Positions 1 to 64,000 of a DNA stretch of 64,000 nucleotides are shown here, in pieces (the stretch's first letter is position 1; each line of letters opens with the position of its first letter). The position numbers were made by a program, and so were the translations under genes. This stretch comes from Clostridiales bacterium FE2011 (GTDB taxonomy: Bacteria; Bacillota; Clostridia; Christensenellales; Aristaeellaceae), in the NCBI GenBank assembly GCA_017569305.1, contig CP069418.1:1240001-1304000 (forward strand), in the 5' to 3' direction. The notes under the pieces were generated by a model. The model had not been told where the DNA came from, did not search any database, and saw only the letters and a list, made by a program, of their open reading frames with translations.

Positions 1-1045
1 CCAGGCCGAATACAACTCCCAGCAGGCCTCCGATCATCGAAAGCAGGAAGCTTTCCAGCAAGAACTGCATCTGGATCTGGCCCGGTACGGCGCCCAGCGC
101 CTTCTTCAGGCCGATCTCGCCCGTCCGTTCCGTCACGGTGGTCAGCATCATGTTCATGATGCCGATACCGCCCACCAGCAGTGCGATGGAGGCAATACCT
201 GCCAGCAACGAACTCAGCATCGTGGTCATCGTGTTCATGGTTTCTTCAATGCTTTCCATGGAGGAAACCGTGAAGCAATCTTCTTCAAAGTCGAACAGCA
301 CGTCCATGGCGTCTTCAATTTCCTGCTTTGCCTCGGTTGAATCTGCTCCTTCCTTCAGGTATACGGTGAAGGAGTTGATATCGGTGGAGTTATTCACCTT
401 CATGGCCGTGGTGTAAGGAATCATGACCGCCGGCGAACCGCTGAAGATGGAAGCGACGCCTCCGCCGCTGTCTTCTTCATACCGTCCCACAATCGTGAAT
501 GGCAGTCCTGAGACATACAGGGTTTCACCGATGGGATTCACGCCCAGGAAGAATTCATCCACAATCTCCTGGCTGATCTCGCAGACATAGCTGCTGTTGT
601 CGTCGTCAATAAAGTTCAGGCTTCGTCCCTGGATGATCATCTCCTCATTCAGGATGAAGTAATATGCGTTCCGGCCGGAAACGGAAATACCGGTCTGCAC
701 GTCATTCCCGTAGGAGACCCGGCCGTTCAGGCTGATGCTCGGCACCACACCGTCCACATTCTCCAGGTCCGTAATCACCTGCAGGTCTTCCGGCGTCATG
801 CCGCTCTTCAGGTCGCTGCCCGATACGCTCACCGTCAGGGTACCGACGCCCATGCTCGAGAAGGAAGAGGAAATGGTACCGGATACGCCGGATACCGTGG
901 AAATCAGCGTAATAACCGCCATAACGCCGATCATGATACCCAGCAGGGTCAGGAAGGAACGCACCTTGTTGCTCCGGATATTATCCAGCGCCATTACAAT
1001 GCTTTCCCGGATCATTACCATTCGTTTTCGGAAGGATTTAAGCAT
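1..1045 (-). CDS. MacB/FtsX-type ABC transporter permease (3' part outside window)
   Basis: Permease of a MacAB-like exporter; the C-terminus lies beyond the left edge. The visible protein starts [20 protein letters not shown] and runs into a membrane segment ([20 protein letters not shown]). A large extracytoplasmic domain of the MacB_PCD type follows, then the FtsX core beginning near '[16 protein letters not shown]' and '[15 protein letters not shown]', the cytoplasmic coupling motif of this family. The start ATG overlaps the stop of the ATPase gene by 8 nt (ATGCTTAA), so the two are translationally coupled. Together with the ATPase and the membrane-fusion protein upstream it should form a complex exporting a peptide or other amphiphile. 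The substrate cannot be told from sequence. Confidence 0.9.
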
Positions 1046-1733
1046 CCTGCAGACCTCCTTCCGTAATTTCACCATCTATAATGTGCACTACCCGTCGGGC
1101 GTTGGAGGCAATCTTAAGGTCGTGGGTAATCATAATGACCGTACGATTCTCCTCGTTCAGTTCCCGGAACAGCTGCATTATCTGGGCGCCGGTCTTCTGG
1201 TCCAGGGCGCCGGTGGGTTCGTCCGCCAGCAGAATGGAGGGATTGCCTACCATTGCCCGGGCGATAGCCACGCGCTGCTGCTGGCCGCCGGAAAGCTGGC
1301 TGGGCAGGTGATCCATCCGGTCTTTCAGCCCAACGCGTTCCAGCATAGCTTCTGCCCGTTCCCGACGTTCTTTCGGCCGGATACCGGCATAAATCAGGGG
1401 CAGTTCCACATTCTTACGGGCTGTCAGTCTCGGCAGCAGCTGGGAATTCTGGAAGATAAAACCGATCTCCCGGTTCCTCAGTTCAGCCAGTTCCTGTTCG
1501 TCCATATCCTCCACTTCCCTGCCCCGCAGGATATACTCGCCGGAAGTGGGGGTATCCAGGCAGCCGATAATATTCATCAATGTGGTCTTTCCGCTGCCGG
1601 AGGGGCCCAGCACGGACAGATAGTCTCCCTCTTCCACTGTCAGGGACACCTTCTTCAGTGCGTGGACGTTCTCTCCTTCCAGCGGATAGATCTTGTCAAT
1701 CTCCCGCATCCGGAAGAATACTTCTTCTGCCAT
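1038..1733 (-). CDS. MacB/LolD-type ABC transporter ATPase
   Basis: Stand-alone nucleotide-binding subunit, 231 residues, the usual length for the MacB-N/LolD/YtrE group. Visible motifs: Walker [10 protein letters not shown] near residue 43, Q-loop '[11 protein letters not shown]', signature [14 protein letters not shown] near 147, Walker [13 protein letters not shown] and H-loop 'MITHD'. The family energises mechanotransmission by FtsX-type permeases rather than transport through a classical channel. It starts 2 nt after the stop of the fusion-protein gene and overlaps the permease start, so the three genes form one operon. Confidence 0.95.
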
Positions 1734-1735
1734 CG

Positions 1736-2890
1736 TCAGTTCCCCCGTGATCCGCCGCCCGGGAATCCGCTCCCGCCGCCGCTTCCGTCACTGCCTCCGC
1801 CGGGTAATCCACTTCCGCCGCCTGGGAAGTTGCTCATATCCGGCATGTTGCTGAAGTCAAATTCATTGGTACCGTCCTGGCTGTTCCGGTTCCGGTTGGG
1901 ACGATTCACCTGCCGGTTGGTGAATATGCCGGAGAACAGGGCCGCCAGGCCGGTGGCTTCTTCTTCCTTCTCAGCGATCTTATACACGGTTTCGCCGGCT
2001 GTTACGCCGTCTTTGATTTCCACATAGTTGCCGTTGCTCACGCCGACGGTTACCGTCACTTCTTCCATCTCGCCATTCTCGTTTTCCTTATAAACATAGG
2101 CAGTGTTATTCCGTGCGGTGCTCAGCGCGTCCATCTTCAGCACGGTTACGTTTTCCGCCTCTTCCAGCGGTACGGTAACGGTTGCCTGCATACCCGGCCA
2201 GATATTGTCGGCTGTCGATGTGTCCACGTTCACCGTGCCTGTGTAATAGGCCACGTTGTTGCCGGTATAGGACACATAATCGATCTTATCAATCGCGGCG
2301 TCGAAAGTCGCGCCGGCAGAGGAAACCGCCACACGGCAGCTCTGTCCCTTGGCCACCTGGCCGATGTTGCTTTCACCAATGCGGACGGAAACCTTCATGT
2401 GGTCAAAATCCGCCACCGTCAGCAGGCTGTCGCCGGATTTCACTTCATCGCCCTTCGCCACGTCGATGGAGCTGACGGTTCCGTCAAATTCCGCCTCAAT
2501 CGTTTCCCCGCCGTACAGGCGCATCAGCTTGTCTCCCTCGCTGACTTTGTCTCCCTCAGCCACATAGATCTCACGGACCTTGGTGTCTTCGGAAGACGTA
2601 TAGTTCGCGCTGTTGATCAGCTGCATGCTGCCGGTAAAGGACAGCGAATTGGAGATACTGCCGGTGGTGGCAGTATACGGATCGTAAGTGATTCTGTATT
2701 CTGACTGCAGCTTGCTGATCACAGACCAGAGTGCCACACCCAGCACCAGAAGGATAATCACCAGCCAGATCAGCCGCTTTATTATCTTCTTTTTCCGGCT
2801 TTTCTTTTTCTTTTTTCCTTCCGGCTTCTCAGCGGCAGCCTTCACTTCTTCATTTTCCGCTGCCGTACTTTTTTCGAGTATTTCTGTCAT
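1736..2890 (-). CDS. HlyD/MacA-like membrane-fusion protein with Gly-rich C-terminal tail
   Basis: Adaptor of the exporter, 384 residues. The N-terminus is charged and Lys-rich (EGKKKKKSRKKK), then one membrane anchor at about residues 38-60. Two half-lipoyl motifs follow (VREIYVAEGDKVSEGDKL and FDGTVSSIDVAKGDEVKSGD), then a beta-barrel domain. The order matches periplasmic adaptor proteins, which in Gram-positives sit outside the membrane. The last ~35 residues are an unusual Gly/Ser/Asn tail with repeated PGGGS-like units, as found in some clostridial members. First gene of the operon; an AAGGA-type ribosome site precedes the ATG. Confidence 0.9.
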   Translation of the reverse strand: MTEILEKSTAAENEEVKAAAEKPEGKKKKKSRKKKIIKRLIWLVIILLVLGVALWSVISKLQSEYRITYDPYTATTGSISNSLSFTGSMQLINSANYTSSEDTKVREIYVAEGDKVSEGDKLMRLYGGETIEAEFDGTVSSIDVAKGDEVKSGDSLLTVADFDHMKVSVRIGESNIGQVAKGQSCRVAVSSAGATFDAAIDKIDYVSYTGNNVAYYTGTVNVDTSTADNIWPGMQATVTVPLEEAENVTVLKMDALSTARNNTAYVYKENENGEMEEVTVTVGVSNGNYVEIKDGVTAGETVYKIAEKEEEATGLAALFSGIFTNRQVNRPNRNRNSQDGTNEFDFSNMPDMSNFPGGGSGLPGGGSDGSGGGSGFPGGGSRGN

Positions 2891-3055
2891 TTCTCGGTCA
2901 TCCTTTCCATAAACGTGCCTTGGTTCCGTAAAGCACTATATCGGACAAACTTAAAATGAACCTTAAGAATTGATCAGATTTCACAATAACCCTCCGCCGG
3001 AGAAACCGTCGTTTGGACAGGTATAAGATCATTATGAAAAACTTTTTCCAAAAGC

Positions 3056-3084
3056 TTGACAAGTATACTTGGCAGTGATATGCT
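3056..3084 (+). promoter_or_regulatory. Promoter of the small membrane protein-XRE operon
   Basis: TTGACA at 3056-3061 and TATGCT at 3079-3084 with a 17-nt spacer, a near-consensus sigma-A promoter. The palindrome AAGTATACTT lies inside the spacer, directly after the -35 box. Confidence 0.75.
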
Positions 3085-3108
3085 TACATCGTGCCAAGTA
3101 TACTTGGC
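3057..3108. promoter_or_regulatory. Twin palindromic operators, probably for the XRE regulator
   Basis: The palindrome core CAAGTATACTTGGC occurs twice, at about 3057-3074 and 3093-3108, centres 35 bp apart. The second copy, GCCAAGTATACTTGGC, is a perfect 16-bp palindrome. One copy lies in the promoter spacer and the other just after the expected transcription start, the classic layout for autorepression. The downstream XRE protein is the obvious candidate binder (inference). Confidence 0.65.
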
Positions 3109-3130
3109 AAATCAAAGGAGGTCTTCACTG

Positions 3131-3451
3131 ATGAATAAAGAAGAGATTCTTGCAAAGAGCAAACTTGAAAACCGTGGTATGGATATGGTCAACCTGGAAA
3201 TATCAAAAAACAGCATGCAGGTTGGCTGGGTCGTCATCATCCTGCTGCTGTCCGCCGCGATGGTAATCACCGCCATCACAAAGGGAATCATGAGCTACGA
3301 TATCTGCTTTTCTATTCTTGCTGGGTCTGCTGCTGTCTTCGGTTATAAGTACATGAAGCTGCATAAAAAGCACGAGCTGATTTTCACAATCCTCTACGGG
3401 CTGGGTGCCCTGGCTTGCCTGGCCGGCTGGATCATCCAGCTGACAAAATAA
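3131..3451 (+). CDS. Small membrane protein, DUF6442-like
   Basis: A 106-residue protein with a short charged N-terminus (MNKEEILAKSKLENRGMD) followed by three hydrophobic stretches at roughly 29-50, 55-72 and 84-102. The ATG at 3131 is chosen because AAAGGAGG lies 9-10 nt before it; a longer frame from 3056 would start inside the promoter. It resembles small DUF6442 membrane proteins of Firmicutes that pair with XRE regulators. No catalytic motif is visible. The next gene follows after 11 nt, so the pair is one operon under the twin-palindrome promoter. Function unknown. Confidence 0.8.
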   Translation: MNKEEILAKSKLENRGMDMVNLEISKNSMQVGWVVIILLLSAAMVITAITKGIMSYDICFSILAGSAAVFGYKYMKLHKKHELIFTILYGLGALACLAGWIIQLTK

Positions 3452-3462
3452 GGAGGCCGTTT

Positions 3463-3669
3463 ATGAACGAGCAGCTGATCCTGAAAAACAAGCTCAAGGA
3501 AATCCGCACGGAAAAAGGCCTCTCCCAGGCCGGTCTGGCTGAACTGGTCGGCGTTTCCCGCAACACCATCAGTTCCATCGAAACCGGCCAGTTCTGCCCG
3601 ACAGCAAAGCTGGCGTTGATCCTGTGCGTCGCCCTGGATAAGAAATTTGAAGATATCTTCTATTTCTGA
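3463..3669 (+). CDS. Small XRE-family helix-turn-helix regulator
   Basis: A 68-residue protein that is almost entirely one Cro/CI-type helix-turn-helix: KLKEIRTEKGLSQAGLAELV then SRNTISSIETGQF then PTAKLALILCVALDKKFEDI. The ending IFYF is typical of the short YozG/Xre-like regulators that accompany small membrane proteins. The start at 3463 follows AGGAGG by 7 nt. It probably binds the two palindromes in its own promoter. Confidence 0.93.
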   Translation: MNEQLILKNKLKEIRTEKGLSQAGLAELVGVSRNTISSIETGQFCPTAKLALILCVALDKKFEDIFYF

Positions 3670-3674
3670 AAAAA

Positions 3675-3695
3675 GGCAGGGAACGGTTCCCTGCC
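3675..3695 (+). terminator. Hairpin after the XRE gene
   Basis: A 9-bp perfect stem GGCAGGGAA/TTCCCTGCC with a 3-nt loop, 5 nt after the stop codon. The following tract (TCTCACC) is not U-rich, so it may act mainly as an RNA 3' end or work with the next hairpin. Confidence 0.6.
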
Positions 3696-3732
3696 TCTCA
3701 CCATAACAAATCCGATTGTTATAAGAAGAAAC

Positions 3733-3760
3733 CTCCGGCTTTCACTGTCGAAAGCCGGAG
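3733..3760 (-). terminator. Terminator of gyrA
   Basis: An 11-bp stem CTCCGGCTTTC/GAAAGCCGGAG with a 6-nt loop. On the minus strand it is followed by GTTTCTTCTT, a U-rich tail, about 16 nt after the gyrA stop. The plus-strand side (ATTTCTTTAT) is also T-rich, so it may stop transcription from both sides. Confidence 0.8.
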
Positions 3761-3776
3761 ATTTCTTTATCTCTTA

Positions 3777-6335
3777 TTATTCCTGCGGATTCTCTTCCGG
3801 AGCGCTTTCCACGGTTCCTTCCGTTTCAGGCTTTTCAGCGGCTTCCGCGGCTTCAGCCGTTTCCGTCACTTCAGCGCCTTCAACGAGTGCTTCTTCTTCC
3901 GTGGCTTCCTCTTCCTTCTCCGCGCGGCAGACGCCGACCACGGTGCTGCCTTCAGCCAGCCTCATGATCCGGACACCCTGGGTGGAACGGCCGCACAGGC
4001 GGACGTCAGCAGCCCTTGCACGGATAATGGTGCCGTCGTCGGTAATCAGCAGGATATCCTCGTCCTCGTGGACAAACATCAGGGCAGCCAGGTCGCCGGT
4101 CTTGTCGGTCAGCTGCATGGCCTTTACGCCCATACCGCCGCGGCCCTGCTCACGGTATTCTTCCGGATCGGTCCGCTTGCCGTAACCCTTTGTGGTAATT
4201 GCCAGCACGGTCGTTTCCGGTTCAACCGCTGCGATGTCGATCACTTCATCGCCTTCCGCGATCCTCATGGAGCGCACGCCGATGGAGTTGCGGCCCACAT
4301 TGCGCACGTGCCGCTCGTTGAAGCGGATGCACTTACCCTTGCGGGTGGAAACCAGCATCTCATCGTCACCGTTGCTCAGCCGGACGCCGATCAGCTCATC
4401 ACCCTCCCGCAGCGCAATAGCGATCAGGCCGTTCTTGCGCAGGTTGCGGAACTCTTCCAGGGCGGTCTTCTTGATCATACCGTTCCGGGTTGCCATCACC
4501 AGGTTGTGCTCTTCCTCGGTCTCCTTCGGCATGGGCAGCATGGTGGAAACCTTCTCCCCGCTCACAATGTGCAGCAGGTTGATAATTGCCGTGCCGCGTG
4601 CCTGGCGTCCGGCTTCCGGAATCTGGTAGCACTTCAGGCTGTACACCCGGCCCATGTTCGTGAAGAACATGATCTCCTGGTGTGTGCTGACCACGAACAT
4701 CTGGGTCGTGTAGTCGGTTTCCTTCACGTTCATGCCGGAGACGCCGCGTCCGCCGCGGTGCTGCGCACGGTACACAGAGGAGGAAACACGCTTCACATAC
4801 CCTTCATGGGTCAGGGTAACCACCATGTTTTCTTCCTGGATCAGGTCTTCAATATCAATGTCGTCCTCAGCGATGGTCAGCTCGCTGCGGCGTTCATCAC
4901 CGAACTTGTCCCGGATTTCGCTGATTTCGGTCTTGATCACGTCCATCAGCAGGTGTTCGTCACCCAGGATCGCGGTCAGCCGTTCGATGGTTCTTTCCAG
5001 TTCCTCGTATTCCTCCTGCAGGCGTTCCCGTTCCAGGCCGGTCAGGCGGGCCAGGCGCATGTCCAGAATGGCCTGGGCCTGCTTTTCGCTGAACTCGAAG
5101 CGCATCATCAGGGCGTCCCTGGCGGTGTTGGTATCCTTGCTGGCCCGGATAATTGCGACGATCTCGTCGATATGATCCAGAGCCTTCAGCAGGCCTTCCA
5201 AGATGTGCGCGCGGTTCTGCGCCTTGTTCAGTTCAAATCTGGTCCGGCGGGTTACTACGTCCTTCTGGTGCTCCAGGTAGTAGTAGATCATCTCCCGCAG
5301 GTTCAGCACCTGGGGCTTGCCATCCACCAGCGCCAGCATGTTCGCACCGAAGTTTTCCTGCATGGGGGTATGCTTGTACAGCATGTTCAGCACCACCTGG
5401 GGCTGAACGTCCCGCTTCAGTTCAATCACGATGCGCATACCCTGGCGGTCGTTGGACTCATCCCGGATGTCGCTGATGCCTTCGATCTTCTTCTCGTGCA
5501 CCAGGTCCGCAATCTTCTTGACCAGGACGGACTTGTTCACCTGGTAGGGAATCTCAGTCACGATGATGCGGCTGCGGTTGCCTCCCATTTCCTCCACGTT
5601 GGTCTTGGCCCGGACGGTAATCCGGCCGTGGCCGGTATGATAGGCTGCCCGGATGCCGCTGCGACCCATGATCAGGCCGCCCGTTGGGAAATCAGGTCCC
5701 TTGATGTGCTGCATCAGGTCGTCAATCGTGCATTCCGGATTGTCGATCATGCAGATAACGCCGTTGATCACCTCGGTGAGGTTGTGCGGCGGGATGTTTG
5801 TCGCCATACCGACGGCAATACCGCTGGAACCGTTCACCAGCAGGTTCGGGAACCGGGCCGGCAGAACAGAGGGCTGCTGCAGGGTTTCGTCAAAGTTGGG
5901 ATAGAAGTCCACGGTGTCCTTATCGATACCGTCCAGCAGGTGCATGGTCAGCTTCTGCAGGCGGGCTTCCGTATAACGCATAGCCGCGGCGCCGTCACCG
6001 TCGACGGAACCGAAGTTACCCTGGCCTTCAATCAGCGGATAGCGGATGTTGAAGGGCTGGGCCAGGCGGACCATGGCGTCGTACACGGAGGAGTCTCCGT
6101 GGGGGTGGAATTTACCCAGAACGTCGCCAACCACGCGGGCGCTCTTACGGGTCGGCTTGTCCGGCGTCATGCCCAGTTCTTCGGACATGTCGTACAGGAT
6201 CCGGCGATGGACCGGCTTCAGACCGTCCCGGACATCCGGGAGCGCCCGGTCCACAATCACCGCCATGGCGTAGGCGATGAAGCTCTTTTTCATTTCCTGT
6301 TCCAGATTGACGGGAATCAGCTTGTCTTGAATCAT
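3777..6335 (-). CDS. gyrA: DNA gyrase subunit A
   Basis: Breakage-reunion subunit of gyrase, 852 residues. The catalytic tyrosine is Y121 in [10 protein letters not shown]. The quinolone-determining region reads [10 protein letters not shown], with S82 and D86 matching the wild-type Ser83 and Asp87 of E. coli. The C-terminal beta-pinwheel carries a GyrA box, QHRGGRG, near residue 520; that box marks gyrase rather than topoisomerase IV. The last ~45 residues form an acidic Glu/Ala tail. It lies downstream of gyrB with a ~100-nt gap that contains a 7-bp repeat array, so it is probably co-transcribed with gyrB. Confidence 0.98.
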
Positions 6336-6400
6336 TTCACAATCCTCATATATTCATAAATCAAGTGCATTCCATGATGGTTTTTTTCGCTGTTGAAGTA

Positions 6401-6436
6401 TTAATTTTGAATTCTGAATTCTTAATTCTGAATTTG
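6401..6436. repeat. Heptanucleotide repeat array (GAATTNT type) between gyrB and gyrA
   Basis: About five degenerate 7-bp units (TTAATTT, TGAATTC, TGAATTC, TTAATTC, TGAATTT), starting two bases before the gyrB stop codon. Same family as arrays near 21.9, 23.1, 24.1, 25.7, 53.7, 53.8 and 63.3 kb. Confidence 0.8.
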
Positions 6437-6438
6437 GA

Positions 6439-8523
<2,085 letters not shown>

Positions 8524-8525
8524 TT

Positions 8526-8531
8526 ATTATA
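8526..8531 (-). promoter_or_regulatory. Extended -10 promoter of gyrB-gyrA
   Basis: On the minus strand TGGTATAAT is a perfect extended -10 element. The region 17 nt upstream (TTCCTT) is a poor -35, as expected for extended -10 promoters. It gives a leader of about 110 nt before the gyrB ATG. Confidence 0.65.
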
Positions 8532-8629
8532 CCACTTTTCGCCCCAAAAAGGAAGCTTTTTTCGAAACTTTTCTTTCCTATATATATAGACGGTCCCGTA
8601 CAAATTTGACAGATTTGTCCCCTTTCGGA

Positions 8630-8658
8630 TTGAATTTCCCTCCCCGCTCTGCTATACT
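8630..8658 (+). promoter_or_regulatory. Promoter of the 5'-nucleotidase gene
   Basis: TTGAAT at 8630-8635, 17-nt spacer, TATACT at 8653-8658. The ATG lies about 45 nt downstream of the expected start, after GAAGGAGG. Confidence 0.7.
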
Positions 8659-8709
8659 TGCCTCAGGGAAAATTTACATATATATCCATTACCCGAAGGA
8701 GGAAATGCT

Positions 8710-10383
8710 ATGAAAAAACTGCTTGCTCTTCTGTTGACTTTTTGCCTGCTCCTGGGCTGCTGCGCCGCTTTTGCGGAAGAAGCTGCTGCCCCGGCGCTGG
8801 AAAAGAACCTGGTTATCCTGTTCACCAGTGACGTGCACTGCGGCATTGATCAGGGCTGGGGTTATGCCGGCCTTTACGCGGTGAAGGAAAGCCTGTCCGC
8901 TGACAACTATGTCATGCTGGTGGATGACGGCGACGCCATCCAGGGTGAACCCATCGGTACCATGACCACCGGTGAGGGCATCATCGATATCATGAATGCT
9001 GTCGGCTACGATCTCGCCGTTCCCGGCAACCATGAGTTCGATTACGGCATGGACCGCTTCCTGGAGCTGACAAAAAAGGCTAATTTCCCCTACCTCAGCT
9101 GCAACTTCAACAAGGAAGGCGAACTGGTCTTCCAGCCCTACGTCATCAAGGAATTCGACGGTGTGAAAATCGCATTCGTGGGCGTATGTACTCCCATGAC
9201 CCTGCGTTCCTCCACGCCCCGTTACTTTATGAATGACCAGGGTGAATTCATTTACGGTTTCCTGCAGGACGACACCGGCGAAGCCCTTTACGCCGCCGTG
9301 CAGAAGTCTGTCGATGATGCCCGCGCTGAAGGTGCAAACTATGTTGTCGTTCTGGCTCACCTGGGCAATGAAGCTGAGTGCTCTCCCTGGATGTACAGCG
9401 ACGTCATTGCCAACACCACGGGTATTGATGCCTGGCTCGACGGCCACAGCCATGACACAGAGCAGACCGTTGAAAAGAACAAGGACGGCGCTGACGTGGT
9501 CCGCTCCGCCTGCGGCACCAAGCTGGCCAACATCGGTGCGCTGACCATTGCCAAGGACGGCACCATCTCCTCCCAGCTCTTCGGTTGGGATTCCTCCATT
9601 GCCGCTCCGAAACTGCTGGCCCTGAATAACGCCGGCAGCGAAGCTGTTGCCGCTGCTTCCGATGTGCTGAACGCGAAGCTGCAGGAAGTGGTCGCCAAGA
9701 CCGCTGTGGATCTGTACATCAACGATCCCGAAGCTACCACCGATGAAGGCAAGCCCGTCCGTATCATCCGCCGGGCCGAAACCAACCTGGGTGACCTGTG
9801 TGCCGATGCTTACCGCGACCAGGGCGGCAACACGGATATCGCTTTCGTTAACGGCGGCGGCATCCGCGTACAGCTGAATGCCGGTGATCTGACCCTGAAC
9901 AACATCCTGAGCGTGCATCCCTTCGGCAACAGCCTGACCGTTATCGAAGTGACCGGCCAGCAGGTGCTGGACGCCCTGGAATGGTCCGTGCATTCCCTGC
10001 CCGGCGAGTTCGGCGGCTTTGATCAGGTTTCCGGTATCACCTTCGAGTATGATTCCGAAATCGAATCTCCTGTCATTCAGGATGAAAGCAAGATGTTCGC
10101 CGGCATCGACGACACCAAGGAACGCCGCGTCCGCAACGTCCTGGTCGGTGGAGAACCGCTGGATCCCGAAAAGACCTACACCCTGGCCTCCCATGACTAT
10201 CAGCTGCTGAACAACGGCGACGGCTACACCATGTTCAATGGCTGCAAGGTCCTGCAGGAGTCCGTCAAGCTGGACAACCAGGTCCTGATCGACTATATCA
10301 CCCAGACTCTGGGCGGTGTGGTTGGCGAAGGTTATGACCAGCCCTACGGCCAGGGTCGTATCGTATCCGTTCACGCGGAATAA
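8710..10383 (+). CDS. Secreted 5'-nucleotidase / UshA-like metallophosphoesterase
   Basis: Exported bifunctional nucleotidase-type enzyme, 557 residues. The signal sequence MKKLLALLLTFCLLLGCC has an LLGC lipobox, so it may be a lipoprotein; a signal peptidase I site (AFA-EE) is the alternative. The N-terminal calcineurin-like metallophosphatase shows TSDVHCGI, GNHEFDYG, VLAHLGNE and DGHSHD. The C-terminal 5'_nucleotid_C domain shows NLGDLCADAYR, FVNGGGIR and the substrate-stacking region LSVHPFGNSL. Family members hydrolyse extracellular nucleotides or UDP-sugars to allow nucleoside and phosphate uptake. It has its own promoter and terminator. No LPXTG anchor is seen. Confidence 0.93.
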   Translation: MKKLLALLLTFCLLLGCCAAFAEEAAAPALEKNLVILFTSDVHCGIDQGWGYAGLYAVKESLSADNYVMLVDDGDAIQGEPIGTMTTGEGIIDIMNAVGYDLAVPGNHEFDYGMDRFLELTKKANFPYLSCNFNKEGELVFQPYVIKEFDGVKIAFVGVCTPMTLRSSTPRYFMNDQGEFIYGFLQDDTGEALYAAVQKSVDDARAEGANYVVVLAHLGNEAECSPWMYSDVIANTTGIDAWLDGHSHDTEQTVEKNKDGADVVRSACGTKLANIGALTIAKDGTISSQLFGWDSSIAAPKLLALNNAGSEAVAAASDVLNAKLQEVVAKTAVDLYINDPEATTDEGKPVRIIRRAETNLGDLCADAYRDQGGNTDIAFVNGGGIRVQLNAGDLTLNNILSVHPFGNSLTVIEVTGQQVLDALEWSVHSLPGEFGGFDQVSGITFEYDSEIESPVIQDESKMFAGIDDTKERRVRNVLVGGEPLDPEKTYTLASHDYQLLNNGDGYTMFNGCKVLQESVKLDNQVLIDYITQTLGGVVGEGYDQPYGQGRIVSVHAE

Positions 10384-10404
10384 TTCTTTCCCCTGAAACC
10401 TTTT

Positions 10405-10431
10405 ACAGCCGGGCATTTGCCCGGCTGTTTT
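10405..10431 (+). terminator. Intrinsic terminator of the 5'-nucleotidase gene
   Basis: Perfect 10-bp stem ACAGCCGGGC/GCCCGGCTGT with a 4-nt loop, then TTTCCTT, about 20 nt after the stop codon. Confidence 0.9.
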
Positions 10432-10455
10432 CCTTATGTTGTACGGCCGCGCCGG

Positions 10456-10484
10456 TCTTGCTTTTTCCTCCTCTCTGCTATAAA
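10456..10484 (+). promoter_or_regulatory. Promoter of the DegV-family gene
   Basis: Extended -10 TGCTATAAA (TATAAA at 10479-10484). The -35 is weak (TCTTGC at 17 nt, or TTGCTT at 15 nt). The start codon is about 57 nt downstream. Confidence 0.5.
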
Positions 10485-10540
10485 ATGGCAATGTTGATAA
10501 TTTATTCTTTTATACTATATGTCCCGAAGGAGGAACCGCT

Positions 10541-11419
10541 ATGGAACAGAACTACGTTTTTATGACCGACAGCGACAGTGACCTGCCGTTTCACCTGAAA
10601 CAGCAGTATGATATTCCCGTCGTTTACATGCCCTACGCCCTGGATGGAAGGGAATTCTTCGATGACCTCGGTCAGATGCTCGATCACAAGAGCTATTTCA
10701 CCGCTATGCGCAACGGTGCTGTTCCTGTCACCTCCGCGCTGAATGAAGCGTCCTACATGGATTATTTCGAGCCGATCCTCAAAGAAGGCAAGGATCTGCT
10801 CTTTGTCGCCTTCTCCAGCAAGCTCAGCTGCACCCTGCAGGCCGTTTACAGTGCCCGTGAAAAGCTGCTGGAAGAGTATCCGGAGCGGAAGTTCATTGTG
10901 GTGGATACCCTGCGGATTTCCGGTCCCATGACCCTGCTGGTCCTGAAAGCCCATGAGCTGTACCGCGCCGGCAAATCCATTGAGGAAGTCGCCGGCTGGC
11001 TGGAGGAGAACAAGCTCCGCGCCCAGGCTTACTTCATCGTTGATGACCTGAAGTACCTCAAGCGCGGCGGACGTATCTCCGCCACTGCTGCCACCGTCGG
11101 CACCATGCTGGATCTCAAGCCCATCATTTCCGAAGCGGTGGATGGCACCCTCGCCGCCAGCGATAAGATCCGCGGCCACAAGAAAGCCATCGCCTTCATC
11201 GTGGACAAGATGCTGGAGTATGCTCCCGATCCGGAAGAAAGCCCCATCATCGTCCTGAACGCCGATTGCATCGAAGACGCCCAGCGCACCAAAGCCCTGG
11301 TAGAGCAGAAGCTCCCCGGCGCCAATGTGATGATCGAGAATGTCGGCCCGGTTATCGGCGCCCATGCCGGCCCCGGCACCATCGCCCTGTGCTTCATCGG
11401 CACCAAAACACAGGCCTGA
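10541..11419 (+). CDS. DegV-family fatty-acid-binding protein
   Basis: A 292-residue EDD-fold protein. The N-terminal motif FMTDSDSDLPF and the later VVDTLRISGPMTLLVLKA match the lipid-binding loops of DegV/FakB. Members bind one fatty acid, and some (FakB) present it to the kinase FakA to supply acyl-phosphate for phospholipid synthesis. The middle region LKYLKRGGRISATAATVGTMLDLKPI is the family hallmark. Single-gene unit: AGGAGG before the ATG and a strong terminator after it. No FakA partner is nearby, so the lipid-carrier role is family knowledge only. Confidence 0.93.
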   Translation: MEQNYVFMTDSDSDLPFHLKQQYDIPVVYMPYALDGREFFDDLGQMLDHKSYFTAMRNGAVPVTSALNEASYMDYFEPILKEGKDLLFVAFSSKLSCTLQAVYSAREKLLEEYPERKFIVVDTLRISGPMTLLVLKAHELYRAGKSIEEVAGWLEENKLRAQAYFIVDDLKYLKRGGRISATAATVGTMLDLKPIISEAVDGTLAASDKIRGHKKAIAFIVDKMLEYAPDPEESPIIVLNADCIEDAQRTKALVEQKLPGANVMIENVGPVIGAHAGPGTIALCFIGTKTQA

Positions 11420-11434
11420 TCAATTTAACAAACC

Positions 11435-11468
11435 AAAGCCAGCGGAGCATTCGCTCCGCTGGCTTTTT
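11435..11468 (+). terminator. Intrinsic terminator of the DegV-family gene
   Basis: Perfect 14-bp stem AAAGCCAGCGGAGC/GCTCCGCTGGCTTT with loop ATTC and a run of five T, 15 nt after the stop codon. Confidence 0.95.
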
Positions 11469-11503
11469 CATACTCACAATTCAAACGGAAAACTATCTGT
11501 CAC

Positions 11504-11595
11504 ATTCGGCGAAGCCGAATATTTCACATCCCGCGCAGCGGGATATTTCACATTGAGCCTTCAGGCTCAATATTACACGTTTTCCGAAGGAAAAC
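11504..11595. repeat. Array of four small hairpins separated by constant TTCAC-type linkers
   Basis: Four inverted repeats in a row: ATTCGGC-GAA-GCCGAAT (11504-11520), ATCCCGC-GCA-GCGGGAT (11528-11544), ATTGAGCC-TTCA-GGCTCAAT (11552-11571) and GTTTTCC-GAA-GGAAAAC (11579-11595). The linkers ATTTCAC, ATTTCAC and ATTACAC are almost identical, while each stem has a different but fully complementary sequence. The period is 24 bp for the first three. It lies between the degV terminator and the 3' end of the convergent SufB-like gene. I do not recognise a named family. Confidence 0.85.
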
Positions 11596-11622
11596 ATTTC
11601 ATTTACCTCTCCAGGATTCTCC

Positions 11623-12549
11623 TTACTGTAAGAATCCATTGATGATTTGTTCTTCTGCCTCCGCCGCTGTCAGTCCCAGGCTCATCAGCTTGATCAGCTG
11701 TTCACCGGCAATCTTGCCGATGGCTGCCTCATGCACCAGCTCCGCGTCCACATTGTTTGCTTCCAGTGCAGGCACTGCCAGGATCCGTCCTTCATCCATG
11801 ATGATGGAGTCGCATTCCGTATGTCCATGGCAGGCGGCGTTTCCGGCAATCTTCGCGTCAAACTTCTGGAAGGAGTGATCCCGGGCCACCGAGCGGGAAA
11901 CCACGTCCGCACTGGAGCCTTCGCCGTTCAGGTTCACCACATAGTTGCTGATCGCCCGCTGGTTCCCATGGGTCATCAGGCGTTCCCGAACCACCAGCTT
12001 CGCGCCGGCTGCCAGTTCTGCCGTGGTGGTGCGTTCCGTGTCATCCACGCCCTTGATCTGCACCATTTCCATTTCGGCATAGCTGCCTTCTTCCATATAT
12101 ACTTCCGTGCCGGGGTTCAGGATGCGTTTGCCGCTTCCCGTACCGGATCCATAGTGCTTTTCAACATACCTGATCCTGGCGTTCTTCCCTACGTAGAAGC
12201 GGTGAATACCATCATGCTGGGAATCCTGGTTGCCGCAGTTGTCAATGCCGCAGCCGGCAATGATCACAACGTCCGCACCTTCGCCGATGAAGAAATCGTT
12301 ATACACAACTTCCTTCAGTCCGCTCTGGGTCATCACGACGGGAATATGGACGCTTTCGTTTTTTGTTCCGGGCTTGATCCGGATCTCCAGGCCGCTGACT
12401 TCTTCCTTGGGTACAATTTCAATATTGGCCGTGGACTGCCTTCCCGCAGAGGCGCTGTTGGAACGGATGTTGTAGGCGCCTTCCGGTACTCCGTGCAGGT
12501 CTGCCACTTCGCGCAGCAGCCGCTTCTGAATCTCATCCAGCTTCAGCAT
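11623..12549 (-). CDS. SufB/SufD-like Fe-S cluster assembly scaffold (short form)
   Basis: A 308-residue SufBD-core protein, shorter than SufB (~465) or SufD (~420) of the full SUF system. Visible core segments are FFIGEGADVVIIAGCGIDN, HRFYVGKNARIRYVEKHYG, the beta-helix stretch MEEGSYAEMEMVQIKGVDDTE, CHGHTECDSIIMDEG and EAAIGKIAGEQLIKLMSLGL. The SufBD C-terminal hallmarks HEAAIG and CHGHTECD are present. It probably forms a complex with the ATPase whose stop overlaps its start by 7 nt. The two-gene arrangement resembles the minimal SUF-like (SmsCB) systems described in archaea and some bacteria. No SufS, SufU or SufE is adjacent. Confidence 0.88.
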   Translation of the reverse strand: MLKLDEIQKRLLREVADLHGVPEGAYNIRSNSASAGRQSTANIEIVPKEEVSGLEIRIKPGTKNESVHIPVVMTQSGLKEVVYNDFFIGEGADVVIIAGCGIDNCGNQDSQHDGIHRFYVGKNARIRYVEKHYGSGTGSGKRILNPGTEVYMEEGSYAEMEMVQIKGVDDTERTTTAELAAGAKLVVRERLMTHGNQRAISNYVVNLNGEGSSADVVSRSVARDHSFQKFDAKIAGNAACHGHTECDSIIMDEGRILAVPALEANNVDAELVHEAAIGKIAGEQLIKLMSLGLTAAEAEEQIINGFLQ

Positions 12550-13298
12550 TCCGTTCCCTCCTTTGCAGGCATTTTAAACGGGCCCTCGCACACGGCCGCC
12601 TTTTCGTTAATCATCAGGTTCGGATAAACCTCGCTCCGGGTTCCCTGCTTCTCCACCCGTCCGTCCTTCAGCACGATGATTTCATCCGCGATCTCCAGAA
12701 TCCGTTCCTGGTGGGAAATAATCAGGATGGAGCTGTCATGGATATCTTCCCGCATCTGCTGGAACACTTCGGTCAGGTTCCGGAAGCTCCACAGGTCGAT
12801 ACCGGCTTCCGGCTCGTCAAACACGGACAGCACTGCCTTCCGTGCAAGCACGGTGGCAATCTCGATCCGCTTCAGTTCGCCGCCGGAGAGGCTGGCGTTC
12901 ACTTCCCGGTCCACATAATCCCGGGCGCACATACCCACAGCGGACAGGTATTCGCAGGCGTCAGAGATCGAGAGCGTTTTTCCGGCCGCGATACGGATCA
13001 GGTCCAGCACCCGGATCCCCTTGAACCGCACCGGCTGCTGGAACGCGTAAGCAATGCCCTTCTGTGCCCGTTCCGTCACACCCAGTTCTGTAATGTCTTC
13101 ACCGTTGAAAAAAATACGGCCGCCGGTGGGCTTTTCAATACCGGCAATCAGTTTTGCCAGCGTGGATTTTCCGCCCCCGTTCGGTCCTGTTACCACAACC
13201 AGTTTCCGATCCGGAATTGTCAGGCTGATATTCCGGATAATCTCTTTATCCTTTCCTTCCGCATCTACCTGGAAGGAGATGTTCTTCAGTTCGAGCAT
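12543..13298 (-). CDS. sufC: SufC-like Fe-S cluster assembly ATPase
   Basis: A 251-residue ABC-type ATPase. Walker A is GPNGGGKST (residue ~40), the signature is NASLSGGELKRIEIA (SufC-type, with ELKR instead of QQQR), Walker B is LSVFDEPEAGID, and the H-loop is IISHQERIL. The DEPEAGID text with 'LWSFRNL' is characteristic of SufC rather than a transporter. It sits directly upstream of and overlaps the SufB-like gene. It should drive conformational change of the scaffold during cluster assembly in the cytoplasm. An AGAGA-type ribosome site precedes the ATG. Confidence 0.9.
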   Translation of the reverse strand: MLELKNISFQVDAEGKDKEIIRNISLTIPDRKLVVVTGPNGGGKSTLAKLIAGIEKPTGGRIFFNGEDITELGVTERAQKGIAYAFQQPVRFKGIRVLDLIRIAAGKTLSISDACEYLSAVGMCARDYVDREVNASLSGGELKRIEIATVLARKAVLSVFDEPEAGIDLWSFRNLTEVFQQMREDIHDSSILIISHQERILEIADEIIVLKDGRVEKQGTRSEVYPNLMINEKAAVCEGPFKMPAKEGTEC

Positions 13299-13403
13299 AT
13301 TTCTCTCCCAAATCAGTATAATAATCTATATCAATCAAAATGCATTGTCCGTAACACATTTTGAGAATTGCCTTCTCCATCACAGAGCTTTGTCACACTA
13401 AAT

Positions 13404-13420
13404 CATTATGCATTATGCAT
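13404..13420. repeat. Short 7-bp tandem repeat (ATTATGC)
   Basis: Two and a half units of CATTATG at the 3' end of the Ppx/GppA gene, overlapping its last codons. Same period as the GAATTNT arrays but a different unit. Confidence 0.5.
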
Positions 13421-14336
13421 TTCCCAAACAATTACAGCAGTAATTCTTTGTGATATACCCGTCCAGGTTTCCCCATTCGCTGACCGTGATCCGGTCCATA
13501 CCAAGCCGGCCCATGACCCCCAGCAGAATGCAGATTCCGTGAACCACAATGTCCGCACGGCTGGGCTGAAGTCCCGGCAGCTGTTTCCGTTCTTCCACAT
13601 TCATCCCGGCGAGTTTTTCGCCGATTTCCCGGATCTTTTCGCAGGTGATCACTGTCCCCTGTACGTTTGTCCGGTTTGTCCAGGGCTGACCGAGCGCCAT
13701 TGCTGCCAGTGTGGTAAACGTCCCGCCGGTACCGACCCAGGTTTCCGGCAGTGCCAGTCCGGGATACTCCCGGAGCTTCTCATCCAGGATCTCCGCCGCG
13801 GCCACCTCTACCGGTTTCATATCCTCTTTCCGGTCCAGGCGAAGCCGCCGGAAAAGCCTCACCGCACCCATCCGGCAGGAAAACGCACTCTCAATTCCCG
13901 CCGGTGTGCCAATCGCAATCTCCGTGCTTCCTCCGCCGATGTCAATCATCCCGCAGCGTTCTGCTTTTACCGCTGCCGAGGCGCCCAGAAAACTCAGTTC
14001 CGCTTCTTCCTCCCCGCTGATAATCCTGAGCGGAATGCCGGTTTCCCGCTCCACTGTCGCCATGAACTCGGCGCCGTTTGCCGCGTCCCGGGCGGCGCTG
14101 GTCGCAAAGATTGCCAGCTTTTCTGCTCCCAGCTGTGCCGCATCGGATGCCATTCGCCGGACCGCAGCCACGGTTTTCTCCATGCTTTCACGGTTCAGGT
14201 TGCCTGCCTCGTCCAGACCGGCAAACAAGCGCGTCCCCTCGCGATCCCGCCGGAGGCGTTTAAATCCCGTCCCGGCAACATCCACCAGAAGACTCCTTAC
14301 CGAATTGGATCCGATCCCGATCACGGCAGCTCTCAT
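13413..14336 (-). CDS. Ppx/GppA-family exopolyphosphatase or pppGpp phosphatase
   Basis: A 307-residue ASKHA-fold phosphatase. Phosphate-1 loop IGIGSNSVRSLLVD at the N-terminus, RRMASDAAQLGAEKLAIFATSAARDA in the middle, and phosphate-2 loop MIDIGGGSTEIAIG near residue 138. The length fits the short form that lacks the C-terminal HD domain. Family members cleave polyphosphate or pppGpp; sequence alone does not decide which. AGGAGG precedes the ATG, and the DivIC-like gene ends 11 nt upstream, so the two are probably in one operon. The last codons run into a small 7-bp repeat. Confidence 0.9.
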   Translation of the reverse strand: MRAAVIGIGSNSVRSLLVDVAGTGFKRLRRDREGTRLFAGLDEAGNLNRESMEKTVAAVRRMASDAAQLGAEKLAIFATSAARDAANGAEFMATVERETGIPLRIISGEEEAELSFLGASAAVKAERCGMIDIGGGSTEIAIGTPAGIESAFSCRMGAVRLFRRLRLDRKEDMKPVEVAAAEILDEKLREYPGLALPETWVGTGGTFTTLAAMALGQPWTNRTNVQGTVITCEKIREIGEKLAGMNVEERKQLPGLQPSRADIVVHGICILLGVMGRLGMDRITVSEWGNLDGYITKNYCCNCLGNA

Positions 14337-14347
14337 GGTTATCCTCC

Positions 14348-14686
14348 TTAGTTGTTCATTTCATCCATCAGAATCTGCAGTTCTTCATCCGTGTAGGCGT
14401 AAAGCGCCTCCGGATTGGTAAACTCAAAACGGATTGCGTCCTGCCGGACGTAAGCGTAGTCTTTGACCGCGCTGGACATAATATATGCTTCTGTTCCGAC
14501 CACATCCAGCCGGTTGCTCAGGTCTTTATTCTCTTCCTCAAGGCGGGTTTTCTGAATTCTCAGCAACTTCTCCTCTTCAGCCTTGTTGTTCACGGCGCCG
14601 CGCAGTACGGCATGAAGGACCAGGAAAAGCAGCACCATAACTCCCAGGATGGCCAGAAAACCCTTCAGGTTCATCGAGCGATACAT
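14348..14686 (-). CDS. DivIC/FtsB-like septum formation protein
   Basis: A 112-residue bitopic membrane protein. A short cytoplasmic N-terminus, one membrane segment (FLAILGVMVLLFLVLHAVL, residues ~10-28), a coiled coil (KAEEEKLLRIQKTRLEEENKD) and a C-terminal part with VRQDAIRFEFTNPE. This matches the FtsB/DivIC family that joins FtsL and FtsQ/DivIB at the division site. The start is set by AGGAGG 10 nt upstream. The identification rests on architecture and the YVRQDAIRFEF-like motif rather than strong sequence identity. Confidence 0.75.
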   Translation of the reverse strand: MYRSMNLKGFLAILGVMVLLFLVLHAVLRGAVNNKAEEEKLLRIQKTRLEEENKDLSNRLDVVGTEAYIMSSAVKDYAYVRQDAIRFEFTNPEALYAYTDEELQILMDEMNN

Positions 14687-14753
14687 TCCTGTCTTCCCTC
14701 CTTTACCGTTATCTTATACATTTCGCTTTTTCTTCCGTTTTTTCCTTCTCTAA

Positions 14754-15110
14754 TCAGGCCTCAGCCTCTCTGGCCTGAAGTGTTTTGGTGGAAGAAGAAA
14801 GCAGTTTTCTTAATTCTTCTGCATCCTGATAAATACTGTCATATTGTTCCTGCGTAAGGTAGTCAGTTTTGAAAAGCAATTCAAGCCAGTACAAGGTTTC
14901 TGATACTTCCTTGAGGGCAATATACTGTTTCGCGATAAAATCGTTCCTGCTTATAGCATACTTGGCTTCTGAAAGATTCGCTCCAACCGATGTACCCGAA
15001 CGCAGAAGCTGCTTGGATAAAACATATTCATTTTTCTCATCCTTCAGGTACTGATACAGTCGGACGATCCTTATCGCAAAACTCTTACTCTTCTCTTCGG
15101 TAACGCTCAT
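14754..15110 (-). CDS. Four-helix-bundle protein of the S23/23S-IVS family
   Basis: A 118-residue all-helical protein. The family pattern is clear: SKSFAIRIVRLYQYLKDEK, LSKQLLRSGTSVGANLSEA, ISRNDFIAKQYIALKEVSETLYWLELL and EELRKLLSSSTKTL. The family was first seen in 23S rRNA intervening sequences and shares its fold with the Avd protein of diversity-generating retroelements; the free-standing copies have no settled function. It sits between polC and the division gene. Its Shine-Dalgarno sequence lies within a 7-bp repeat array. Confidence 0.9.
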   Translation of the reverse strand: MSVTEEKSKSFAIRIVRLYQYLKDEKNEYVLSKQLLRSGTSVGANLSEAKYAISRNDFIAKQYIALKEVSETLYWLELLFKTDYLTQEQYDSIYQDAEELRKLLSSSTKTLQAREAEA

Positions 15111-15135
15111 ACCTCCTACTTCCTACCTCCTACCT
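15110..15135 (-). repeat. Purine-rich 7-bp repeat carrying the ribosome-binding site
   Basis: On the minus strand the units are AGGTAGG, AGGTAGG, AAGTAGG, AGGTATG, each containing an AGG core, ending in the ATG of the four-helix-bundle gene. A second array of the same family precedes the ABC-2 permease gene at 27.36 kb. Confidence 0.75.
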
Positions 15136-15137
15136 GA

Positions 15138-18100
15138 TCAAAACATGCTGATCTGGTTGGTTTCGCTCAGTCCTTGCAATGATCCGTGGTTACGAAGTGT
15201 TTCGATCACGGATGATCCGACTTTGCCCCGGTTCTGCAGGTCTTCAATACTGATGAACGGGCCGTCCTTCCGTGCTTCAACGATCGGAATTGCCGCGCTT
15301 TCTCCAAGGCCCGGCAGGCTGATGAAGGGACAGCGGATATTGCCGTCCTCAATCAGGAAGCGCCGGATGTCGCTCTTATAAAGATCAACAGGCAGGAAAC
15401 GGATCCCGCGCATGTTCATTTCCAGGATCAGTTCCAGGCAGGTCGCGATATCCTTGTCCCTTGCGGACGGTGAATCCATGTTCCGGATTTCCTTGATCTT
15501 CTTTCTGGAATCCGCCGGCGGCAGGAGCATGGTCGATGCGTCAAAGCCGTCGCCGCGCACCGTGAAATAGGCGCAGTAGTATGCCAGCGGTTCATGCAGT
15601 TTGAACCAGGCCACACGCAGGCTCATCGTCACGTAAGCCACCGCGTGTCCCTTCGGGAACATGTACTTGATCTTCTTACAGCTGTCCATAAACCAGTCAG
15701 GCACATTCTGGTCTATCATGGCCTGTTCCATCTCAGGCTTCAGGCCCTTGCCTTTACGGACGCTTTCCATGGTGGTGAATGCCAGCTTCGGCTTCACGCC
15801 CTTGTCGATCAGGTAGTTCATAATATCGTCACGGCAGCAGACGCATTCGCTCAGTGTCGCGACGCCGGACGCGATAATCTCCTGGGCGTTGCCCAGCCAC
15901 ACGTCCGTACCATGGCTCAGACCGGAAATCCGCAGCAGTTCCTCCATGGTATGGGGCTTTGTCTCTTCCAGCATGCCCCGCACGAAGCCTGTACCGAATT
16001 CCGGCACGCCGTAGGTTCCGGTATTGCACAGGATATCTTCCGTTGTCACGCCCAGCGCCTCGGGAGAGGCAAACAGGCTGCGCACGCCGGGATCATCCAG
16101 CGGCACGTCCTTGAAGTTGATCCCTGTCAGCAGTTCCAGCTCATGCAGCATTGTCGGGTCATCATGACCCAGGCAGTCCAGCTTCACCAGGATGTCATGC
16201 ATACTGTTGAAGTCGAAGTGTGTGGTGGTAAAGTCGCTTTCCAGGTCATCCGCCGGATGCTGTACCGCGGTAAAGTCGTAGATCTCGTATTCCAGCGGCA
16301 CAACAACCATGCCGCCCGGATGCTGGCCGGTAGTCCGTTTAACGCCGGTACAGGTCAGGGCCAGACGTTCCTTTTCGGCGTTGCCCGCCTGGATCCCGCG
16401 TTCTTCCAGGTATTTCAGCACATAGCCGTATGCAGTCTTGTCCGCCAGACCGGAGATAGTACCCGCACGGAACACGTGATCGTGTCCGAACAGCTCTTCC
16501 ACGTAGTGGTGAGCCCGGTTCTGGTATTCACCCGAGAAGTTCAGGTCGATATCAGGCACCTTGTCTCCCTCGAAGCCAAGGAATACTTCGAAGGGGATAT
16601 CAAATCCGTCCTTGGTCAGGGGCTGGCCGCACTCCGGACAGTTCTTGTCCGGCAGGTCCACACCCACGTGATACTGGCTCTTGTCCACGTCAAAGAATCC
16701 TTTGCGGCAGTGGGTGCAGCGGTAATGCGGCGGAAGCGCGTTCACCTCTGTGATTCCGCACATCCGGGCGACCAGGCTGGAGCCGACGCTGCCGCGGCTG
16801 CCGACCAGGTAGCCGTCCTGCAGGGAACGGGAAACCAGCTTCTGGGCAATGGAATACAGCGTGCAGTAGCCGTATCCCACGATGGATTTCAGTTCCTTTT
16901 TCAGCCGTGCTTCCACGATTTCCGGCAGCGGGGAACCGTACAGTTCCTCTGCCGTATCCCAGGTCATCTGCTGGATTCTGTCCTCCGCGTCGTCCCAGAA
17001 CGGCTGGAATGTATCCTCACCCTTCGGATGTTTCGGGAACAGCTTGATTTCCTCCACCTGTTCCGCGATCTTCCGGGGATTGTCAATGACGATCTCTTTT
17101 GCTTTTTCTGCGCCGAGATAGGAGAACTCCTCCAGCATCTCATTTGTCGTCTTGAAGTACAGCGGCGGCTGCAGGTCCGCGTCGGCAAATTTCATGCCCG
17201 CCTGGATAATTGCCCGGCCAACGGCGTCCTTCGGATCCATGAAATGCACGTCGCCTGTGGCCACAACCGGAATATTCAGTTCCTCACCAAGCTTGACAAT
17301 TTCCCGGTTCAGATCCCGCAGTTCTTCCTCGGAGGAAGCCTGTCCGTCCCGCAGCATAAAAGCATTGTTGCCGATGGGCTGAACCTCCAGGTAATCGTAG
17401 AAGGACGCAATCTGCTTAATCCGTTCATGATCTTCCCTGTTCACCACCGCCCTGAACAGTTCGCCCGCTTCGCAGGCGCTGCCCAGGATCAGGCCTTCCC
17501 GGTACTTCTGGATTATATGCCGCGGCATATGCGGCACACGCTTGAAATAATCCAGGTGGCTGATGGATACCAGCCGGTTCAGGTTCACCAGACCGGTCCG
17601 GTTTTTCGCCAGCAGGATAATGTGCCAGCTCTCTCCGATGGCGCCGCCGGTCAGTGCGGCATTCAGGTCCTTTTCGCTAACGACGTCCGGGTGTTTCTCC
17701 CGGGTCTCCTCAAACATCCGCTGCAGGCAATGGGCTGTAGCCGTCGCGTCATGCACCGCCCGGTGGGCGTTCTTCAGGCTGACGCCCAGGTGTTTGCACA
17801 GTGCCGCCAGGCGGAAAGACTTCAGGTCCGGATACAGTTTCCGTGCATAGCTCAGCGTATCCATCACCGGCACGTCCAGTGTCCGGTCCAGGCGCTTCAG
17901 TTCCGCCTTCAGCAGGCTTGCGTCAAAGTGTGCGTTATGCGCCGCAATGGGCAGGTCACCGATAAACTCCATCAGCTTCGGCAGTGCCTCCGCCGCCTTC
18001 GGTTGTCCCTGCAGCATCACGTCATTGATGCCGGTAATGTTTGTGATTTCAGGTCCCAGCGGCTCGCCGGGATCCACCAGCTGCTCAAAGCTGTCAATCA

Positions 18101-19610
18101 CCGTACCGTCTTCCAGTTTCACGGCGCCGATCTCGATAATTCTCGCCTTGCCGGTATTCAGGCCTGTGCTTTCAAAGTCCAGCACCACCACCGGTCCGTC
18201 ATACGGCCGGTCATCCGGATCCTCAAAAACAGGCTTCTCGTCGATCAGGTAACCTTCGCAGCCGGGGATCAGCTTGATCTTTCCCTTGGCTGCCCGGAAA
18301 GCCGCCGGGTAGGACTGCAGCACGCCGTGGTCCGTCACGGCTACCGCCGGATGGCCCCAGTCTGCCGCCCGTTTGATCAGCTTATCAACCGGCGTCAGCG
18401 CGTCCATGGTGGACATATTGGTATGCATATGGAGCTCGACCCGCTTTTCTTCCGCGGTGTCCATCCGCTCCTCTTTTTCTGTTTCCACCAGGTCCCGCAC
18501 GGAGATGCTCAGGTCCCTGGCAAAATTGTCATACAGGCACTCGCCGCGCACCTTGACGCACATGCCTTCCTTGATCCGGTCCACTTTTTCCCGGACGGCT
18601 GCCCGCTCTTCGTCGGTAATCGGCGTAGCTTCGGCCTCTTCCTTCTTCATGTACCGGCTGCGGTAGCGGAAGAACACCTTGCACAGGATGGAACTGGTAT
18701 AGTCGGTCACCGCGAAGGTTACCAGCAGCATTTCGCCGCCCTTCAGTTCCTTCTGCTCCAGTTTGAAAACCTCGCCCTGGACCACCACCAGGCCGCTGTC
18801 GCTTTTCAGCTCCTTGATCTCCACCGGCTTGTCCGCCACGCTGCGGCCGATTATCGGCTTGCCGATGGACTTTGCGTCCGGGCTCACCGGAGAAACTTTT
18901 ACCTCTGTCTTTTCTGCCGGAGCATCCTTCTTCACCGGCTTTTTCTCACCGGCAGGCTTCTTCGGCGCCGCTTCCTTTTCCGTTGCGATGCCGGTTCCGT
19001 ACCGTTCCGCCATTTCTTCCGCGGTCACGGTCAGCGTCGTATTCTCGCGTTCTTCCTTCATCCGGCGCAGACGTTCTTCCCGGGTTCCCTCCACAGTCAT
19101 CTCCACCCGGAGATTGGCCGCAAAGATCTCCTTGATTGCCTTGGCCAGGCTGGGCCCCACGTCGCTTTTCCGCATCACCTGCAGGCTGATATCATCCGGA
19201 AAAACCAGCGTCAGCAGGCCTTCCCCGTTCTCTCCGCCGGGAAGATCCGCTGTCTCGGTCAGCTGGTTCTTTTCCATCCGCCAGCCGATCTTGCCGATCC
19301 AGCCCCGGGCCATGGGATAGTTCCTGCGCAGGAAGTCATCCAGCACCTGGCGGTAAGGCGTCGGATCCTCCAGGAAATCCGCCTTCAGCCCAGGCGAAAT
19401 AATCCGTACCGCCAGTGGACGTCCGGGGAACATTTCCCGCAGGATTGTCCCCAGCTTCAGGAATTCCTTTTCCCCTGCCAGTACGGAGCTTTCAAAGGTA
19501 ATATAGGTTTTTTTCAAAGATTTGACATAGACAATTCTGGGAGATGACAGTTTTCCTGCCAGTTCCGGAATATCCCGCGCAACGCGCGCCATCAGATCTT
19601 CGTAGCTCAT
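15138..19610 (-). CDS. polC: DNA polymerase III PolC-type alpha subunit
   Basis: Main replicative polymerase of low-GC Gram-positives, 1490 residues. Order: N-terminal domain (1-190), a Lys/Pro-rich linker (~205-240), OB domain (~275-370), first PHP part (VELHMHTNMSTMDA, 392), inserted DEDDh 3'-5' exonuclease (VLDFESTG at 477, HRAVHDATA at 617), second PHP part (660-830), zinc module with Cys at 965, 968, 991 and 994, and polymerase core with PDIDLNFSG at 1019. The insertion of the exonuclease in the PHP domain defines PolC as opposed to DnaE. Its ATG overlaps the ispG stop by 4 nt (ATGA). The 3' end is followed by the 7-bp purine repeat. Confidence 0.98.
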   Translation of the reverse strand: MSYEDLMARVARDIPELAGKLSSPRIVYVKSLKKTYITFESSVLAGEKEFLKLGTILREMFPGRPLAVRIISPGLKADFLEDPTPYRQVLDDFLRRNYPMARGWIGKIGWRMEKNQLTETADLPGGENGEGLLTLVFPDDISLQVMRKSDVGPSLAKAIKEIFAANLRVEMTVEGTREERLRRMKEERENTTLTVTAEEMAERYGTGIATEKEAAPKKPAGEKKPVKKDAPAEKTEVKVSPVSPDAKSIGKPIIGRSVADKPVEIKELKSDSGLVVVQGEVFKLEQKELKGGEMLLVTFAVTDYTSSILCKVFFRYRSRYMKKEEAEATPITDEERAAVREKVDRIKEGMCVKVRGECLYDNFARDLSISVRDLVETEKEERMDTAEEKRVELHMHTNMSTMDALTPVDKLIKRAADWGHPAVAVTDHGVLQSYPAAFRAAKGKIKLIPGCEGYLIDEKPVFEDPDDRPYDGPVVVLDFESTGLNTGKARIIEIGAVKLEDGTVIDSFEQLVDPGEPLGPEITNITGINDVMLQGQPKAAEALPKLMEFIGDLPIAAHNAHFDASLLKAELKRLDRTLDVPVMDTLSYARKLYPDLKSFRLAALCKHLGVSLKNAHRAVHDATATAHCLQRMFEETREKHPDVVSEKDLNAALTGGAIGESWHIILLAKNRTGLVNLNRLVSISHLDYFKRVPHMPRHIIQKYREGLILGSACEAGELFRAVVNREDHERIKQIASFYDYLEVQPIGNNAFMLRDGQASSEEELRDLNREIVKLGEELNIPVVATGDVHFMDPKDAVGRAIIQAGMKFADADLQPPLYFKTTNEMLEEFSYLGAEKAKEIVIDNPRKIAEQVEEIKLFPKHPKGEDTFQPFWDDAEDRIQQMTWDTAEELYGSPLPEIVEARLKKELKSIVGYGYCTLYSIAQKLVSRSLQDGYLVGSRGSVGSSLVARMCGITEVNALPPHYRCTHCRKGFFDVDKSQYHVGVDLPDKNCPECGQPLTKDGFDIPFEVFLGFEGDKVPDIDLNFSGEYQNRAHHYVEELFGHDHVFRAGTISGLADKTAYGYVLKYLEERGIQAGNAEKERLALTCTGVKRTTGQHPGGMVVVPLEYEIYDFTAVQHPADDLESDFTTTHFDFNSMHDILVKLDCLGHDDPTMLHELELLTGINFKDVPLDDPGVRSLFASPEALGVTTEDILCNTGTYGVPEFGTGFVRGMLEETKPHTMEELLRISGLSHGTDVWLGNAQEIIASGVATLSECVCCRDDIMNYLIDKGVKPKLAFTTMESVRKGKGLKPEMEQAMIDQNVPDWFMDSCKKIKYMFPKGHAVAYVTMSLRVAWFKLHEPLAYYCAYFTVRGDGFDASTMLLPPADSRKKIKEIRNMDSPSARDKDIATCLELILEMNMRGIRFLPVDLYKSDIRRFLIEDGNIRCPFISLPGLGESAAIPIVEARKDGPFISIEDLQNRGKVGSSVIETLRNHGSLQGLSETNQISMF

Positions 19611-20656
19611 TGTTTCTCTGCAATAATCCTTTTTACTTCGGCAATCAGGATTTCGGCCAGATCGCCTTTCACTTTTCTCGGTTCCTGTCCCTTCACAAAC
19701 AGCGCTCCGCCGTCCTTGCCGCCGGCAATGCCCACGTCTGCTTCCTTACCTTCGCCCAGGCCGTTTACGATACAACCCATCACAGCCACCTTCAGCGGAA
19801 CCGTCACGTCGGAAAGCTCTGCTTCCACCCGGCGCGCAATCTGTTCCACCGGGATACAGGTCCGTCCGCAGGTGGGGCAGGCGATCAGCTGAACGCCCCG
19901 TGTCCGCAGGTTCAGGGCCCGCAGGATATCCCAGGCAGCCTTGGCTTCCGGCAGCGGATCGCCGCTCAGGCTCACCCGGATCGTGTCGCCGATCCCGTCC
20001 GCCAGCAGCGCGCCAATACCGATGGCACCCTTGATCGTGCCCTGTCCCGGCAGTCCCGCTTCCGTTACGCCCAGGTGCAGGGGGTAATCGCAGCGTTCAT
20101 GCGCCAGCCGGTAAGCGTCAATCGTCAGCTTCACGTCGCTGCTCTTCATACTCAGCACAATGTCGTAAAACCCCGCTTTTTCCAGCATCCGCGCATGTCC
20201 CAGCGCGCTTTCCACCAGGCATTCCGCCGTCGGTCCGCCGTATTTTGCCAGCAGGTCTTTTTCCACTGATCCGCTGTTTACGCCGATCCGGATAGGAATG
20301 CCGTATGCCTTAGCACAATCCGCCAGTTCCCGTACCCGGGCTTCCCCGCCGATGTTTCCGGGGTTGATGCGTAGTTTCGCAATGCCGTTCTCTGCAGAGC
20401 GGATCGCCAGCTTGTAGTCAAAATGGATATCGGCCACCAGCGGTACGGGGCTCTTCGCAGCCAGTGTTTTCACCGCCTCCGCGCAGGCTTCGTCGTACAC
20501 GCTAACCCGTACAATGTCGCAGCCTGCGTCATGCAGCGCGCAGATCTGCTTCAGCGTCGCTTCCGCGTCCCGGGTATCCGTGTTCGTCATGCTCTGAACC
20601 AATACAGGATTTCCGCCGCCGAGCAGGAGATCTCCAACCTTAACCGTTTTCGTCAT
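19607..20656 (-). CDS. ispG: 4-hydroxy-3-methylbut-2-enyl diphosphate synthase
   Basis: Penultimate enzyme of the MEP isoprenoid pathway, converting MEcPP to HMBPP with a [4Fe-4S] cluster; 349 residues from the chosen ATG. Cluster ligands are visible in CPTCGRTCIPV and VMGCIVNGLGEGKEADVG. The substrate-barrel motif GNPVLVQSMTNTDTRD is near the N-terminus, and KLRINPGNIG is present. I place the start at 20656 (MTKTVKVGD) because AGGAGG lies 11 nt upstream; the GTG at 20668 would overlap that site. It is coupled to polC by a 4-nt overlap. Confidence 0.97.
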   Translation of the reverse strand: MTKTVKVGDLLLGGGNPVLVQSMTNTDTRDAEATLKQICALHDAGCDIVRVSVYDEACAEAVKTLAAKSPVPLVADIHFDYKLAIRSAENGIAKLRINPGNIGGEARVRELADCAKAYGIPIRIGVNSGSVEKDLLAKYGGPTAECLVESALGHARMLEKAGFYDIVLSMKSSDVKLTIDAYRLAHERCDYPLHLGVTEAGLPGQGTIKGAIGIGALLADGIGDTIRVSLSGDPLPEAKAAWDILRALNLRTRGVQLIACPTCGRTCIPVEQIARRVEAELSDVTVPLKVAVMGCIVNGLGEGKEADVGIAGGKDGGALFVKGQEPRKVKGDLAEILIAEVKRIIAEKQ

Positions 20657-20700
20657 TTTACTTCCCACCTCCTAGCCACTGCCTCGGTGGCAACTCTACA

Positions 20701-20718
20701 CTCTTCACTCTTCACTCT
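20701..20718. repeat. Short 7-bp repeat (CTCTTCA) between rseP and ispG
   Basis: Units CACTCTT, CACTCTT and CACTCTG follow one another between the two genes. The unit length is again seven bases. Confidence 0.5.
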
Positions 20719-20727
20719 GAATTTGTT

Positions 20728-21798
20728 TTACCCAAATATCCTCATCACGTCTCTGAATGTGAAGAAAATCATCACGCCAAACAGAAACACCATACCAATA
20801 AGGTGTACCATGGCTTCCTTCTCTGCCGGCACCGGCCTGCGGCGAACTACTTCCACCAATCCGAAAACCAGCCGGCTTCCGTCCAGTCCTGGGATTGGCA
20901 GCAGATTCATCAGACCCAAGTTAACAGAAAGCATTGCCAGCAGCCAGATAAATTCTTCCATGCCATAGGTCTTCACCCGCTGTGAAACCTCGCTGACAAT
21001 TCCCACCGGTCCCCTGGTGTCCTCAAAGCCCTCGCCTTTGGTCACCATATTCTTCAGTGCTTCTATTATTGCCCCGGATACATTGACGCATAATTCCCCG
21101 GAATGTTTGAGGCCTCCGAGGAATGTTTCCGGCTCCGTTATAGCATGCGCAACATTGGCGATTACCACGCCAATACGCATTTTGTTTTCCTTCTCATCCA
21201 GAACCGGTGTCAACTCTGTTTCAAAGGTTTCTTCTCCTCTGCGGATGACCATCTTCAGCGGAGCGTCCCCTTCTTTCCAGTCTCCGATGGTATTCAGTAC
21301 CGTTTCATAGGTACCGTCCAGCATATTCGCACCATTGATTTCCGTGATTACGTCTCCTGCCTGCAGTCCAGCCGAATAAGCCGGACCGGCTGCCATCACA
21401 TCAGAAATATAGTGATCATATCTCACACCTGTAGTGACACCGTTTACCCAGAAAAAAACCGTTCCCACCACAAATGCCAGCACAAAGTTCATCAGCGGAC
21501 CCGCAAAAATCACGCACAGCCGCTTCCACACGTTCTGCTTCGGGAAGGCACGGGGATCATCCTTGGATTCTCCCGTTGTGTCATCCTCACCATAAAAAGC
21601 GCAGAATCCACCCAGCGGAATCGCCCGGATACTGAATTCCGTTTCATATTTCCGGCTCTTCCAGCCCACAATCTTCGGACCCATTCCAACGGCAAATTCC
21701 CGTACGTCGATCTTCATCGCCCGGGCCGCCAGGAAATGCCCGAATTCATGTACTGTAATCAATATCGCCAAAAGCAGCAACGCCAATAAAATATACAC
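20728..21798 (-). CDS. rseP: Site-2 intramembrane metalloprotease
   Basis: RseP/RasP-type zinc protease, 356 residues. HEFGH at residues 17-21 in the first membrane segment binds zinc. A PDZ domain follows (GPAYSAGLQAGDVITEINGANM), then the second active-site motif NLLPIPGLDGSRL near 302 supplying the aspartate. The family cleaves anti-sigma factors and signal-peptide remnants within the membrane. Translation starts at GTG; no ATG is available, and GAGAGGA precedes it. It lies between dxr and ispG as in many Firmicutes. Confidence 0.95.
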   Translation of the reverse strand: MYILLALLLLAILITVHEFGHFLAARAMKIDVREFAVGMGPKIVGWKSRKYETEFSIRAIPLGGFCAFYGEDDTTGESKDDPRAFPKQNVWKRLCVIFAGPLMNFVLAFVVGTVFFWVNGVTTGVRYDHYISDVMAAGPAYSAGLQAGDVITEINGANMLDGTYETVLNTIGDWKEGDAPLKMVIRRGEETFETELTPVLDEKENKMRIGVVIANVAHAITEPETFLGGLKHSGELCVNVSGAIIEALKNMVTKGEGFEDTRGPVGIVSEVSQRVKTYGMEEFIWLLAMLSVNLGLMNLLPIPGLDGSRLVFGLVEVVRRRPVPAEKEAMVHLIGMVFLFGVMIFFTFRDVMRIFG

Positions 21799-21901
21799 GT
21801 AACTTATGTCCTCTCAAATAATTCGTTAATTCATAATGTTTGTTTAACCGTACGCCTGTACAGTCCACCGCACTCTGATGGTATGCAAAATGCCGCAGAC
21901 G

Positions 21902-23065
21902 TTATAATTCTGAATTCTGAATTCTGAATTCTGAATTGGATACAGCTCTTGCGAGCTGATCTGCATGATAGATGTCCTCTATGCAGTTTGCCGGCAGGCC
22001 TGCCAGCTTCTCCAATGCTTTTTCCACGCGCACCGCGATCTGTCCGAAAGGAATCTCTTCCCGCAGGAAAGCGGCCACGGCCTCTTCATTTGCTCCGTTG
22101 AATACGGTGCATGCCGCTCCGCCGGCCCGCAGGCACTCCCGTGCCAGCCGCAGTGCCGGGAACTTCTCTTCATCCGGTTTTTCAAAGGTCAGGCTTCCCA
22201 GCTTGAACAGGTCGGGCGCAGGCACGCCGGTTTCAATACGTTCCGGATAGGCCATCGCGTAACCGATCGGCACCCGCATATCCGGTTCACCCAGCTGTGC
22301 CAGTACCGCGCCGTCTTTAAAGACCACCGCGCTGTGCACAATACTCTGGGGATGGACCACCACTTCAATCCGGTCCTCCGGCATATCAAACAGCCACCGG
22401 GCTTCCATGATTTCCAGTCCTTTGTTGAACATGCTGGCGCTGTCCACGGTAATCTTCGCGCCCATGTTCCAGTTGGGATGCTTCAGCGCTTCCGCCTTTG
22501 TAGCCTTCTCAATTCTTTCCTTGTCCCAGGTCCGGAAGGGGCCGCCGGAAGCTGTCAGCAGGATTTTCTCTGCTTTGTTGGTTCCGTCTGCCTGCAGGCA
22601 CTGGAAAATCGCGCTGTGTTCACTGTCCACCGGCAGCAGGGGTTTCCCGGCTTTCCGGGCCAGTTCCGTTACCAGATGGCCGCCGGTTACCAGGGCTTCC
22701 TTGTTAGCCAGCAGCACCTGTTTCCCGGCCTTCAGCGCATCCATGACGCCCTGCAGTCCGGCAATACCTACAATGCTGACCAGCACCATTTCCGCGTCTG
22801 TTTCCGCAGCTGCGGCATGCAGTGCTTCTTTCCCGGAAAGGAAATGGCAGAACTTCAGGTCTTCCGGAATTTCCGCCGGATCAAAGCCATCTGTCAAGCC
22901 CGCGATTTCCGGCCGGAATTCCCGCACCTGTTCAAACAGCTTTTCCTTGCTTCCCCGGGCAGTCAGCGCCACCACACGGTACCGGTCCGGATGCCGTCTG
23001 CACAGATCCAGCGCCTGCGTTCCAATCGACCCCGTCGATCCCAGTATCGCAATCTTCTTAATCAT
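21902..23065 (-). CDS. dxr: 1-deoxy-D-xylulose 5-phosphate reductoisomerase
   Basis: Second MEP-pathway enzyme, producing MEP with NADPH; 387 residues. NADPH-binding motif GSTGSIGTQALDLCRR at the N-terminus, ANKEALVTGG, PVDSEHSAIFQ (metal and substrate), TASGGPFR, HPNWNMGAKITVDSASMFNKGLE and the C-terminal helical domain. The last ~12 residues (SNSEFRIQNSEL) are encoded by the GAATTNT 7-bp repeat array and are not part of the conserved fold, so the array has overwritten the original stop codon. GAGGAAA precedes the ATG. Confidence 0.97.
   Translation of the reverse strand: MIKKIAILGSTGSIGTQALDLCRRHPDRYRVVALTARGSKEKLFEQVREFRPEIAGLTDGFDPAEIPEDLKFCHFLSGKEALHAAAAETDAEMVLVSIVGIAGLQGVMDALKAGKQVLLANKEALVTGGHLVTELARKAGKPLLPVDSEHSAIFQCLQADGTNKAEKILLTASGGPFRTWDKERIEKATKAEALKHPNWNMGAKITVDSASMFNKGLEIMEARWLFDMPEDRIEVVVHPQSIVHSAVVFKDGAVLAQLGEPDMRVPIGYAMAYPERIETGVPAPDLFKLGSLTFEKPDEEKFPALRLARECLRAGGAACTVFNGANEEAVAAFLREEIPFGQIAVRVEKALEKLAGLPANCIEDIYHADQLARAVSNSEFRIQNSEL
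21904..21938. repeat. GAATTCT heptanucleotide array overlapping the dxr 3' end
   Basis: Nearly five perfect units of GAATTCT. It encodes the C-terminal residues of Dxr; 21 bp gives the 7-residue period NSEFRIQ. Confidence 0.9.
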
Positions 23066-23120
23066 TCAATCTTTCCTCGTTTTCCTGTACAAGTTCTTTT
23101 ATTCATCAAGTCAGGAAAGT

Positions 23121-23159
23121 ATTCATAATTATGAATTATGAATTGTGAATTATGAATTT
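23121..23159. repeat. GAATTAT heptanucleotide array upstream of cdsA stop-codon hairpin
   Basis: About five units (TCATAAT, TATGAAT, TATGAAT, TGTGAAT, TATGAAT) located 1 nt from a perfect 19-bp inverted repeat at the cdsA 3' end. Confidence 0.85.
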
Positions 23160-23160
23160 G

Positions 23161-23200
23161 TACTGTTATCTGATGTTTATTTAAACATCAGATAACAGTA
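23161..23200. repeat. Perfect 19-bp inverted repeat spanning the cdsA stop codon
   Basis: Arms TACTGTTATCTGATGTTTA and its exact complement, 2-nt loop. One arm encodes the last residues of CdsA (CYLMFK); the other is an inverted copy just after the stop codon. On the minus strand the RNA would end in a strong stem, but no U-tract follows. It may be a transcript-stabilising or terminating structure. Confidence 0.9.
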
Positions 23201-24001
23201 CATAAGTACTGCCATAAACAGCACGCTGTCCAGCCGGTCCAGCATACCACCGTGTCCCGGGAACAGGTTGGAGAAATCCTTGATTCCGCTGTGACGCTTC
23301 ACCAGGCTGGCAAACAGGTCGCCGATCTGACCGGCAATGCCGCCCAGGAAGCCCAAAATCAGGTAATGCCACCAGACAGGCAGCTTGGCCAGGGTCGGAG
23401 CGTCGCAGAACGCTACGCTCAGTCCGTACACCGCCATCGCGGCAATCACGCTGCCCGCCATGCCGCCGACGCTTCCGGCGATCGTCTTCTTTGGGCTGAC
23501 AGCCGGGCAAAACTTCGGTCCGCCAATCGCGCTGCCCACAAACAGGGCAAACACATCTCCGAGCAGAGGCACCGCAAAAGTCAGGCATAGCAGCACAACT
23601 TCCACTGCTTTCTGGTCCGGGATCAGGCTCAGGGCCACCAGGCTCAGTCCGGGCAGCGCTACCGTCAGCAGCGGCAGCGCGCTCATGCTCAGGTCTGTCA
23701 GTTCAGGCTCCTGTCCCTTCCGGAACAGGATCACGGTAATCATCATAAACAGGCCCGCAGCCAGCAGCGGCACAATCACCTTTACGCCGAACAGCCAGGT
23801 CAGCGGCAGCGATACGCCCACGATGATCCAGGTCGGCCAGGAGACCACATGATGTCCCGCGGTTGCCAGCGCGTGATATTCTTCCCAGATCGCAAAGCAG
23901 ATACAGACAAGCGTCGCCAGCGCCATGCACCAGTTCGGCAGCCACAGATTAATCGCCAGGAAAGCACTCAGCAGCAAACCCGTAATAAATCTTTGTTTCA
24001 T
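23177..24001 (-). CDS. cdsA: Phosphatidate cytidylyltransferase
   Basis: Integral membrane enzyme making CDP-diacylglycerol from phosphatidic acid and CTP; 274 residues with about eight hydrophobic segments. The CDP-alcohol signature is visible near the C-terminus: SLVKRHSGIKDFSNLFPGHG then GMLDRLDSVLF. Upstream, FCPAVSPKKTIAGSVGG holds conserved catalytic residues. It sits between uppS and dxr, the usual order. Its final codons are one arm of a perfect inverted repeat. Confidence 0.96.
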   Translation of the reverse strand: MKQRFITGLLLSAFLAINLWLPNWCMALATLVCICFAIWEEYHALATAGHHVVSWPTWIIVGVSLPLTWLFGVKVIVPLLAAGLFMMITVILFRKGQEPELTDLSMSALPLLTVALPGLSLVALSLIPDQKAVEVVLLCLTFAVPLLGDVFALFVGSAIGGPKFCPAVSPKKTIAGSVGGMAGSVIAAMAVYGLSVAFCDAPTLAKLPVWWHYLILGFLGGIAGQIGDLFASLVKRHSGIKDFSNLFPGHGGMLDRLDSVLFMAVLMYCYLMFK

Positions 24002-24073
24002 CCCTTATTCCATCCTCTGTGAAATAATACATTTTCACGTTTCAGTTACTAGTCTGTTAATCAGCCTTTGGTT

Positions 24074-24118
24074 GTCATTCCGACCAAGGCCGCAGGCCGC
24101 GTGGAGGAATCCCTTGAT
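24074..24118. repeat. GTCATTCC...GGAAT intergenic repeat adjoining a 7-bp array
   Basis: GTCATTCCGACCAAGGCC, GCA, then GGCCGCGTGGAGGAATCCC. ATTCC/GGAAT and GGCC/GGCC pair as a nested hairpin. Sequences of the form GTCATTCCGA...GGAATC are familiar to me as a widespread intergenic repeat in gut bacteria; function unknown. Confidence 0.65.
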
Positions 24119-24153
24119 ATAATTCTGAATTATGAATTATGAATTCTTAATTA
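24119..24153. repeat. GAATTNT heptanucleotide array at the uppS 3' end
   Basis: Units TAATTCT, GAATTAT, GAATTAT, GAATTCT, TAATTAT. The last unit overlaps the uppS stop codon. It directly abuts the GTCATTCC hairpin element. Confidence 0.85.
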
Positions 24154-24915
24154 TACTCTTCCTCCAAACCTTCTATTCCGGTGCGCAAACGCGTCCAGCG
24201 CCTGGTCATAGTCATGCACGGTGAAGTCCGGCCACAGCACTGTCGGGAAAACAAACTCCGCGTATGCGTTCTGGTACAGCAGGAAGTTGCTCAGCCGCTG
24301 TTCTCCGCTGGTCCGGATCAGCAGATCCACGTCCGGCTGTCCCCGGGTGTACAGATGATCGGAAATCGTCTGCTCCGTAATCTCTTCTGCCCGGATGTCA
24401 CCGTTCCGTACCAGTGTGGCAATCTCCTTCGCCGCCATCACCAGTTCAGCCCGGCCGCCATAATTCACCGCGATATTCAGCCGCAGCCCCGTGTTTTTCC
24501 GGGTCCGGTTTTCCGCTTCAATCAGCGTTTCCCGCTGTTTTTCCGGCAGTCCTCCCTTGTCACCGAGAATCAGGATCCGGACGTTTTTCGCGTCCAGTTC
24601 ATCAATCTCAGAAGCAAAGAAATCCAGGATCAGCTGCATCAGTGCAGCCACTTCCTCTTCAGACCGGTTCCAGTTTTCCGTGGAAAAGGCATACAGGCTC
24701 AGCGCCCCGATCCCCAGGTCATCCGTATGGCGGATAATTTCCCGCAGGGTTTCCGTTCCCTGCCGATGGCCTCGGGATACATTCAGCTTATGTTTCTTTG
24801 CCCAGCGGCCGTTACCGTCCATGATAATGGCCACATGCTTCGGCAGCTTTTCAAATTCATCCGATGTCCTCGGCGGTTTCTTCAGTGCCAGGGACAGTGC
24901 TGTCTTCAGCTTCAT
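24151..24915 (-). CDS. uppS: Isoprenyl transferase (undecaprenyl diphosphate synthase)
   Basis: Cis-prenyltransferase that builds the lipid carrier for cell-wall synthesis; 254 residues from the chosen start. Motifs: HVAIIMDGNGRWAKK (catalytic Asp), RGHRQGTETLREII, LSLYAFSTENWNR, LNIAVNYGGRAEL, and the C-terminal DLLIRTSGEQRLSNFLLYQ with the farnesyl-PP and magnesium-binding region. The frame is open to 25017, but the extra codons run through the frr terminator hairpin. I start at 24915 (MKLKTALSL), preceded by AAAGGA. Confidence 0.96.
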   Translation of the reverse strand: MKLKTALSLALKKPPRTSDEFEKLPKHVAIIMDGNGRWAKKHKLNVSRGHRQGTETLREIIRHTDDLGIGALSLYAFSTENWNRSEEEVAALMQLILDFFASEIDELDAKNVRILILGDKGGLPEKQRETLIEAENRTRKNTGLRLNIAVNYGGRAELVMAAKEIATLVRNGDIRAEEITEQTISDHLYTRGQPDVDLLIRTSGEQRLSNFLLYQNAYAEFVFPTVLWPDFTVHDYDQALDAFAHRNRRFGGRV

Positions 24916-24941
24916 GCTTTTTTCCTTTCCCATATACTGCC

Positions 24942-24966
24942 AAAACCCGCCTCTCGGCGGGTTTTG
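24942..24966 (-). terminator. Hairpin between frr and uppS
   Basis: Perfect stem AAAACCCGCC/GGCGGGTTTT with a 4-nt loop, extended by a C-G pair. On the minus strand it ends in GGCGGGTTTTG about 67 nt after the frr stop. The T-run is short, so it probably attenuates rather than blocks entry into uppS. Confidence 0.75.
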
Positions 24967-25032
24967 CTCGATATCGTGCGCTTTTTGATGAACCGCTTGC
25001 GTCCGCGGTGTGCGCATGATCCCGCTTCGGCG

Positions 25033-25590
25033 TCAGACTTCCATGATTTCCTTTTCTTTCTTGGCGAAGATATCGTCGACTTCCTTGACGGCCTTGTCCG
25101 TAATCTTCTGCATATCTTCTTCGGCGTCCCGCTGATCGTCTTCGGTGATCTCGCTGTTCTTCTTCAGCTTCTTGATCTGCTCAATCGCGTCACGACGGAT
25201 GGAGCGGATAGCCACCTTGGTATCTTCCGCGCCTTTGGACGCAACCTTGGTCAGATCCTTACGGCGTTCCTCGTTCAGTTCCGGGAAAACCAGGCGGATC
25301 AGTTTGCCGTCGTTGGACGGATTCAGTCCCAGGTCACTCTTCTGGATGGCTTTCTCCACCTGGGGAATCATTTTGGCTTCCCAGGGGGCAATCACCAGCA
25401 GCCGGGGTTCCGGAGAGGAGATGTTGCCGATCTGGTTAATGGGGGTCGGCGTTCCGTAGTAGTCCACCATAATCCGGTCCAGCAGCTGCGGATTCGCACG
25501 GCCGGCGCGCAGACTCATCATGTCCCGCTCGTATACCTCGCAGGATTTCTTCATTTTTTCTTTCGCTGTATTGATAACGTCCTGAAGCAT
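25033..25590 (-). CDS. frr: Ribosome recycling factor
   Basis: Splits post-termination ribosomes together with EF-G and IF3; 185 residues, the standard length. Conserved sequence is seen throughout: SLRAGRANPQLLDRIMVDYYGTPTPINQIGNISSPEPRLLVI, KAIQKSDLGLNPSNDGKLIRLVFPELNEERRKDLTKV and the Lys/Glu-rich C-terminal helix. First gene of this operon behind a strong promoter. pyrH, which usually precedes frr in Firmicutes, is absent; an ABC-2 transporter lies there instead. Confidence 0.98.
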   Translation of the reverse strand: MLQDVINTAKEKMKKSCEVYERDMMSLRAGRANPQLLDRIMVDYYGTPTPINQIGNISSPEPRLLVIAPWEAKMIPQVEKAIQKSDLGLNPSNDGKLIRLVFPELNEERRKDLTKVASKGAEDTKVAIRSIRRDAIEQIKKLKKNSEITEDDQRDAEEDMQKITDKAVKEVDDIFAKKEKEIMEV

Positions 25591-25632
25591 GGGTTTCCCT
25601 CCTCGTTTCAGTATCAGAAAATGTCTGCGAAT

Positions 25633-25661
25633 ATTATACTGTTTTTTGCCTTCTCTGGCAA
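25633..25661 (-). promoter_or_regulatory. Strong promoter of the frr operon
   Basis: Minus strand TTGCCA, 17-nt spacer, TATAAT (plus-strand complements at 25656-25661 and 25633-25638). One mismatch to consensus. The transcript would start about 40 nt before the frr ATG. Confidence 0.85.
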
Positions 25662-25683
25662 CTGATTTTTCGTCTTCTGCACA

Positions 25684-25716
25684 ATCCGGAGTAAGGCATC
25701 CCGCCTCACTCCGGAT
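25684..25716. repeat. 14-bp inverted repeat adjoining a 7-bp array
   Basis: ATCCGGAGTAAGGC and GCCTCACTCCGGAT pair with a single mismatch and a 5-nt loop. It lies between the ABC-2 operon and frr, 4 nt from a GAATTAT array. It lacks a U-tract on either strand but may still be the 3' end of the ABC-2 operon. Confidence 0.75.
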
Positions 25717-25720
25717 CGTT

Positions 25721-25753
25721 CATTATGAATTATGAATTATGAATTGTGAATTG
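25721..25753. repeat. GAATTAT heptanucleotide array after the ABC-2 permease gene
   Basis: Units CATTATG, AATTATG, AATTATG, AATTGTG, AATTGG. It lies immediately after the permease stop codon and next to a 14-bp inverted repeat. Confidence 0.85.
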
Positions 25754-25757
25754 GTCT

Positions 25758-26558
25758 TCAGCTTCCCGTCGAACGGTAAAACCTCATCGCTTTCCGGAAC
25801 AGCATGTACATGATGAAAAACAGTACCAGTCCCGCAAACGGAGTCAGGAATGCGGCCCACTCCGGCCAGCCGAACAGCGGTTTCCCCAGGATAAAGGATG
25901 CCGGCACATGCATCACCAGTGCAAAAGGAGCCACCACCGTGAACAGAATCCGCAGCGGCCTCGGATAAATGTCGGAAGGGTATTCGCAGGCGCTGCGTCC
26001 GCCGTAGGTCAGCGTGTTTGCCAGCTCCACAGACTTGACGCTGTGTATGCTCATGATCGCTTCAATCATGAACAAACCCAGGATCAGCCAGAAGCTGAAG
26101 AAGATGGATTCCGCCAGCAGCAGAACCTTGGTCAGCGTCCAGCCAATCGCAGCCATCCGGCTTCCGATCATAAGGCTGACAGTTCCCACCGCAATGCAGG
26201 CAATCCGCCGGGGATCCGCCGCGCTGCAAAGCACCTGTGTCAGGATTCCCCTGGGTCTCAGCAGGATCGTATCCAGCTGACCGTTCCGCACCATGGACGG
26301 AAAGTTTCCCGTCAATCCCCGTCCGAAAATCTCTGTCAGGTAAAAAGAGACTGACATCAGCCCGAAGAAGAAATACAGGTCTCCGGGACCCCACTGGTTC
26401 AGGTGATCAAAACGGTCAATCAGCAGGATCACCGCCAGCAGTTCCCCGCCTTCCATTACCAGCTGGGCCAGGGTCTGCATCAGGAAGGAGACCGGATACT
26501 GCAGCTGGCTTTTGATCAGCATAGCCATGGAGCGTCTGTACAAACGAAGTGTGTTCAT
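25758..26558 (-). CDS. ABC-2 type exporter permease (COG3694-like)
   Basis: A 266-residue membrane protein with six hydrophobic segments, starting MNTLRLYRRSMAMLIKSQLQ. The text FGLMSVSFYLTEIFGRGLTGNFPSMVRNGQLDTILLRPRG is typical of the ABC-2 permeases that pair with a second permease and a COG4586 ATPase. An upstream in-frame extension exists, but GGGAGG 9 nt before the ATG at 26558 supports the shorter form. It starts 5 nt after the stop of the partner permease. Substrate unknown; relatives export viologens, polysaccharides or peptides. Confidence 0.88.
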   Translation of the reverse strand: MNTLRLYRRSMAMLIKSQLQYPVSFLMQTLAQLVMEGGELLAVILLIDRFDHLNQWGPGDLYFFFGLMSVSFYLTEIFGRGLTGNFPSMVRNGQLDTILLRPRGILTQVLCSAADPRRIACIAVGTVSLMIGSRMAAIGWTLTKVLLLAESIFFSFWLILGLFMIEAIMSIHSVKSVELANTLTYGGRSACEYPSDIYPRPLRILFTVVAPFALVMHVPASFILGKPLFGWPEWAAFLTPFAGLVLFFIMYMLFRKAMRFYRSTGS

Positions 26559-26563
26559 CCTCC

Positions 26564-27355
26564 TCAACCTCCCTGTATAATCAGTTTCCGCTGGTTTTTG
26601 TTCCAGAAAGCGCAGCCCGCCAATGCCAGAATGCCCGTCCACACCAACTGGATCAGCAGCACCTCCGGTGCCTTGCTCAGCGCATATTCTCCGGTATACA
26701 GCCGGATCGGAGCGTCCAGCAGCTGGGCATAGGGCAGCAGGGTAATCACCCGCTGCCAGCTGTCCGGGAAAAGCGTCAACGGCAGGAGATTGCCGGACAG
26801 GGTAATCATCAGCAGGTTCAGCATTCCCTGCATTCCCCGGGGATCCAGCGTCCGCATGGTAAACCCCATCGTGATGTTTTCCAGTGCGGAAACGCACAGC
26901 AATCCGAGTATCAGCGCCAGCAATGCCGCCAGCAGTGCCGGAACAGACGCAGGGAGGCACAATCCCCATCCCTCCGGCAGCAGTGCAGCAAACACCAGCA
27001 TAGGCAGTGCCCGCAATACACTCCCGGTCAGCTTCTGCGCCAGAATCCGTGCATAGTAATAACCGTACAGGTGCAGCGGCCTGCACAGGTCATAGGCAAT
27101 CGCTCCCGTGCGGATCTTGTCCATCAGTTCCGGATCGCTTGCCAGCAGCATCCTGAAAAAAGCCTGCTGCAGCCACACATATGTCGTCACATGGCTCAGC
27201 GGCAGCACCTGCGGTTTCCCGGCATACATCGCCCGGTAAATCGCCACCAGGATCAATCCGAAGAACATCTGGCAGATCAGCCCGCCCAGCACCGCTCCCC
27301 GGTACTGCGTCTCCATCCTTCTCCTCATCCTGAATATCGATAAATATGCCTTCAT
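26564..27355 (-). CDS. ABC-2 type exporter permease (COG4587-like)
   Basis: Partner permease, 263 residues with six predicted membrane segments, starting MKAYLSIFRMRRRMETQYRGAVLGGLICQMFFGLILVAIYRAMY. This N-terminal pattern, and KIRTGAIAYDLCRPLHLYGYYYARILAQK further on, are shared by the ABC-2 subfamily that works as a heterodimer. The Shine-Dalgarno sequence is inside a purine-rich 7-bp repeat array directly before the ATG. Located between the ATPase and the second permease of the same operon. Confidence 0.88.
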   Translation of the reverse strand: MKAYLSIFRMRRRMETQYRGAVLGGLICQMFFGLILVAIYRAMYAGKPQVLPLSHVTTYVWLQQAFFRMLLASDPELMDKIRTGAIAYDLCRPLHLYGYYYARILAQKLTGSVLRALPMLVFAALLPEGWGLCLPASVPALLAALLALILGLLCVSALENITMGFTMRTLDPRGMQGMLNLLMITLSGNLLPLTLFPDSWQRVITLLPYAQLLDAPIRLYTGEYALSKAPEVLLIQLVWTGILALAGCAFWNKNQRKLIIQGG

Positions 27356-27356
27356 C

Positions 27357-27395
27357 TCTTACCTCCTACTTCCTACCTCCTATCTCCTACCTCAT
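27357..27395 (-). repeat. Purine-rich 7-bp repeat array providing a ribosome site
   Basis: On the minus strand: GAGGTAG, GAGATAG, GAGGTAG, GAAGTAG, GAGGTAA, then GAGATG with the start codon. Five units of the same family as at 15.11-15.14 kb. It fills the whole gap between the ATPase stop and the permease ATG. Confidence 0.8.
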
Positions 27396-28204
27396 TAAAG
27401 TCCTAAGTTTTTGTACATCGCCGCAATAACCTGATCAATATTCTGATGTTCTTCCACCTGCACGGTCTTGGTCGTGTCATACTGCGACAACAGCTCCTGC
27501 AGTCCGCCGTCATACAGTTTGCTGCCGTGTCCCAGCACCATGACCCGGGAACACAGAGCCACGATATCTTCCATGTCGTGCGTCGTCAGCAGGATGGTGG
27601 TTCCCTTTTCCGCGTTCTCCCACCGCAGGAAGTCCCGAAGCGCCAGCTTACTCACCGCGTCCAGTCCGATGGTCGGTTCATCCAGGTACAGCAGTTCCGG
27701 ACTGTGCAGCAGGCTGCCGCAAAGCTCTGCCCGCATCCGCTGGCCCAGGCTCAGCAGCCGCAGTGGAGTCCGCAGAAGGTCTCCCAGCTGCAATGCTTCT
27801 GTCAGTTCATCCAGCCGTTTTTGATAGCTGGCTTCCGGAACCCGGTAGATGTCCTTCAGCAGGGAGTAGCTGTCCAGCAGCGGCACATCCCACCACAGCT
27901 GCGTCCGCTGGCCGAACACCACGCCGATGTGGCTCACATGCTCCTTCCGGTTCTCCCAGGGAACTCTTCCGCCCACCGTCACCGTTCCGCTTTCCGGCAC
28001 AAGGATGCCGGAGAGGATCTTGACTGTTGTGGACTTGCCGGCGCCGTTCGGCCCGATATATCCTACCAGCTCCCCTTTTTCGATTTCAAAGGAAACGTCC
28101 TGCAGCGCGTGCACAGTTTCTTTTTCGCGCAGCAAAGAACCCTTCTCCCGTTTTTTGCGTACAACAAAAGACTTGCAAAGATGGTCGACAAAAATATAGC
28201 TCAT
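27395..28204 (-). CDS. ABC-2 exporter ATPase (COG4586-like, short C-terminus)
   Basis: A 269-residue nucleotide-binding subunit. Walker A GPNGAGKST, Q-loop VVFGQRTQLWWDVPLLDSY (the QLWWD text is the COG4586 hallmark), signature LSLGQRMRAELCGSLLH and Walker B LLYLDEPTIGLD, then LLTTHDMEDI. Relatives are usually about 320 residues. Here the C-terminal beta domain is largely missing, and the protein ends QVEEHQNIDQVIAAMYKNLGL. The start at 28204 is set by GGGAGG 8 nt upstream. It heads a three-gene exporter operon. Confidence 0.92.
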   Translation of the reverse strand: MSYIFVDHLCKSFVVRKKREKGSLLREKETVHALQDVSFEIEKGELVGYIGPNGAGKSTTVKILSGILVPESGTVTVGGRVPWENRKEHVSHIGVVFGQRTQLWWDVPLLDSYSLLKDIYRVPEASYQKRLDELTEALQLGDLLRTPLRLLSLGQRMRAELCGSLLHSPELLYLDEPTIGLDAVSKLALRDFLRWENAEKGTTILLTTHDMEDIVALCSRVMVLGHGSKLYDGGLQELLSQYDTTKTVQVEEHQNIDQVIAAMYKNLGL

Positions 28205-28308
28205 GAAAAAATCCTCCCGATTTATTCCCCTATGCAGTTGGGTATTCTCGAAGCGGATTATCCTGAATTCTTTTATGAATCCTGAATTATCATTGCGAAG
28301 TGCGTAAG

Positions 28309-28337
28309 AATATATCATATGCATTTGGAGAAATCAA
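28309..28337 (-). promoter_or_regulatory. Promoter of the ABC-2 exporter operon
   Basis: Minus strand TTGATT, 17-nt spacer, TATATT (plus-strand complements at 28332-28337 and 28309-28314). It gives a leader of about 100 nt. The remaining intergenic sequence up to the moxR promoter shows nothing recognisable. Confidence 0.7.
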
Positions 28338-28528
28338 GTACAAAATGTTCTTTCCAGGCCGTTTTTTTCTCCTGTATGCTCATCCTGGTCAATCGGCCTT
28401 TGATCGGCGGAAGCAGATAATGAAACAGGGTCATGCGGGAGGAATCGTCCCACAGGAACTGCCGCTGATCATATCTATCCTCCGGATCACATGACTGAAG
28501 CCTTATTTATCAATACTTTTGAAAATGG

Positions 28529-28557
28529 TTGCCTGCCTTGTTCAATAATGATATGAT
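28529..28557 (+). promoter_or_regulatory. Promoter of the MoxR-DUF58 operon
   Basis: TTGCCT at 28529-28534, 17-nt spacer, TATGAT at 28552-28557, about 55 nt before the moxR ATG. Confidence 0.65.
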
Positions 28558-28618
28558 AAGGACGAAATACAGCTGGAAAACTAAATGATCACCCATTCAG
28601 CAGCAAGGAGATTTATCC

Positions 28619-29560
28619 ATGCAAACGCAGCCTTTTGTACATCTGAAGGAAAAGATCCTCAATAATTGCAGCCGCGTTATTGTCGGCAAGGAAGAAGTGA
28701 TCGAGCAGATCGTTGTCTGCCTGATCGCTTCCGGGCATATCCTGCTGGAGGATGTACCCGGAACCGGCAAAACCATGTTGCTGCGCGCCTTTGCCCGGAG
28801 CATCGGCGGCGAGTTCCGCAGGATTCAGTTCACGCCGGATCTGATGCCCTCTGATCTGACAGGCATCAATTTCTTTAATCAGAAAAAATGCGAGTTTGAG
28901 TTCCGCCCGGGTCCGCTCTTCGCGCAGGTGATCCTGGCGGATGAAATCAACCGGGCTACGCCCCGCAGCCAGTCGGCCCTGCTTGAAGTCATGGAGGAAA
29001 GGCAGATCACAGTGGATGGCGTAAGCTATGCCATGAAAGAGCCTTATCTGGTCATGGCCAGCCAGAATCCGCTGGAATCATATGGCACATTCCCCCTGCC
29101 TGAAGCACAGATGGACCGTTTTTTCATGCGGCTGAGGCTGGGATACATGACAAGGGAACAGGAGATCAGCGTGCTGCGCCGTCCGGATACACGCGTATTA
29201 CTGGAGGAACTGCAGCCGGTCGTGGAGCCCGGCGAACTGGAGTCCCTTCAGGAAAGCTATTCTCAGGTTCGTGTCAATGATGATATCGCCGCTTATATGA
29301 TGGATCTGGTAGAAGCCACCCGGCGCAGTGAGATGCTGATCAGCGGCATATCCACCCGCGGCAGTCTCGCCCTGTACCGTGCCTGCCAGATTCTCGCAGC
29401 GTTACGCGGACGGGATTATGTAATCCCTGAGGATGTGAAGCAGGAAGCCCCCTGCGTTCTTCCCCACAGGTTATCCCTGATCAACCAGGGCCATATTGAT
29501 ACTGTTCAGTTCCTTCAAAACTTGCTGGATGAGATTCCAGTCCCTCTGGAGAAAGTATGA
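28619..29560 (+). CDS. MoxR-family AAA+ ATPase
   Basis: A 313-residue AAA+ chaperone-like ATPase. Walker A LEDVPGTGKTMLLRA, Walker B VILADEINRATPRSQSALLEVMEERQIT, sensor 1 VMASQNPLESYGTFPLPEAQMDRF, then a winged-helix/lid region with YVIPEDVKQEAPCVLPHRL. MoxR proteins are thought to help assembly or metal loading of partner VWA or DUF58 proteins. The ATGA overlap with the DUF58 gene supports a complex. ATG follows AAGGAGA by 8 nt. Confidence 0.95.
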   Translation: MQTQPFVHLKEKILNNCSRVIVGKEEVIEQIVVCLIASGHILLEDVPGTGKTMLLRAFARSIGGEFRRIQFTPDLMPSDLTGINFFNQKKCEFEFRPGPLFAQVILADEINRATPRSQSALLEVMEERQITVDGVSYAMKEPYLVMASQNPLESYGTFPLPEAQMDRFFMRLRLGYMTREQEISVLRRPDTRVLLEELQPVVEPGELESLQESYSQVRVNDDIAAYMMDLVEATRRSEMLISGISTRGSLALYRACQILAALRGRDYVIPEDVKQEAPCVLPHRLSLINQGHIDTVQFLQNLLDEIPVPLEKV

Positions 29561-30603
29561 TTCCTGCCGTTCTGCTGCTTACGCTAATCTTCCTTGCACT
29601 GCTTGAGATCGCCAGTCGCCGTGCGGATCTTCGGAATCTTTATGCCTGTTTTTCCATCGATACAAAACTGTCTGAGCCTGGTGAAATCGTCACGCTGCGG
29701 TATACCGTGCGCAACAACAGTCTCCTCCCCATCATGTACGCCGGCCTTACCCTGCGTCTGGATACCGTCTTTTCCCCGGAAGAAGATGAGGACTTCATGC
29801 AGAAGCACGCCGTTTCCGATTTTGCCGGCACCTTGATCTCCCATAATTTCTATCTGGCTCCGAAACGGCAGTTCACAGGGAAACTGCGTTTCTCCATCCG
29901 TCAGCGGGGCGTATACGACCTTGGCCGGTATTATCTGGAATTCGGCGATTTTCTGGGGCTGAAGCCGCGCGTACTCTCAGATGACATAGGGATTCGCCTT
30001 ATTTGTACAGCAGCGCCCTGCGACACCCCCTCCATAAAAGCCTTGGGCGGAGAACTGGGTGCCGTTTCAGTCAGGCGCTTTTTATATGATGATCCGATAA
30101 TGGTTCTGGGCTACCGTGATTATTCCGGCCGCGAACCTCTGAAACAGATTTCCTGGAACCAGAGTGCCAAGACAGGCAGGATGATTGTGCGGCAGCATGA
30201 TTTCACCACGGACCGTGCCGCCGTAGTTGTCGTCAACATTGATCCTACCTCCCGCAGGTTGATGGAACACTGTCTCTCCCTGACGAGCAGTGTATGCAAG
30301 CTTCTGGAAAAAGAACAGATCCCCTACGCTATGCTGAGCAACGGTGATCTTCAGTCCCTGACAGAAGGACTTGGCGCAAATCACCTGTTCTTCATTCAAC
30401 GGCGGATCGGCCTGTCTCGCCATACGGGATATACAGGCTTTGCCTCTGTGATCGACGATTGCCTCCGCCGGAAAAAACACAGCTGTACCCACATTATCAT
30501 AACCCCGTCCCTGGATGAAAGCACCCAGGCAGCCATCAACCGGCTTGCTCGCCATATTGACCAGGAGCCAATTGTTCTCTGTGCTGAGAAAGACATCGCA
30601 TAA
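29557..30603 (+). CDS. DUF58-domain protein
   Basis: A 348-residue membrane-anchored protein: one or two hydrophobic segments at the N-terminus (IPAVLLLTLIFLALLEIASRR), a beta-rich region (EPGEIVTLRYTVRNNSLLPI; LAPKRQFTGKLRFSIRQRGVYDLG), and the DUF58 core YRDYSGREPLKQISWNQSAKTGRMIVRQHD followed by a VWA-like fold. DUF58 proteins are the usual partners of MoxR ATPases. The start overlaps the MoxR stop (ATGA). Confidence 0.92.
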   Translation: MIPAVLLLTLIFLALLEIASRRADLRNLYACFSIDTKLSEPGEIVTLRYTVRNNSLLPIMYAGLTLRLDTVFSPEEDEDFMQKHAVSDFAGTLISHNFYLAPKRQFTGKLRFSIRQRGVYDLGRYYLEFGDFLGLKPRVLSDDIGIRLICTAAPCDTPSIKALGGELGAVSVRRFLYDDPIMVLGYRDYSGREPLKQISWNQSAKTGRMIVRQHDFTTDRAAVVVVNIDPTSRRLMEHCLSLTSSVCKLLEKEQIPYAMLSNGDLQSLTEGLGANHLFFIQRRIGLSRHTGYTGFASVIDDCLRRKKHSCTHIIITPSLDESTQAAINRLARHIDQEPIVLCAEKDIA

Positions 30604-30621
30604 GAAGGAGGAGATCAATCC

Positions 30622-31854
30622 ATGAAACAGACTTCCGTTCTCCGCGTAACGGCTGATATTTGTTTCTTTTACGCGATCCTGAGTGCGATCAGCGTTTTTC
30701 AGGCCTGGCGTCTTCCCATGGCCCTGTTCGCGGCAGCTTGTCTTCTGCTGGGCCTGGTCATTGTTCGCCTCAGCAGCCCCGTTCCGAGAATTCTCCTGGC
30801 GATTCTGCCGGGGCTCTGCTTTTTAATCGGCCCGTTCAGCCTCCTGATGATTGTTCCGCTGCTTGCATGGCTCTACTATTTCATCGTGATGGTCAGGGGG
30901 CATTTTGCCATGCCGCTGGATGAGTACCGCAGGAACTTTACCTTTATGCTGGTTGTCAGTCTGTTCTTTATAGCAGCCAACATTGCGAACGCGGCCATTT
31001 ATACCCATCGTTTCATTTCAGTGGACGCGCTGATCTATATCGCGGTCTTCCTGTTCCTCGGTATTCTTGCCATGCGCCGTATGCAGATGGGGGCTGAAAT
31101 GAACCTGAAATGGAGGCTGCGGAATTTCCTTTCCGTAGCCGGAATACCGATACTGGCTGTAGGCGCGGCCCTGCTTGTATTCCTGTTCCTGCGTTTCAGT
31201 CACCAGGCGCTGGCCGCGATCCTTGTTCCAGTCGGCCGGTTTTTCATCTGGCTGTTCAATAAACTGTTCCCTGTCGGGGACCAGCCGGTTGATGAAACAA
31301 CGATCCTGGGAGAAATTACTTCACATAATGTCCAGCAGCAGGCAGTGGAAGCGGAACTCGGTTCCAATGGAAGAATGCAGGAAGAGCATTGGTCTGAACA
31401 CGACTTTATGCTCTTTGAACAAGCTGCAGCGGTCGGCGGCTGGATCCTGCTCGGTCTCCTGCTGGTAGTGGTTCTGGTGTTGATCTGGCGTTATGCAAAG
31501 AGGAACCAGCTCAAAGAAGAAGATGAACTGCTGTATGACGAAACAGAGGACATCCCGGGAGAAAGCAGGCATCGCGGCGTCGGACGCCGCCGTATGCCCC
31601 TTCTAGCAGGGAACGCACGGCAGTTGCGGCGGGTTTATAAAACCTACCTGGAACACCGAAAAGGCAAAGGGATGAGCGTTCAACCCTCCGATACTTCCGC
31701 GGAAATCCTGAAGCATGACCCGGAAATGAGTGAAAGCGAAGACGCGATCAGGCTTCGCGAGCTTTATCTGGCCGCCCGTTACGGGAACCCCTCCGCAGTC
31801 ACAAACGAACAGGTTCAGGAGGCTCAGGCCTGCCTGGAACGGATCACCGGATAA
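30622..31854 (+). CDS. Polytopic membrane protein of the MoxR-DUF58 operon (DUF4129-like tail)
   Basis: A 410-residue protein. Five to six membrane segments lie in the first ~200 residues (RVTADICFFYAILSAISVFQ, LLLGLVIVRL, ILLAILPGLCFLIGPFSLLMIVPL, LVVSLFFIAANIA), with another at ~275-295 (WILLGLLLVVVLVLIW). The cytoplasmic C-terminus holds LRRVYKTYLEHRKGKGMSVQPSDTSAEI and LRELYLAARYGNPSAVTNEQVQEA, which resembles DUF4129-type tails of transglutaminase-like operons. No transglutaminase domain is present. Probably a membrane partner of MoxR/DUF58 in envelope-related work (inference). Confidence 0.75.
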   Translation: MKQTSVLRVTADICFFYAILSAISVFQAWRLPMALFAAACLLLGLVIVRLSSPVPRILLAILPGLCFLIGPFSLLMIVPLLAWLYYFIVMVRGHFAMPLDEYRRNFTFMLVVSLFFIAANIANAAIYTHRFISVDALIYIAVFLFLGILAMRRMQMGAEMNLKWRLRNFLSVAGIPILAVGAALLVFLFLRFSHQALAAILVPVGRFFIWLFNKLFPVGDQPVDETTILGEITSHNVQQQAVEAELGSNGRMQEEHWSEHDFMLFEQAAAVGGWILLGLLLVVVLVLIWRYAKRNQLKEEDELLYDETEDIPGESRHRGVGRRRMPLLAGNARQLRRVYKTYLEHRKGKGMSVQPSDTSAEILKHDPEMSESEDAIRLRELYLAARYGNPSAVTNEQVQEAQACLERITG

Positions 31855-31908
31855 TGACCCGATCCTGGATTTATACCCTTTTCCGGTTTGTTCTGAAACA
31901 ACAAAAAA

Positions 31909-31930
31909 GCTGACCCTTTTCAGAATCAGC
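31909..31930 (-). terminator. Terminator of the oligopeptide importer operon
   Basis: On the minus strand a GCTGA/TCAGC stem with a 12-nt loop is followed by TTTTTT, 5 nt after the last stop codon of the operon. Confidence 0.65.
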
Positions 31931-31934
31931 ATGA

Positions 31935-33083
31935 TCATTGTTTCCCGCCCTGATAGACTGTCCGGGCGGGATCTTTTTGCAGTATCCAGCGTCCGCTCAT
32001 ATGATCCGGCCAGCTCACGCTTTCCGGATCCTCCGTGCAATTCAGCAGCACCAGCTGCCAGGCCGTGCTTTCGGCCGTAATCCCGCTTCCCGCGATCACA
32101 GCGTCCTCAATCCGGTTCCGGAAATCCCCGGTCCGTGCGTCAAAAAACGCATGCCGTTTGAATCCGGCCATTTCATATGCGCCATAGCCTTCGCTTCCCG
32201 GCTGGGAAGCCGAAAAGCGTGCGGTAACTGCCGGACTGCTGACTGTCAGCGACGTTTCCGGCCGTTCATCCTCCTCAGGGAAAACCGTCAGGGTCCGTCC
32301 CGATCCGGACAGCAGGCTCAGCCCGCTCTTGCTGAAAAGCACGCCCTCCGTAAATCCGGCTGCCCGAAGATCCTCATCCACCAGGTCCATCAGTACCGCA
32401 TCCCGCAGTACGCCGAGATCCAGCACCGGTGCGGTAATCTCCATCTCTTCAATCGCTTTTTTATACTCTGGGGACACCTGGAGGCAGATCTCTGCTTCCT
32501 CACCCTTTTCCGTGATCTCCAGCGAAAAAGTCCCGGGAGTATTGACCAGCTCGGTCAGCCTCGCGATCCGGTCCGCCTGGTCTTTGTTCACAGCGGGATC
32601 AAAATCCGTCGGATCGTCCAGATAGAGAAGCGTCTGCCATTCACCGTTCAGCGCGCCCGCAAAAACACTGTATCCGGCATTTTCTTCCGTTCTTGACAGG
32701 GCTTTCGCCAGCACCTGGCCCAGTCGCTTTGAAACAGTGACAACCTGGCCTTCACTTTCGTTCACGGAGGCCAGGTTGACGATGTCCTCATAGGTATTGC
32801 GTGCGTCCAGCAGTTCCACGTTCCGGTACAGGGATTCACTGTACGCCTTTTTTACGTTTACGGTTAAATCGCGGATAGCAGCTTCGCTGCCTTCCGCCCA
32901 GTACTGATAGGTCAATCCGCCGGCATAGGTCACAAGTCCTTTCATGGCATCAGCATCAATCGTCTGCCAGCCCGGTTCCTTGTGTCCCATCTGCTTTACA
33001 CCATAGGTAAAGGAAAACACGGCCAGGGCAAAAGCCAAAAGGAAAAGAACCAGCCGGATCACATTTTTCGGTTTCCGCAGCAT
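31935..33083 (-). CDS. Membrane-anchored protein, possibly a divergent ApbE-fold protein
   Basis: A 382-residue protein with one N-terminal anchor (VIRLVLFLLAFALAVFSFTYG) and an extracytoplasmic domain. The middle resembles ApbE (FAD:protein FMN transferase) by segment order: SKRLGQVLAKALSRTEENAG with YSVFAGALNGEW, then APVLDLGVLRDAVLMDLVDE with LRAAGFTEGVLFSKSGLSLL, then IAGSGITAESTAWQLVLLNC near the end. The Asp-rich metal-binding and Gly-rich flavin residues of active ApbE are not conserved, so it may be a non-catalytic relative. Low certainty. It starts 26 nt after oppF and is the last gene of the operon. Confidence 0.55.
   Translation of the reverse strand: MLRKPKNVIRLVLFLLAFALAVFSFTYGVKQMGHKEPGWQTIDADAMKGLVTYAGGLTYQYWAEGSEAAIRDLTVNVKKAYSESLYRNVELLDARNTYEDIVNLASVNESEGQVVTVSKRLGQVLAKALSRTEENAGYSVFAGALNGEWQTLLYLDDPTDFDPAVNKDQADRIARLTELVNTPGTFSLEITEKGEEAEICLQVSPEYKKAIEEMEITAPVLDLGVLRDAVLMDLVDEDLRAAGFTEGVLFSKSGLSLLSGSGRTLTVFPEEDERPETSLTVSSPAVTARFSASQPGSEGYGAYEMAGFKRHAFFDARTGDFRNRIEDAVIAGSGITAESTAWQLVLLNCTEDPESVSWPDHMSGRWILQKDPARTVYQGGKQ
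31944..31978 (+). terminator. Terminator of the MoxR-DUF58 operon, inside the neighbouring convergent gene
   Basis: Perfect 7-bp stem CCCGCCC/GGGCGGG followed by ATCTTTTT on the plus strand, 90 nt after the DUF4129-like gene. It lies within the 3' coding end of the convergent gene. Confidence 0.75.
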
Positions 33084-33109
33084 GGTTCTCTTCCTTTCTG
33101 GTCTATCAC

Positions 33110-34051
33110 TTAACCAAAGCGTTTCTTCTTCGCTTCGTCAATTTCTTCCGGTGTTCCGTACAGCCAGTGTCCGTTGCCCAGGTCCACCAGTGCAGGATGT
33201 TCGTTCTCGCCGTATTCCTTCGGCTCGTACACAAAGAGCTTTTTCTTCTTCTCCAGGATCGGATCCGGGATCGGAATAGCGCTCATCAGGGAGCGGGTAT
33301 ACGGATGCAGCGGATACTCGAACAGTTCTTCTGTTTCCGCCACTTCCATAATCCGGCCCTTGTAGATAACCACAATACGGTCGGAAATAAACCGGACGAT
33401 GGACAGGTCATGCGCGATGAACAGGTAGGTCAGTCCCCGTTCCTTCTGGAACTTCTTCAGCAGGTTCAGTACCTGTGCGCGGATGGACACGTCCAGTGCG
33501 GAGATCGGTTCGTCAGCCACAATCAGTTCCGGCTCCATAACGATGGAGCGGGCCAGTCCGACACGCTGGCGCTGTCCGCCGGAAAACTCGTGGGGATACC
33601 GTGTCAGATGCTCCGGCAGCAGGCCGACGTCGTTGATGGCCTTTTCCACCTTCTCCATCCGGTCCCGGTCATTCTTGAAGAGATGGAAATTATAAAGGCC
33701 TTCGGAAATGATGTATTCAATGGTAGCGCGCTCGTTCAGGGAAGCCGCCGGATCCTGGAAAACCATCTGGATCTTGCGGATCACTTCCCGGTCGTCTTTC
33801 CGGCTCAGTTTGCCGGAAATCTTTTTGCCCTTGAAGTAAATCGCGCCGTTGCTGCAGGGATTGATGCGCACGATAGCCCGTCCGATCGTTGTTTTACCGG
33901 ATCCGGACTCACCTACCAGGGAGAGCGTCTCGCCCTTATAGATGTCAAAGCTGACGTCGCTGACAGCCTTAAAGTTATTCTTTCCCTGATGAAATACCAC
34001 GTCCAGGTTCTGGACAGAAAGCAGTACTTCACGGTTGTTCTGATTGTCCAT
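33110..34051 (-). CDS. oppF: Oligopeptide ABC transporter ATPase OppF
   Basis: A 313-residue peptide-importer ATPase. Walker [16 protein letters not shown]-loop [21 protein letters not shown] (typical of OppF), signature [15 protein letters not shown], Walker [18 protein letters not shown], and the oligo_HPY region [19 protein letters not shown]. It pairs with the OppD-like subunit 2 nt upstream to energise oligopeptide uptake. Confidence 0.96.
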
Positions 34052-34053
34052 GC

Positions 34054-35859
34054 TTACTCTCCTTCGCCTTCGGAATCACCGTAGATCTCAACCATCTTCT
34101 CGTGCAGGTTCTGGATGTTCTTCGGTGCTTCGGTCTTCGGTGCCCGGGGATCCAGCAGCCAGGTCTTGGCATAATGGGTATCGCTGACCTGGAACATGGG
34201 CGGTTCTTCCTTCAGGTCAATCGCCATCGCGTACTGGTTCCGCGGCGCAAACGCGTCGCCAACGATCTTGTTATACAGGGACGGCGGTGTGCCGGGAATG
34301 GAGAACAGGTCAGTTCCCCGTTCCGTCAGCTGCGGCAGGGAGGACAGCAGGGCCCATGTATAGGGGTGCTTCGGATCGTAGAAAATATCCTCCACTGTGC
34401 CCAGTTCCACAATCTGTCCGGCATACAGCACAGCCACGCGCTCCGCCACGTTGGCTACAACACCCAGGTCGTGGGTGATATAAACCGTCGTGAAGCCCAG
34501 GTCACGCTGCAGATCCTTGATCAGCCGCAGAATCTGGGCCTGGATGGTCACATCCAGTGCCGTGGTGGGTTCGTCACAAATCAGGATCTTCGGCTGGCAG
34601 CTCAGTGCGATAGCAATAACAATACGCTGCCGCATACCGCCGGAGTACATGAAGGGATAATCATCAAAGCGCTTTTCAGGCTCCGGAATACCAACCTTCT
34701 CCATGATGTCCAGCGTACGTTTCTTCGCTTCTTCCTGGGAGCACTTCTGGTGCTTCAGCACCACGGTCATGATCTGCTTGCCGATGGTGATAACCGGGTT
34801 CAGGCTTGTCATGGGATCCTGGAACACCGTGGCAATCTTGCAGCCGCGGATCTGCTGCCAGTCCTTGGTATATTTCACGTGGGCGCAGTCGATGATGGCG
34901 TAACCCACAACCTCATTCCTGGCTTCGTCCACAGACCTGTATTCCACATAGAACGCGCAGGTCTGGAAAATCCGGTTCAGGACCGCCTTATCGCGCAGGT
35001 CTTCACCGGCTTTCATCGCGTCCCGGAACGCCTTGTGCAGTTTGGGAATAAACTGGATCTGGGAGCGCATAGGATACCGGCCGATGGACAGCAGCGTCTC
35101 GTAGGCCAGGATCTTGTTGCGTTCGATCACTTCATCCTTCAGGCCGTATGGATTTGCCGGCTGCTCAGCCGTCTCGATCTTCTGTGTCCGGAGGGCCTTC
35201 AGGGCTTCCAGTGCCTTGGCGTCTTCTTCCGCTTCAGCGCTGCCTTCATAAGCAGCCGCCCGGGTATTCATAACCGCATCCCGGTCAGCTTCCAGCTTTT
35301 TGCGCTTGGCATCGATTTCTTCCAGCTTTTTCTCATTGGCGGCAATCTCCGCCTGGTCTGTCTTGGAATGCCGGTCCAGTGTCTGGAGATAATTCCGGAT
35401 ATCCACTGCGGCATCCTTCAGCGCCTTGCGTTCGGCTGTATACTTTTCTTCTTCTTCAGTGTTCAGGCCCTTTTTGTGCCTGATTTCCTGTTCTTTGGCA
35501 AGAATCTGCAGATATTCGGCAGCACCCCGTTCAAGGACGGAATCCTTGTTCAGCCGTTTGATGACCTGCTTCACCAGCCGTCTGTTCTTAGAGGTCAGCT
35601 TCACCCGGGTGTCGGACAGTTCATCATCCGCAAAGACAATGCTGCCTTCCGGAATAAATCCGTTGTTTTCCAGCATGCCGGCAAAAGTCTTTGTCAGCAC
35701 GGATTTACCGGAACCGGATTCACCGACGATCGCGATAGATTCATTTTCAAAGATATCCAGGGACACATTGCGGATAGCGGTCAGGATTCGGCCGCGCACG
35801 TTAAATTTTACCGTGACGTTTTTCAGGGAAAGGAGGATCTTTCTGTTTTCGTTTGCCAT
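34054..35859 (-). CDS. oppD: Oligopeptide ABC transporter ATPase OppD with a ~250-residue insertion
   Basis: A 601-residue protein, against 330-360 for ordinary OppD. Walker A GESGSGKS is at 46-53, but the Q-loop [12 protein letters not shown] is only at ~344-355. About 250 extra residues (~85-335) separate them. The insert contains a charged coiled-coil stretch ([40 protein letters not shown]) and a second folded part ([20 protein letters not shown]). The rest is normal: signature [14 protein letters not shown] at 406, Walker [13 protein letters not shown]. The C-terminal Cys motif of many OppD proteins is lost ([14 protein letters not shown]). AGGAGGA precedes the ATG. Confidence 0.93.
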
Positions 35860-35875
35860 TTCTGTTCCTCCCTCC

Positions 35876-36835
35876 TTACATATGCGTCCTGGGGTCGGTG
35901 GCGTCCGCCAGGTTCTGGCCCAGAACGTAAAGGATGATTGTAATCGCGGCAGAAATGACCACCGGCGGCCAGAAAGCCCAGGGGTAGGTCTTGAAAGCGC
36001 TCTGTGCTTCCTGAATCATCCGGCCCAGGGAAGGCACGTCAGCACTCAGGCCGATGCCGATATAGCTCAGGAACACTTCCATGCTGATATAGCTGGGCAG
36101 CTCTGTTGCCAGCAGCGTCACAATAACGCTGGTCAGGAACGGGAGCATATTCTTGCTGATCATCCGGTTGATCGGCGTACCCAGGCAGCGGGAAGCCAGG
36201 GAGTATTCCCGGTCGCGGATAATCATAACCTGTGTGCGGAAGAAATAGGCAATACCCAGCCAGCCGGTCACCGTCAGTGCGAACACAAAGCTCCAGAATC
36301 CGGAGCCGATGATGTACACCAGCACGGAAATCAGCAGGATATAAGGCACATTGGCAATAATGTTGTAGATAGCCAGCAGGATCTGGTCAGCCTTCTTGCT
36401 GTAGCCCCATACAGCGCCGACGATGATGCCGATTGACATATTGATCGCTGCGCAGATAACAGCCAGCAACAGGCTTGTCCGGGCGGAAGCCCAGATACCG
36501 GCAAAGATGCTGTTGCCTTGTCCGCCGGTGCCAAGCAGCCACTTGAAGCTGAATCCGCCGAAATAATTCATGGCTGCTTCCGGGCTCAGATAGTATGTTT
36601 TTGCGTTCGTCACATTTTCATACGGATCATAGGGAATGATTGCGGGAACAATAAAGCTCAGCGCGATCAGCAAAATAAACAGGATAATCAGGACGATATT
36701 AATCTTTTTGCGGAAAAACACGCGGAACACGCTCGCCCAGTAGGAATACCGGGGTGCGGTAATCTTTTCAGCCTGGATGGAGTTGATGTCGATAAACCCG
36801 AAATCGTTGTTCATCGTCTTTACGTTTTCAGACAT
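35876..36835 (-). CDS. oppC: Oligopeptide ABC transporter permease OppC
   Basis: A 319-residue permease. An N-terminal cytoplasmic stretch, then a first membrane segment (INIVLIILFILLIALSFIVP), an external loop, and five more segments. The EAA-type coupling motif is YSLASRCLGTPINRMISKNMLP. The C-terminus carries GIGLSADVPSLGRMIQEAQ and the final NLADATDPRTHM, standard for OppC/DppC. Its start overlaps the OppB stop by 1 nt. Confidence 0.95.
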   Translation of the reverse strand: MSENVKTMNNDFGFIDINSIQAEKITAPRYSYWASVFRVFFRKKINIVLIILFILLIALSFIVPAIIPYDPYENVTNAKTYYLSPEAAMNYFGGFSFKWLLGTGGQGNSIFAGIWASARTSLLLAVICAAINMSIGIIVGAVWGYSKKADQILLAIYNIIANVPYILLISVLVYIIGSGFWSFVFALTVTGWLGIAYFFRTQVMIIRDREYSLASRCLGTPINRMISKNMLPFLTSVIVTLLATELPSYISMEVFLSYIGIGLSADVPSLGRMIQEAQSAFKTYPWAFWPPVVISAAITIILYVLGQNLADATDPRTHM

Positions 36836-38418
36836 TACCGGCCACCTCCTTTGCTGGTAGTAAGTGAAATCCGCGGGTCTTTCTTGGCCAGCAGCAGGTC
36901 GCCCAGAATCACGGCGACGAGAGAAAGCGCGGTATAGAACAGGGTACAGGCCACGATGATGCCGTTGTCATGGCCGGCCAGGGCAGTTGTCAGCAGGTTG
37001 CCGACGCCGGGAACTGCATATACACGTTCCGTAACGATAGCGCCTGTCAGACAGCCGAGAATGCTGGCCGGGATGCCGTGTACCAGGTAGATCATGGCGT
37101 TGGGAGAGATGTGCTTGCGGTATATCTCCTTTTCGCTCAGGCCCTCTGCCCGTGCGAACTTGACATAGTCGCTGTTCATCTGGTCGATCATGTAGCGCCG
37201 CATCCACTTCATCAGGCCGCCGATATCACGCAGTGCCAGCGAAACCGTCGGCAGCACATAGGCCAGGATCTTTACTTGCGCATTGGCAAACTTGTATGGC
37301 AGGTTGAACACGGTGGTACCAATGGTGGCAAACAGGAAAATATAGGCCAGGGACGGCACTGCCATGATAAAGATGATATAACCGTTGCCGATTTTATCGA
37401 GCAGCCCGTCCTTATGCCGCGCCATAGCAATGCCCAGCGGCAGGCCGATCAGGTAGGCAATCAATGTAGCGATCAGGCCGATCACGAAAGAGTTCTCAAT
37501 CATGGACAGCCCGCTGTAATTGTAGGAATAAGTGGTGTATTGATCCGGGAACTGCTTCTGCTCTGCCGCGGTCCGCGGATTGTAGTTATAGGTCAGGCTG
37601 TGGAAGTCAATGGCGGTTTCCACATACTCATCCGTACCCACCATCGCCGGATACTGGGATTTCACTTTGACCTGTTCCCCTGCCGGACGGTGAATAACGT
37701 CTGTGATTTCCTGTCCGCGGTACCGGGTATAGGAAGTACCGAGGTTCAGATGAATAAAGTTCTGGTGAATGAACGGGAAACGTCCGTCCACATACAGCAG
37801 GTATTTATGAGTGGTACCCGAACCCACCAAAGCATAGAAACCGCTGTAGGGGTCCTTTTCCACCCGGATATAACGCTCCGTCAGCGCGGGATCGGTGACG
37901 TCGCCGGTTGTTTCCACAGTAATCAGCTGGGAAAAGTAGTTCCACAGGCGGGTAAACACACTTTTCTCATGAACGGCCAGCAGATAGGCGTTGCCGCCTG
38001 TCTTGACCTTGCCCGACTTGGCCCGGGCCGGAGCCACATAAGTCGCTTTGTATCCTTTCGCCTCGGTCTGGGCGATAAATTCCTGCACAGAAGCATTGTC
38101 CAGGTACGTATTTTCGTCCTGGATAGCATTCTTGTCGGCTTTATAGTCTTCGTTTTTGGTATAGTCGCTCCCGTACAGCGGCTCATACTTGTTTTTCAGG
38201 AAGTTCGAGTAATCCACGAACTCCAGGTAGCCATACTTCGAATACATAGTGTATTCGTAGTAAATACGGTCATTGTTGCTCTTTTTGTTCCATGTATCAT
38301 CCATCTGGAAGATGACGTTACGGTTGATACAGGTGAACACCAGCAACATAACCGTCGCCACTACAATGATCAGGGAAAAGATGGAGAACAGGATCCGTTT
38401 TCCCAGGTATTTTTTCAT
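36835..38418 (-). CDS. oppB: Oligopeptide ABC transporter permease OppB with large external domain (AmiC-like)
   Basis: A 527-residue permease, larger than enteric OppB (~306) but close to AmiC/OppB of streptococci (~500). First membrane segment at ~8-30, then a ~270-residue extracytoplasmic domain (NRNVIFQMDDTWNKKSNNDR to NYNYSGLSMIENSFV), then the permease core with five membrane segments and the EAA motif YVKFARAEGLSEKEIYRKHISPN (two parts of one stretch). The external domain probably docks the 687-residue binding protein. Start is ATG; the upstream gap holds a strong palindrome. Confidence 0.94.
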   Translation of the reverse strand: MKKYLGKRILFSIFSLIIVVATVMLLVFTCINRNVIFQMDDTWNKKSNNDRIYYEYTMYSKYGYLEFVDYSNFLKNKYEPLYGSDYTKNEDYKADKNAIQDENTYLDNASVQEFIAQTEAKGYKATYVAPARAKSGKVKTGGNAYLLAVHEKSVFTRLWNYFSQLITVETTGDVTDPALTERYIRVEKDPYSGFYALVGSGTTHKYLLYVDGRFPFIHQNFIHLNLGTSYTRYRGQEITDVIHRPAGEQVKVKSQYPAMVGTDEYVETAIDFHSLTYNYNPRTAAEQKQFPDQYTTYSYNYSGLSMIENSFVIGLIATLIAYLIGLPLGIAMARHKDGLLDKIGNGYIIFIMAVPSLAYIFLFATIGTTVFNLPYKFANAQVKILAYVLPTVSLALRDIGGLMKWMRRYMIDQMNSDYVKFARAEGLSEKEIYRKHISPNAMIYLVHGIPASILGCLTGAIVTERVYAVPGVGNLLTTALAGHDNGIIVACTLFYTALSLVAVILGDLLLAKKDPRISLTTSKGGGR

Positions 38419-38467
38419 GAATGCACCAACTTAATCATCATATTTGCCGTTTCAAAAAAAGGACAGG

Positions 38468-38495
38468 TGGGGAAGCGGCATATGCCGCTTCCCCA
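38468..38495 (-). terminator. 28-bp palindrome between oppA and oppB (partial terminator)
   Basis: A perfect palindrome, TGGGGAAGCGGCAT plus its complement. On the minus strand a T7 run follows after 9 nt. It probably reduces read-through so that oppA, the binding protein, is made in excess over the membrane subunits. Confidence 0.8.
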
Positions 38496-38538
38496 TCCCT
38501 TCTGTCATAATGACATCCTTGGATCAGAAATCCGGTAA

Positions 38539-40602
38539 TTAATACAGACCGATCACCTTGGTCATGTAGCCGGCGCCGCCGCCCAGGAAGGTGTTCAGGT
38601 AAGTATTGGGATCGCCGTAGTCAGGACCCCAGCCGGAGCCGTAGAACATATCGAAGTTACCGGCTTCGCCGTTGCTGGCACGATAGCCGCAGGCGTAGAA
38701 GTCTTCAGTGGTGGTTGCTTCGATCAGGTTCACGACGACGTTTTCAGCGCCCAGGGTCTCCTCGACCTTCTGCTTGTAAGCCTGGGACTGAGCGGTGTTG
38801 TTGGCGGAAGATCCGAGATAGACAACGTCGATCTGGATCGGCCAGGACACGGTGTCGCCCAGCTCTTCCTTAGCCGCAGCCAGGAACTCCTTGGCAGCGT
38901 CAGGATTGTACCAGCCGTCGCAGGCGTCAGCCACGGTGACCTTGCAGCCCATCTGATCAAGATAGAACTGCACGATTTCGCCGTACATGGTACCGGCCTT
39001 GAATTCGTTGCCGTCCGCATCCTGAGTATCCGCGCTCAGCTGCACGAACTCGGGGTGAGTATACATGTTGCGCAGGGAAGCGTACTTCAGGTCTTCGCCG
39101 CGCTGAACTGCATTGTAGGTGCCCTTGTCGAAGGCATGCTGCAGGGCCTTACGGAAGTTCTTGTTCAGCAGAGCGGTCTGGGTGTCGATCTTCTGCTGCT
39201 CGGTCTTCGGGGACTTGCAGGCGCCGCTGGCCAGTTCGAAGGTGCCGCGGTTCAGGTTCAGGCCGCCGAAGTAGGAGGTGGAGGTGGTGTCGGAAACATA
39301 GCCGTACTTATCGAAGTTACCATCTGCCTTGGCCAGGGCCAGGGTGCCGGAAGCTTCGGTCAGGGCTGTGCTGGCATAAATGCCGTCCACAGTGTCTTTG
39401 TAGGTCTGGGCGGGGTTGCCGCCGTCGTCATAAATCCAGGTGATGCTGTTCACGTTGATCTTCGCAGCATCGTAGTAGTTTTCGTTCTTCACAACCTTGA
39501 TTTCGGAATCGCCGACCAGCTTCTGGAGCAGGAAGGGTCCGCAATAGACCTGGGAAGAAACGTCGGTGTTCTGGCCGTAGGTGTAGGTGCTGGTGTCAGC
39601 GGAAGCAGCGGTCAGTTCCTCGCCGCCGAACACGCCGCCGTGGCTCAGGTACCAGTCTTCGCAGATCGGCAGGAAGCAGCTGTAGGTCAGCATGGTCATG
39701 AAGTAGGAAGTGGGCTGTTCAAGCGTGACAACCAGGGTGTAGTCATCAGCAGCTTCGTAGCCGACATCTTCCCAGGCACCGCCCTCAGCATAGTAGGAGG
39801 TAGCACCCTTGATAACGCCGTCAACCAGCCACTCCAGACCGGCCTTGGCATCCAGCATGTGACGGAAGCCGGCAACGAAGTCCTTCGCGGTCACGGGAGC
39901 ATACTCAGCGCCCTCGGAAGTGAACCACTTCGCGTCATCGCGGAGGTGGAAGGTGTAGGTCAGGCCGTCGTCGCTGATATCCCAGCTCTTGGCCAGCTTG
40001 GGCTCCATAACGCCCAGGTTGCTGTACTGCACCAGGCCGTCCACAGTCTGAACCGTGATTTCGGTGTCAGCCTGGGAAGAGGTGTTCAGCCAGTCCAGGG
40101 TAACAGGAGCGGTAGAGAAAGTGGTCTTGTAATCGGAAGCGAGCGTGTAGCCCATATCGGTCAGCATCTGGGCGGCGTTGTATTCGCCTTCACCGGCAAC
40201 AGCCTTGGCCCAGGCTTCCTTCATGGTCTCACGGTCTTCCTTCTTGATGAACTCGTTGGCGATCACCATGGTGCCCCAGCGGTCATCATCGTTTCCCCAG
40301 TTGGCGTAGGGGATCGTACGGTAGGCGATCCGGGTGATGGCGTAAGCACCGCCCTGGGTCGTGGTGGGGATCATCACGGCGCTGTCCAGCAGATAAGCTT
40401 CAGCTTTGGCTTCCAGGATGAAGCGCTCATCGATGCTTTTAGCAGCTTCAGCAGCGTCCATCAGGGCGGTGAAATCGCCCAGCACTGCATCGTAGATCTC
40501 GTCATCGTCGCCGCGCACGTAGGCAGCTTCTTCTGCGAACGCAACGCTGCACAGCATGGCCAATGCGAGAACCAGAGAAAGAACCTTGGTCAGTTTGATC
40601 AT
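38539..40602 (-). CDS. oppA: Oligopeptide-binding protein OppA
   Basis: A 687-residue extracellular solute-binding protein of family 5. Signal peptide MIKLTKVLSLVLALAMLCSVAFAEE; the LAMLC text is a poor lipobox, so cleavage after AFA is as likely as lipidation. The SBP_bac_5 region has GLVQYSNLGVMEPKLAKSWD, DGLTYTFHLRDDAKWFTSEG and NENYYDAAKINVNSITWIY. An N-terminal extra part of ~150 residues precedes it. First gene of the importer operon, behind a long leader. Length and partners match AmiA/AliA-type systems of Gram-positives. Confidence 0.95.
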   Translation of the reverse strand: MIKLTKVLSLVLALAMLCSVAFAEEAAYVRGDDDEIYDAVLGDFTALMDAAEAAKSIDERFILEAKAEAYLLDSAVMIPTTTQGGAYAITRIAYRTIPYANWGNDDDRWGTMVIANEFIKKEDRETMKEAWAKAVAGEGEYNAAQMLTDMGYTLASDYKTTFSTAPVTLDWLNTSSQADTEITVQTVDGLVQYSNLGVMEPKLAKSWDISDDGLTYTFHLRDDAKWFTSEGAEYAPVTAKDFVAGFRHMLDAKAGLEWLVDGVIKGATSYYAEGGAWEDVGYEAADDYTLVVTLEQPTSYFMTMLTYSCFLPICEDWYLSHGGVFGGEELTAASADTSTYTYGQNTDVSSQVYCGPFLLQKLVGDSEIKVVKNENYYDAAKINVNSITWIYDDGGNPAQTYKDTVDGIYASTALTEASGTLALAKADGNFDKYGYVSDTTSTSYFGGLNLNRGTFELASGACKSPKTEQQKIDTQTALLNKNFRKALQHAFDKGTYNAVQRGEDLKYASLRNMYTHPEFVQLSADTQDADGNEFKAGTMYGEIVQFYLDQMGCKVTVADACDGWYNPDAAKEFLAAAKEELGDTVSWPIQIDVVYLGSSANNTAQSQAYKQKVEETLGAENVVVNLIEATTTEDFYACGYRASNGEAGNFDMFYGSGWGPDYGDPNTYLNTFLGGGAGYMTKVIGLY

Positions 40603-40711
40603 TGAGAATCTATCCTTTCTTTTTGAAATATATTATCAATCGGGGTTCGCTCCCGACGAATAACCTTACGCACAACAAAAAATAGTATAAACGTATAAAT
40701 ATTCTGTTTTT

Positions 40712-40776
40712 ACGGGGCGTTCCCCGGACAGTCCCTGGTAAAAGGTGCCACTCAGGCAAGACTCCCCTTCTAGATC
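40712..40776 (-). repeat. Hairpin-rich element in the oppA leader
   Basis: On the minus strand: TGCC/GGCA around CTGAGT (inverse form), GGACTGTCC, and CGGGG-AACG-CCCCG in a row, with the text GGTGCC...GGGACTGTCC that recurs between genes in many clostridia (from memory). It lies in the transcribed leader of oppA, about 110-180 nt before the ATG. Confidence 0.5.
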
Positions 40777-40791
40777 AAAAATCGTGGAATA

Positions 40792-40820
40792 ATTCTATCA
40801 CAGCCTTATATAAATTGCAA
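40792..40820 (-). promoter_or_regulatory. Promoter of the oligopeptide importer operon
   Basis: Minus strand TTGCAA, 17-nt spacer, TAGAAT (plus-strand complements at 40815-40820 and 40792-40797). It implies a leader of about 180 nt. The 200 bp between it and the tldD promoter show no further feature. Confidence 0.65.
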
Positions 40821-41033
40821 TCCGCACGTCTTGTATGTTCTTTGTCATACAACCCCCATAAATTGTATATTGGTATTTCGCCCCCGAAACAAATAAATTC
40901 AAGGGTTCCACCATTCTGAAACCAGTCAGAACCGCAATAATCGCGTAATCAGCCGATCTGTGCTTTCTCTGTCCTCTGGATACCGTCTATTGTATACAGT
41001 CTACAGGATGCAGGGCTTTCATCAGATTTTAAT

Positions 41034-41062
41034 TTGACTTCCCCAAGGCCCCTTTGTACAAT
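41034..41062 (+). promoter_or_regulatory. Promoter of tldD-tldE
   Basis: TTGACT at 41034-41039, 17-nt spacer, TACAAT at 41057-41062. The ATG is about 30 nt downstream of the expected start. Confidence 0.8.
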
Positions 41063-41098
41063 GCTTCTGTCGCAATATATGAGAAAAGGAGAACCTTC

Positions 41099-42544
41099 AT
41101 GAAAGCACCTTTTTCATCTTATCTGAATGGAATTGCTCCTGGGCTGAAGGAGCTGATCACCCTGCTCCGCGGGCGGTATGACTACGTATCCGTACTGTCC
41201 ACAGACTCCGACGGCTTTTCTGTCACCATTTCCCAGCGTTCCAGGAACGTATCCCATGAAACGATTGCCACGGAACGCGGCACAGTGGTTCGTGTGTACA
41301 AAAACGGACTCTATGCTGAATCAGCCTTTACCGGTTTTGATCCGGCCAAAGCAAAGGAAACCTTCGAAAGCATTACCCGGGAGCTGGACGCCCAGCTGCG
41401 CCTGCTGAACGCAAACGGTGTCAAGGCTTATGAAACCGGTATCCTTCCGGACGAAGCCCGTACTGTATTTGCGGAAAAGGAAACCGGCCGCCTGCCGAAA
41501 GAAGAAAACATTTCTGCCCTGGTGGACAAGCTGTCTGCCGTTTCCGATCAGGGGATGAAAGACGGAGCGGACAAAGGCCTGAATGTGATCGATTTCCATG
41601 TCCGCGCCTCCTCCACCCATGTCTGCAAGATGTTCCTGACCGAGCATCAGGATCTCCGCCAGTCCTACGTCTTCAGCGAGGGAATGGCCGCCGCACTGGT
41701 TGCCGGTGAAGACCGTACGGAGATGGCTTACACCTCCCTGTCCGGTCTGGGCGGTCCGGAACTGTTCGATCACATGGAAGATAAAATCCCCGAAGTCCTG
41801 CGCATCGCGAAAGACCTGATTTCCGCGGAGCGGGTTGTGCCCGGGGAATATGACGTCATCACCGCGCCGGAAGTTACCGGCCTGATCGCTCATGAAGCCT
41901 TCGGACACGGTGTGGAGATGGATATGTTTGTCAAGGGGCGTGCTCTGGGTGCCGACTACATCGGCAAACGGGTCGGTTCCGATCTGGTCACCATGCATGA
42001 AGGCGCCCTGTGCGCAGAAGATGTTACCTCTTATGCCTTTGACGATGAGGGAACTCCCGCCGGTGACGTCACGGAAATTGACCGCGGCATCCTGCGCGGA
42101 GGAATCTGCGATGCCCTCAGCGCCCTGCGGCTGGGCGTCAAGCCCACCGGCAACGGCAAACGGGAGAATTTCTCCCACAAGGTCTACACCCGCATGACCA
42201 ATACCATGTTCGATTCCGGTACCAGCACCCTTGAGGAAATGATTGCTTCCATTGAAAACGGTTATCTGCTTGAAGGCATGCAGTCCGGTATGGAAGATCC
42301 CAAGCACTGGGGTATCCAGTGCATCCTCGACCGCGGCTATGAAATCAAAAACGGCAAGCTGACCGGCAAAGTGGTTTCTCCGCTGGTCATGACCGGTTAT
42401 GTGCCGGACCTGCTGGGTTCCGTCTCCATGGTATCCACTGACCGGGAGAGCTTTGGTGCCGGCGCCTGCGGCAAAGGACACAAGGAATGGGTCAAGGTGG
42501 CCGACGGCGGTCCCTATCTGAAAGCGAAAGTGAGGCTGGGATAA
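41099..42544 (+). CDS. tldD: TldD metalloprotease subunit
   Basis: Subunit of the TldD/TldE zinc protease, which degrades unfolded peptides and in enterobacteria removes leader peptides from YcaO-modified peptides such as microcin B17. 481 residues from the ATG at 41099 (AAAAGGAGAA upstream; a longer frame lacks a ribosome site). The TldD zinc site HEAFGHGVEMD is present (HExxxH: H and E in IAHEAFGH), plus GDVTEIDRGILRGGICD and the C-terminal LLGSVSMVSTDRESFGAGACGKG ligand region. Start of a two-gene operon. Confidence 0.96.
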   Translation: MKAPFSSYLNGIAPGLKELITLLRGRYDYVSVLSTDSDGFSVTISQRSRNVSHETIATERGTVVRVYKNGLYAESAFTGFDPAKAKETFESITRELDAQLRLLNANGVKAYETGILPDEARTVFAEKETGRLPKEENISALVDKLSAVSDQGMKDGADKGLNVIDFHVRASSTHVCKMFLTEHQDLRQSYVFSEGMAAALVAGEDRTEMAYTSLSGLGGPELFDHMEDKIPEVLRIAKDLISAERVVPGEYDVITAPEVTGLIAHEAFGHGVEMDMFVKGRALGADYIGKRVGSDLVTMHEGALCAEDVTSYAFDDEGTPAGDVTEIDRGILRGGICDALSALRLGVKPTGNGKRENFSHKVYTRMTNTMFDSGTSTLEEMIASIENGYLLEGMQSGMEDPKHWGIQCILDRGYEIKNGKLTGKVVSPLVMTGYVPDLLGSVSMVSTDRESFGAGACGKGHKEWVKVADGGPYLKAKVRLG

Positions 42545-43836
42545 TGGCTGATATGAATAACGCAGCGCTGGACACGCTGCTGAATGTACTGAAAACCTCA
42601 GGGGCAGATGCCTGGGAAGTAACCGATGAGGAAGAAAAAGGCTGGGAATTCTACTTTATCCGTCACAGCCTGGACCAGCACAGGGTCAAGGATGTCCGTT
42701 CCTTCTCTGTCAGCGTCTACAAAAAGTTTGACGACTGCCTTGGCCGTGCGGAAGCGTCCATTCCTTCCGACGCTTCGGAAGAAGAGATGCGCCGCATCGT
42801 AAACGGGCTGTGCAGTGATGCTTCCTATGTTCGCAATCCCTTCTATACGCTGAATACTCCCAGCGCGGCTGAAGCGGAAACAAAAGCGGAAAAGATTGAT
42901 CTGGAAGCCATCAGCGGTGATTTTATCAAAGCACTGGCTTCGGTTCCGGAAACAGAAACAGAAGACCTGAACAGCTATGAAATCTTTGTCAGTGAGATCC
43001 GCCGCCGTTTCCTGAACAGCAACGGCATCGATGTGACCTCCGTCTATCCCTCCTCCATGGTGGAAGCAGTGGTCAACGCCCGGAAAGACGGACATGAAAT
43101 CGAACTGTACCGGATGCTCAAATCCGGCACCTGCGACCGGGAACAGCTGACCGCAGATCTGACTGAGGCCCTTACCTATGGCCGTGACAGGCTGGTTACT
43201 GTTCCTACTCCCGCATTGGAGAAGATGGATGTGGTCTTTGCCACCGATCCGTCCGTGGAACTCTATCGATTCTTTGCCTCCAAGCTGTTTACATCCGTGG
43301 TGTACCGTGGCATGTCCGACTGGAAAATCGGGGATATGGTTGCACCGGAAAACCTGACCATGCGTGCGGTACGTTCCCTGTCCAACTCTTCCCGCAACTT
43401 TGCGTATGATGAGGAGGGTGCTCCGATCCGTGACCTGACCCTGATCGATCACGGCAAGGCTGTCAGCTACATGGGCAGCCGCCAGTTTGCCCAATACTTG
43501 GGGATGGATTCGTCCTTCATCGCTTCCAATATTGTGGTGGACGGCGGAACCGAATCCGCAGCTGATCTGCGCACCGGTGATTTCCTGGAGGTTGTGGAGT
43601 TTTCCGATTTCCAGGTGGACCTGATTACCGGCGACATCGCCGGTGAGATCCGTCTGGCCTACCTGCACCAGGGCGGTAAGGTTACTCCCGTCTGCGGCGG
43701 CTCGGTTTCCGGCAGTTTCCCGGAACTGTCAAAGACCATGCGTTTCTCGAAGGAATCCCGGCAGTATAACACCGTCCTGATTCCTTCCGTAACCCGCCTG
43801 CAGGGTGTTACCATTACCGGCGTGGAAAACGCCTGA
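42544..43836 (+). CDS. tldE: TldE/PmbA protease subunit
   Basis: Non-zinc partner subunit of TldD, 430 residues, with no HExxxH motif as expected. It shows RSFSVSVYKKFDDCLGRAEAS, the central LEKMDVVFATDPSVELYRFFASKL, LTMRAVRSLSNSSRNFAYDEE and the C-terminal SGSFPELSKTMRFSKES. The start codon overlaps the tldD stop by 1 nt (TAATG), so the subunits are made together. It ends tail-to-tail against the AT-rich peptide cluster, separated only by a strong terminator. Confidence 0.95.
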   Translation: MADMNNAALDTLLNVLKTSGADAWEVTDEEEKGWEFYFIRHSLDQHRVKDVRSFSVSVYKKFDDCLGRAEASIPSDASEEEMRRIVNGLCSDASYVRNPFYTLNTPSAAEAETKAEKIDLEAISGDFIKALASVPETETEDLNSYEIFVSEIRRRFLNSNGIDVTSVYPSSMVEAVVNARKDGHEIELYRMLKSGTCDREQLTADLTEALTYGRDRLVTVPTPALEKMDVVFATDPSVELYRFFASKLFTSVVYRGMSDWKIGDMVAPENLTMRAVRSLSNSSRNFAYDEEGAPIRDLTLIDHGKAVSYMGSRQFAQYLGMDSSFIASNIVVDGGTESAADLRTGDFLEVVEFSDFQVDLITGDIAGEIRLAYLHQGGKVTPVCGGSVSGSFPELSKTMRFSKESRQYNTVLIPSVTRLQGVTITGVENA

Positions 43837-43852
43837 TTACCCAGGCTTAAAC

Positions 43853-43884
43853 AAAGGGCGGCCTCACATGTGAGACCGCCCTTT
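43853..43884. terminator. Bidirectional terminator between tldE and the ABC exporter gene
   Basis: Stem AAAGGGCGG.CTCAC/GTGAG.CCGCCCTTT with single mismatched bases in the middle; A- and T-rich flanks on both sides. It serves tldE on the plus strand and the exporter on the minus strand, and marks the left border of the AT-rich island. Confidence 0.85.
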
Positions 43885-43896
43885 ATCCATTAATTG

Positions 43897-45453
43897 TCAA
43901 TTGGTTTTTGTTATATCAACATTAACAAAATCTTCCGGAAGATCGTCGTGCGAGATGATAATCGTAATCCGTCGTTCCTTCTCTGACTTAAGCATATCAT
44001 AGATCTCGTCTGAAGTCTGACGGTCTATGTTGCTGCACACCTCATCCAGAATCAAAATCTCCGGGTCGGACAAAAGTGCCCGAACAATCGCGATCTTTTG
44101 CTTTTCACCGCCCGAAAGATTGGCTCCGCCCTCCAGAATTTCATCATCCAGCGTTTTGTTGCTTAACACAGAAGACAGCAGTGATATCTTCTGCAGCTGC
44201 GCGTCTTCAATGCCCAGATACTCTTTTCCAAACAACAGGTTATCTCTGACAGAACCCTTGATGATCGGAATGTTTTGTGAAACATATTCAACGTTTTTCC
44301 TCAATTCCTTATTATCAATATCCGACAGGCTGATCCCGTTAATCTTCACCCCGTCAATCTGGCGGAATTTCAGCAAGGCTTTCGCAAAGGTACTTTTCCC
44401 GCAACCGGACTTTCCGTAAATCCGTCCGATATCACCCTTGTGCAGTTCAGCATGCGCTTCAAAATCAAGAATTTTATCCGTCAGATCGATCTTGTTGACA
44501 TCAATCGTCAGGGTCGATACTGCATCCATCCCGGTTCCGCCTGTTTCTTCCCCGTTTTCCTTCAGCATTTTTTCCAGATTCAGCGCCGCGACATAGTCCT
44601 TCTTGTTAATATTGGCCCGCGTGATCGATTGTACCGCTTCAAAATAGAGCGGGACAATGATGGTTGCGATCATCAGAAGATAAGGTGATGTTTTAGCCTC
44701 CAGGAAAGAATATACAATAAGCAGCATAATCACATTCTGCAGAATGGTTCCCAGGCTGGACAGCGCAATCGATGATGTTTGCGCGAACTTGTTGATCCTT
44801 GCCATCGCGTCATAGATTTTATCCAAAGCCGGATTCATCTTTTTGATCACAGGCTCCGTACTCGGCAGCTGCTTGAAGTAATCCGGTTCCTGAATATAAC
44901 TCATGATTTCCTGAAAGCCGAGGCCTGTTTGTTTCTGCAGCTCAATGGACCGCTTGGTAAGCTCCTTATTAATCAGTTTGAAACCGAAATAGATGAATGG
45001 AATGAACAAAAGCATTGCTGCTGCAATAATCAGACTGACCTGACTTAAGAGTGCAATCGCCGCTGCCGCAATGATTACCGACGACCAGATCTGTATATAC
45101 CCGCCTGTCATATATGCATATATGCCGGTAACCGCCGTAATAATCCGTTCGAGAAGGTTGGAAGGTCCTTCCTGGATGATCCTGTCGTATTTCATGTTCA
45201 TGAAATTCCGCAGATAGGATCTGGCATTTTCTTTGTTGAACTTATTCGCGTAGTTTTCCCGATAGAGTACCAGAATCGTGTTTACGACATTCGTGATCAG
45301 TAAAATAGCAATAATCCAGATAATCCGCTTAACATCCAGTGAATCTCCGGATGACCCCCAGATCTGCAGGCAGATCGGCGGCATCAGGCTCAGGAGACTT
45401 GATACCACCACAATGCTCAGCATAAACACAAAGAACTTCTTATACTCTTTCAT
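43897..45453 (-). CDS. ABC exporter (fused membrane and ATPase domains) of the peptide cluster
   Basis: A 518-residue half-transporter. Six membrane segments span residues ~10-290 (FFVFMLSIVVVSSLLSLMPP; IIWIIAILLITNVVNTILVL), then the ATPase with Walker A YGKSGCGKSTFAKAL, signature ANLSGGEKQKIAIVRAL, Walker B ILILDEVCSNID and H-loop IISHDD. There is no N-terminal C39 peptidase domain, so leader removal must be done by another enzyme. The start at 45453 (MKEYKKFF) follows GGGAGGA and overlaps the protease stop by 4 nt. It probably exports the finished peptide and may give self-immunity. Confidence 0.9.
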   Translation of the reverse strand: MKEYKKFFVFMLSIVVVSSLLSLMPPICLQIWGSSGDSLDVKRIIWIIAILLITNVVNTILVLYRENYANKFNKENARSYLRNFMNMKYDRIIQEGPSNLLERIITAVTGIYAYMTGGYIQIWSSVIIAAAAIALLSQVSLIIAAAMLLFIPFIYFGFKLINKELTKRSIELQKQTGLGFQEIMSYIQEPDYFKQLPSTEPVIKKMNPALDKIYDAMARINKFAQTSSIALSSLGTILQNVIMLLIVYSFLEAKTSPYLLMIATIIVPLYFEAVQSITRANINKKDYVAALNLEKMLKENGEETGGTGMDAVSTLTIDVNKIDLTDKILDFEAHAELHKGDIGRIYGKSGCGKSTFAKALLKFRQIDGVKINGISLSDIDNKELRKNVEYVSQNIPIIKGSVRDNLLFGKEYLGIEDAQLQKISLLSSVLSNKTLDDEILEGGANLSGGEKQKIAIVRALLSDPEILILDEVCSNIDRQTSDEIYDMLKSEKERRITIIISHDDLPEDFVNVDITKTN

Positions 45454-46379
45454 TTCTGTTCCTCCCTGTGATCCAACCTGTAACAAAGGTCTAAGATCTC
45501 TTCAGCATTATATTCACAAATATTATCAACCAGATAATCAGGTTCGATCTCTTTTACACTTCTATTTCCGATATAAAACTTTGTTTCCGGAACATGAAGG
45601 ATAAAGCTTCCGAATTGTTTTCTTTTGCAAATCATATCTTTTCCATACATCTTCGTTCCAACAAGAATCGCATCTACATATTCTTGCGCTATGCCTGCGA
45701 ATATTTCTGCACTGCTGCAGGTAATTCTGTCCACGATCAAATATACCGTTTTGAAAGGTTCTGATCTATCTGCACGGAAATTCAAGGAATTGTCCTTTTT
45801 ATTTTGAAACATCCTCATCTTCGAGCCAAAGATCATCTCATATGCTGTCATCATTTCAGCGATTCTACCACCTCGATTCAACCGCAGGTCCAGAATGAGC
45901 GTTTGATTGATTTTTGTTTTCGATTCATCAATCGAGGTGAAATCCGCTACTTTAAGATATTGCATGCCTTTTTTACATATGTCGTTTCGTTCCTCCGCCA
46001 GAAGATTCACCTCGACTTTCTTTTCAAATAACTTAACATCACTGCTGCTTATTCTCAAGACCCAAAGCTTAACCTGTGCAGGGATATCCTTTATGTCCAG
46101 GCGTTTCTGGATTTTTTGCGGAGCGATCAAAAGATCCCCGGGTACTATTTCTTCCATTCCAGGATCAAATACTTTCTCTACTCTGTAGATATCATCTGCA
46201 AGCTTTCTGGTTTCGAAGCCCAGAATATCAGCAATGATCCGTTCATCACTTTCCATACGAAAATATGGAATTGACATGGTATTTACAATGCTCTCTGCCA
46301 GTCGTTTTTCAACATCCGGGTTATTGCTCTCCATGTCTGCAAGAAGGTTTATCACCTGTTCCAGATTACTGATATCCAT
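45450..46379 (-). CDS. Cytoplasmic S41-family (C-terminal-processing-like) protease
   Basis: A 309-residue protein. Residues ~160-285 match the S41 catalytic domain: LILDLRLNRGGRIAEMM, then VYLIVDRITCSSAEIFAGIA with the nucleophile S222, and VGTKMYGKDM with K247. The 25-residue Ser-Lys spacing equals that of E. coli Tsp (S430/K455). There is no signal peptide, no membrane anchor and no clear PDZ domain, so it should act in the cytoplasm. Between a YcaO gene and an exporter that lacks a peptidase domain, the natural role is leader removal from the modified peptide (inference). It overlaps the YcaO 3' end by 14 nt. Confidence 0.85.
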   Translation of the reverse strand: MDISNLEQVINLLADMESNNPDVEKRLAESIVNTMSIPYFRMESDERIIADILGFETRKLADDIYRVEKVFDPGMEEIVPGDLLIAPQKIQKRLDIKDIPAQVKLWVLRISSSDVKLFEKKVEVNLLAEERNDICKKGMQYLKVADFTSIDESKTKINQTLILDLRLNRGGRIAEMMTAYEMIFGSKMRMFQNKKDNSLNFRADRSEPFKTVYLIVDRITCSSAEIFAGIAQEYVDAILVGTKMYGKDMICKRKQFGSFILHVPETKFYIGNRSVKEIEPDYLVDNICEYNAEEILDLCYRLDHREEQK

Positions 46380-48018
46380 ACAGCTTTATATATAAACTCC
46401 TTCTATTCTGATAAAAGTAATTATTTTCAACATTCCATTTTACTTCAAATAAATCCGCCGAATGGAAAAGAAGATTAATAGCTGCATCGCGAACATTCTT
46501 TTTAAAAACTCCCCCAATATATCCCCCGAACGAATCAACATCTTGCGACAAAACTTTTTTATCCAGGATTAATTTCTCCATCATCATCAAGCATAGATAT
46601 ACTGGATCGCGTTTGCAGAGTTTAATATGATTGATCATAAAGTGGTAGGATTCTTCAATTTCTCCTTTTCTAAGATACATCAAGTTCAAGAATTCAAACA
46701 TTTTGAATTTTGGAAGCTGTCTGCCATTTAACTTGACCGAAATAACCGGATAATGCAACCCGAGTTCCTTGTTTAATCCATTACTCTTTTCAAGGCTGGC
46801 TGCTAAAGCGTTCAGCTCTTTGACAGAAACAGATTTTGATTCAAACAAGGATTTGATATGCTTGTTTACATCAAACATCCCCCGTGCCTTGGGAATATCC
46901 TCCGGTGATGCAATCTCGCTCATTCCCGGAATGATGATCCGGAAGGCCTGAAAGGCTTCTGAAGAATTATCTTGATAATAAATCGTATAATTCAATGCTT
47001 CGATCAGGTTCTTTAATTGCTGAAAATACCCTTTATTATCAGATGCATCTGTTGATTTCAGCGTACTCTTACCATGATTCTTCAGCAACTCAATTGGAAA
47101 TGAAGTGTTTCCATCCGTAAAATATCGCAGTAGCTGATCGTGCTCACTCGTAAAAACGTCTTCTATGTGAACCATATGGCTCATCTGTTGATTTGACCTT
47201 CCCTGTGCAAATTCCGTGAAACACCGTTCCAATGCGATATTAAGATTCGGATGCGCACCCATCTTCATAAAATATGTCTGGTTGTTTTGATTGATAAATA
47301 TAACGCCAAGTACCGGGATTTCTTTACCCAAAGAAAAATCCTTAACGCAGACAGATATGCCCATATTTTCAAGTTTATTGATCAGCATATCAAAGTATTC
47401 GGCTTTTGCCAGTTCTTTATAATTATAATCTGGCGTTAATACTTTTCCGCTAAAGAGCTTCCTTGCAACATATCTCTCCAATATCTCGGAAAGGCCTTGT
47501 GTAAATGCTTCTTCATAGGAATTGCCGGCACACATTCCGTTTGTCCCATATAAGAAATCAGAAACCTTAGTCGGAACTATTATCTGATCTCCACTAAAGG
47601 AAATAAACACATCATCCTTCAGTGCTCTGGTCTTTCCAAGGCTCTTGGTGATTTGTTTTGTAAGATTTTCAATCTTTGATTCGGATACTCCGATTTTTTT
47701 AAGCAACAGCTCAACATGAATCTCCGATTTTTCGCATGAGTTTGACATCCAATACAATGTATCATTATTAATGCGGAAAAAAGCCTTGTTCAATAAACGT
47801 TCCTGCATTTCCCCGTGTGCACTTGCCAGTGCTAATTCCCGGTTAATCCCTTTTCCATTTACCGAGAACCCGGTTCCTGGAATTTTAACTGATACAGAAT
47901 ACAATCCACTGTTGTTTTCATGCCACTCTTCAATAAAGAAGATTTTTTTGCTTTGCAGATATTCAGTGCTGATCCGTATCGTGTCGATCGGTTCCCGATC
48001 CTTCGCTCCCTGATACAT
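46366..48018 (-). CDS. YcaO-family peptide-modifying enzyme
   Basis: A 550-residue YcaO-domain protein. ATP-binding signatures are SAHGEMQERL (SxxxExxER, residues 67-74), TQGLSEILERYV (QxxxExxER, 174-182) and ALERCFTEFAQGR (ExxxExxQxR, near 275). YcaO enzymes activate a backbone amide with ATP to make azolines, thioamides or amidines. The PxPxP C-terminus common in azoline-forming members is absent (it ends KLYGYQ). No E1-like or TfuA partner is seen; a helical repeat-like region occupies ~430-520. The ATG at 48018 follows GAAGGAGAA. The gene start overlaps the radical SAM gene by 56 nt. Confidence 0.9.
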   Translation of the reverse strand: MYQGAKDREPIDTIRISTEYLQSKKIFFIEEWHENNSGLYSVSVKIPGTGFSVNGKGINRELALASAHGEMQERLLNKAFFRINNDTLYWMSNSCEKSEIHVELLLKKIGVSESKIENLTKQITKSLGKTRALKDDVFISFSGDQIIVPTKVSDFLYGTNGMCAGNSYEEAFTQGLSEILERYVARKLFSGKVLTPDYNYKELAKAEYFDMLINKLENMGISVCVKDFSLGKEIPVLGVIFINQNNQTYFMKMGAHPNLNIALERCFTEFAQGRSNQQMSHMVHIEDVFTSEHDQLLRYFTDGNTSFPIELLKNHGKSTLKSTDASDNKGYFQQLKNLIEALNYTIYYQDNSSEAFQAFRIIIPGMSEIASPEDIPKARGMFDVNKHIKSLFESKSVSVKELNALAASLEKSNGLNKELGLHYPVISVKLNGRQLPKFKMFEFLNLMYLRKGEIEESYHFMINHIKLCKRDPVYLCLMMMEKLILDKKVLSQDVDSFGGYIGGVFKKNVRDAAINLLFHSADLFEVKWNVENNYFYQNRRSLYIKLYGYQ

Positions 48019-49267
48019 CACAATTCTCCTTCTGAAAAAGGTTTTTTATGTCGGCAATCGCTTTTTGTTTATAAAACTCACAGAAGAAATCGTTGCATCG
48101 TTCCAACTGTTGATATAGGTTAAAAGTAATAGCTTTGCAGCCATTTCCGCAAAAATACTTGTATACGCAATCCCTGCATTTTTCAATGCTGTTAATATCC
48201 CTTTGCGGTATGACTGTTTCTGCCTTTTCCCTCATCTGCCTCCACCAGTTTTCATTTTTGATATTTCCAAGAATGAAACCCGGCTTTATTAAGCTTTGAC
48301 AGGGATAAATATCTCCGTTGGAATCAATCGCAATCTCTGATTTTCCAGCTCCGCATTCGACTATTTTTTGTTTGGATGATCCGTTCGAAAACTCATTCTG
48401 AGGCGGAATAAACTCATCCCATTCCTTAGAAGAATTCGGAAGATATCCACTCGTAACATATCGTACCCCCATCTCCCGCATCCGTTCTCTCAGAGATTCG
48501 ATATCATTTACATTATATTTTGTTATTACCGTACGAACGGTCAGCTTTCTTTTTTGTTCTTTATCCAAACCATCGATATTTGAAAACACATTGTAATGAG
48601 CCGAATTCTCTCGATTTCGATCATTGTTTTCAGCAATGGCGGAATCCAGGCTGACTATTATTTCGTTCGCATATCGAAATATGCGTTTAACTTCATTTTT
48701 CAACAATGTTCCGTTTGTTAAAACATTAACCTTGCAATCTGCAGGAACAGACATCAGTATTTCTTCCAGGTCTGTTCTCAATGTGGGTTCTCCTCCGGTG
48801 AAAACAAATGTTCTCACGCCTTTTCCGTACAGTTTATCGATAGCACTCTTCCATTCTTCCGTGCTAAGCTCTTCACGTCTTGAATTTATATTTTTTTTGT
48901 TATAACAATAATAACAATTCAAATTGCATCTTTGCGTCACATGAAGATATGCAACTCTTAATTCCTGATCGCAGCTGAGCTTATTATACCGATGGCAAAA
49001 ATCTTCTTTCTGGAAATCCTCTTTCCTGATAAAGAAGATTTTTTTCTGGACCATCTGTTCCGTAAAGTCTTCATAATCTTTTGGATCTATCTGATAACAT
49101 TCGAACATTGTGTCCAATGACATTTTGTTCTGGTTCTCAACAATCGTTTTATATAAATACATTTTGGAATATGAAAGCCGTATTGCTTTCCGCAAGTTTC
49201 CACAATAAAGGATATATTTACCTTTATCTGGGATAATTGTATATAGTGGATCACTGTAATAAATCAT
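47963..49267 (-). CDS. Radical SAM-SPASM peptide maturase with PqqD-like N-terminal region
   Basis: A 434-residue enzyme. Residues 1-85 look like a winged-helix, PqqD-like recognition element (IIPDKGKYILYCGNLRKAIR, then FTEQMVQKKIFFIR). The radical SAM core has CNLNCYYC (C114, C118, C121) and FTGGEPTLR. The C-terminal SPASM domain has ECGAGKSEIAIDSNGDIYPCQ, CRDCVYKYFCGNGCK and CNDFFCEF, enough Cys for auxiliary clusters. SPASM maturases make thioether, C-C or epimer changes in RiPPs. First enzyme gene after the precursor, beyond a large hairpin. The last residues are encoded over the YcaO start. Confidence 0.93.
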   Translation of the reverse strand: MIYYSDPLYTIIPDKGKYILYCGNLRKAIRLSYSKMYLYKTIVENQNKMSLDTMFECYQIDPKDYEDFTEQMVQKKIFFIRKEDFQKEDFCHRYNKLSCDQELRVAYLHVTQRCNLNCYYCYNKKNINSRREELSTEEWKSAIDKLYGKGVRTFVFTGGEPTLRTDLEEILMSVPADCKVNVLTNGTLLKNEVKRIFRYANEIIVSLDSAIAENNDRNRENSAHYNVFSNIDGLDKEQKRKLTVRTVITKYNVNDIESLRERMREMGVRYVTSGYLPNSSKEWDEFIPPQNEFSNGSSKQKIVECGAGKSEIAIDSNGDIYPCQSLIKPGFILGNIKNENWWRQMREKAETVIPQRDINSIEKCRDCVYKYFCGNGCKAITFNLYQQLERCNDFFCEFYKQKAIADIKNLFQKENCDVSGSEGSGTDRHDTDQH

Positions 49268-49295
49268 CTTACTTGCCTCATTGTTTTGAATTCAT

Positions 49296-49340
49296 GCAAG
49301 GGACATTGCCCAACTCACACAACGGGCAATGTCCCTTTGC
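49296..49340 (-). promoter_or_regulatory. Large hairpin between the precursor gene and the maturase gene
   Basis: Arms GCAAGGGACATTGCCC and GGGCAATGTCCCTTTGC pair over 16 bp with one bulged base and a 12-nt loop. It begins 6 nt after the precursor stop. No U-run follows, so it is more likely an mRNA 3'-end stabiliser, processing site or attenuator than a full terminator. This layout commonly raises precursor over enzyme levels in RiPP operons. Confidence 0.8.
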
Positions 49341-49346
49341 AAATGA

Positions 49347-49466
49347 TTAAGATCCTGATCCGGAGGAAAGTCCGCACAGGCAATGCAGTTCGAAGCTGGC
49401 TTCGGTCTCGAGTTCGTCATATTCGATGACTTCAACTTCTTCCTGCTTGTTCATGTTTTCCAACAT
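49347..49466 (-). CDS. Candidate RiPP precursor peptide (39 residues, core HCLCGLSSGSGS)
   Basis: The peptide starts MLENMNKQEEVEVIEYDELE and ends TEASFEL-HCLCGLSSGSGS. The first ~27 residues are acidic (many Glu/Asp), like a leader; the last 12 hold two Cys, five Ser and three Gly, and no Lys or Asp. AAGGAGG lies 8 nt before the ATG. It is the first gene of the cluster, followed by a 16-bp hairpin and the radical SAM maturase. Cys and Ser in the core fit both YcaO heterocyclisation and SPASM thioether formation. The division into leader and core is my inference; no Gly-Gly cleavage site is present. Confidence 0.85.
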   Translation of the reverse strand: MLENMNKQEEVEVIEYDELETEASFELHCLCGLSSGSGS

Positions 49467-49493
49467 ATTTACGTCCTCCTTTCTAAGATGGCA

Positions 49494-49545
49494 CTTGAAT
49501 ATCAGTGCATTCTTGTATTAATTTCAGCAAATCATCTTGAATATC
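49494..49545. repeat. Direct repeat CTTGAATATC in the precursor leader
   Basis: Two exact copies of CTTGAATATC at 49494-49503 and 49536-49545, 42 bp apart. The first lies in a small hairpin (GCACT/AGTGC) close to the precursor ribosome site. Confidence 0.5.
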
Positions 49546-49576
49546 TATTTCACGTGACTGCCGAAACTATAATTAA

Positions 49577-49604
49577 ATCATAACGAAATAACGTTGCTGA
49601 ACAA
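49577..49604 (-). promoter_or_regulatory. Possible promoter of the precursor-led operon
   Basis: Minus strand TTGTTC, 16-nt spacer, TATGAT, giving a leader of about 105 nt. Several AT-rich alternatives exist nearby. Confidence 0.4.
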
Positions 49605-49624
49605 TCAACTATCATGAAACACTT

Positions 49625-49669
49625 TGAGAGTAATAGACATCTATTTTGTTTCTTAAAGTATTATTCTCA
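49625..49669. promoter_or_regulatory. Inverted repeat between the divergent peptide genes, possible operator
   Basis: TGAGAGTAATA and TATTATTCTCA, an 11-bp inverted repeat with one mismatch and 23 bp between arms. It lies between the precursor and the secreted-peptide genes. The right arm overlaps a possible -35 (TTCTCA, then TAGAAT 17 nt on) for the plus-strand peptide. A site for the two-HTH regulator is a reasonable guess. Confidence 0.45.
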
Positions 49670-49732
49670 TCGAAAAACAAAAAAAATAGAATACTACCCA
49701 TAAACTATATTGTTTTTAAGGAGATGCTGGTT

Positions 49733-49912
49733 ATGAAAAAGATTATTGCTATGATAGTTGTTTTAGGTCTGGTTCTTTCTGCTTATGTATGCAGTTTGTC
49801 AAACTCTTCTCCTTTAGACAACTCAATACTGGTTGCAGAAGGTGAAACTGATTACACTCAAGGTAAAGAATTGAGAGGCGACGCTGGCTTTTATTACATG
49901 AAATCAATCTGA
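49733..49912 (+). CDS. Small secreted peptide, probable pheromone precursor
   Basis: A 59-residue peptide starting MKKIIAMIVVLGLVLSAYVC, a clear Sec signal or membrane segment. A short hydrophilic stretch and the ending GDAGFYYMKSI follow. AAGGAG precedes the chosen ATG at 9 nt; longer frames lack a ribosome site. It runs tail-to-tail with the large XRE/helical-repeat regulator, overlapping its 3' end by 19 nt. Small exported peptides beside such receptors are the pheromones of RRNPP systems (PapR/PlcR, QssP/Qsr in solventogenic clostridia). No function is proved by sequence. Confidence 0.75.
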   Translation: MKKIIAMIVVLGLVLSAYVCSLSNSSPLDNSILVAEGETDYTQGKELRGDAGFYYMKSI

Positions 49913-51789
49913 TATTCTGCTAAAAGACTCGTCAATTCTTCCGCTAAATCATTTTCCTCAATAAGGAGAAGATTCTGACGCACAAAGTCAATTTCATCCT
50001 TCAGGTTATGCAGCATCCAACCGCGTTTTATGATTGATCTGATGTGTGTAAACATATACAGCACTTTGTAATCACTATAATACCTCATTAGCGGGGTTTC
50101 ATATTGCTCTTTCATTTTATCCAGTTCCGAAAAAGTGTTGTTTGTATAATAGTAGTACGATAAATTGTTCATCAGTACCGGAATATAAAAGCGGCACTGT
50201 TCTTCCGGAAAGTTGTAATTTGTCAGCATTGAAAGAAGTTCTCTTGTCTCTGCGATTCCCTTGTTCGGATTGTTTCTGTAATGGCAATGACAAATATGCT
50301 GCACGATGTTAATTTCTGTCCACGACATTCTCTTGGTCAACCGGTTCTGCGCATAATTCTTTTGCGTGAGCTGGATGGCCTTTTTTAGTTCTTTTTCCAT
50401 TTCACATTCTGGCAGCAGAGCAGCAGCTTTCCATAACATCACATACTGCTGCACCAAAGGATCTTTTGCCATATGCAGTGATTCGATATTGTTTAGGGTA
50501 TCAGCAACATCCTTTTTCCGCTTTGTAGTCAGAAAAAGAAGATTCCTCTTATAGGAGTAGTATTCTTTTTCTTCAGATGAACCGTAAAAATCAAATATGC
50601 GTGTCACGATTCCAAGTCTTTGAATGATCGCCTCCGCCAATGTCAATCGCGGCACAACATCGCCTTTTTCGATTTTATAAAGGACGGAACGGTTGCATAA
50701 GCCATCACATGTTTCATCAAGAGACAGGCCCTGTTTTTCACGCAAATGCTTGATCACATTTCCCAGACCAAAGCCAAATCCATCCTCGAAAGAATAAACA
50801 CCTTTAGACATGGAAGAGGGATCATGTCTTTGGGGAAACATATAATTCTTCTTTGTTTTTCTTCTAATGAACAGCTTTTTAAAGCCATCAGGGATACCGT
50901 CACATTTGTCCAGAAATTGGCAGCAGGTATTGATATAAGCCGGTCCGGAAAGACTGGATCCTGCATTCAGCTGCCGAACTTTTCCCTCAGCTTTTTCATA
51001 ATGGCCATTGATATATAATGCTGCTGCATAAGCAAAACAAGCACGTAATGTCGGTACGCTAATAAAGCTGTTGACCGCGTTATGATAATCTTCATACGCT
51101 CCTTCCACAGATGCTTTTTGTGGATCAAAATTCAAGAGATAATGCTGACGCAAAAGCTCCACAGCGCCATGCGGGAAACGTCCCCCCGTATTTCTTTCTG
51201 AAACGGGAAACTGTTTCTCCACAATGGCTAGAATCCGAGAACTGTTCGTCTGATCATTCTGCAAAATGCATACTTCGCCAAGCATTATCAGAAGGCGTGT
51301 TTCCACTGAAAGAAGCATCCGCTTTGGAGAAATCTTGTTTATATCATCGCAGCCAGTAATGCTGAGCGCATGAAGGAGCAACTCCTTTCTGGCTGCATAA
51401 TCTTCATGGCCGGACAATTCCAAAATATAGGCATGATACATCAACCATTGTTGATAATACAGCTTATTTTCAGCAAAATAACTTTCTTCAATTTTTCTTA
51501 ATTCGTCCAGCGCAATAGAAAACTGCCAGGAATCAATGTAAAAATCCACATTGCTCACAGCCATATAACACTGAAAATCATCAAGGCTGACAAATTGAGG
51601 ATAAGGATTAATCATTTCCCCGCATTTTTCTGTCAGGCTTTGAAAAACAATCGGAGAAATAGCTTGTTTGCCATTTTCAATATTGGAAAGAGTCTGAACG
51701 GAACATATGCCATCGCAGAAATCCCACTGAGACATACCAGTAGCTAGCCTGAGTTCTCGAATAATAGATCCGGCGTCTCTAACTGCCAT
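49894..51789 (-). CDS. PlcR/Rgg-like regulator with two XRE domains and helical repeats
   Basis: A 631-residue protein. HTH 1 is at ~8-58 (RELRLATGMSQWDFCDGICS, VQTLSNIENGK). A helical repeat region follows (~65-330). HTH 2 is at ~343-395 (IKHLREKQGLSLDETCDGLC, NRSVLYKIEKGD), then a second helical region to the end. Both HTHs share CDG(I/L)C and the IE(N/K)G turn typical of PlcR/Rgg-type receptors, so the protein looks like a tandem duplication of an RRNPP unit. AAAGGAA precedes the ATG. It probably senses the adjacent secreted peptide and controls the peptide cluster. AT-rich like the cluster. Confidence 0.88.
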   Translation of the reverse strand: MAVRDAGSIIRELRLATGMSQWDFCDGICSVQTLSNIENGKQAISPIVFQSLTEKCGEMINPYPQFVSLDDFQCYMAVSNVDFYIDSWQFSIALDELRKIEESYFAENKLYYQQWLMYHAYILELSGHEDYAARKELLLHALSITGCDDINKISPKRMLLSVETRLLIMLGEVCILQNDQTNSSRILAIVEKQFPVSERNTGGRFPHGAVELLRQHYLLNFDPQKASVEGAYEDYHNAVNSFISVPTLRACFAYAAALYINGHYEKAEGKVRQLNAGSSLSGPAYINTCCQFLDKCDGIPDGFKKLFIRRKTKKNYMFPQRHDPSSMSKGVYSFEDGFGFGLGNVIKHLREKQGLSLDETCDGLCNRSVLYKIEKGDVVPRLTLAEAIIQRLGIVTRIFDFYGSSEEKEYYSYKRNLLFLTTKRKKDVADTLNNIESLHMAKDPLVQQYVMLWKAAALLPECEMEKELKKAIQLTQKNYAQNRLTKRMSWTEINIVQHICHCHYRNNPNKGIAETRELLSMLTNYNFPEEQCRFYIPVLMNNLSYYYYTNNTFSELDKMKEQYETPLMRYYSDYKVLYMFTHIRSIIKRGWMLHNLKDEIDFVRQNLLLIEENDLAEELTSLLAEYQIDFM

Positions 51790-51940
51790 AACAGATTCCT
51801 TTCACATTCAAGCGTATTTGGATTATTGGAATCAGTGGTATAGTGTCATTTCTTTGGTCTTATATATTTTCGGTTTTCTATGATCAATATGAGACATTTT
51901 CATTATATAGAATTGCTCCCGCATGTTCAAAGCCAAAACA

Positions 51941-52144
51941 CTAAAAATGCAAAAACGAACGTCGCGTTTGCATGGTTTGCACGCATGAGGGAATAGCCTG
52001 CGCTTCCTGCACCTTTCGCAAAGCGTCCGCCGGGTCTTCTGTGTACTCGGTGCTGTAATCCTTGCTGCTTACAACGAAAAGAAAGTCATGGATACGATTC
52101 AGTCCCGGAAGGAATAACCGTGTTTCCGGATCAGTGATACAGAA
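51941..52144 (-). pseudogene. Possible 3' gene remnant (start-less reading frame)
   Basis: An open stretch without a usable start codon reads ITDPETRLFLPGLNRIHDFL then VVSSKDYSTEYTEDPADALR and KVQEAQAIP before a stop. Composition looks protein-like, but I recognise no family. It lies between the AT-rich island and the dipeptidase terminator, where an insertion could have cut an older gene. A chance frame is possible. The rest of the 51.79-52.15 kb gap shows nothing. Confidence 0.25.
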
Positions 52145-52150
52145 TCATAA

Positions 52151-52182
52151 GGGGATGCCACACGAAGAAGTGAGGCATCCCC
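52151..52182. terminator. Terminator after the U34/C69 dipeptidase gene
   Basis: Stem GGGGATGCC/GGCATCCCC, partly extended by CAC/GTG, 27 nt after the dipeptidase stop. T-rich flank on the plus side (TTTGTTTG), weaker on the minus side. Confidence 0.7.
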
Positions 52183-52208
52183 TTTGTTTGTTCGGTTGTC
52201 CAGCCGCA

Positions 52209-53672
52209 TTAATTGTCCGCCATCTTATAGCCGTTCTTCATTTTCTCACTGGCCGTCAGCAGGATCTTGTTCAGCGTGGCTGTGGTTTCCTCCTTCGCCA
52301 TGGCGCAGATCTTCCCGTTGGCTTCCTCCGTCAGGGAGAAGTTGCCGGATTCGATCATCTTCCTGTCATATTCCCGGATCAGCGTCCGACCCTTTGTCAT
52401 CACTGTCAGCTCATACCGTTCAATGTTCTGGACCGTGGAAGCGTACCACGGATCCGCCAGGGCGCCGATCAGCCGGCTGCTCCAGTAATAGTTTTCCGTG
52501 GAGGTGTCCAGTGTTACCTTGCTCAGGTAGTCCGGGATCCGGCTCACATTTGTGTACAGCGGCAGGGCGGCGCCGAAGGTGGTGGACCCGAAGATGATCC
52601 ATTCAATGCCTTTGATGGCGTCCGGCACATCCGGCCGGATCTGGCAGATGCTGGTTACGCCGGTGCGGTTGATGCCGATGGACCGATACATGCCCCGCAT
52701 TCCCGTATCCCGGTTGATATAGGGATCATACGGCGTTCCCTGGTAATGTCCGGACAGCATATATTTCACGTCCTCCGCCGCCACCTTCCGGTCCGGCTTC
52801 AGGCACCAGGGGATATTGTCGCTCTCCGGCGTGAATTCAGCGTCCGGTCCGTCCCACCGATGGCTTTCCGGGGTCAGGTACCGGCCCATGAACCAGGCCC
52901 GGGGCGTGTTGTAGATATGGTCCATATCCCGGCGGCTGCCGAAGATGTCCCGGGGGTTGAACTTCCCATCCTGGTTCAGGTCCAGGTGATTGTCCCGGAT
53001 AAACTCCTTCAGGTCCGCGGAGCACAGGTTCGCCTCCTGCTTTCCGAAGGCGTCCTTCAGGTCAAACCCGTCCATGCCGAACTGGTTCGGCATGATCACC
53101 ACGCTGTCCTCCGGAATCCGCCGCGCCATCCAGTGATGACCGCCGATGGTTTCCATCCACCAGACCTCATGCTCGTCGTTGAAGGCGATGCCGTTGGACT
53201 CATAGGTGCCGTACTGCTCCAACAGCTTTCCCAGCCGTTCCACGCCCTCCCGGGCGCTGCGGATATAGGGCAGCACCAGCACCACAATATCCTCTTCCCC
53301 GATGCCGCCGGGCACGTCCTTTTCCTTCCGGGTCTTCGCCTTTTTGTATTCCACCGGCGGGTCCGCCGCCAGCACCCGGGGATTGGAGGTGATGGTCTCC
53401 GTGGCTGTTATACCCACGTTGGCTTCGTTGATGCCCGTGGCGGCCCAGACGCCGTCCTTCGGGTCCACGCTGGGGCAGGAAGTGTATCCCAGCGGGTTTT
53501 CCGGAAGCTCAATCTCCACATGGGATATTTTGCTGATATACTTCTTCGGCTGATCCTTGGGGTTCACCTTGATCAGCTTCTTTACGTCAAAGTGTCCGTC
53601 GTCCGTCCGGGCGATCATCGTGGAACCGTCATTGCTGGCTTTCCGTCCCACCAGCACAGTCGTACAGGGCAT
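52209..53672 (-). CDS. U34/C69-family dipeptidase (N-terminal Cys nucleophile)
   Basis: A 487-residue Ntn-hydrolase of the PepD/C69 family. The start is set at 53672 (MPCTTVLVGRKASNDGSTMI), because AGGAGGA precedes it and Cys3 would be the N-terminal nucleophile after trimming. TMIARTDDGH, GFDLKDAFGKQEANLCSADL and YSKVTLDTSTENYYWSSRLI-like text (residues ~395-415) fit the family. No signal peptide is seen, so it acts in the cytoplasm on di- or short peptides. The upstream extension of the frame runs through a hairpin and a 7-bp repeat and is rejected. Confidence 0.93.
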   Translation of the reverse strand: MPCTTVLVGRKASNDGSTMIARTDDGHFDVKKLIKVNPKDQPKKYISKISHVEIELPENPLGYTSCPSVDPKDGVWAATGINEANVGITATETITSNPRVLAADPPVEYKKAKTRKEKDVPGGIGEEDIVVLVLPYIRSAREGVERLGKLLEQYGTYESNGIAFNDEHEVWWMETIGGHHWMARRIPEDSVVIMPNQFGMDGFDLKDAFGKQEANLCSADLKEFIRDNHLDLNQDGKFNPRDIFGSRRDMDHIYNTPRAWFMGRYLTPESHRWDGPDAEFTPESDNIPWCLKPDRKVAAEDVKYMLSGHYQGTPYDPYINRDTGMRGMYRSIGINRTGVTSICQIRPDVPDAIKGIEWIIFGSTTFGAALPLYTNVSRIPDYLSKVTLDTSTENYYWSSRLIGALADPWYASTVQNIERYELTVMTKGRTLIREYDRKMIESGNFSLTEEANGKICAMAKEETTATLNKILLTASEKMKNGYKMADN

Positions 53673-53690
53673 GAAAATATCCTCCTTACA

Positions 53691-53722
53691 CAGAACCTGC
53701 GGAATATGAACCGCAGGTTCTG
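53691..53722 (-). repeat. Perfect 12-bp inverted repeat in the dipeptidase leader
   Basis: CAGAACCTGCGG and its exact complement with an 8-nt loop, about 10 nt before the AGGAGG of the dipeptidase. Two bases away begins a GAATTNT-type array. In RNA it would be a strong stem just upstream of the ribosome site. Confidence 0.85.
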
Positions 53723-53724
53723 AA

Positions 53725-53757
53725 AATTCATAATTCACAATTCATAATTCATAATGA
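53725..53757. repeat. Heptanucleotide array (AATTCAT type) upstream of the dipeptidase gene
   Basis: Units AATTCAT, AATTCAC, AATTCAT, AATTCAT, AATGATT, the reverse-complement form of GAATTNT arrays. Confidence 0.85.
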
Positions 53758-53815
53758 TTATTTTGTTATCCTTACCGAAGCAGAGGCTCCTCTGGAGGGA
53801 TAAACTATCATTTAT

Positions 53816-53831
53816 ACGGAACATCTTCCGT
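53816..53831. repeat. 6-bp hairpin beside the array at the GH13 3' end
   Basis: ACGGAA-CATC-TTCCGT, 12 nt from the following GAATTCT array. It may be part of the composite hairpin-plus-heptamer pattern. Confidence 0.5.
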
Positions 53832-53842
53832 CTGATAATCCG

Positions 53843-53877
53843 TTAATTCTGAATTCTGAATTCTTAATTCTGAATTA
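53843..53877. repeat. GAATTCT heptanucleotide array at the GH13 3' end
   Basis: Units TTAATTC, TGAATTC, TGAATTC, TTAATTC, TGAATTA, touching the stop codon of the GH13 gene. Confidence 0.85.
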
Positions 53878-55443
53878 CTTCAGTATCGCGCTCGTCTGTC
53901 CGCCCAGCGTCAGTACCGTTCCGTCCAGCTCCGCGAAGCCCTCAAAGGGATCCACGGACAGCGACGCCGCAATCTCCGCAAACGTCTGGTCCGTCGCCTC
54001 CGCCAGATCTACCTTCAGCGTTTTCTCCGTTGTGTTGTGGAATACGCCCACCGTGCTGCCGTCCAGGGTGCACAGCCAGCCGCCCAGCTTCGTGTTTTTG
54101 AACTTCAGGGCAGTAAATTCTCCCCGGGCAATCTCCGGATAAGCCTTCCGGAGCGCGATCAGCCTGCGGTAATGCCACAGGATGGACGCGCTGTTCTTTT
54201 CCCGGTCCGCCACCGAGGAGAACTTGGACTTGTCGTAATTGCTGCCGATCGGATCCTCCACCGTATCCCCGTCTCCCCAGCACATGGCCAGGCGCCGGTT
54301 GGCGTCTGTATTGGCTCCGCCCCGGGAACCGCGCAGGCCGATCTCTTCGCCGTAATACAGGAAGGGCGAACCGGGCATCAGGATATACAGGTTGGCAGCC
54401 ATATGCATGCTGCCGCTGGCAACGGTCAGGAAGCCTGCCGCCCGGTCGGTATCGTGGTTGGCTATGAAGGGAATGTTCATCGCTTCCGGATTGATGTCAT
54501 GGATCTCCTTCAGGTACGACTGGGTCGCCTGAGCAAACCGGTTCACGTCCCCTCCCAATGCAGTTTCCGCGATCAGTCCCTCCACCAGGGCGGTGGAAAA
54601 GTGGAAACAGTTGAAGGCTTTCAGGTACCGGTCAATGATGGCGTCCCCGTCCCAGACCTCCGCCACGGTATAAATGTCCGGGTTGATCTTCTTCAGCTCG
54701 GCCATGTACCACTCCCAGAATTCCGCGTTCCTGTCATGCTCGCCGTAATAGGGATATTTCGCGGCGTCAAACCGGAAGCCGTCCACCCCCAGATTCAGCC
54801 AGTAGACCGCCACGTCCAGCACAGCCTGCCGTACCTGCTCGTTGTCAAAATTGAGTTCCGGCATCTGGTCGGAGAAATTGGCCTCCACCTTCAGGGAAAG
54901 GCTGCCGAAATTCCTGAAGCGCCTGCCGGCAGGCGCGGGTGCCTCTGAAGGCATCCAGGTATAGAAGTTATAGAAGGGATCGTCCGGATCTCCGTTCTGG
55001 TGCGCGTTCCGGAAATTGATGAACCACTCGTTGTTTTCGCCCGTATGGTTCAGCGGCAGATCCAGGATCAGCTTCACGTCCCGCTCGTGGCACAGGGCGA
55101 TCAGTTCCTTCAGGTCCTCTTCCGTACCGAAGGCGGGATCAATCTGATAATAATTGGTCACGTCGTATTTATGATAGGAAGGAGAGCAGAAGACCGGCGT
55201 CAGCCAGATTCCCTCTATCCCCAGGCTCTTGCCTGAAGCCGGATCCCCGTCGTTCAGGTAATCCATCCGGTTGATAATGCCCTGCAGGTCACCGGTTCCG
55301 TCTCCGTTTGAATCGGAGAAGGAACCCACAAAAATCTCATAAAACACCCGGTGATTGTTTTCCATATTCAGGCCCTTTTCTTCGGCGGCGGAAACACCGC
55401 TCAACAGTACCAGCGCCAGTAACAGGACGACAAATCGTTTCAC
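53875..55443 (-). CDS. Secreted GH13 alpha-amylase/neopullulanase-type glycosidase
   Basis: A 522-residue extracellular glycoside hydrolase. Signal peptide VKRFVVLLLALVLLSGVSAAEE, initiated at GTG (GAAGGGA upstream; no closer ATG). The (beta/alpha)8 barrel shows IEGIWLTPVFCSPSYHKYDV, LDLPLNHTG, DGFRFDAA with nucleophile D226, VAEVWDGD with acid/base E262, and FIANHDTDR with D331, so the triad is intact. A C-terminal beta domain follows. It cleaves alpha-glucans outside the cell, matching the MalEFG-type importer nearby. Divergent from the membrane protein-GH53 operon with overlapping promoters. Confidence 0.95.
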   Translation of the reverse strand: MKRFVVLLLALVLLSGVSAAEEKGLNMENNHRVFYEIFVGSFSDSNGDGTGDLQGIINRMDYLNDGDPASGKSLGIEGIWLTPVFCSPSYHKYDVTNYYQIDPAFGTEEDLKELIALCHERDVKLILDLPLNHTGENNEWFINFRNAHQNGDPDDPFYNFYTWMPSEAPAPAGRRFRNFGSLSLKVEANFSDQMPELNFDNEQVRQAVLDVAVYWLNLGVDGFRFDAAKYPYYGEHDRNAEFWEWYMAELKKINPDIYTVAEVWDGDAIIDRYLKAFNCFHFSTALVEGLIAETALGGDVNRFAQATQSYLKEIHDINPEAMNIPFIANHDTDRAAGFLTVASGSMHMAANLYILMPGSPFLYYGEEIGLRGSRGGANTDANRRLAMCWGDGDTVEDPIGSNYDKSKFSSVADREKNSASILWHYRRLIALRKAYPEIARGEFTALKFKNTKLGGWLCTLDGSTVGVFHNTTEKTLKVDLAEATDQTFAEIAASLSVDPFEGFAELDGTVLTLGGQTSAILK

Positions 55444-55476
55444 AGTTATTCCCTTCTTTCCGCAGCTTTCTCCTGT

Positions 55477-55505
55477 ATCATGAACCAAAGCAGACCGGTT
55501 GTCAA
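55477..55505 (-). promoter_or_regulatory. Promoter of the GH13 gene
   Basis: Minus strand TTGACA (consensus), 17-nt spacer, CATGAT. The -35 box overlaps the -35 box of the divergent promoter. Confidence 0.65.
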
Positions 55506-55527
55506 GGAAAGGAAAAGATGCTATATT
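55499..55527 (+). promoter_or_regulatory. Promoter of the membrane protein-GH53 operon
   Basis: TTGTCA at 55499-55504, 17-nt spacer, TATATT at 55522-55527. Its -35 shares five bases with the -35 of the GH13 promoter on the other strand. Confidence 0.7.
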
Positions 55528-55563
55528 GCGGTTAAACAAGGGAAAAAAGGATGTACCGCTTAT

Positions 55564-56589
55564 ATGGAATGGTTTTTGACCGAAACAGAACTGTCCGCGT
55601 GGAAAACGCGTGAAAAACGGCTGACCGCCGCTTTCCGGATCCTCGTCTGCCTCACGCTGATTATCTTCATTGTCTTGTGCCTGCTGGTGCGCACGGAGAA
55701 CGCGCAGACCATGCATGCCGTGATCCTTGCCGTCACCGCCCTCCTGGGCTGGATCTGCATTACCGTCTATGTGCTGGGCGTGAAGGAAGCCCGTACCCAG
55801 TCCGGGCATCTGGATATGCTGCAGAAAGGGGAAAAGGAGTTCCGGACCGGCCGCCTGACCCTGACCCGGGATTCCATCCAGATCCCGAAAAGCATCCGCA
55901 TTCGCAAAGTCCTGCTGGATTCCGGAGAGGGGGATCCTGCCCGCCTGAACCTGGATGAGCGCTGGGTTTCCCGGCTGCCCCGGGACGGAAGCCTGGTGCG
56001 CCTGGCGTTGGTTCACAGCTATATTGCCGGGGTGGAAACCCTGGAGAGCGGCTCCGCGGAAGGCGGTGCTTCCCGCCGTCCCGCCCGGATAAAGAAGATA
56101 GGACAGCTCATTCCCCTGCTTGGCGTCTGGCTGCTGGTAGCCGTCATCTTCGGCAGCTTTGTGTTTTACCAGATCACGGATACCGATCCGGCCCATAAAC
56201 TGACCCTTTATGTGGACGGGGAAGTCCGCAATGAGGCACAGCTGGCCGCCCTGCTGGAAAAAGAGCTTCCTGAACCCATCCGCATGGTGCAGGTGCATCC
56301 CTTCTCCTATGCCATGTTCGGTTCCGACGCACTCCGCGCCGCGGATCTCTATATTGTTCCGGACAGCGACCTGGAACAGTTTGCGGACTGGTTTGCTCCC
56401 GGGGAGGAAAGCGTTACCGTCCATGATCCGGAAACCGGGGTTTCCGTTGCCGGCACATGGCTCCTGTATGCCCCGGAAGAGACCTACCGTCTGTATCTTG
56501 GCGCAAATTCCGCCCATCTGGAGGATGGACTGGCCCGGCAGGGCGCTGAGCTGCTGATAAACCTGAAAACAGAGGAGGAAACCAGATGA
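55564..56589 (+). CDS. Membrane protein of unknown function preceding GH53
   Basis: A 341-residue protein starting MEWFLTETELSAWKTREKRL. Two membrane segments lie near residues 24-41 (ILVCLTLIIFIVLCLLV) and 47-68. A cytoplasmic part follows, then a third segment near 183-203 (LLGVWLLVAVIFGSFVFYQI). The C-terminal external domain contains KLTLYVDGEVRNEAQLAALL and AADLYIVPDSDLEQFADWF. I recognise no family. The start is uncertain; the ATG at 55564 lies 13 nt after AAGGA. The next gene overlaps it by 4 nt (ATGA), so it may help secretion or sensing linked to the galactanase (inference). Confidence 0.7.
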   Translation: MEWFLTETELSAWKTREKRLTAAFRILVCLTLIIFIVLCLLVRTENAQTMHAVILAVTALLGWICITVYVLGVKEARTQSGHLDMLQKGEKEFRTGRLTLTRDSIQIPKSIRIRKVLLDSGEGDPARLNLDERWVSRLPRDGSLVRLALVHSYIAGVETLESGSAEGGASRRPARIKKIGQLIPLLGVWLLVAVIFGSFVFYQITDTDPAHKLTLYVDGEVRNEAQLAALLEKELPEPIRMVQVHPFSYAMFGSDALRAADLYIVPDSDLEQFADWFAPGEESVTVHDPETGVSVAGTWLLYAPEETYRLYLGANSAHLEDGLARQGAELLINLKTEEETR

Positions 56590-58547
56590 ACGCGCGCATG
56601 TTCCTGATCCTGGCCCTGATTCTTTTCCTGCTTCTGCCCTGCCTGTCCGCCGGGGCGGAGTCTTCTTCCGACACGCTGTATGTAAAGAAGGTGGAAAACC
56701 TGCCGGATGACTTCATTTTCGGCATGGATATCTCCAGCGTGCTCGCCGAAGAGAAAAGCGGCGTAAAGTATTACGACTTTGACGGCAAAGAAGCCGATTT
56801 GTTCAGCCTGCTGGCGGAAAACGGGATCAACTATATCCGCGTCCGTGTCTGGAATAATCCCTATGATAATGAAGGCCGCGGCTTCGGCGGCGGCAACTGC
56901 GATATCCTCAATGCCGTGGAAATCGGCAAACGGGCGACTGCCTGCGGCATGAAGCTGCTGGTGGACTTCCACTATTCCGATTTCTGGGCTGATCCGGGCA
57001 AGCAGATGGTTCCCCGTGCCTGGGCAAAGCTGGATATCGATGAAAAGGAAGAAGAATTATATAAATATACCCTTGACTGCATGAAGCAGCTGAAGGATGC
57101 CGGTGTGGATGTGGGCATGGTTCAGCTGGGCAATGAAACCAACGGCGCTCTCTGCGGGGAAAAGATCTGGCGGGACATCGCCCATCTCATGGACGCCGGT
57201 TCCCGTGCCGTGAAGGAAGTCTATCCGGAAGCCCTGATTGCCCTGCATTTTGCCAATCCCGAGAAGCCGGACAGCTACCGGACCTATGCTTCCAAGATGG
57301 CTTATTACGAGCAATACGGCCTGATCCAGTATGACGTCTTCGCCACTTCCTATTATCCTTACTGGCACGGCACGCTGGACAATCTTGCTGAAACCCTGAC
57401 GGAGATTGCCGAAACTTACGGCAAAAAAGTCATGGTTATGGAAACCTCCTACGCCTTTACTGCGGAGGATACGGATTTCTCCGCCAATACCATCGGTGAC
57501 GGCGGTGGAATCGTCAAGGATTATCCCTTCACCGTCCAGGGCCAGGCCAACTGTATCCGAAACATCACGGATACCATCGTAAACCACACGCCCTCCGGCA
57601 TCGGCGTCTGCTACTGGGAAGGCGCCTGGATCACCGTGGGAACGGACAGCTGGGAAGAGAACCATGAAATCTGGGAGCAGTACGGCTCCGGCTGGGCTTC
57701 CAGTTATGCCTCTGTATATGATCCCAAGGATGCCGGGAAATATTACGGCGGCATCGCCGTGGACAACCAGGCTTTCTTTGACGCGAAAGGAAACGCGCTG
57801 GAATCCCTGAAGGTTTTCAGCCTGATGCGCACCGGCAATGAAATTGCGCCTGTTCCGGACGCGCTGGAAGAGCCGTCTGTCATCTGCGACCTGAATATGC
57901 CCCTGGTTCTTCCGGAAACAGTCAATGCCGTCATGACAGATGACAGCCGCCAGGCCATCCCTGTTACCTGGAATCTTTCGGAGGAAGAAGATCAGGCAAT
58001 GCACACTTCCGGTCCCGCGCAGTATGTGATCACCGGAGAGGCCGGCGGTATGGAGGCAAAGTGCTTCGTTTCCATGGTTGAATATAACTACCTGAAGGAT
58101 TACAGCTTTGAGGAAGGCAGCGATGCCTGGGTCATCACTGATCTGAAGAAAGCGGATGAACTGTATATAGAGGATAAAAAAACAGATTCCCTCACCGGTT
58201 CAAAACACATGCATTTCTGGAGTGCCGCCCAGGACAGTGTGGAATTCACCCTGGAGCAGACAGTCAGCGACCTTCCGGAAGGAAAGTTCAGGTTCGCCTT
58301 GTCCGTCATGGGCGGCGACTGCGGCACTACCGATATTTATGCCTATGCCAAAGTGGACGGTACCGAGGTCGCAAGGTCGGAACAGATTCCTATTACCGGC
58401 TGGAACAGCTGGAACCAGGGGATCATTCCGGAATTTGATCATCCTGCCGGTATGGAAGTGACGGTCGGTCTCTATGTAAAGTGCCAGGGAGCCGGTAACG
58501 GGGCCTGGGGAAAAATCGACGACGCAATGCTCAATTCTTTACGGTAA
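56586..58547 (+). CDS. Secreted GH53 endo-beta-1,4-galactanase with C-terminal carbohydrate-binding module
   Basis: A 653-residue extracellular galactanase. Signal peptide MNARMFLILALILFLLLPCL. The GH53 barrel runs ~40-410: FIFGMDISSVLAEEKSGVKY, YIRVRVWNNPYD, LLVDFHYSDFWADPGKQ, acid/base E184 in LGNETNG, nucleophile E286 in VMETSYAF. A bacterial Ig-like stretch (~425-485, LPETVNAVMTDDSRQAIPVTW) and a C-terminal CBM61-like module (~490-653, DYSFEEGSDAWVITD, GAWGKIDDAML) follow. GH53 enzymes cut galactan side chains of pectin. Second gene of its operon. Confidence 0.95.
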   Translation: MNARMFLILALILFLLLPCLSAGAESSSDTLYVKKVENLPDDFIFGMDISSVLAEEKSGVKYYDFDGKEADLFSLLAENGINYIRVRVWNNPYDNEGRGFGGGNCDILNAVEIGKRATACGMKLLVDFHYSDFWADPGKQMVPRAWAKLDIDEKEEELYKYTLDCMKQLKDAGVDVGMVQLGNETNGALCGEKIWRDIAHLMDAGSRAVKEVYPEALIALHFANPEKPDSYRTYASKMAYYEQYGLIQYDVFATSYYPYWHGTLDNLAETLTEIAETYGKKVMVMETSYAFTAEDTDFSANTIGDGGGIVKDYPFTVQGQANCIRNITDTIVNHTPSGIGVCYWEGAWITVGTDSWEENHEIWEQYGSGWASSYASVYDPKDAGKYYGGIAVDNQAFFDAKGNALESLKVFSLMRTGNEIAPVPDALEEPSVICDLNMPLVLPETVNAVMTDDSRQAIPVTWNLSEEEDQAMHTSGPAQYVITGEAGGMEAKCFVSMVEYNYLKDYSFEEGSDAWVITDLKKADELYIEDKKTDSLTGSKHMHFWSAAQDSVEFTLEQTVSDLPEGKFRFALSVMGGDCGTTDIYAYAKVDGTEVARSEQIPITGWNSWNQGIIPEFDHPAGMEVTVGLYVKCQGAGNGAWGKIDDAMLNSLR

Positions 58548-58571
58548 AAGGGCTCCGGGTTTTCGAATCAT

Positions 58572-58585
58572 CGGAAACGATACCA
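58572..58585. promoter_or_regulatory. Degenerate cre/LacI-type operator upstream of the sugar importer
   Basis: CGGAAACGATACCA matches the catabolite-responsive consensus TGWAANCGNTNWCA at all but three positions. It lies 36 bp upstream of the -35 box. Confidence 0.35.
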
Positions 58586-58620
58586 ATTACGTAAAATAAG
58601 GGCTTCCAGAAAATTTGTTG

Positions 58621-58649
58621 TTGACAAAAAATGGACTCTGCTATAAAAT
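58621..58649 (+). promoter_or_regulatory. Promoter of the sugar importer operon
   Basis: TTGACA at 58621-58626 (consensus), 17-nt spacer, TAAAAT at 58644-58649 inside CTATAAAATA. It gives a leader of about 105 nt. Confidence 0.8.
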
Positions 58650-58671
58650 ATGCACACAGTCGAAACGGCAT

Positions 58672-58709
58672 AAATTCTCCCAAAAGTCACATGGCTCTTT
58701 GGAGAATTT
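58672..58709 (+). promoter_or_regulatory. Hairpin in the binding-protein leader
   Basis: AAATTCTCC pairs with GGAGAATTT across 20 nt, with partial inner pairing CAAAAG/CTCTTTG. It lies wholly within the 5' untranslated region and could be an RNA regulatory stem or a DNA operator. Confidence 0.55.
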
Positions 58710-58759
58710 GTCGTCCGGCAAAAAAGAATGAAAATAAATATTGAAAGGATGATCACTCC

Positions 58760-60283
58760 ATGAAAAAATTCCTCGCCATCGTATTGGCTGCTGTAATGGC
58801 ACTTTCCATGGTCTCTTTCGCTTCTGCGTCCAGCCTGGCCGGAGAATACGAAATCAAGGTCTGGGTGGCTGACGCCATCGTTGACCTGACCGAAGCTCAG
58901 ATCAAGCGTTTCAATGAAACCAACGAAGACGGCATCGTTTTCAAAGCCACCATCGAAAAGATGGGTGAAGGCGACGCTGCCAGCAACATGGTGCAGGACG
59001 TTGAAGCCGGCGCTGACATCTACTGCTTCGCGCAGGACCAGCTGTCCCGCCTGCTGACCGCCAAGGCCCTGGCCAAGCTGGGAACCAAGGCTGCCGAATT
59101 CGTCACCGCGAATTATGACGCTGACTCCGCCAAGTCCGTCACCGTGGATGGCACCATGTACGCCTACCCGCTGACCGCGGACAACGGCTACTTCATGTAC
59201 TATGACAAGAGCGTCATTCCGGACGAGGATGTTGACTCTCTTGAAAAGCTGATCGAAGACTGCGAGAAGGCCGGTAAGTACTTCTCCTTCGATCTGAAGA
59301 ACGTCTGGTATTCCGCCGGCTTCTTCTTCGGCGATGTCGGCTGCACCTCCACCTGGGTTATGGACGCCGACGGCAATGCCAAGGGCGTTGTGGATAACTT
59401 CAACAGCGACAAGGGCCTGATCGCCCTGAAGGGCATGAAGAAACTGCTGGATTCCGACTGCTGGAACAGCAGCTCCGAAGTTTCCGCTTTCGAAAGCAAT
59501 TCCGCCATCGTGGTCTCCGGCACCTGGGGTTCCTCCACTGCCAAGCAGATCCTGGGCGACAACCTGGGCGTTGCTGATCTGCCTTCCTATGACATCGACG
59601 GTACCGCCTATCACATCGGCAGCTTCTTCGGCTTCAAGCTCATGGGCATTAAGCCGCAGGAAGATCCGGTGAAGAACGCCGCCCTGAACAAGCTGGCCCA
59701 GTTCCTGACCGGCAAGGAATGCTCCCTGGAGCGTCATGCCTCCAACGGCTGGGGCCCCGCCAACCTGGAAGCCCAGGCTGATGAAGCTGTTCTGAATGAC
59801 CCGATTCTGGCTGCTGTGTATGCTCAGAAGGAATACGGACAGGTTCAGCTCGCAATCAGCGGTGCCTGGTGGAACATCGGCAATGTTATTGCTGACGAAG
59901 CCAAGGATGCCACGGATGAAGAAGGCCTGAAGCAGGTCCTCGTGAACTACGAGAACAAGATCAACGAATCCCTGAAGCTGGATGCCAACGCCCTGCTGTT
60001 CGTAGGTGCCTGGAACGGCTGGAACAACGCTGACGAAGCTGACACCTACTACTTCAAGGATGGCGCCCTGACGCTGGACGTTCCGGAAAGCGACTACATG
60101 GGCGGCCGTATTGTCAAGCCCGCTGACTGGGGCACTGACAAGGGCTTCGCTCAGGTTACCACCGGTGCTGAACTGATCAAGGATCTGGGTGCTGACAACC
60201 CCGACAATAACATCGTGTTCGCAGAGCCCGGCAACTACACCGTGACCTGGGACGGCACTGCCATCACCATCGTGAAGAACTGA
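58760..60283 (+). CDS. MalE-like sugar-binding protein with extra C-terminal SusE-like domain
   Basis: A 507-residue extracellular solute-binding protein (family 1). Signal peptide MKKFLAIVLAAVMALSMVSF, cleaved after ASA; no lipobox Cys. The binding domain shows QAEIKRFNETNEDG-like text near residue 45 and TADNGYFMYYDKSVIPDEDV. After ~410 an extra domain (FVGAWNGWNNADEADTYYFK, then EPGNYTVTWDGTAITIV) resembles starch-binding SusE/SusF or E-set modules. Known MalE proteins end at ~400 residues, so the addition is unusual. First gene of the importer operon; AAAGGA precedes the ATG. Confidence 0.9.
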   Translation: MKKFLAIVLAAVMALSMVSFASASSLAGEYEIKVWVADAIVDLTEAQIKRFNETNEDGIVFKATIEKMGEGDAASNMVQDVEAGADIYCFAQDQLSRLLTAKALAKLGTKAAEFVTANYDADSAKSVTVDGTMYAYPLTADNGYFMYYDKSVIPDEDVDSLEKLIEDCEKAGKYFSFDLKNVWYSAGFFFGDVGCTSTWVMDADGNAKGVVDNFNSDKGLIALKGMKKLLDSDCWNSSSEVSAFESNSAIVVSGTWGSSTAKQILGDNLGVADLPSYDIDGTAYHIGSFFGFKLMGIKPQEDPVKNAALNKLAQFLTGKECSLERHASNGWGPANLEAQADEAVLNDPILAAVYAQKEYGQVQLAISGAWWNIGNVIADEAKDATDEEGLKQVLVNYENKINESLKLDANALLFVGAWNGWNNADEADTYYFKDGALTLDVPESDYMGGRIVKPADWGTDKGFAQVTTGAELIKDLGADNPDNNIVFAEPGNYTVTWDGTAITIVKN

Positions 60284-60316
60284 TAACAACATAATCAGAA
60301 TCTGACTCGATCATTT

Positions 60317-60352
60317 TCGGCCGGAGCTGAAGAACATTTCGGCTCCGGCCGA
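60317..60352 (+). terminator. Attenuating hairpin between binding-protein and permease genes
   Basis: Perfect 11-bp stem TCGGCCGGAGC/GCTCCGGCCGA with a 14-nt loop, 34 nt after the stop codon. There is no U-tract, so it likely protects the upstream mRNA and lowers permease expression. Confidence 0.75.
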
Positions 60353-60393
60353 TTTCGGATTTTCCATGCACAGGAGAGGAGTGGATCACGGAT

Positions 60394-61929
60394 ATGGCAC
60401 AGCTCAGTGACCTGGAATACCTGAAGCTGTCCAAAGGACGGAGACTCGGGTATAAGGTGGGGCGCTTCTTCGCCAAAATCCCCCAGGCAACCCTGAATGC
60501 ATTTCAGAGGATTGGGGGAGCGCTGAAGTCAGGCGTCGCCGCCATCGGCCGGGAGGCAAAGGATATCGTAACCACCTTTGTCAACGGCGACTGGAAAACC
60601 AAACTCAGTTACCTGGTCATGGGCTTTGGCTGCCTGGCCAGGGGACAGATCCTGCGGGGACTGCTGTTCCTGCTGTTTGAAATTGTATTTATCGGATACA
60701 TGATCCTGTCCGGAGCATACTGGCTGTCCATGATGCCCTCCCTGGGCAAGGTCGGCCCCACAGAGACATATGACGAGATTTACGATGCATATGTCCATAC
60801 ATACAACGACAACTCCTTCCAGATCCTGCTATACAGTGTGCTGACCATCTTCTTCATCATCGCCTTCATCTACACCTGGCGGGTCAACATCCGCCAGAAC
60901 AAGGAGGCGGAGCGGATCCTGGCCGCCGGCAAAAGGCTGAAAAGCTCAAAGGAAGACCTGCATTCCATGGTGGATGAGTCTTTCCATAAGACGTTGCTGT
61001 CGCTGCCCCTGACCGGCATCATCATCTTTACTGTTCTGCCGCTCATCTTCATGATCCTGGTTGCCTTCACCAACTATGACGGCGCTCATGACGGATACAT
61101 CAGCAACCTGTTCCACTGGGTGGGGTTGGATAACTTCAACACCCTGTTCTCCTGGAAGAGTGCCAGCGGAACCCAGAGCTATGCGGCCACATTCGGTGAA
61201 ATCCTGTCCTGGACGCTGATGTGGGCTTTCTTCGCCACATTCACCAACTACTTCCTGGGCATGTTCGTGGCTATGGCCATCAACAAGAAGGGCATCAAGG
61301 GCAAAAAGCTCTGGCGGACGATCCTGGTCATGACCATCGCCATTCCGCAGTTCATCTCCCTGCTGTATGTGTCCAAGATGTTCGCCAAGGACGGTATCGT
61401 GAACGGTGCCCTGATGAGCCTGGGCTGGATTGATAAAGCCCTTCCCTTCTGGGAAGACGCCACCTGGGCCCGGGTCAGCGTCATTCTCATCAACATCTGG
61501 ATCGGTATTCCGTACCTGATGCTGATGGCCACCGGTATCCTGATGAACATTCCGGCGGACCTGTATGAATCCGCCCGTATTGACGGTGCCAATCCCTGGC
61601 AGCAGTATACGAAAATCACACTTCCATATATGCTGTTCATCACAGGACCGTACCTGCTGACCAGTTTTATAGGCAACATCAACAACTTCAACGTGATCTT
61701 CCTGCTCACGGGAGGCGCGCCGACGAACCCGGCAGCATCGTCGGCTTCAGGCTCCGTGGGTTATACGGATCTGCTGATCACCTGGCTGTTCAAGATCAGT
61801 ACCGGTGCGGAGTCCAAATATTACCTGGCTTCTGTAATCGGTATCATGGTCTTCGTTGTGGTATCGATCATTGCACTGATCGTCTACAACCTGCTGCCGA
61901 GTATTAAGAATGAGGAGGACTTCCAGTGA
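60394..61929 (+). CDS. MalF-type sugar ABC transporter permease
   Basis: A 511-residue permease. The N-terminal ~200 residues hold a cytoplasmic stretch and two or three membrane segments (LLFLLFEIVFIGYMILSGAY; ILLYSVLTIFFIIAFIYTW), as in long MalF forms. The permease core begins near TLLSLPLTGIIIFTVLPLIF, with LWRTILVMTIAIPQFISLLY and the EAA motif LYESARIDGANPWQQYTKITLP. No NBD is fused. It pairs with the MalG-type permease that overlaps its stop codon. The ribosome site (AGGAG) is about 14 nt from the ATG, a little far. Confidence 0.93.
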   Translation: MAQLSDLEYLKLSKGRRLGYKVGRFFAKIPQATLNAFQRIGGALKSGVAAIGREAKDIVTTFVNGDWKTKLSYLVMGFGCLARGQILRGLLFLLFEIVFIGYMILSGAYWLSMMPSLGKVGPTETYDEIYDAYVHTYNDNSFQILLYSVLTIFFIIAFIYTWRVNIRQNKEAERILAAGKRLKSSKEDLHSMVDESFHKTLLSLPLTGIIIFTVLPLIFMILVAFTNYDGAHDGYISNLFHWVGLDNFNTLFSWKSASGTQSYAATFGEILSWTLMWAFFATFTNYFLGMFVAMAINKKGIKGKKLWRTILVMTIAIPQFISLLYVSKMFAKDGIVNGALMSLGWIDKALPFWEDATWARVSVILINIWIGIPYLMLMATGILMNIPADLYESARIDGANPWQQYTKITLPYMLFITGPYLLTSFIGNINNFNVIFLLTGGAPTNPAASSASGSVGYTDLLITWLFKISTGAESKYYLASVIGIMVFVVVSIIALIVYNLLPSIKNEEDFQ

Positions 61930-62798
61930 TGAGTGAATCAAGTATGAAGCGTCACATGGGACTGCGGGCCTCCAGAACGCTGGGCAACACGCTGATCTAT
62001 ATTCTTCTGATCACCATCAGCGCCATCTGGCTGATCCCCTTCTTCTGCATTGTGCTGCAGTCCTTCCGGGTGGAAAGCACCTGGCAGGTGGGCTACGTGA
62101 TGCCCAAAGTCTGGGGCCTGGACAACTACCGGAAGCTGTTCTCCTCAGACTTTACCCGCTGGTATACAAACACCTTCATTATTTCCGTCTTTACCGCACT
62201 CTTCCAGACGGTCATCGTGCTGTGCATGAGCTACACGCTCAGCCGTTTCCGTTTCAAGATGCGTAAACCCCTGATGAGGTTCATGCTTATCCTGGGCTTC
62301 TTCCCCGGCATGCTGACCATGATTATCCTGTACCGCGTGCTGAAGGACCTGGGCCTTACCCAGGCCAACGCAGTTCCCGGTCTGATCCTGGTCTACATCG
62401 CCTCCTCCGGTATGGGCTACTATGTGTCCAAAGGTTTCTTTGACACCATCCCCAAATCGCTGGATGAAGCCGCCCGTGTCGACGGGGCGACCCGTTTCCA
62501 GGTGCTGAAAAAGATCATCCTGCCGCTCTCCAAGCCCATCGTCATCTACACAGTCCTGACGGCATTCATGGGCCCCTGGGGCGACTACGTCTTTGCCCGC
62601 TACATTTCCTTCGGCGCATCCGCCGGTATGAACGTGGCGGTCGGTCTGTACAACTGGCTGACGCCAGACCAGATCAACAACAACTACACCATGTTCTGCG
62701 CGGGCGGCGTACTGGTGGCAATCCCTGTTACGCTTCTGTTCCTGTTCTTACAGAAGTACTATGTGGAAGGCGTAACAGGAGGCGCAGTCAAAGGCTAA
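61929..62798 (+). CDS. MalG-type sugar ABC transporter permease
   Basis: A 289-residue permease with six membrane segments, beginning MSESSMKRHMGLRASRTLGN after GAGGAGG. A GTG one codon upstream is an alternative start. The EAA loop is DEAARVDGATRFQVLKKIIL, then PLSKPIVIYTVLTAFMGPWG and the C-terminal LFLFLQKYYVEGVTGGAVKG, standard for MalG. The stop codon lies in the loop of a 9-bp inverted repeat, so the last codons are one arm of that stem. Confidence 0.95.
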   Translation: MSESSMKRHMGLRASRTLGNTLIYILLITISAIWLIPFFCIVLQSFRVESTWQVGYVMPKVWGLDNYRKLFSSDFTRWYTNTFIISVFTALFQTVIVLCMSYTLSRFRFKMRKPLMRFMLILGFFPGMLTMIILYRVLKDLGLTQANAVPGLILVYIASSGMGYYVSKGFFDTIPKSLDEAARVDGATRFQVLKKIILPLSKPIVIYTVLTAFMGPWGDYVFARYISFGASAGMNVAVGLYNWLTPDQINNNYTMFCAGGVLVAIPVTLLFLFLQKYYVEGVTGGAVKG

Positions 62799-62807
62799 AG
62801 CCTTTGA
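62788..62807. repeat. Inverted repeat spanning the malG stop codon
   Basis: TCAAAGGC-TAAA-GCCTTTGA, extendable by one pair. The loop contains the stop codon. Same pattern as at the cdsA 3' end. Confidence 0.8.
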
Positions 62808-63260
62808 CAGTGACTCCGAGGTGGGGAGCGAGGGACGCGGTGCCCCAGTGGGGCATTTGCCATAGGCAAAAGCGACCCGGAGTCCTGTCGTGCGCGGTGC
62901 GCGGGGTTCGGAACGCCCGGAAAACTGTCCAGTGGACAGTTTTCAGTGGAGAACGGGCGGCAGCCCCGGGCACGAGGAATGCCGCCCGCGGTGCGCGCGC
63001 GAATCCTTGCCGAAACGAGCGGTGAGCGCGCTCCAGGGCGAACCTCTGAGGGCAGCCAGTGGCTGAAATTCCTAAGAGGGTTTGGAGCGCCCGGATAAAG
63101 AGCCAGTGGCTCTTTATCAGCGTAAAACGGGCGGCAGCCCCGAGAGGTCAATCGAAAGGGAGCAAGCTCCACAGTGTGGAGTTGCGACCATTGAGATTGC
63201 GGAAAAGCAGCGACGATTGAGGTTGCGGATGCGGTAAAGGGTAAAATCTTTACCCGCAGC
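62808..63260. repeat. Structured intergenic element with covarying hairpins
   Basis: A chain of inverted repeats, many with a CCAGTGG apex: TGCCCC/GGGGCA (62841), TTTGCC/GGCAAA (62856), AAAACTGTCC/GGACAGTTTT (62921), CAGCC/GGCTG (63053), ATAAAGAGCC/GGCTCTTTAT (63095), GCAA.CTCCAC/GTGGAG.TTGC (63162), GGGTAAA/TTTACCC (63239). Longer nested stems exist (GCGCTCCA 63027 with TGGAGCGC 63083; CGCCCG with CGGGCG on each side of two hairpins). Two ~60-bp copies share flanks (CGCCCGGA ... AACGGGCGGCAGCCCCG) but have different, complementary stems. No gene is credible here. Confidence 0.75.
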
Positions 63261-63293
63261 ACCCAGAAACGGGGTTATGAAAAGCAGTCAACT

Positions 63294-63329
63294 ATTAATT
63301 CTGAATTCTTAATTCTGAATTCTGAATTG
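63294..63329. repeat. GAATTCT heptanucleotide array before the ATPase gene
   Basis: Units TTAATTC, TGAATTC, TTAATTC, TGAATTC, TGAATTG, ending 32 bp before the next ATG. Confidence 0.85.
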
Positions 63330-63361
63330 AAATACCGGCGAATGGAAGGAGCAAATATAGT

Positions 63362-64000
63362 ATGGCAAGCGTAAAATTGACTGACGTCAAAAAGATTTAC
63401 GATAACAAAGTCACGGCAGTTCATGACTTTAACCTGGAAATCGCGGACAAGGAGTTTGTGGTCTTCGTCGGACCTTCCGGCTGCGGCAAGTCCACCACCC
63501 TGCGGATGATCGCCGGCCTGGAGGACATCTCCGAAGGCACCCTGGAAATCGACGGCGAGGTCGTCAATGACCTGCAGCCCAAGGACAGGAATATCGCCAT
63601 GGTTTTCCAGAACTACGCCCTGTATCCGCATATGACGGTATACGACAACATCGCTTTCAGCCTGCGGCTGAAGAAGATGCCCGAGGATGAGATCTACGAA
63701 CGCGTCACCAACGCGGCGCAGATTCTGGGCATCACCGAATACCTGACCCGGAAGCCCCGCGCCCTGTCCGGCGGCCAGCGCCAGCGCGTGGCTATCGGCC
63801 GCGCCATGGTCCGGAACGCCAAGGTCTTCCTGATGGACGAACCGCTGTCCAACCTGGACGCTAAGCTGCGCAACCAGATGCGCGCGGAAATCATCCTCCT
63901 CCGTCAGAAGCTGGATACCACCTTCATCTACGTTACCCATGACCAGACGGAAGCCATGACCCTGGGCGACCGGATCGTCATCATGAAGGATGGCTTCATT
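63362..64000 (+). CDS. MsmX/UgpC/MalK-type sugar ABC transporter ATPase (cut by window edge)
   Basis: The first 213 residues of a sugar-importer ATPase, beginning [20 protein letters not shown] after GAAGGAG. Walker [11 protein letters not shown]-loop [20 protein letters not shown] (typical of the MalK/UgpC/MsmX group), signature [16 protein letters not shown], Walker [18 protein letters not shown]-loop [14 protein letters not shown]. The C-terminal regulatory domain lies beyond the right edge. It probably energises the MalFG permeases upstream, though MsmX-type ATPases often serve several importers. Confidence 0.96.

Follow-up and report, generated by a model that had tools for sequence, protein, structure and literature searches.

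Among described RiPPs, the system that most resembles the locus considered here is streptosactin, a member of the GGG subfamily of RaS-RiPPs, in which a short precursor (StsA/GggA), with cysteines followed by a Gly/Ser-rich core, is paired with a SPASM radical SAM maturase (StsB/GggB). In the portion of PMC8172795 that gives the ring positions, its rings join Cys25 to Ser28 and Cys31 to Gly34, each from residue i to residue i+3 (Cys15 is printed elsewhere in that source), and streptococcal RaS-RiPPs, streptosactin included, are described as controlled by peptide-sensing Rgg regulators (Rgg/SHP; PMC13361665). The second point of comparison is the YcaO protein of Escherichia coli, which thioamidates the backbone of uL16; the short uL16 peptides tried were left unmodified, a folded substrate being needed (PMC13063428). 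Streptosactin and YcaO are dealt with separately in the relevant sections of PMC9231227. YcaO enzymes have nevertheless been found together with SPASM proteins in RiPP clusters: published examples come from Bacteroidales, where the YcaO protein ItfB forms an amidine (PMC10352776), and PMC8120280 lists TfuA-YcaO clusters that include a SPASM radical SAM protein. The itf cluster and BGC8 of Porphyromonas gulae, as described in PMC10352776, resemble the present locus in placing a YcaO, a SPASM radical SAM protein and one precursor in a single cluster, and differ from it in their GG leader, C39-type exporter and phylum.

The locus lies within a 64,000-nucleotide stretch of DNA from Clostridiales bacterium FE2011, referred to as a whole as the window, and its features are collected in Table 1. 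An earlier note on this DNA had described five minus-strand genes, led by a gene for a 39-residue peptide, with overlaps of 56, 14 and 4 nt among the last four. The coordinates and gene calls bear this out; the overlaps are obtained with the exporter ATG and the conserved YcaO ATG, which was preferred to an upstream GTG because homologues begin there, and a strong ribosome-binding site precedes the leading peptide gene. All four large proteins score above at least one curated Pfam cut-off. Absent from that note are the regulator and the small exported peptide of the same island (49733-51789). On balance, the locus probably encodes a RiPP system that is a remote relative of the StsA/StsB sactipeptides (streptosactin) and has in addition a YcaO that would make a thioamide.

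Table 1. Features of the cassette and its surroundings, in window positions.
Feature	Position	Strand	Remarks
Precursor peptide gene	49347..49466	-	39 aa; AGGAGG 5' of ATG
Spacer between precursor and enzymes	49268..49346	-	stable hairpin, no U run after it
Radical SAM/SPASM maturase	47963..49267	-	434 aa; N-terminal RRE-like winged helix
YcaO, E. coli YcaO type	46366..48018	-	550 aa; C-terminal helical domain; ATP-site glutamates kept
S41 family serine protease	45450..46379	-	309 aa; presumed leader peptidase
Single-chain ABC exporter	43897..45453	-	518 aa counted from ATG; membrane part and ATPase
XRE regulator with two HTH domains	49894..51789	-	presumed island regulator; role inferred
59-aa peptide	49733..49912	+	signal-like N-terminus (by eye); presumed pheromone or lipopeptide; function inferred
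8.4-kb low-GC island	43837..52208	.	between convergent tldE-like and C69 dipeptidase genes
TldD/TldE-like pair	41054-43836	+	flanking chromosome, adjoins cluster

The precursor consists of an acidic leader, EVEVIEYDELETEAS, and a core of about LHCLCGLSSGSGS. A search of 5.8 billion proteins returned three matches at E up to 10, namely P0001, which is the cluster at 90% identity that holds the precursor itself (5 members and 115 contigs), and two metagenome homologues, P0242 and P0243; the leader segment EVIEYDELETEAS and the core LHCLCG[LI]SSG[SA]G[SA] are common to all three clusters. The precursor gene is real rather than a chance frame, because the gene cluster around it recurs in RUG111, a genome of another species of the genus (RUG presumably standing for rumen genomes), because 26 of its 39 residues are invariant in the alignment with the two metagenome homologues, and because in seven of ten loci fetched from relatives (G985, G859, G1067, G922, G902, G923 and G905) the gene immediately upstream of the maturase encodes a peptide with CxCG..GxG. 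The earlier note had staked its reading of the locus as a RiPP cluster on homologous clusters keeping a conserved precursor in this position; the comparison favours it, and that reading is strongly supported.

As protein matches carry no neighbourhood, the association of precursors with enzymes in the metagenome data was approached through equal longest contigs. That of P0242 (3507) equals that of the radical SAM match P0123, with no YcaO tied to the same contig, and that of P0243 (11305) equals those of radical SAM match P0124 and YcaO match P0003. The closest YcaO (P0002-P0011) and radical SAM (P0122-P0136) matches share four longest-contig sizes (11305, 119222, 4292 and 3420), and a longest contig of 38219 also links P0015 with P0136. 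Only the four sizes among the closest matches and the precursor matches were relied on, since an equal-size pair of 11622 (YcaO matches P0007 and P0106) may be due to chance. These equalities suggest linkage between precursor and enzymes, though no neighbourhood is seen in them. Three cores can be tied to a YcaO, those of the window, of P0243 (by equal longest contig) and of the genome G578 (broken, see below); in these and in the close P0242 the motif has the form CLCG, a form never seen in the seven motif peptides whose loci lack a YcaO match. Only a few intact precursors are thus linked with a YcaO, all in one clade, that of the window and RUG111, with P0243 joining by its equal longest contig alone, which counts against our reading.

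Beyond this clade the cassette belongs to a wider family. Searches with the radical SAM profile found one other genome, G578, among 391 drawn from the class (E up to 1e-40), 12 among 249 of the order to which G578 belongs, G578 counted (E up to 1e-45), and three among 398 drawn from the phylum, the window's own genome counted. The ten fetched loci leave out the weaker matches G875, G1243 and G1381. The seven that carry the motif peptide are those with the stronger maturase matches, and the peptide gene is preceded by a purine-rich ribosome-binding site in every one of them; the frame extends to 61 residues in G905, G856 has a Cys/Gly-rich peptide without the CxCG..GxG motif, and no precursor-like peptide was recognised in G858 or G1058. 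Short frames with this motif occur eight times in the 420,366 bases of the window and 20 loci, always beside the maturase, a count that describes and does not test, because the pattern was written after the peptides had been seen. The spacer between precursor and maturase is a second conserved element. In the window its hairpin has a free energy of -31.2 kcal/mol (z -4.43), and z ranges from -3.7 to -7.8 in all six other spacers folded (G578, G985, G859, G1067, for which the first 150 of 340 nt were folded, G902 and G923; G922, G905 and G856 lie outside the folded set), so that a hairpin is found in seven of seven, namely those of the window, of G578 and of five of the seven motif loci.

G578, from another family of the class, carries maturase, YcaO, S41 protease and exporter genes in the same order as the window, at an identity of only 28% for YcaO and 24% for the protease. 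The frame of its precursor-like stretch (L026:5767-5979) reads FEPDFDLTKELEACQCLCGLQA*SGSGGGGGS; it is interrupted by a TAA and a TGA and lacks an ATG, GTG or TTG start, and the precursor looks broken, while the frames of all four genes for the enzymes and the exporter are open. In the YcaO tree, the G578 protein sits on a very long branch and is unplaceable. The same genome has what is likely another RiPP cluster at L027:2689-11208, where radical SAM/SPASM-like genes stand with ABC genes, a small protein resembling PqqD (by eye) and a 51-aa peptide.

The maturase keeps C114/C118/C121 and seven auxiliary-cluster cysteines and passes the Pfam cut-offs for Radical_SAM (73.5 against 29.5) and SPASM (29.3 against 21.5), and the RRE-like winged helix occupies residues about 9-74 of its structure model. 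A SPASM radical SAM protein, an RRE-like domain and a Cys-bearing core are general traits of sactipeptides that the locus shows, and are common to other radical SAM RiPPs. Its best NCBIfam model is StsB (NF045574), at 120.9 bits below a cut-off of 625, and the precursors, where they match a model at all, match those of StsA type alone. For the window precursor the one match is the StsA-related NF045559 (13.4 bits against a cut-off of 75, E 0.078), with none listed at E up to 10 for StsA itself (NF045558, cut-off 42); the best precursor of a relative reaches 26.4 bits with NF045558, again below its cut-off. Four of the 11 precursors scanned match no model, a further point against the streptosactin relationship. 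The locus departs from streptosactin in these scores, which are far below cut-off, in its acidic leader, in its added YcaO and S41 protease, in the close-set cysteines of its CxCG motif, and in belonging to Clostridia rather than streptococci. Core and maturase together point weakly to cysteine thioether bridges of the streptosactin type. Three residues past C29 and C31 lie Gly32 and Ser34, both kept in three close precursors; the residue three past the second Cys of CxC varies in distant precursors, so the bridge site is only a guess.

That the maturase makes beta- or gamma-thioethers, as in ranthipeptides, or another bond, in place of alpha-thioethers is somewhat unlikely. CteB, the nearest solved structure, forms gamma-thioethers (PMC10352776), which speaks against the favoured streptosactin-type reading, as does the match of all 18 maturases to no fewer than 24 further radical SAM models with diverse functions, the ranthipeptide models PapB and SCIFF among them. 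On the other side, the residues that follow the cysteines in the cores seen are mostly Gly, Ala and Ser, glycine having no side-chain carbon to receive such a bond, and the window maturase scores best with StsB. The SCIFF maturase model (TIGR03974) gives 80.3 bits against a cut-off of 425. SCIFF precursors have six cysteines in 45 residues, whereas the window precursor has two in 39.

The YcaO protein (Pfam YcaO 141.1, cut-off 25.7) is 24% identical to E. coli YcaO, its nearest solved relative in sequence and in fold, the structure model having 4q86 (E. coli YcaO) as its best Foldseek match; the dedicated model NF040716 gives 189.9 bits against a cut-off of 700. Residues E75, E78, E199 and E202 are invariant in all eight aligned rows, E. 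coli YcaO included. The first three we take to be ATP-site residues of E. coli YcaO, and these glutamates are also kept in YcaOs of other chemistry; E. coli YcaO's E202 is named in PMC13063428. With the helical C-terminal domain, they mark the protein as of the E. coli lineage and are no proof of a thioamide. On sequence and model comparisons, the protein appears closer to the thioamide-forming E. coli YcaO than to azoline formers, and a thioamidated, thioether-bridged peptide is therefore predicted; the backbone chemistry, for which azoline and thioamide had both been proposed, would thus be narrowed toward thioamide. Two points count against this. The setting of the window YcaO, in a RiPP operon beside a precursor, differs from that of E. 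coli YcaO, whose folded substrate would be unlike a leader peptide. TfuA (PF07812) has no match in the whole genome, as is also the case for the E. coli type, and the supply of sulfur for a thioamide is then a difficulty; the control search was positive in one of 14 genomes (Methanosarcina acetivorans).

YcaOs that form azolines are frequent in RiPPs, and the core contains Cys and Ser, the usual azoline residues, so that the same cassette might yield a linear peptide carrying azoles along with some thioether bridges. Foldseek, moreover, places LynD (azoline) level with MJ1094 (thioamide), both behind E. coli YcaO, which tells against the thioamide. An azoline product is nonetheless unlikely: the SagD-type model TIGR03604 gives 48.8 bits against a cut-off of 219.25, scores to LynD/TruD are also low, the Pfam scan of the seven island genes found no ThiF-like, ocin-ThiF or dehydrogenase partner, and an azoline on Cys would consume the thioether donors. 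An E1-like or lantibiotic-dehydratase partner, a trait of azole peptides and thiopeptides, is likewise absent from the seven island genes. One published mining rule table accepts YcaO with PF04055 as a thiopeptide (PMC13289728), and rule-based mining would probably label this cluster so.

Bottromycin-type YcaOs close a macrolactamidine, and a stand-alone YcaO without TfuA fits an enzyme that makes an amidine or such a ring beside radical-made bridges. ItfB, the YcaO of a SPASM radical SAM cluster, forms a backbone amidine (PMC10352776), acting between Thr and Phe, the final residue pair; the core here ends in Gly-Ser or Gly-Ala, and on a comparison with ItfB by description this alternative seems very unlikely. 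A non-peptide pathway is rejected because a conserved precursor sits in the same place in relatives.

YcaO matches were found in five of 150 relatives, with high identity (100%) confined to G000 and G008 and 30-32% in the others, and none was found by tblastn (E up to 0.01) in the ten fetched stretches, of which the G922 contig is only 9.8 kb. On the radical SAM tree the presence or absence of YcaO takes at least two changes, its presence in five metagenome rows being taken from equal longest contigs. Other YcaO and radical SAM arrangements were noticed among the relatives. G001, of the same genus, has at L020:1026-6350 a 634-aa YcaO, a StsB-like radical SAM protein (215 bits to StsB, below cut-off), a stand-alone PqqD and a divergent XRE gene, with a small peptide bearing a hydrophobic stretch upstream of YcaO and no CxCG precursor seen; in G085 (L018:4155-11737), three radical SAM/SPASM-like genes are followed in a row by YcaO-like stretches.

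The remaining two genes would complete the cassette. Peptidase_S41 (66, cut-off 24) is the sole Pfam domain in the protease, in which no signal peptide was seen by eye; in the exporter ABC_tran passes (84.8, cut-off 25), the membrane domain falls below its cut-off (19.8 against 28), and the Pfam scan found no C39 peptidase domain. Exporter matches span nearly the whole protein in the seven motif loci, and S41 occurs in two of the ten (G1067 and G922). As these have no YcaO match in the fetched stretch, the protease is not tied to YcaO; S41 and exporter both occur in relatives that lack YcaO, which is an extra part. In G985, a protein with the sequence HEFVH and no Pfam match follows the exporter (L043:5753-6556), perhaps as an alternative leader protease.

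In the favoured reading, that of a streptosactin-related cassette with a thioamide-forming YcaO, the RRE-like domain of the radical SAM protein would bind the acidic leader, and the enzyme would join C29 and C31 to downstream core residues as thioethers, most likely at alpha carbons. YcaO would activate a backbone amide with ATP, most likely giving a thioamide; the S41 protease would remove the leader, and the ABC protein would export the product, probably to serve as a signal or as an antibacterial of narrow spectrum. Induction would probably be by quorum sensing through the regulator and the small exported peptide, as we infer from their layout: the 59-aa peptide gene and the precursor gene are divergent, with the regulator gene beyond. 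The regulator's HTH domains (residues 10-57 and 342-393) lie in two distantly alike halves, and a genome search at an E of up to 1e-6 returned no other match to it. It and the divergent peptide look like a peptide-sensing pair, to be set beside the Rgg/SHP control of streptosactin. Scanning the divergent spacer for promoters and repeats turned up nothing convincing.

The island has a GC content of 40.0%, against 54.8% and 55.4% in its flanks, and the whole cluster recurs in RUG111 at 100% protein identity. Compared with RUG111 (L006), there is one mismatch from 43,831 to 51,829, a synonymous one in the precursor, and three more up to 52,400 (insertions in RUG111 being outside the count). Taken in 500-bp blocks, the left flank shows an identity of 73-89%, whereas the right flank is 96-99% identical to 56 kb save for one block of 85.5%, falling then to 90% and 80-86%, with 88-92% further right. 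A third species lacks the island at this site; in G001 the aligned ends of the island-flanking genes lie 72 bases apart. The near-identical island and high right flank, against a diverged left flank, and the empty site in G001 are most likely explained by an exchange of the cassette between species, through recombination in which the right flank was carried with it. In G035 the tldE-dipeptidase site (L078:4002-11191) is filled by 7.2 kb of other genes at 54% GC, which look like oligopeptide ABC transport.

Plasmid and phage origins were rejected. The YcaO has 25 plasmid records, all below 60% identity (among the 20 listed, the annotated ones are ycaO, YcaO-like or OsmC/YcaO genes), and the radical SAM protein has 30, again all below 60%; one phage record of YcaO is below 60%, and no relative was found in viral_contigs. 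TldD/E process microcin B17, a YcaO-made peptide, as titles cited in PMC10885120 also indicate, and the adjoining pair may be helpers of the cluster. As partners belonging to it they were rejected, since they lie beyond the low-GC island and on the opposite strand, and since a TldE-like gene is also found in G001 and G035, which lack the island. The fuller account, in which a thioamidated sactipeptide with Cys-to-alpha-carbon bridges, thioamidated by an E. coli-type YcaO without TfuA and having its own pheromone, is encoded by an 8.4-kb cassette transferred between related species, is offered tentatively.

Judged by its scores, the cluster would be a member of no named family, because every curated family cut-off tested was missed; in its working it would resemble a cassette of the streptosactin type supplemented with a YcaO of the E. 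coli type. The earlier note's statement that no named class uses all three enzymes is half right: RiPPs with YcaO and SPASM proteins are described in parts of the literature cited above (PMC10352776, PMC8120280), and for the combination with S41 and a streptosactin-like precursor no report was found in the literature searched, which lacks most subscription journals. If the proposed reading is true, radical thioether bridging and a YcaO backbone change would meet on one short core, and an E. coli-type YcaO would act on a leader-bearing peptide, which bears on the choice of substrate and of sulfur in these enzymes. The wider family, with precursor, hairpin, maturase and exporter and with S41 and YcaO as optional parts, permits cores with and without YcaO to be compared, and the recent transfer across species suggests that the product is of ecological use.
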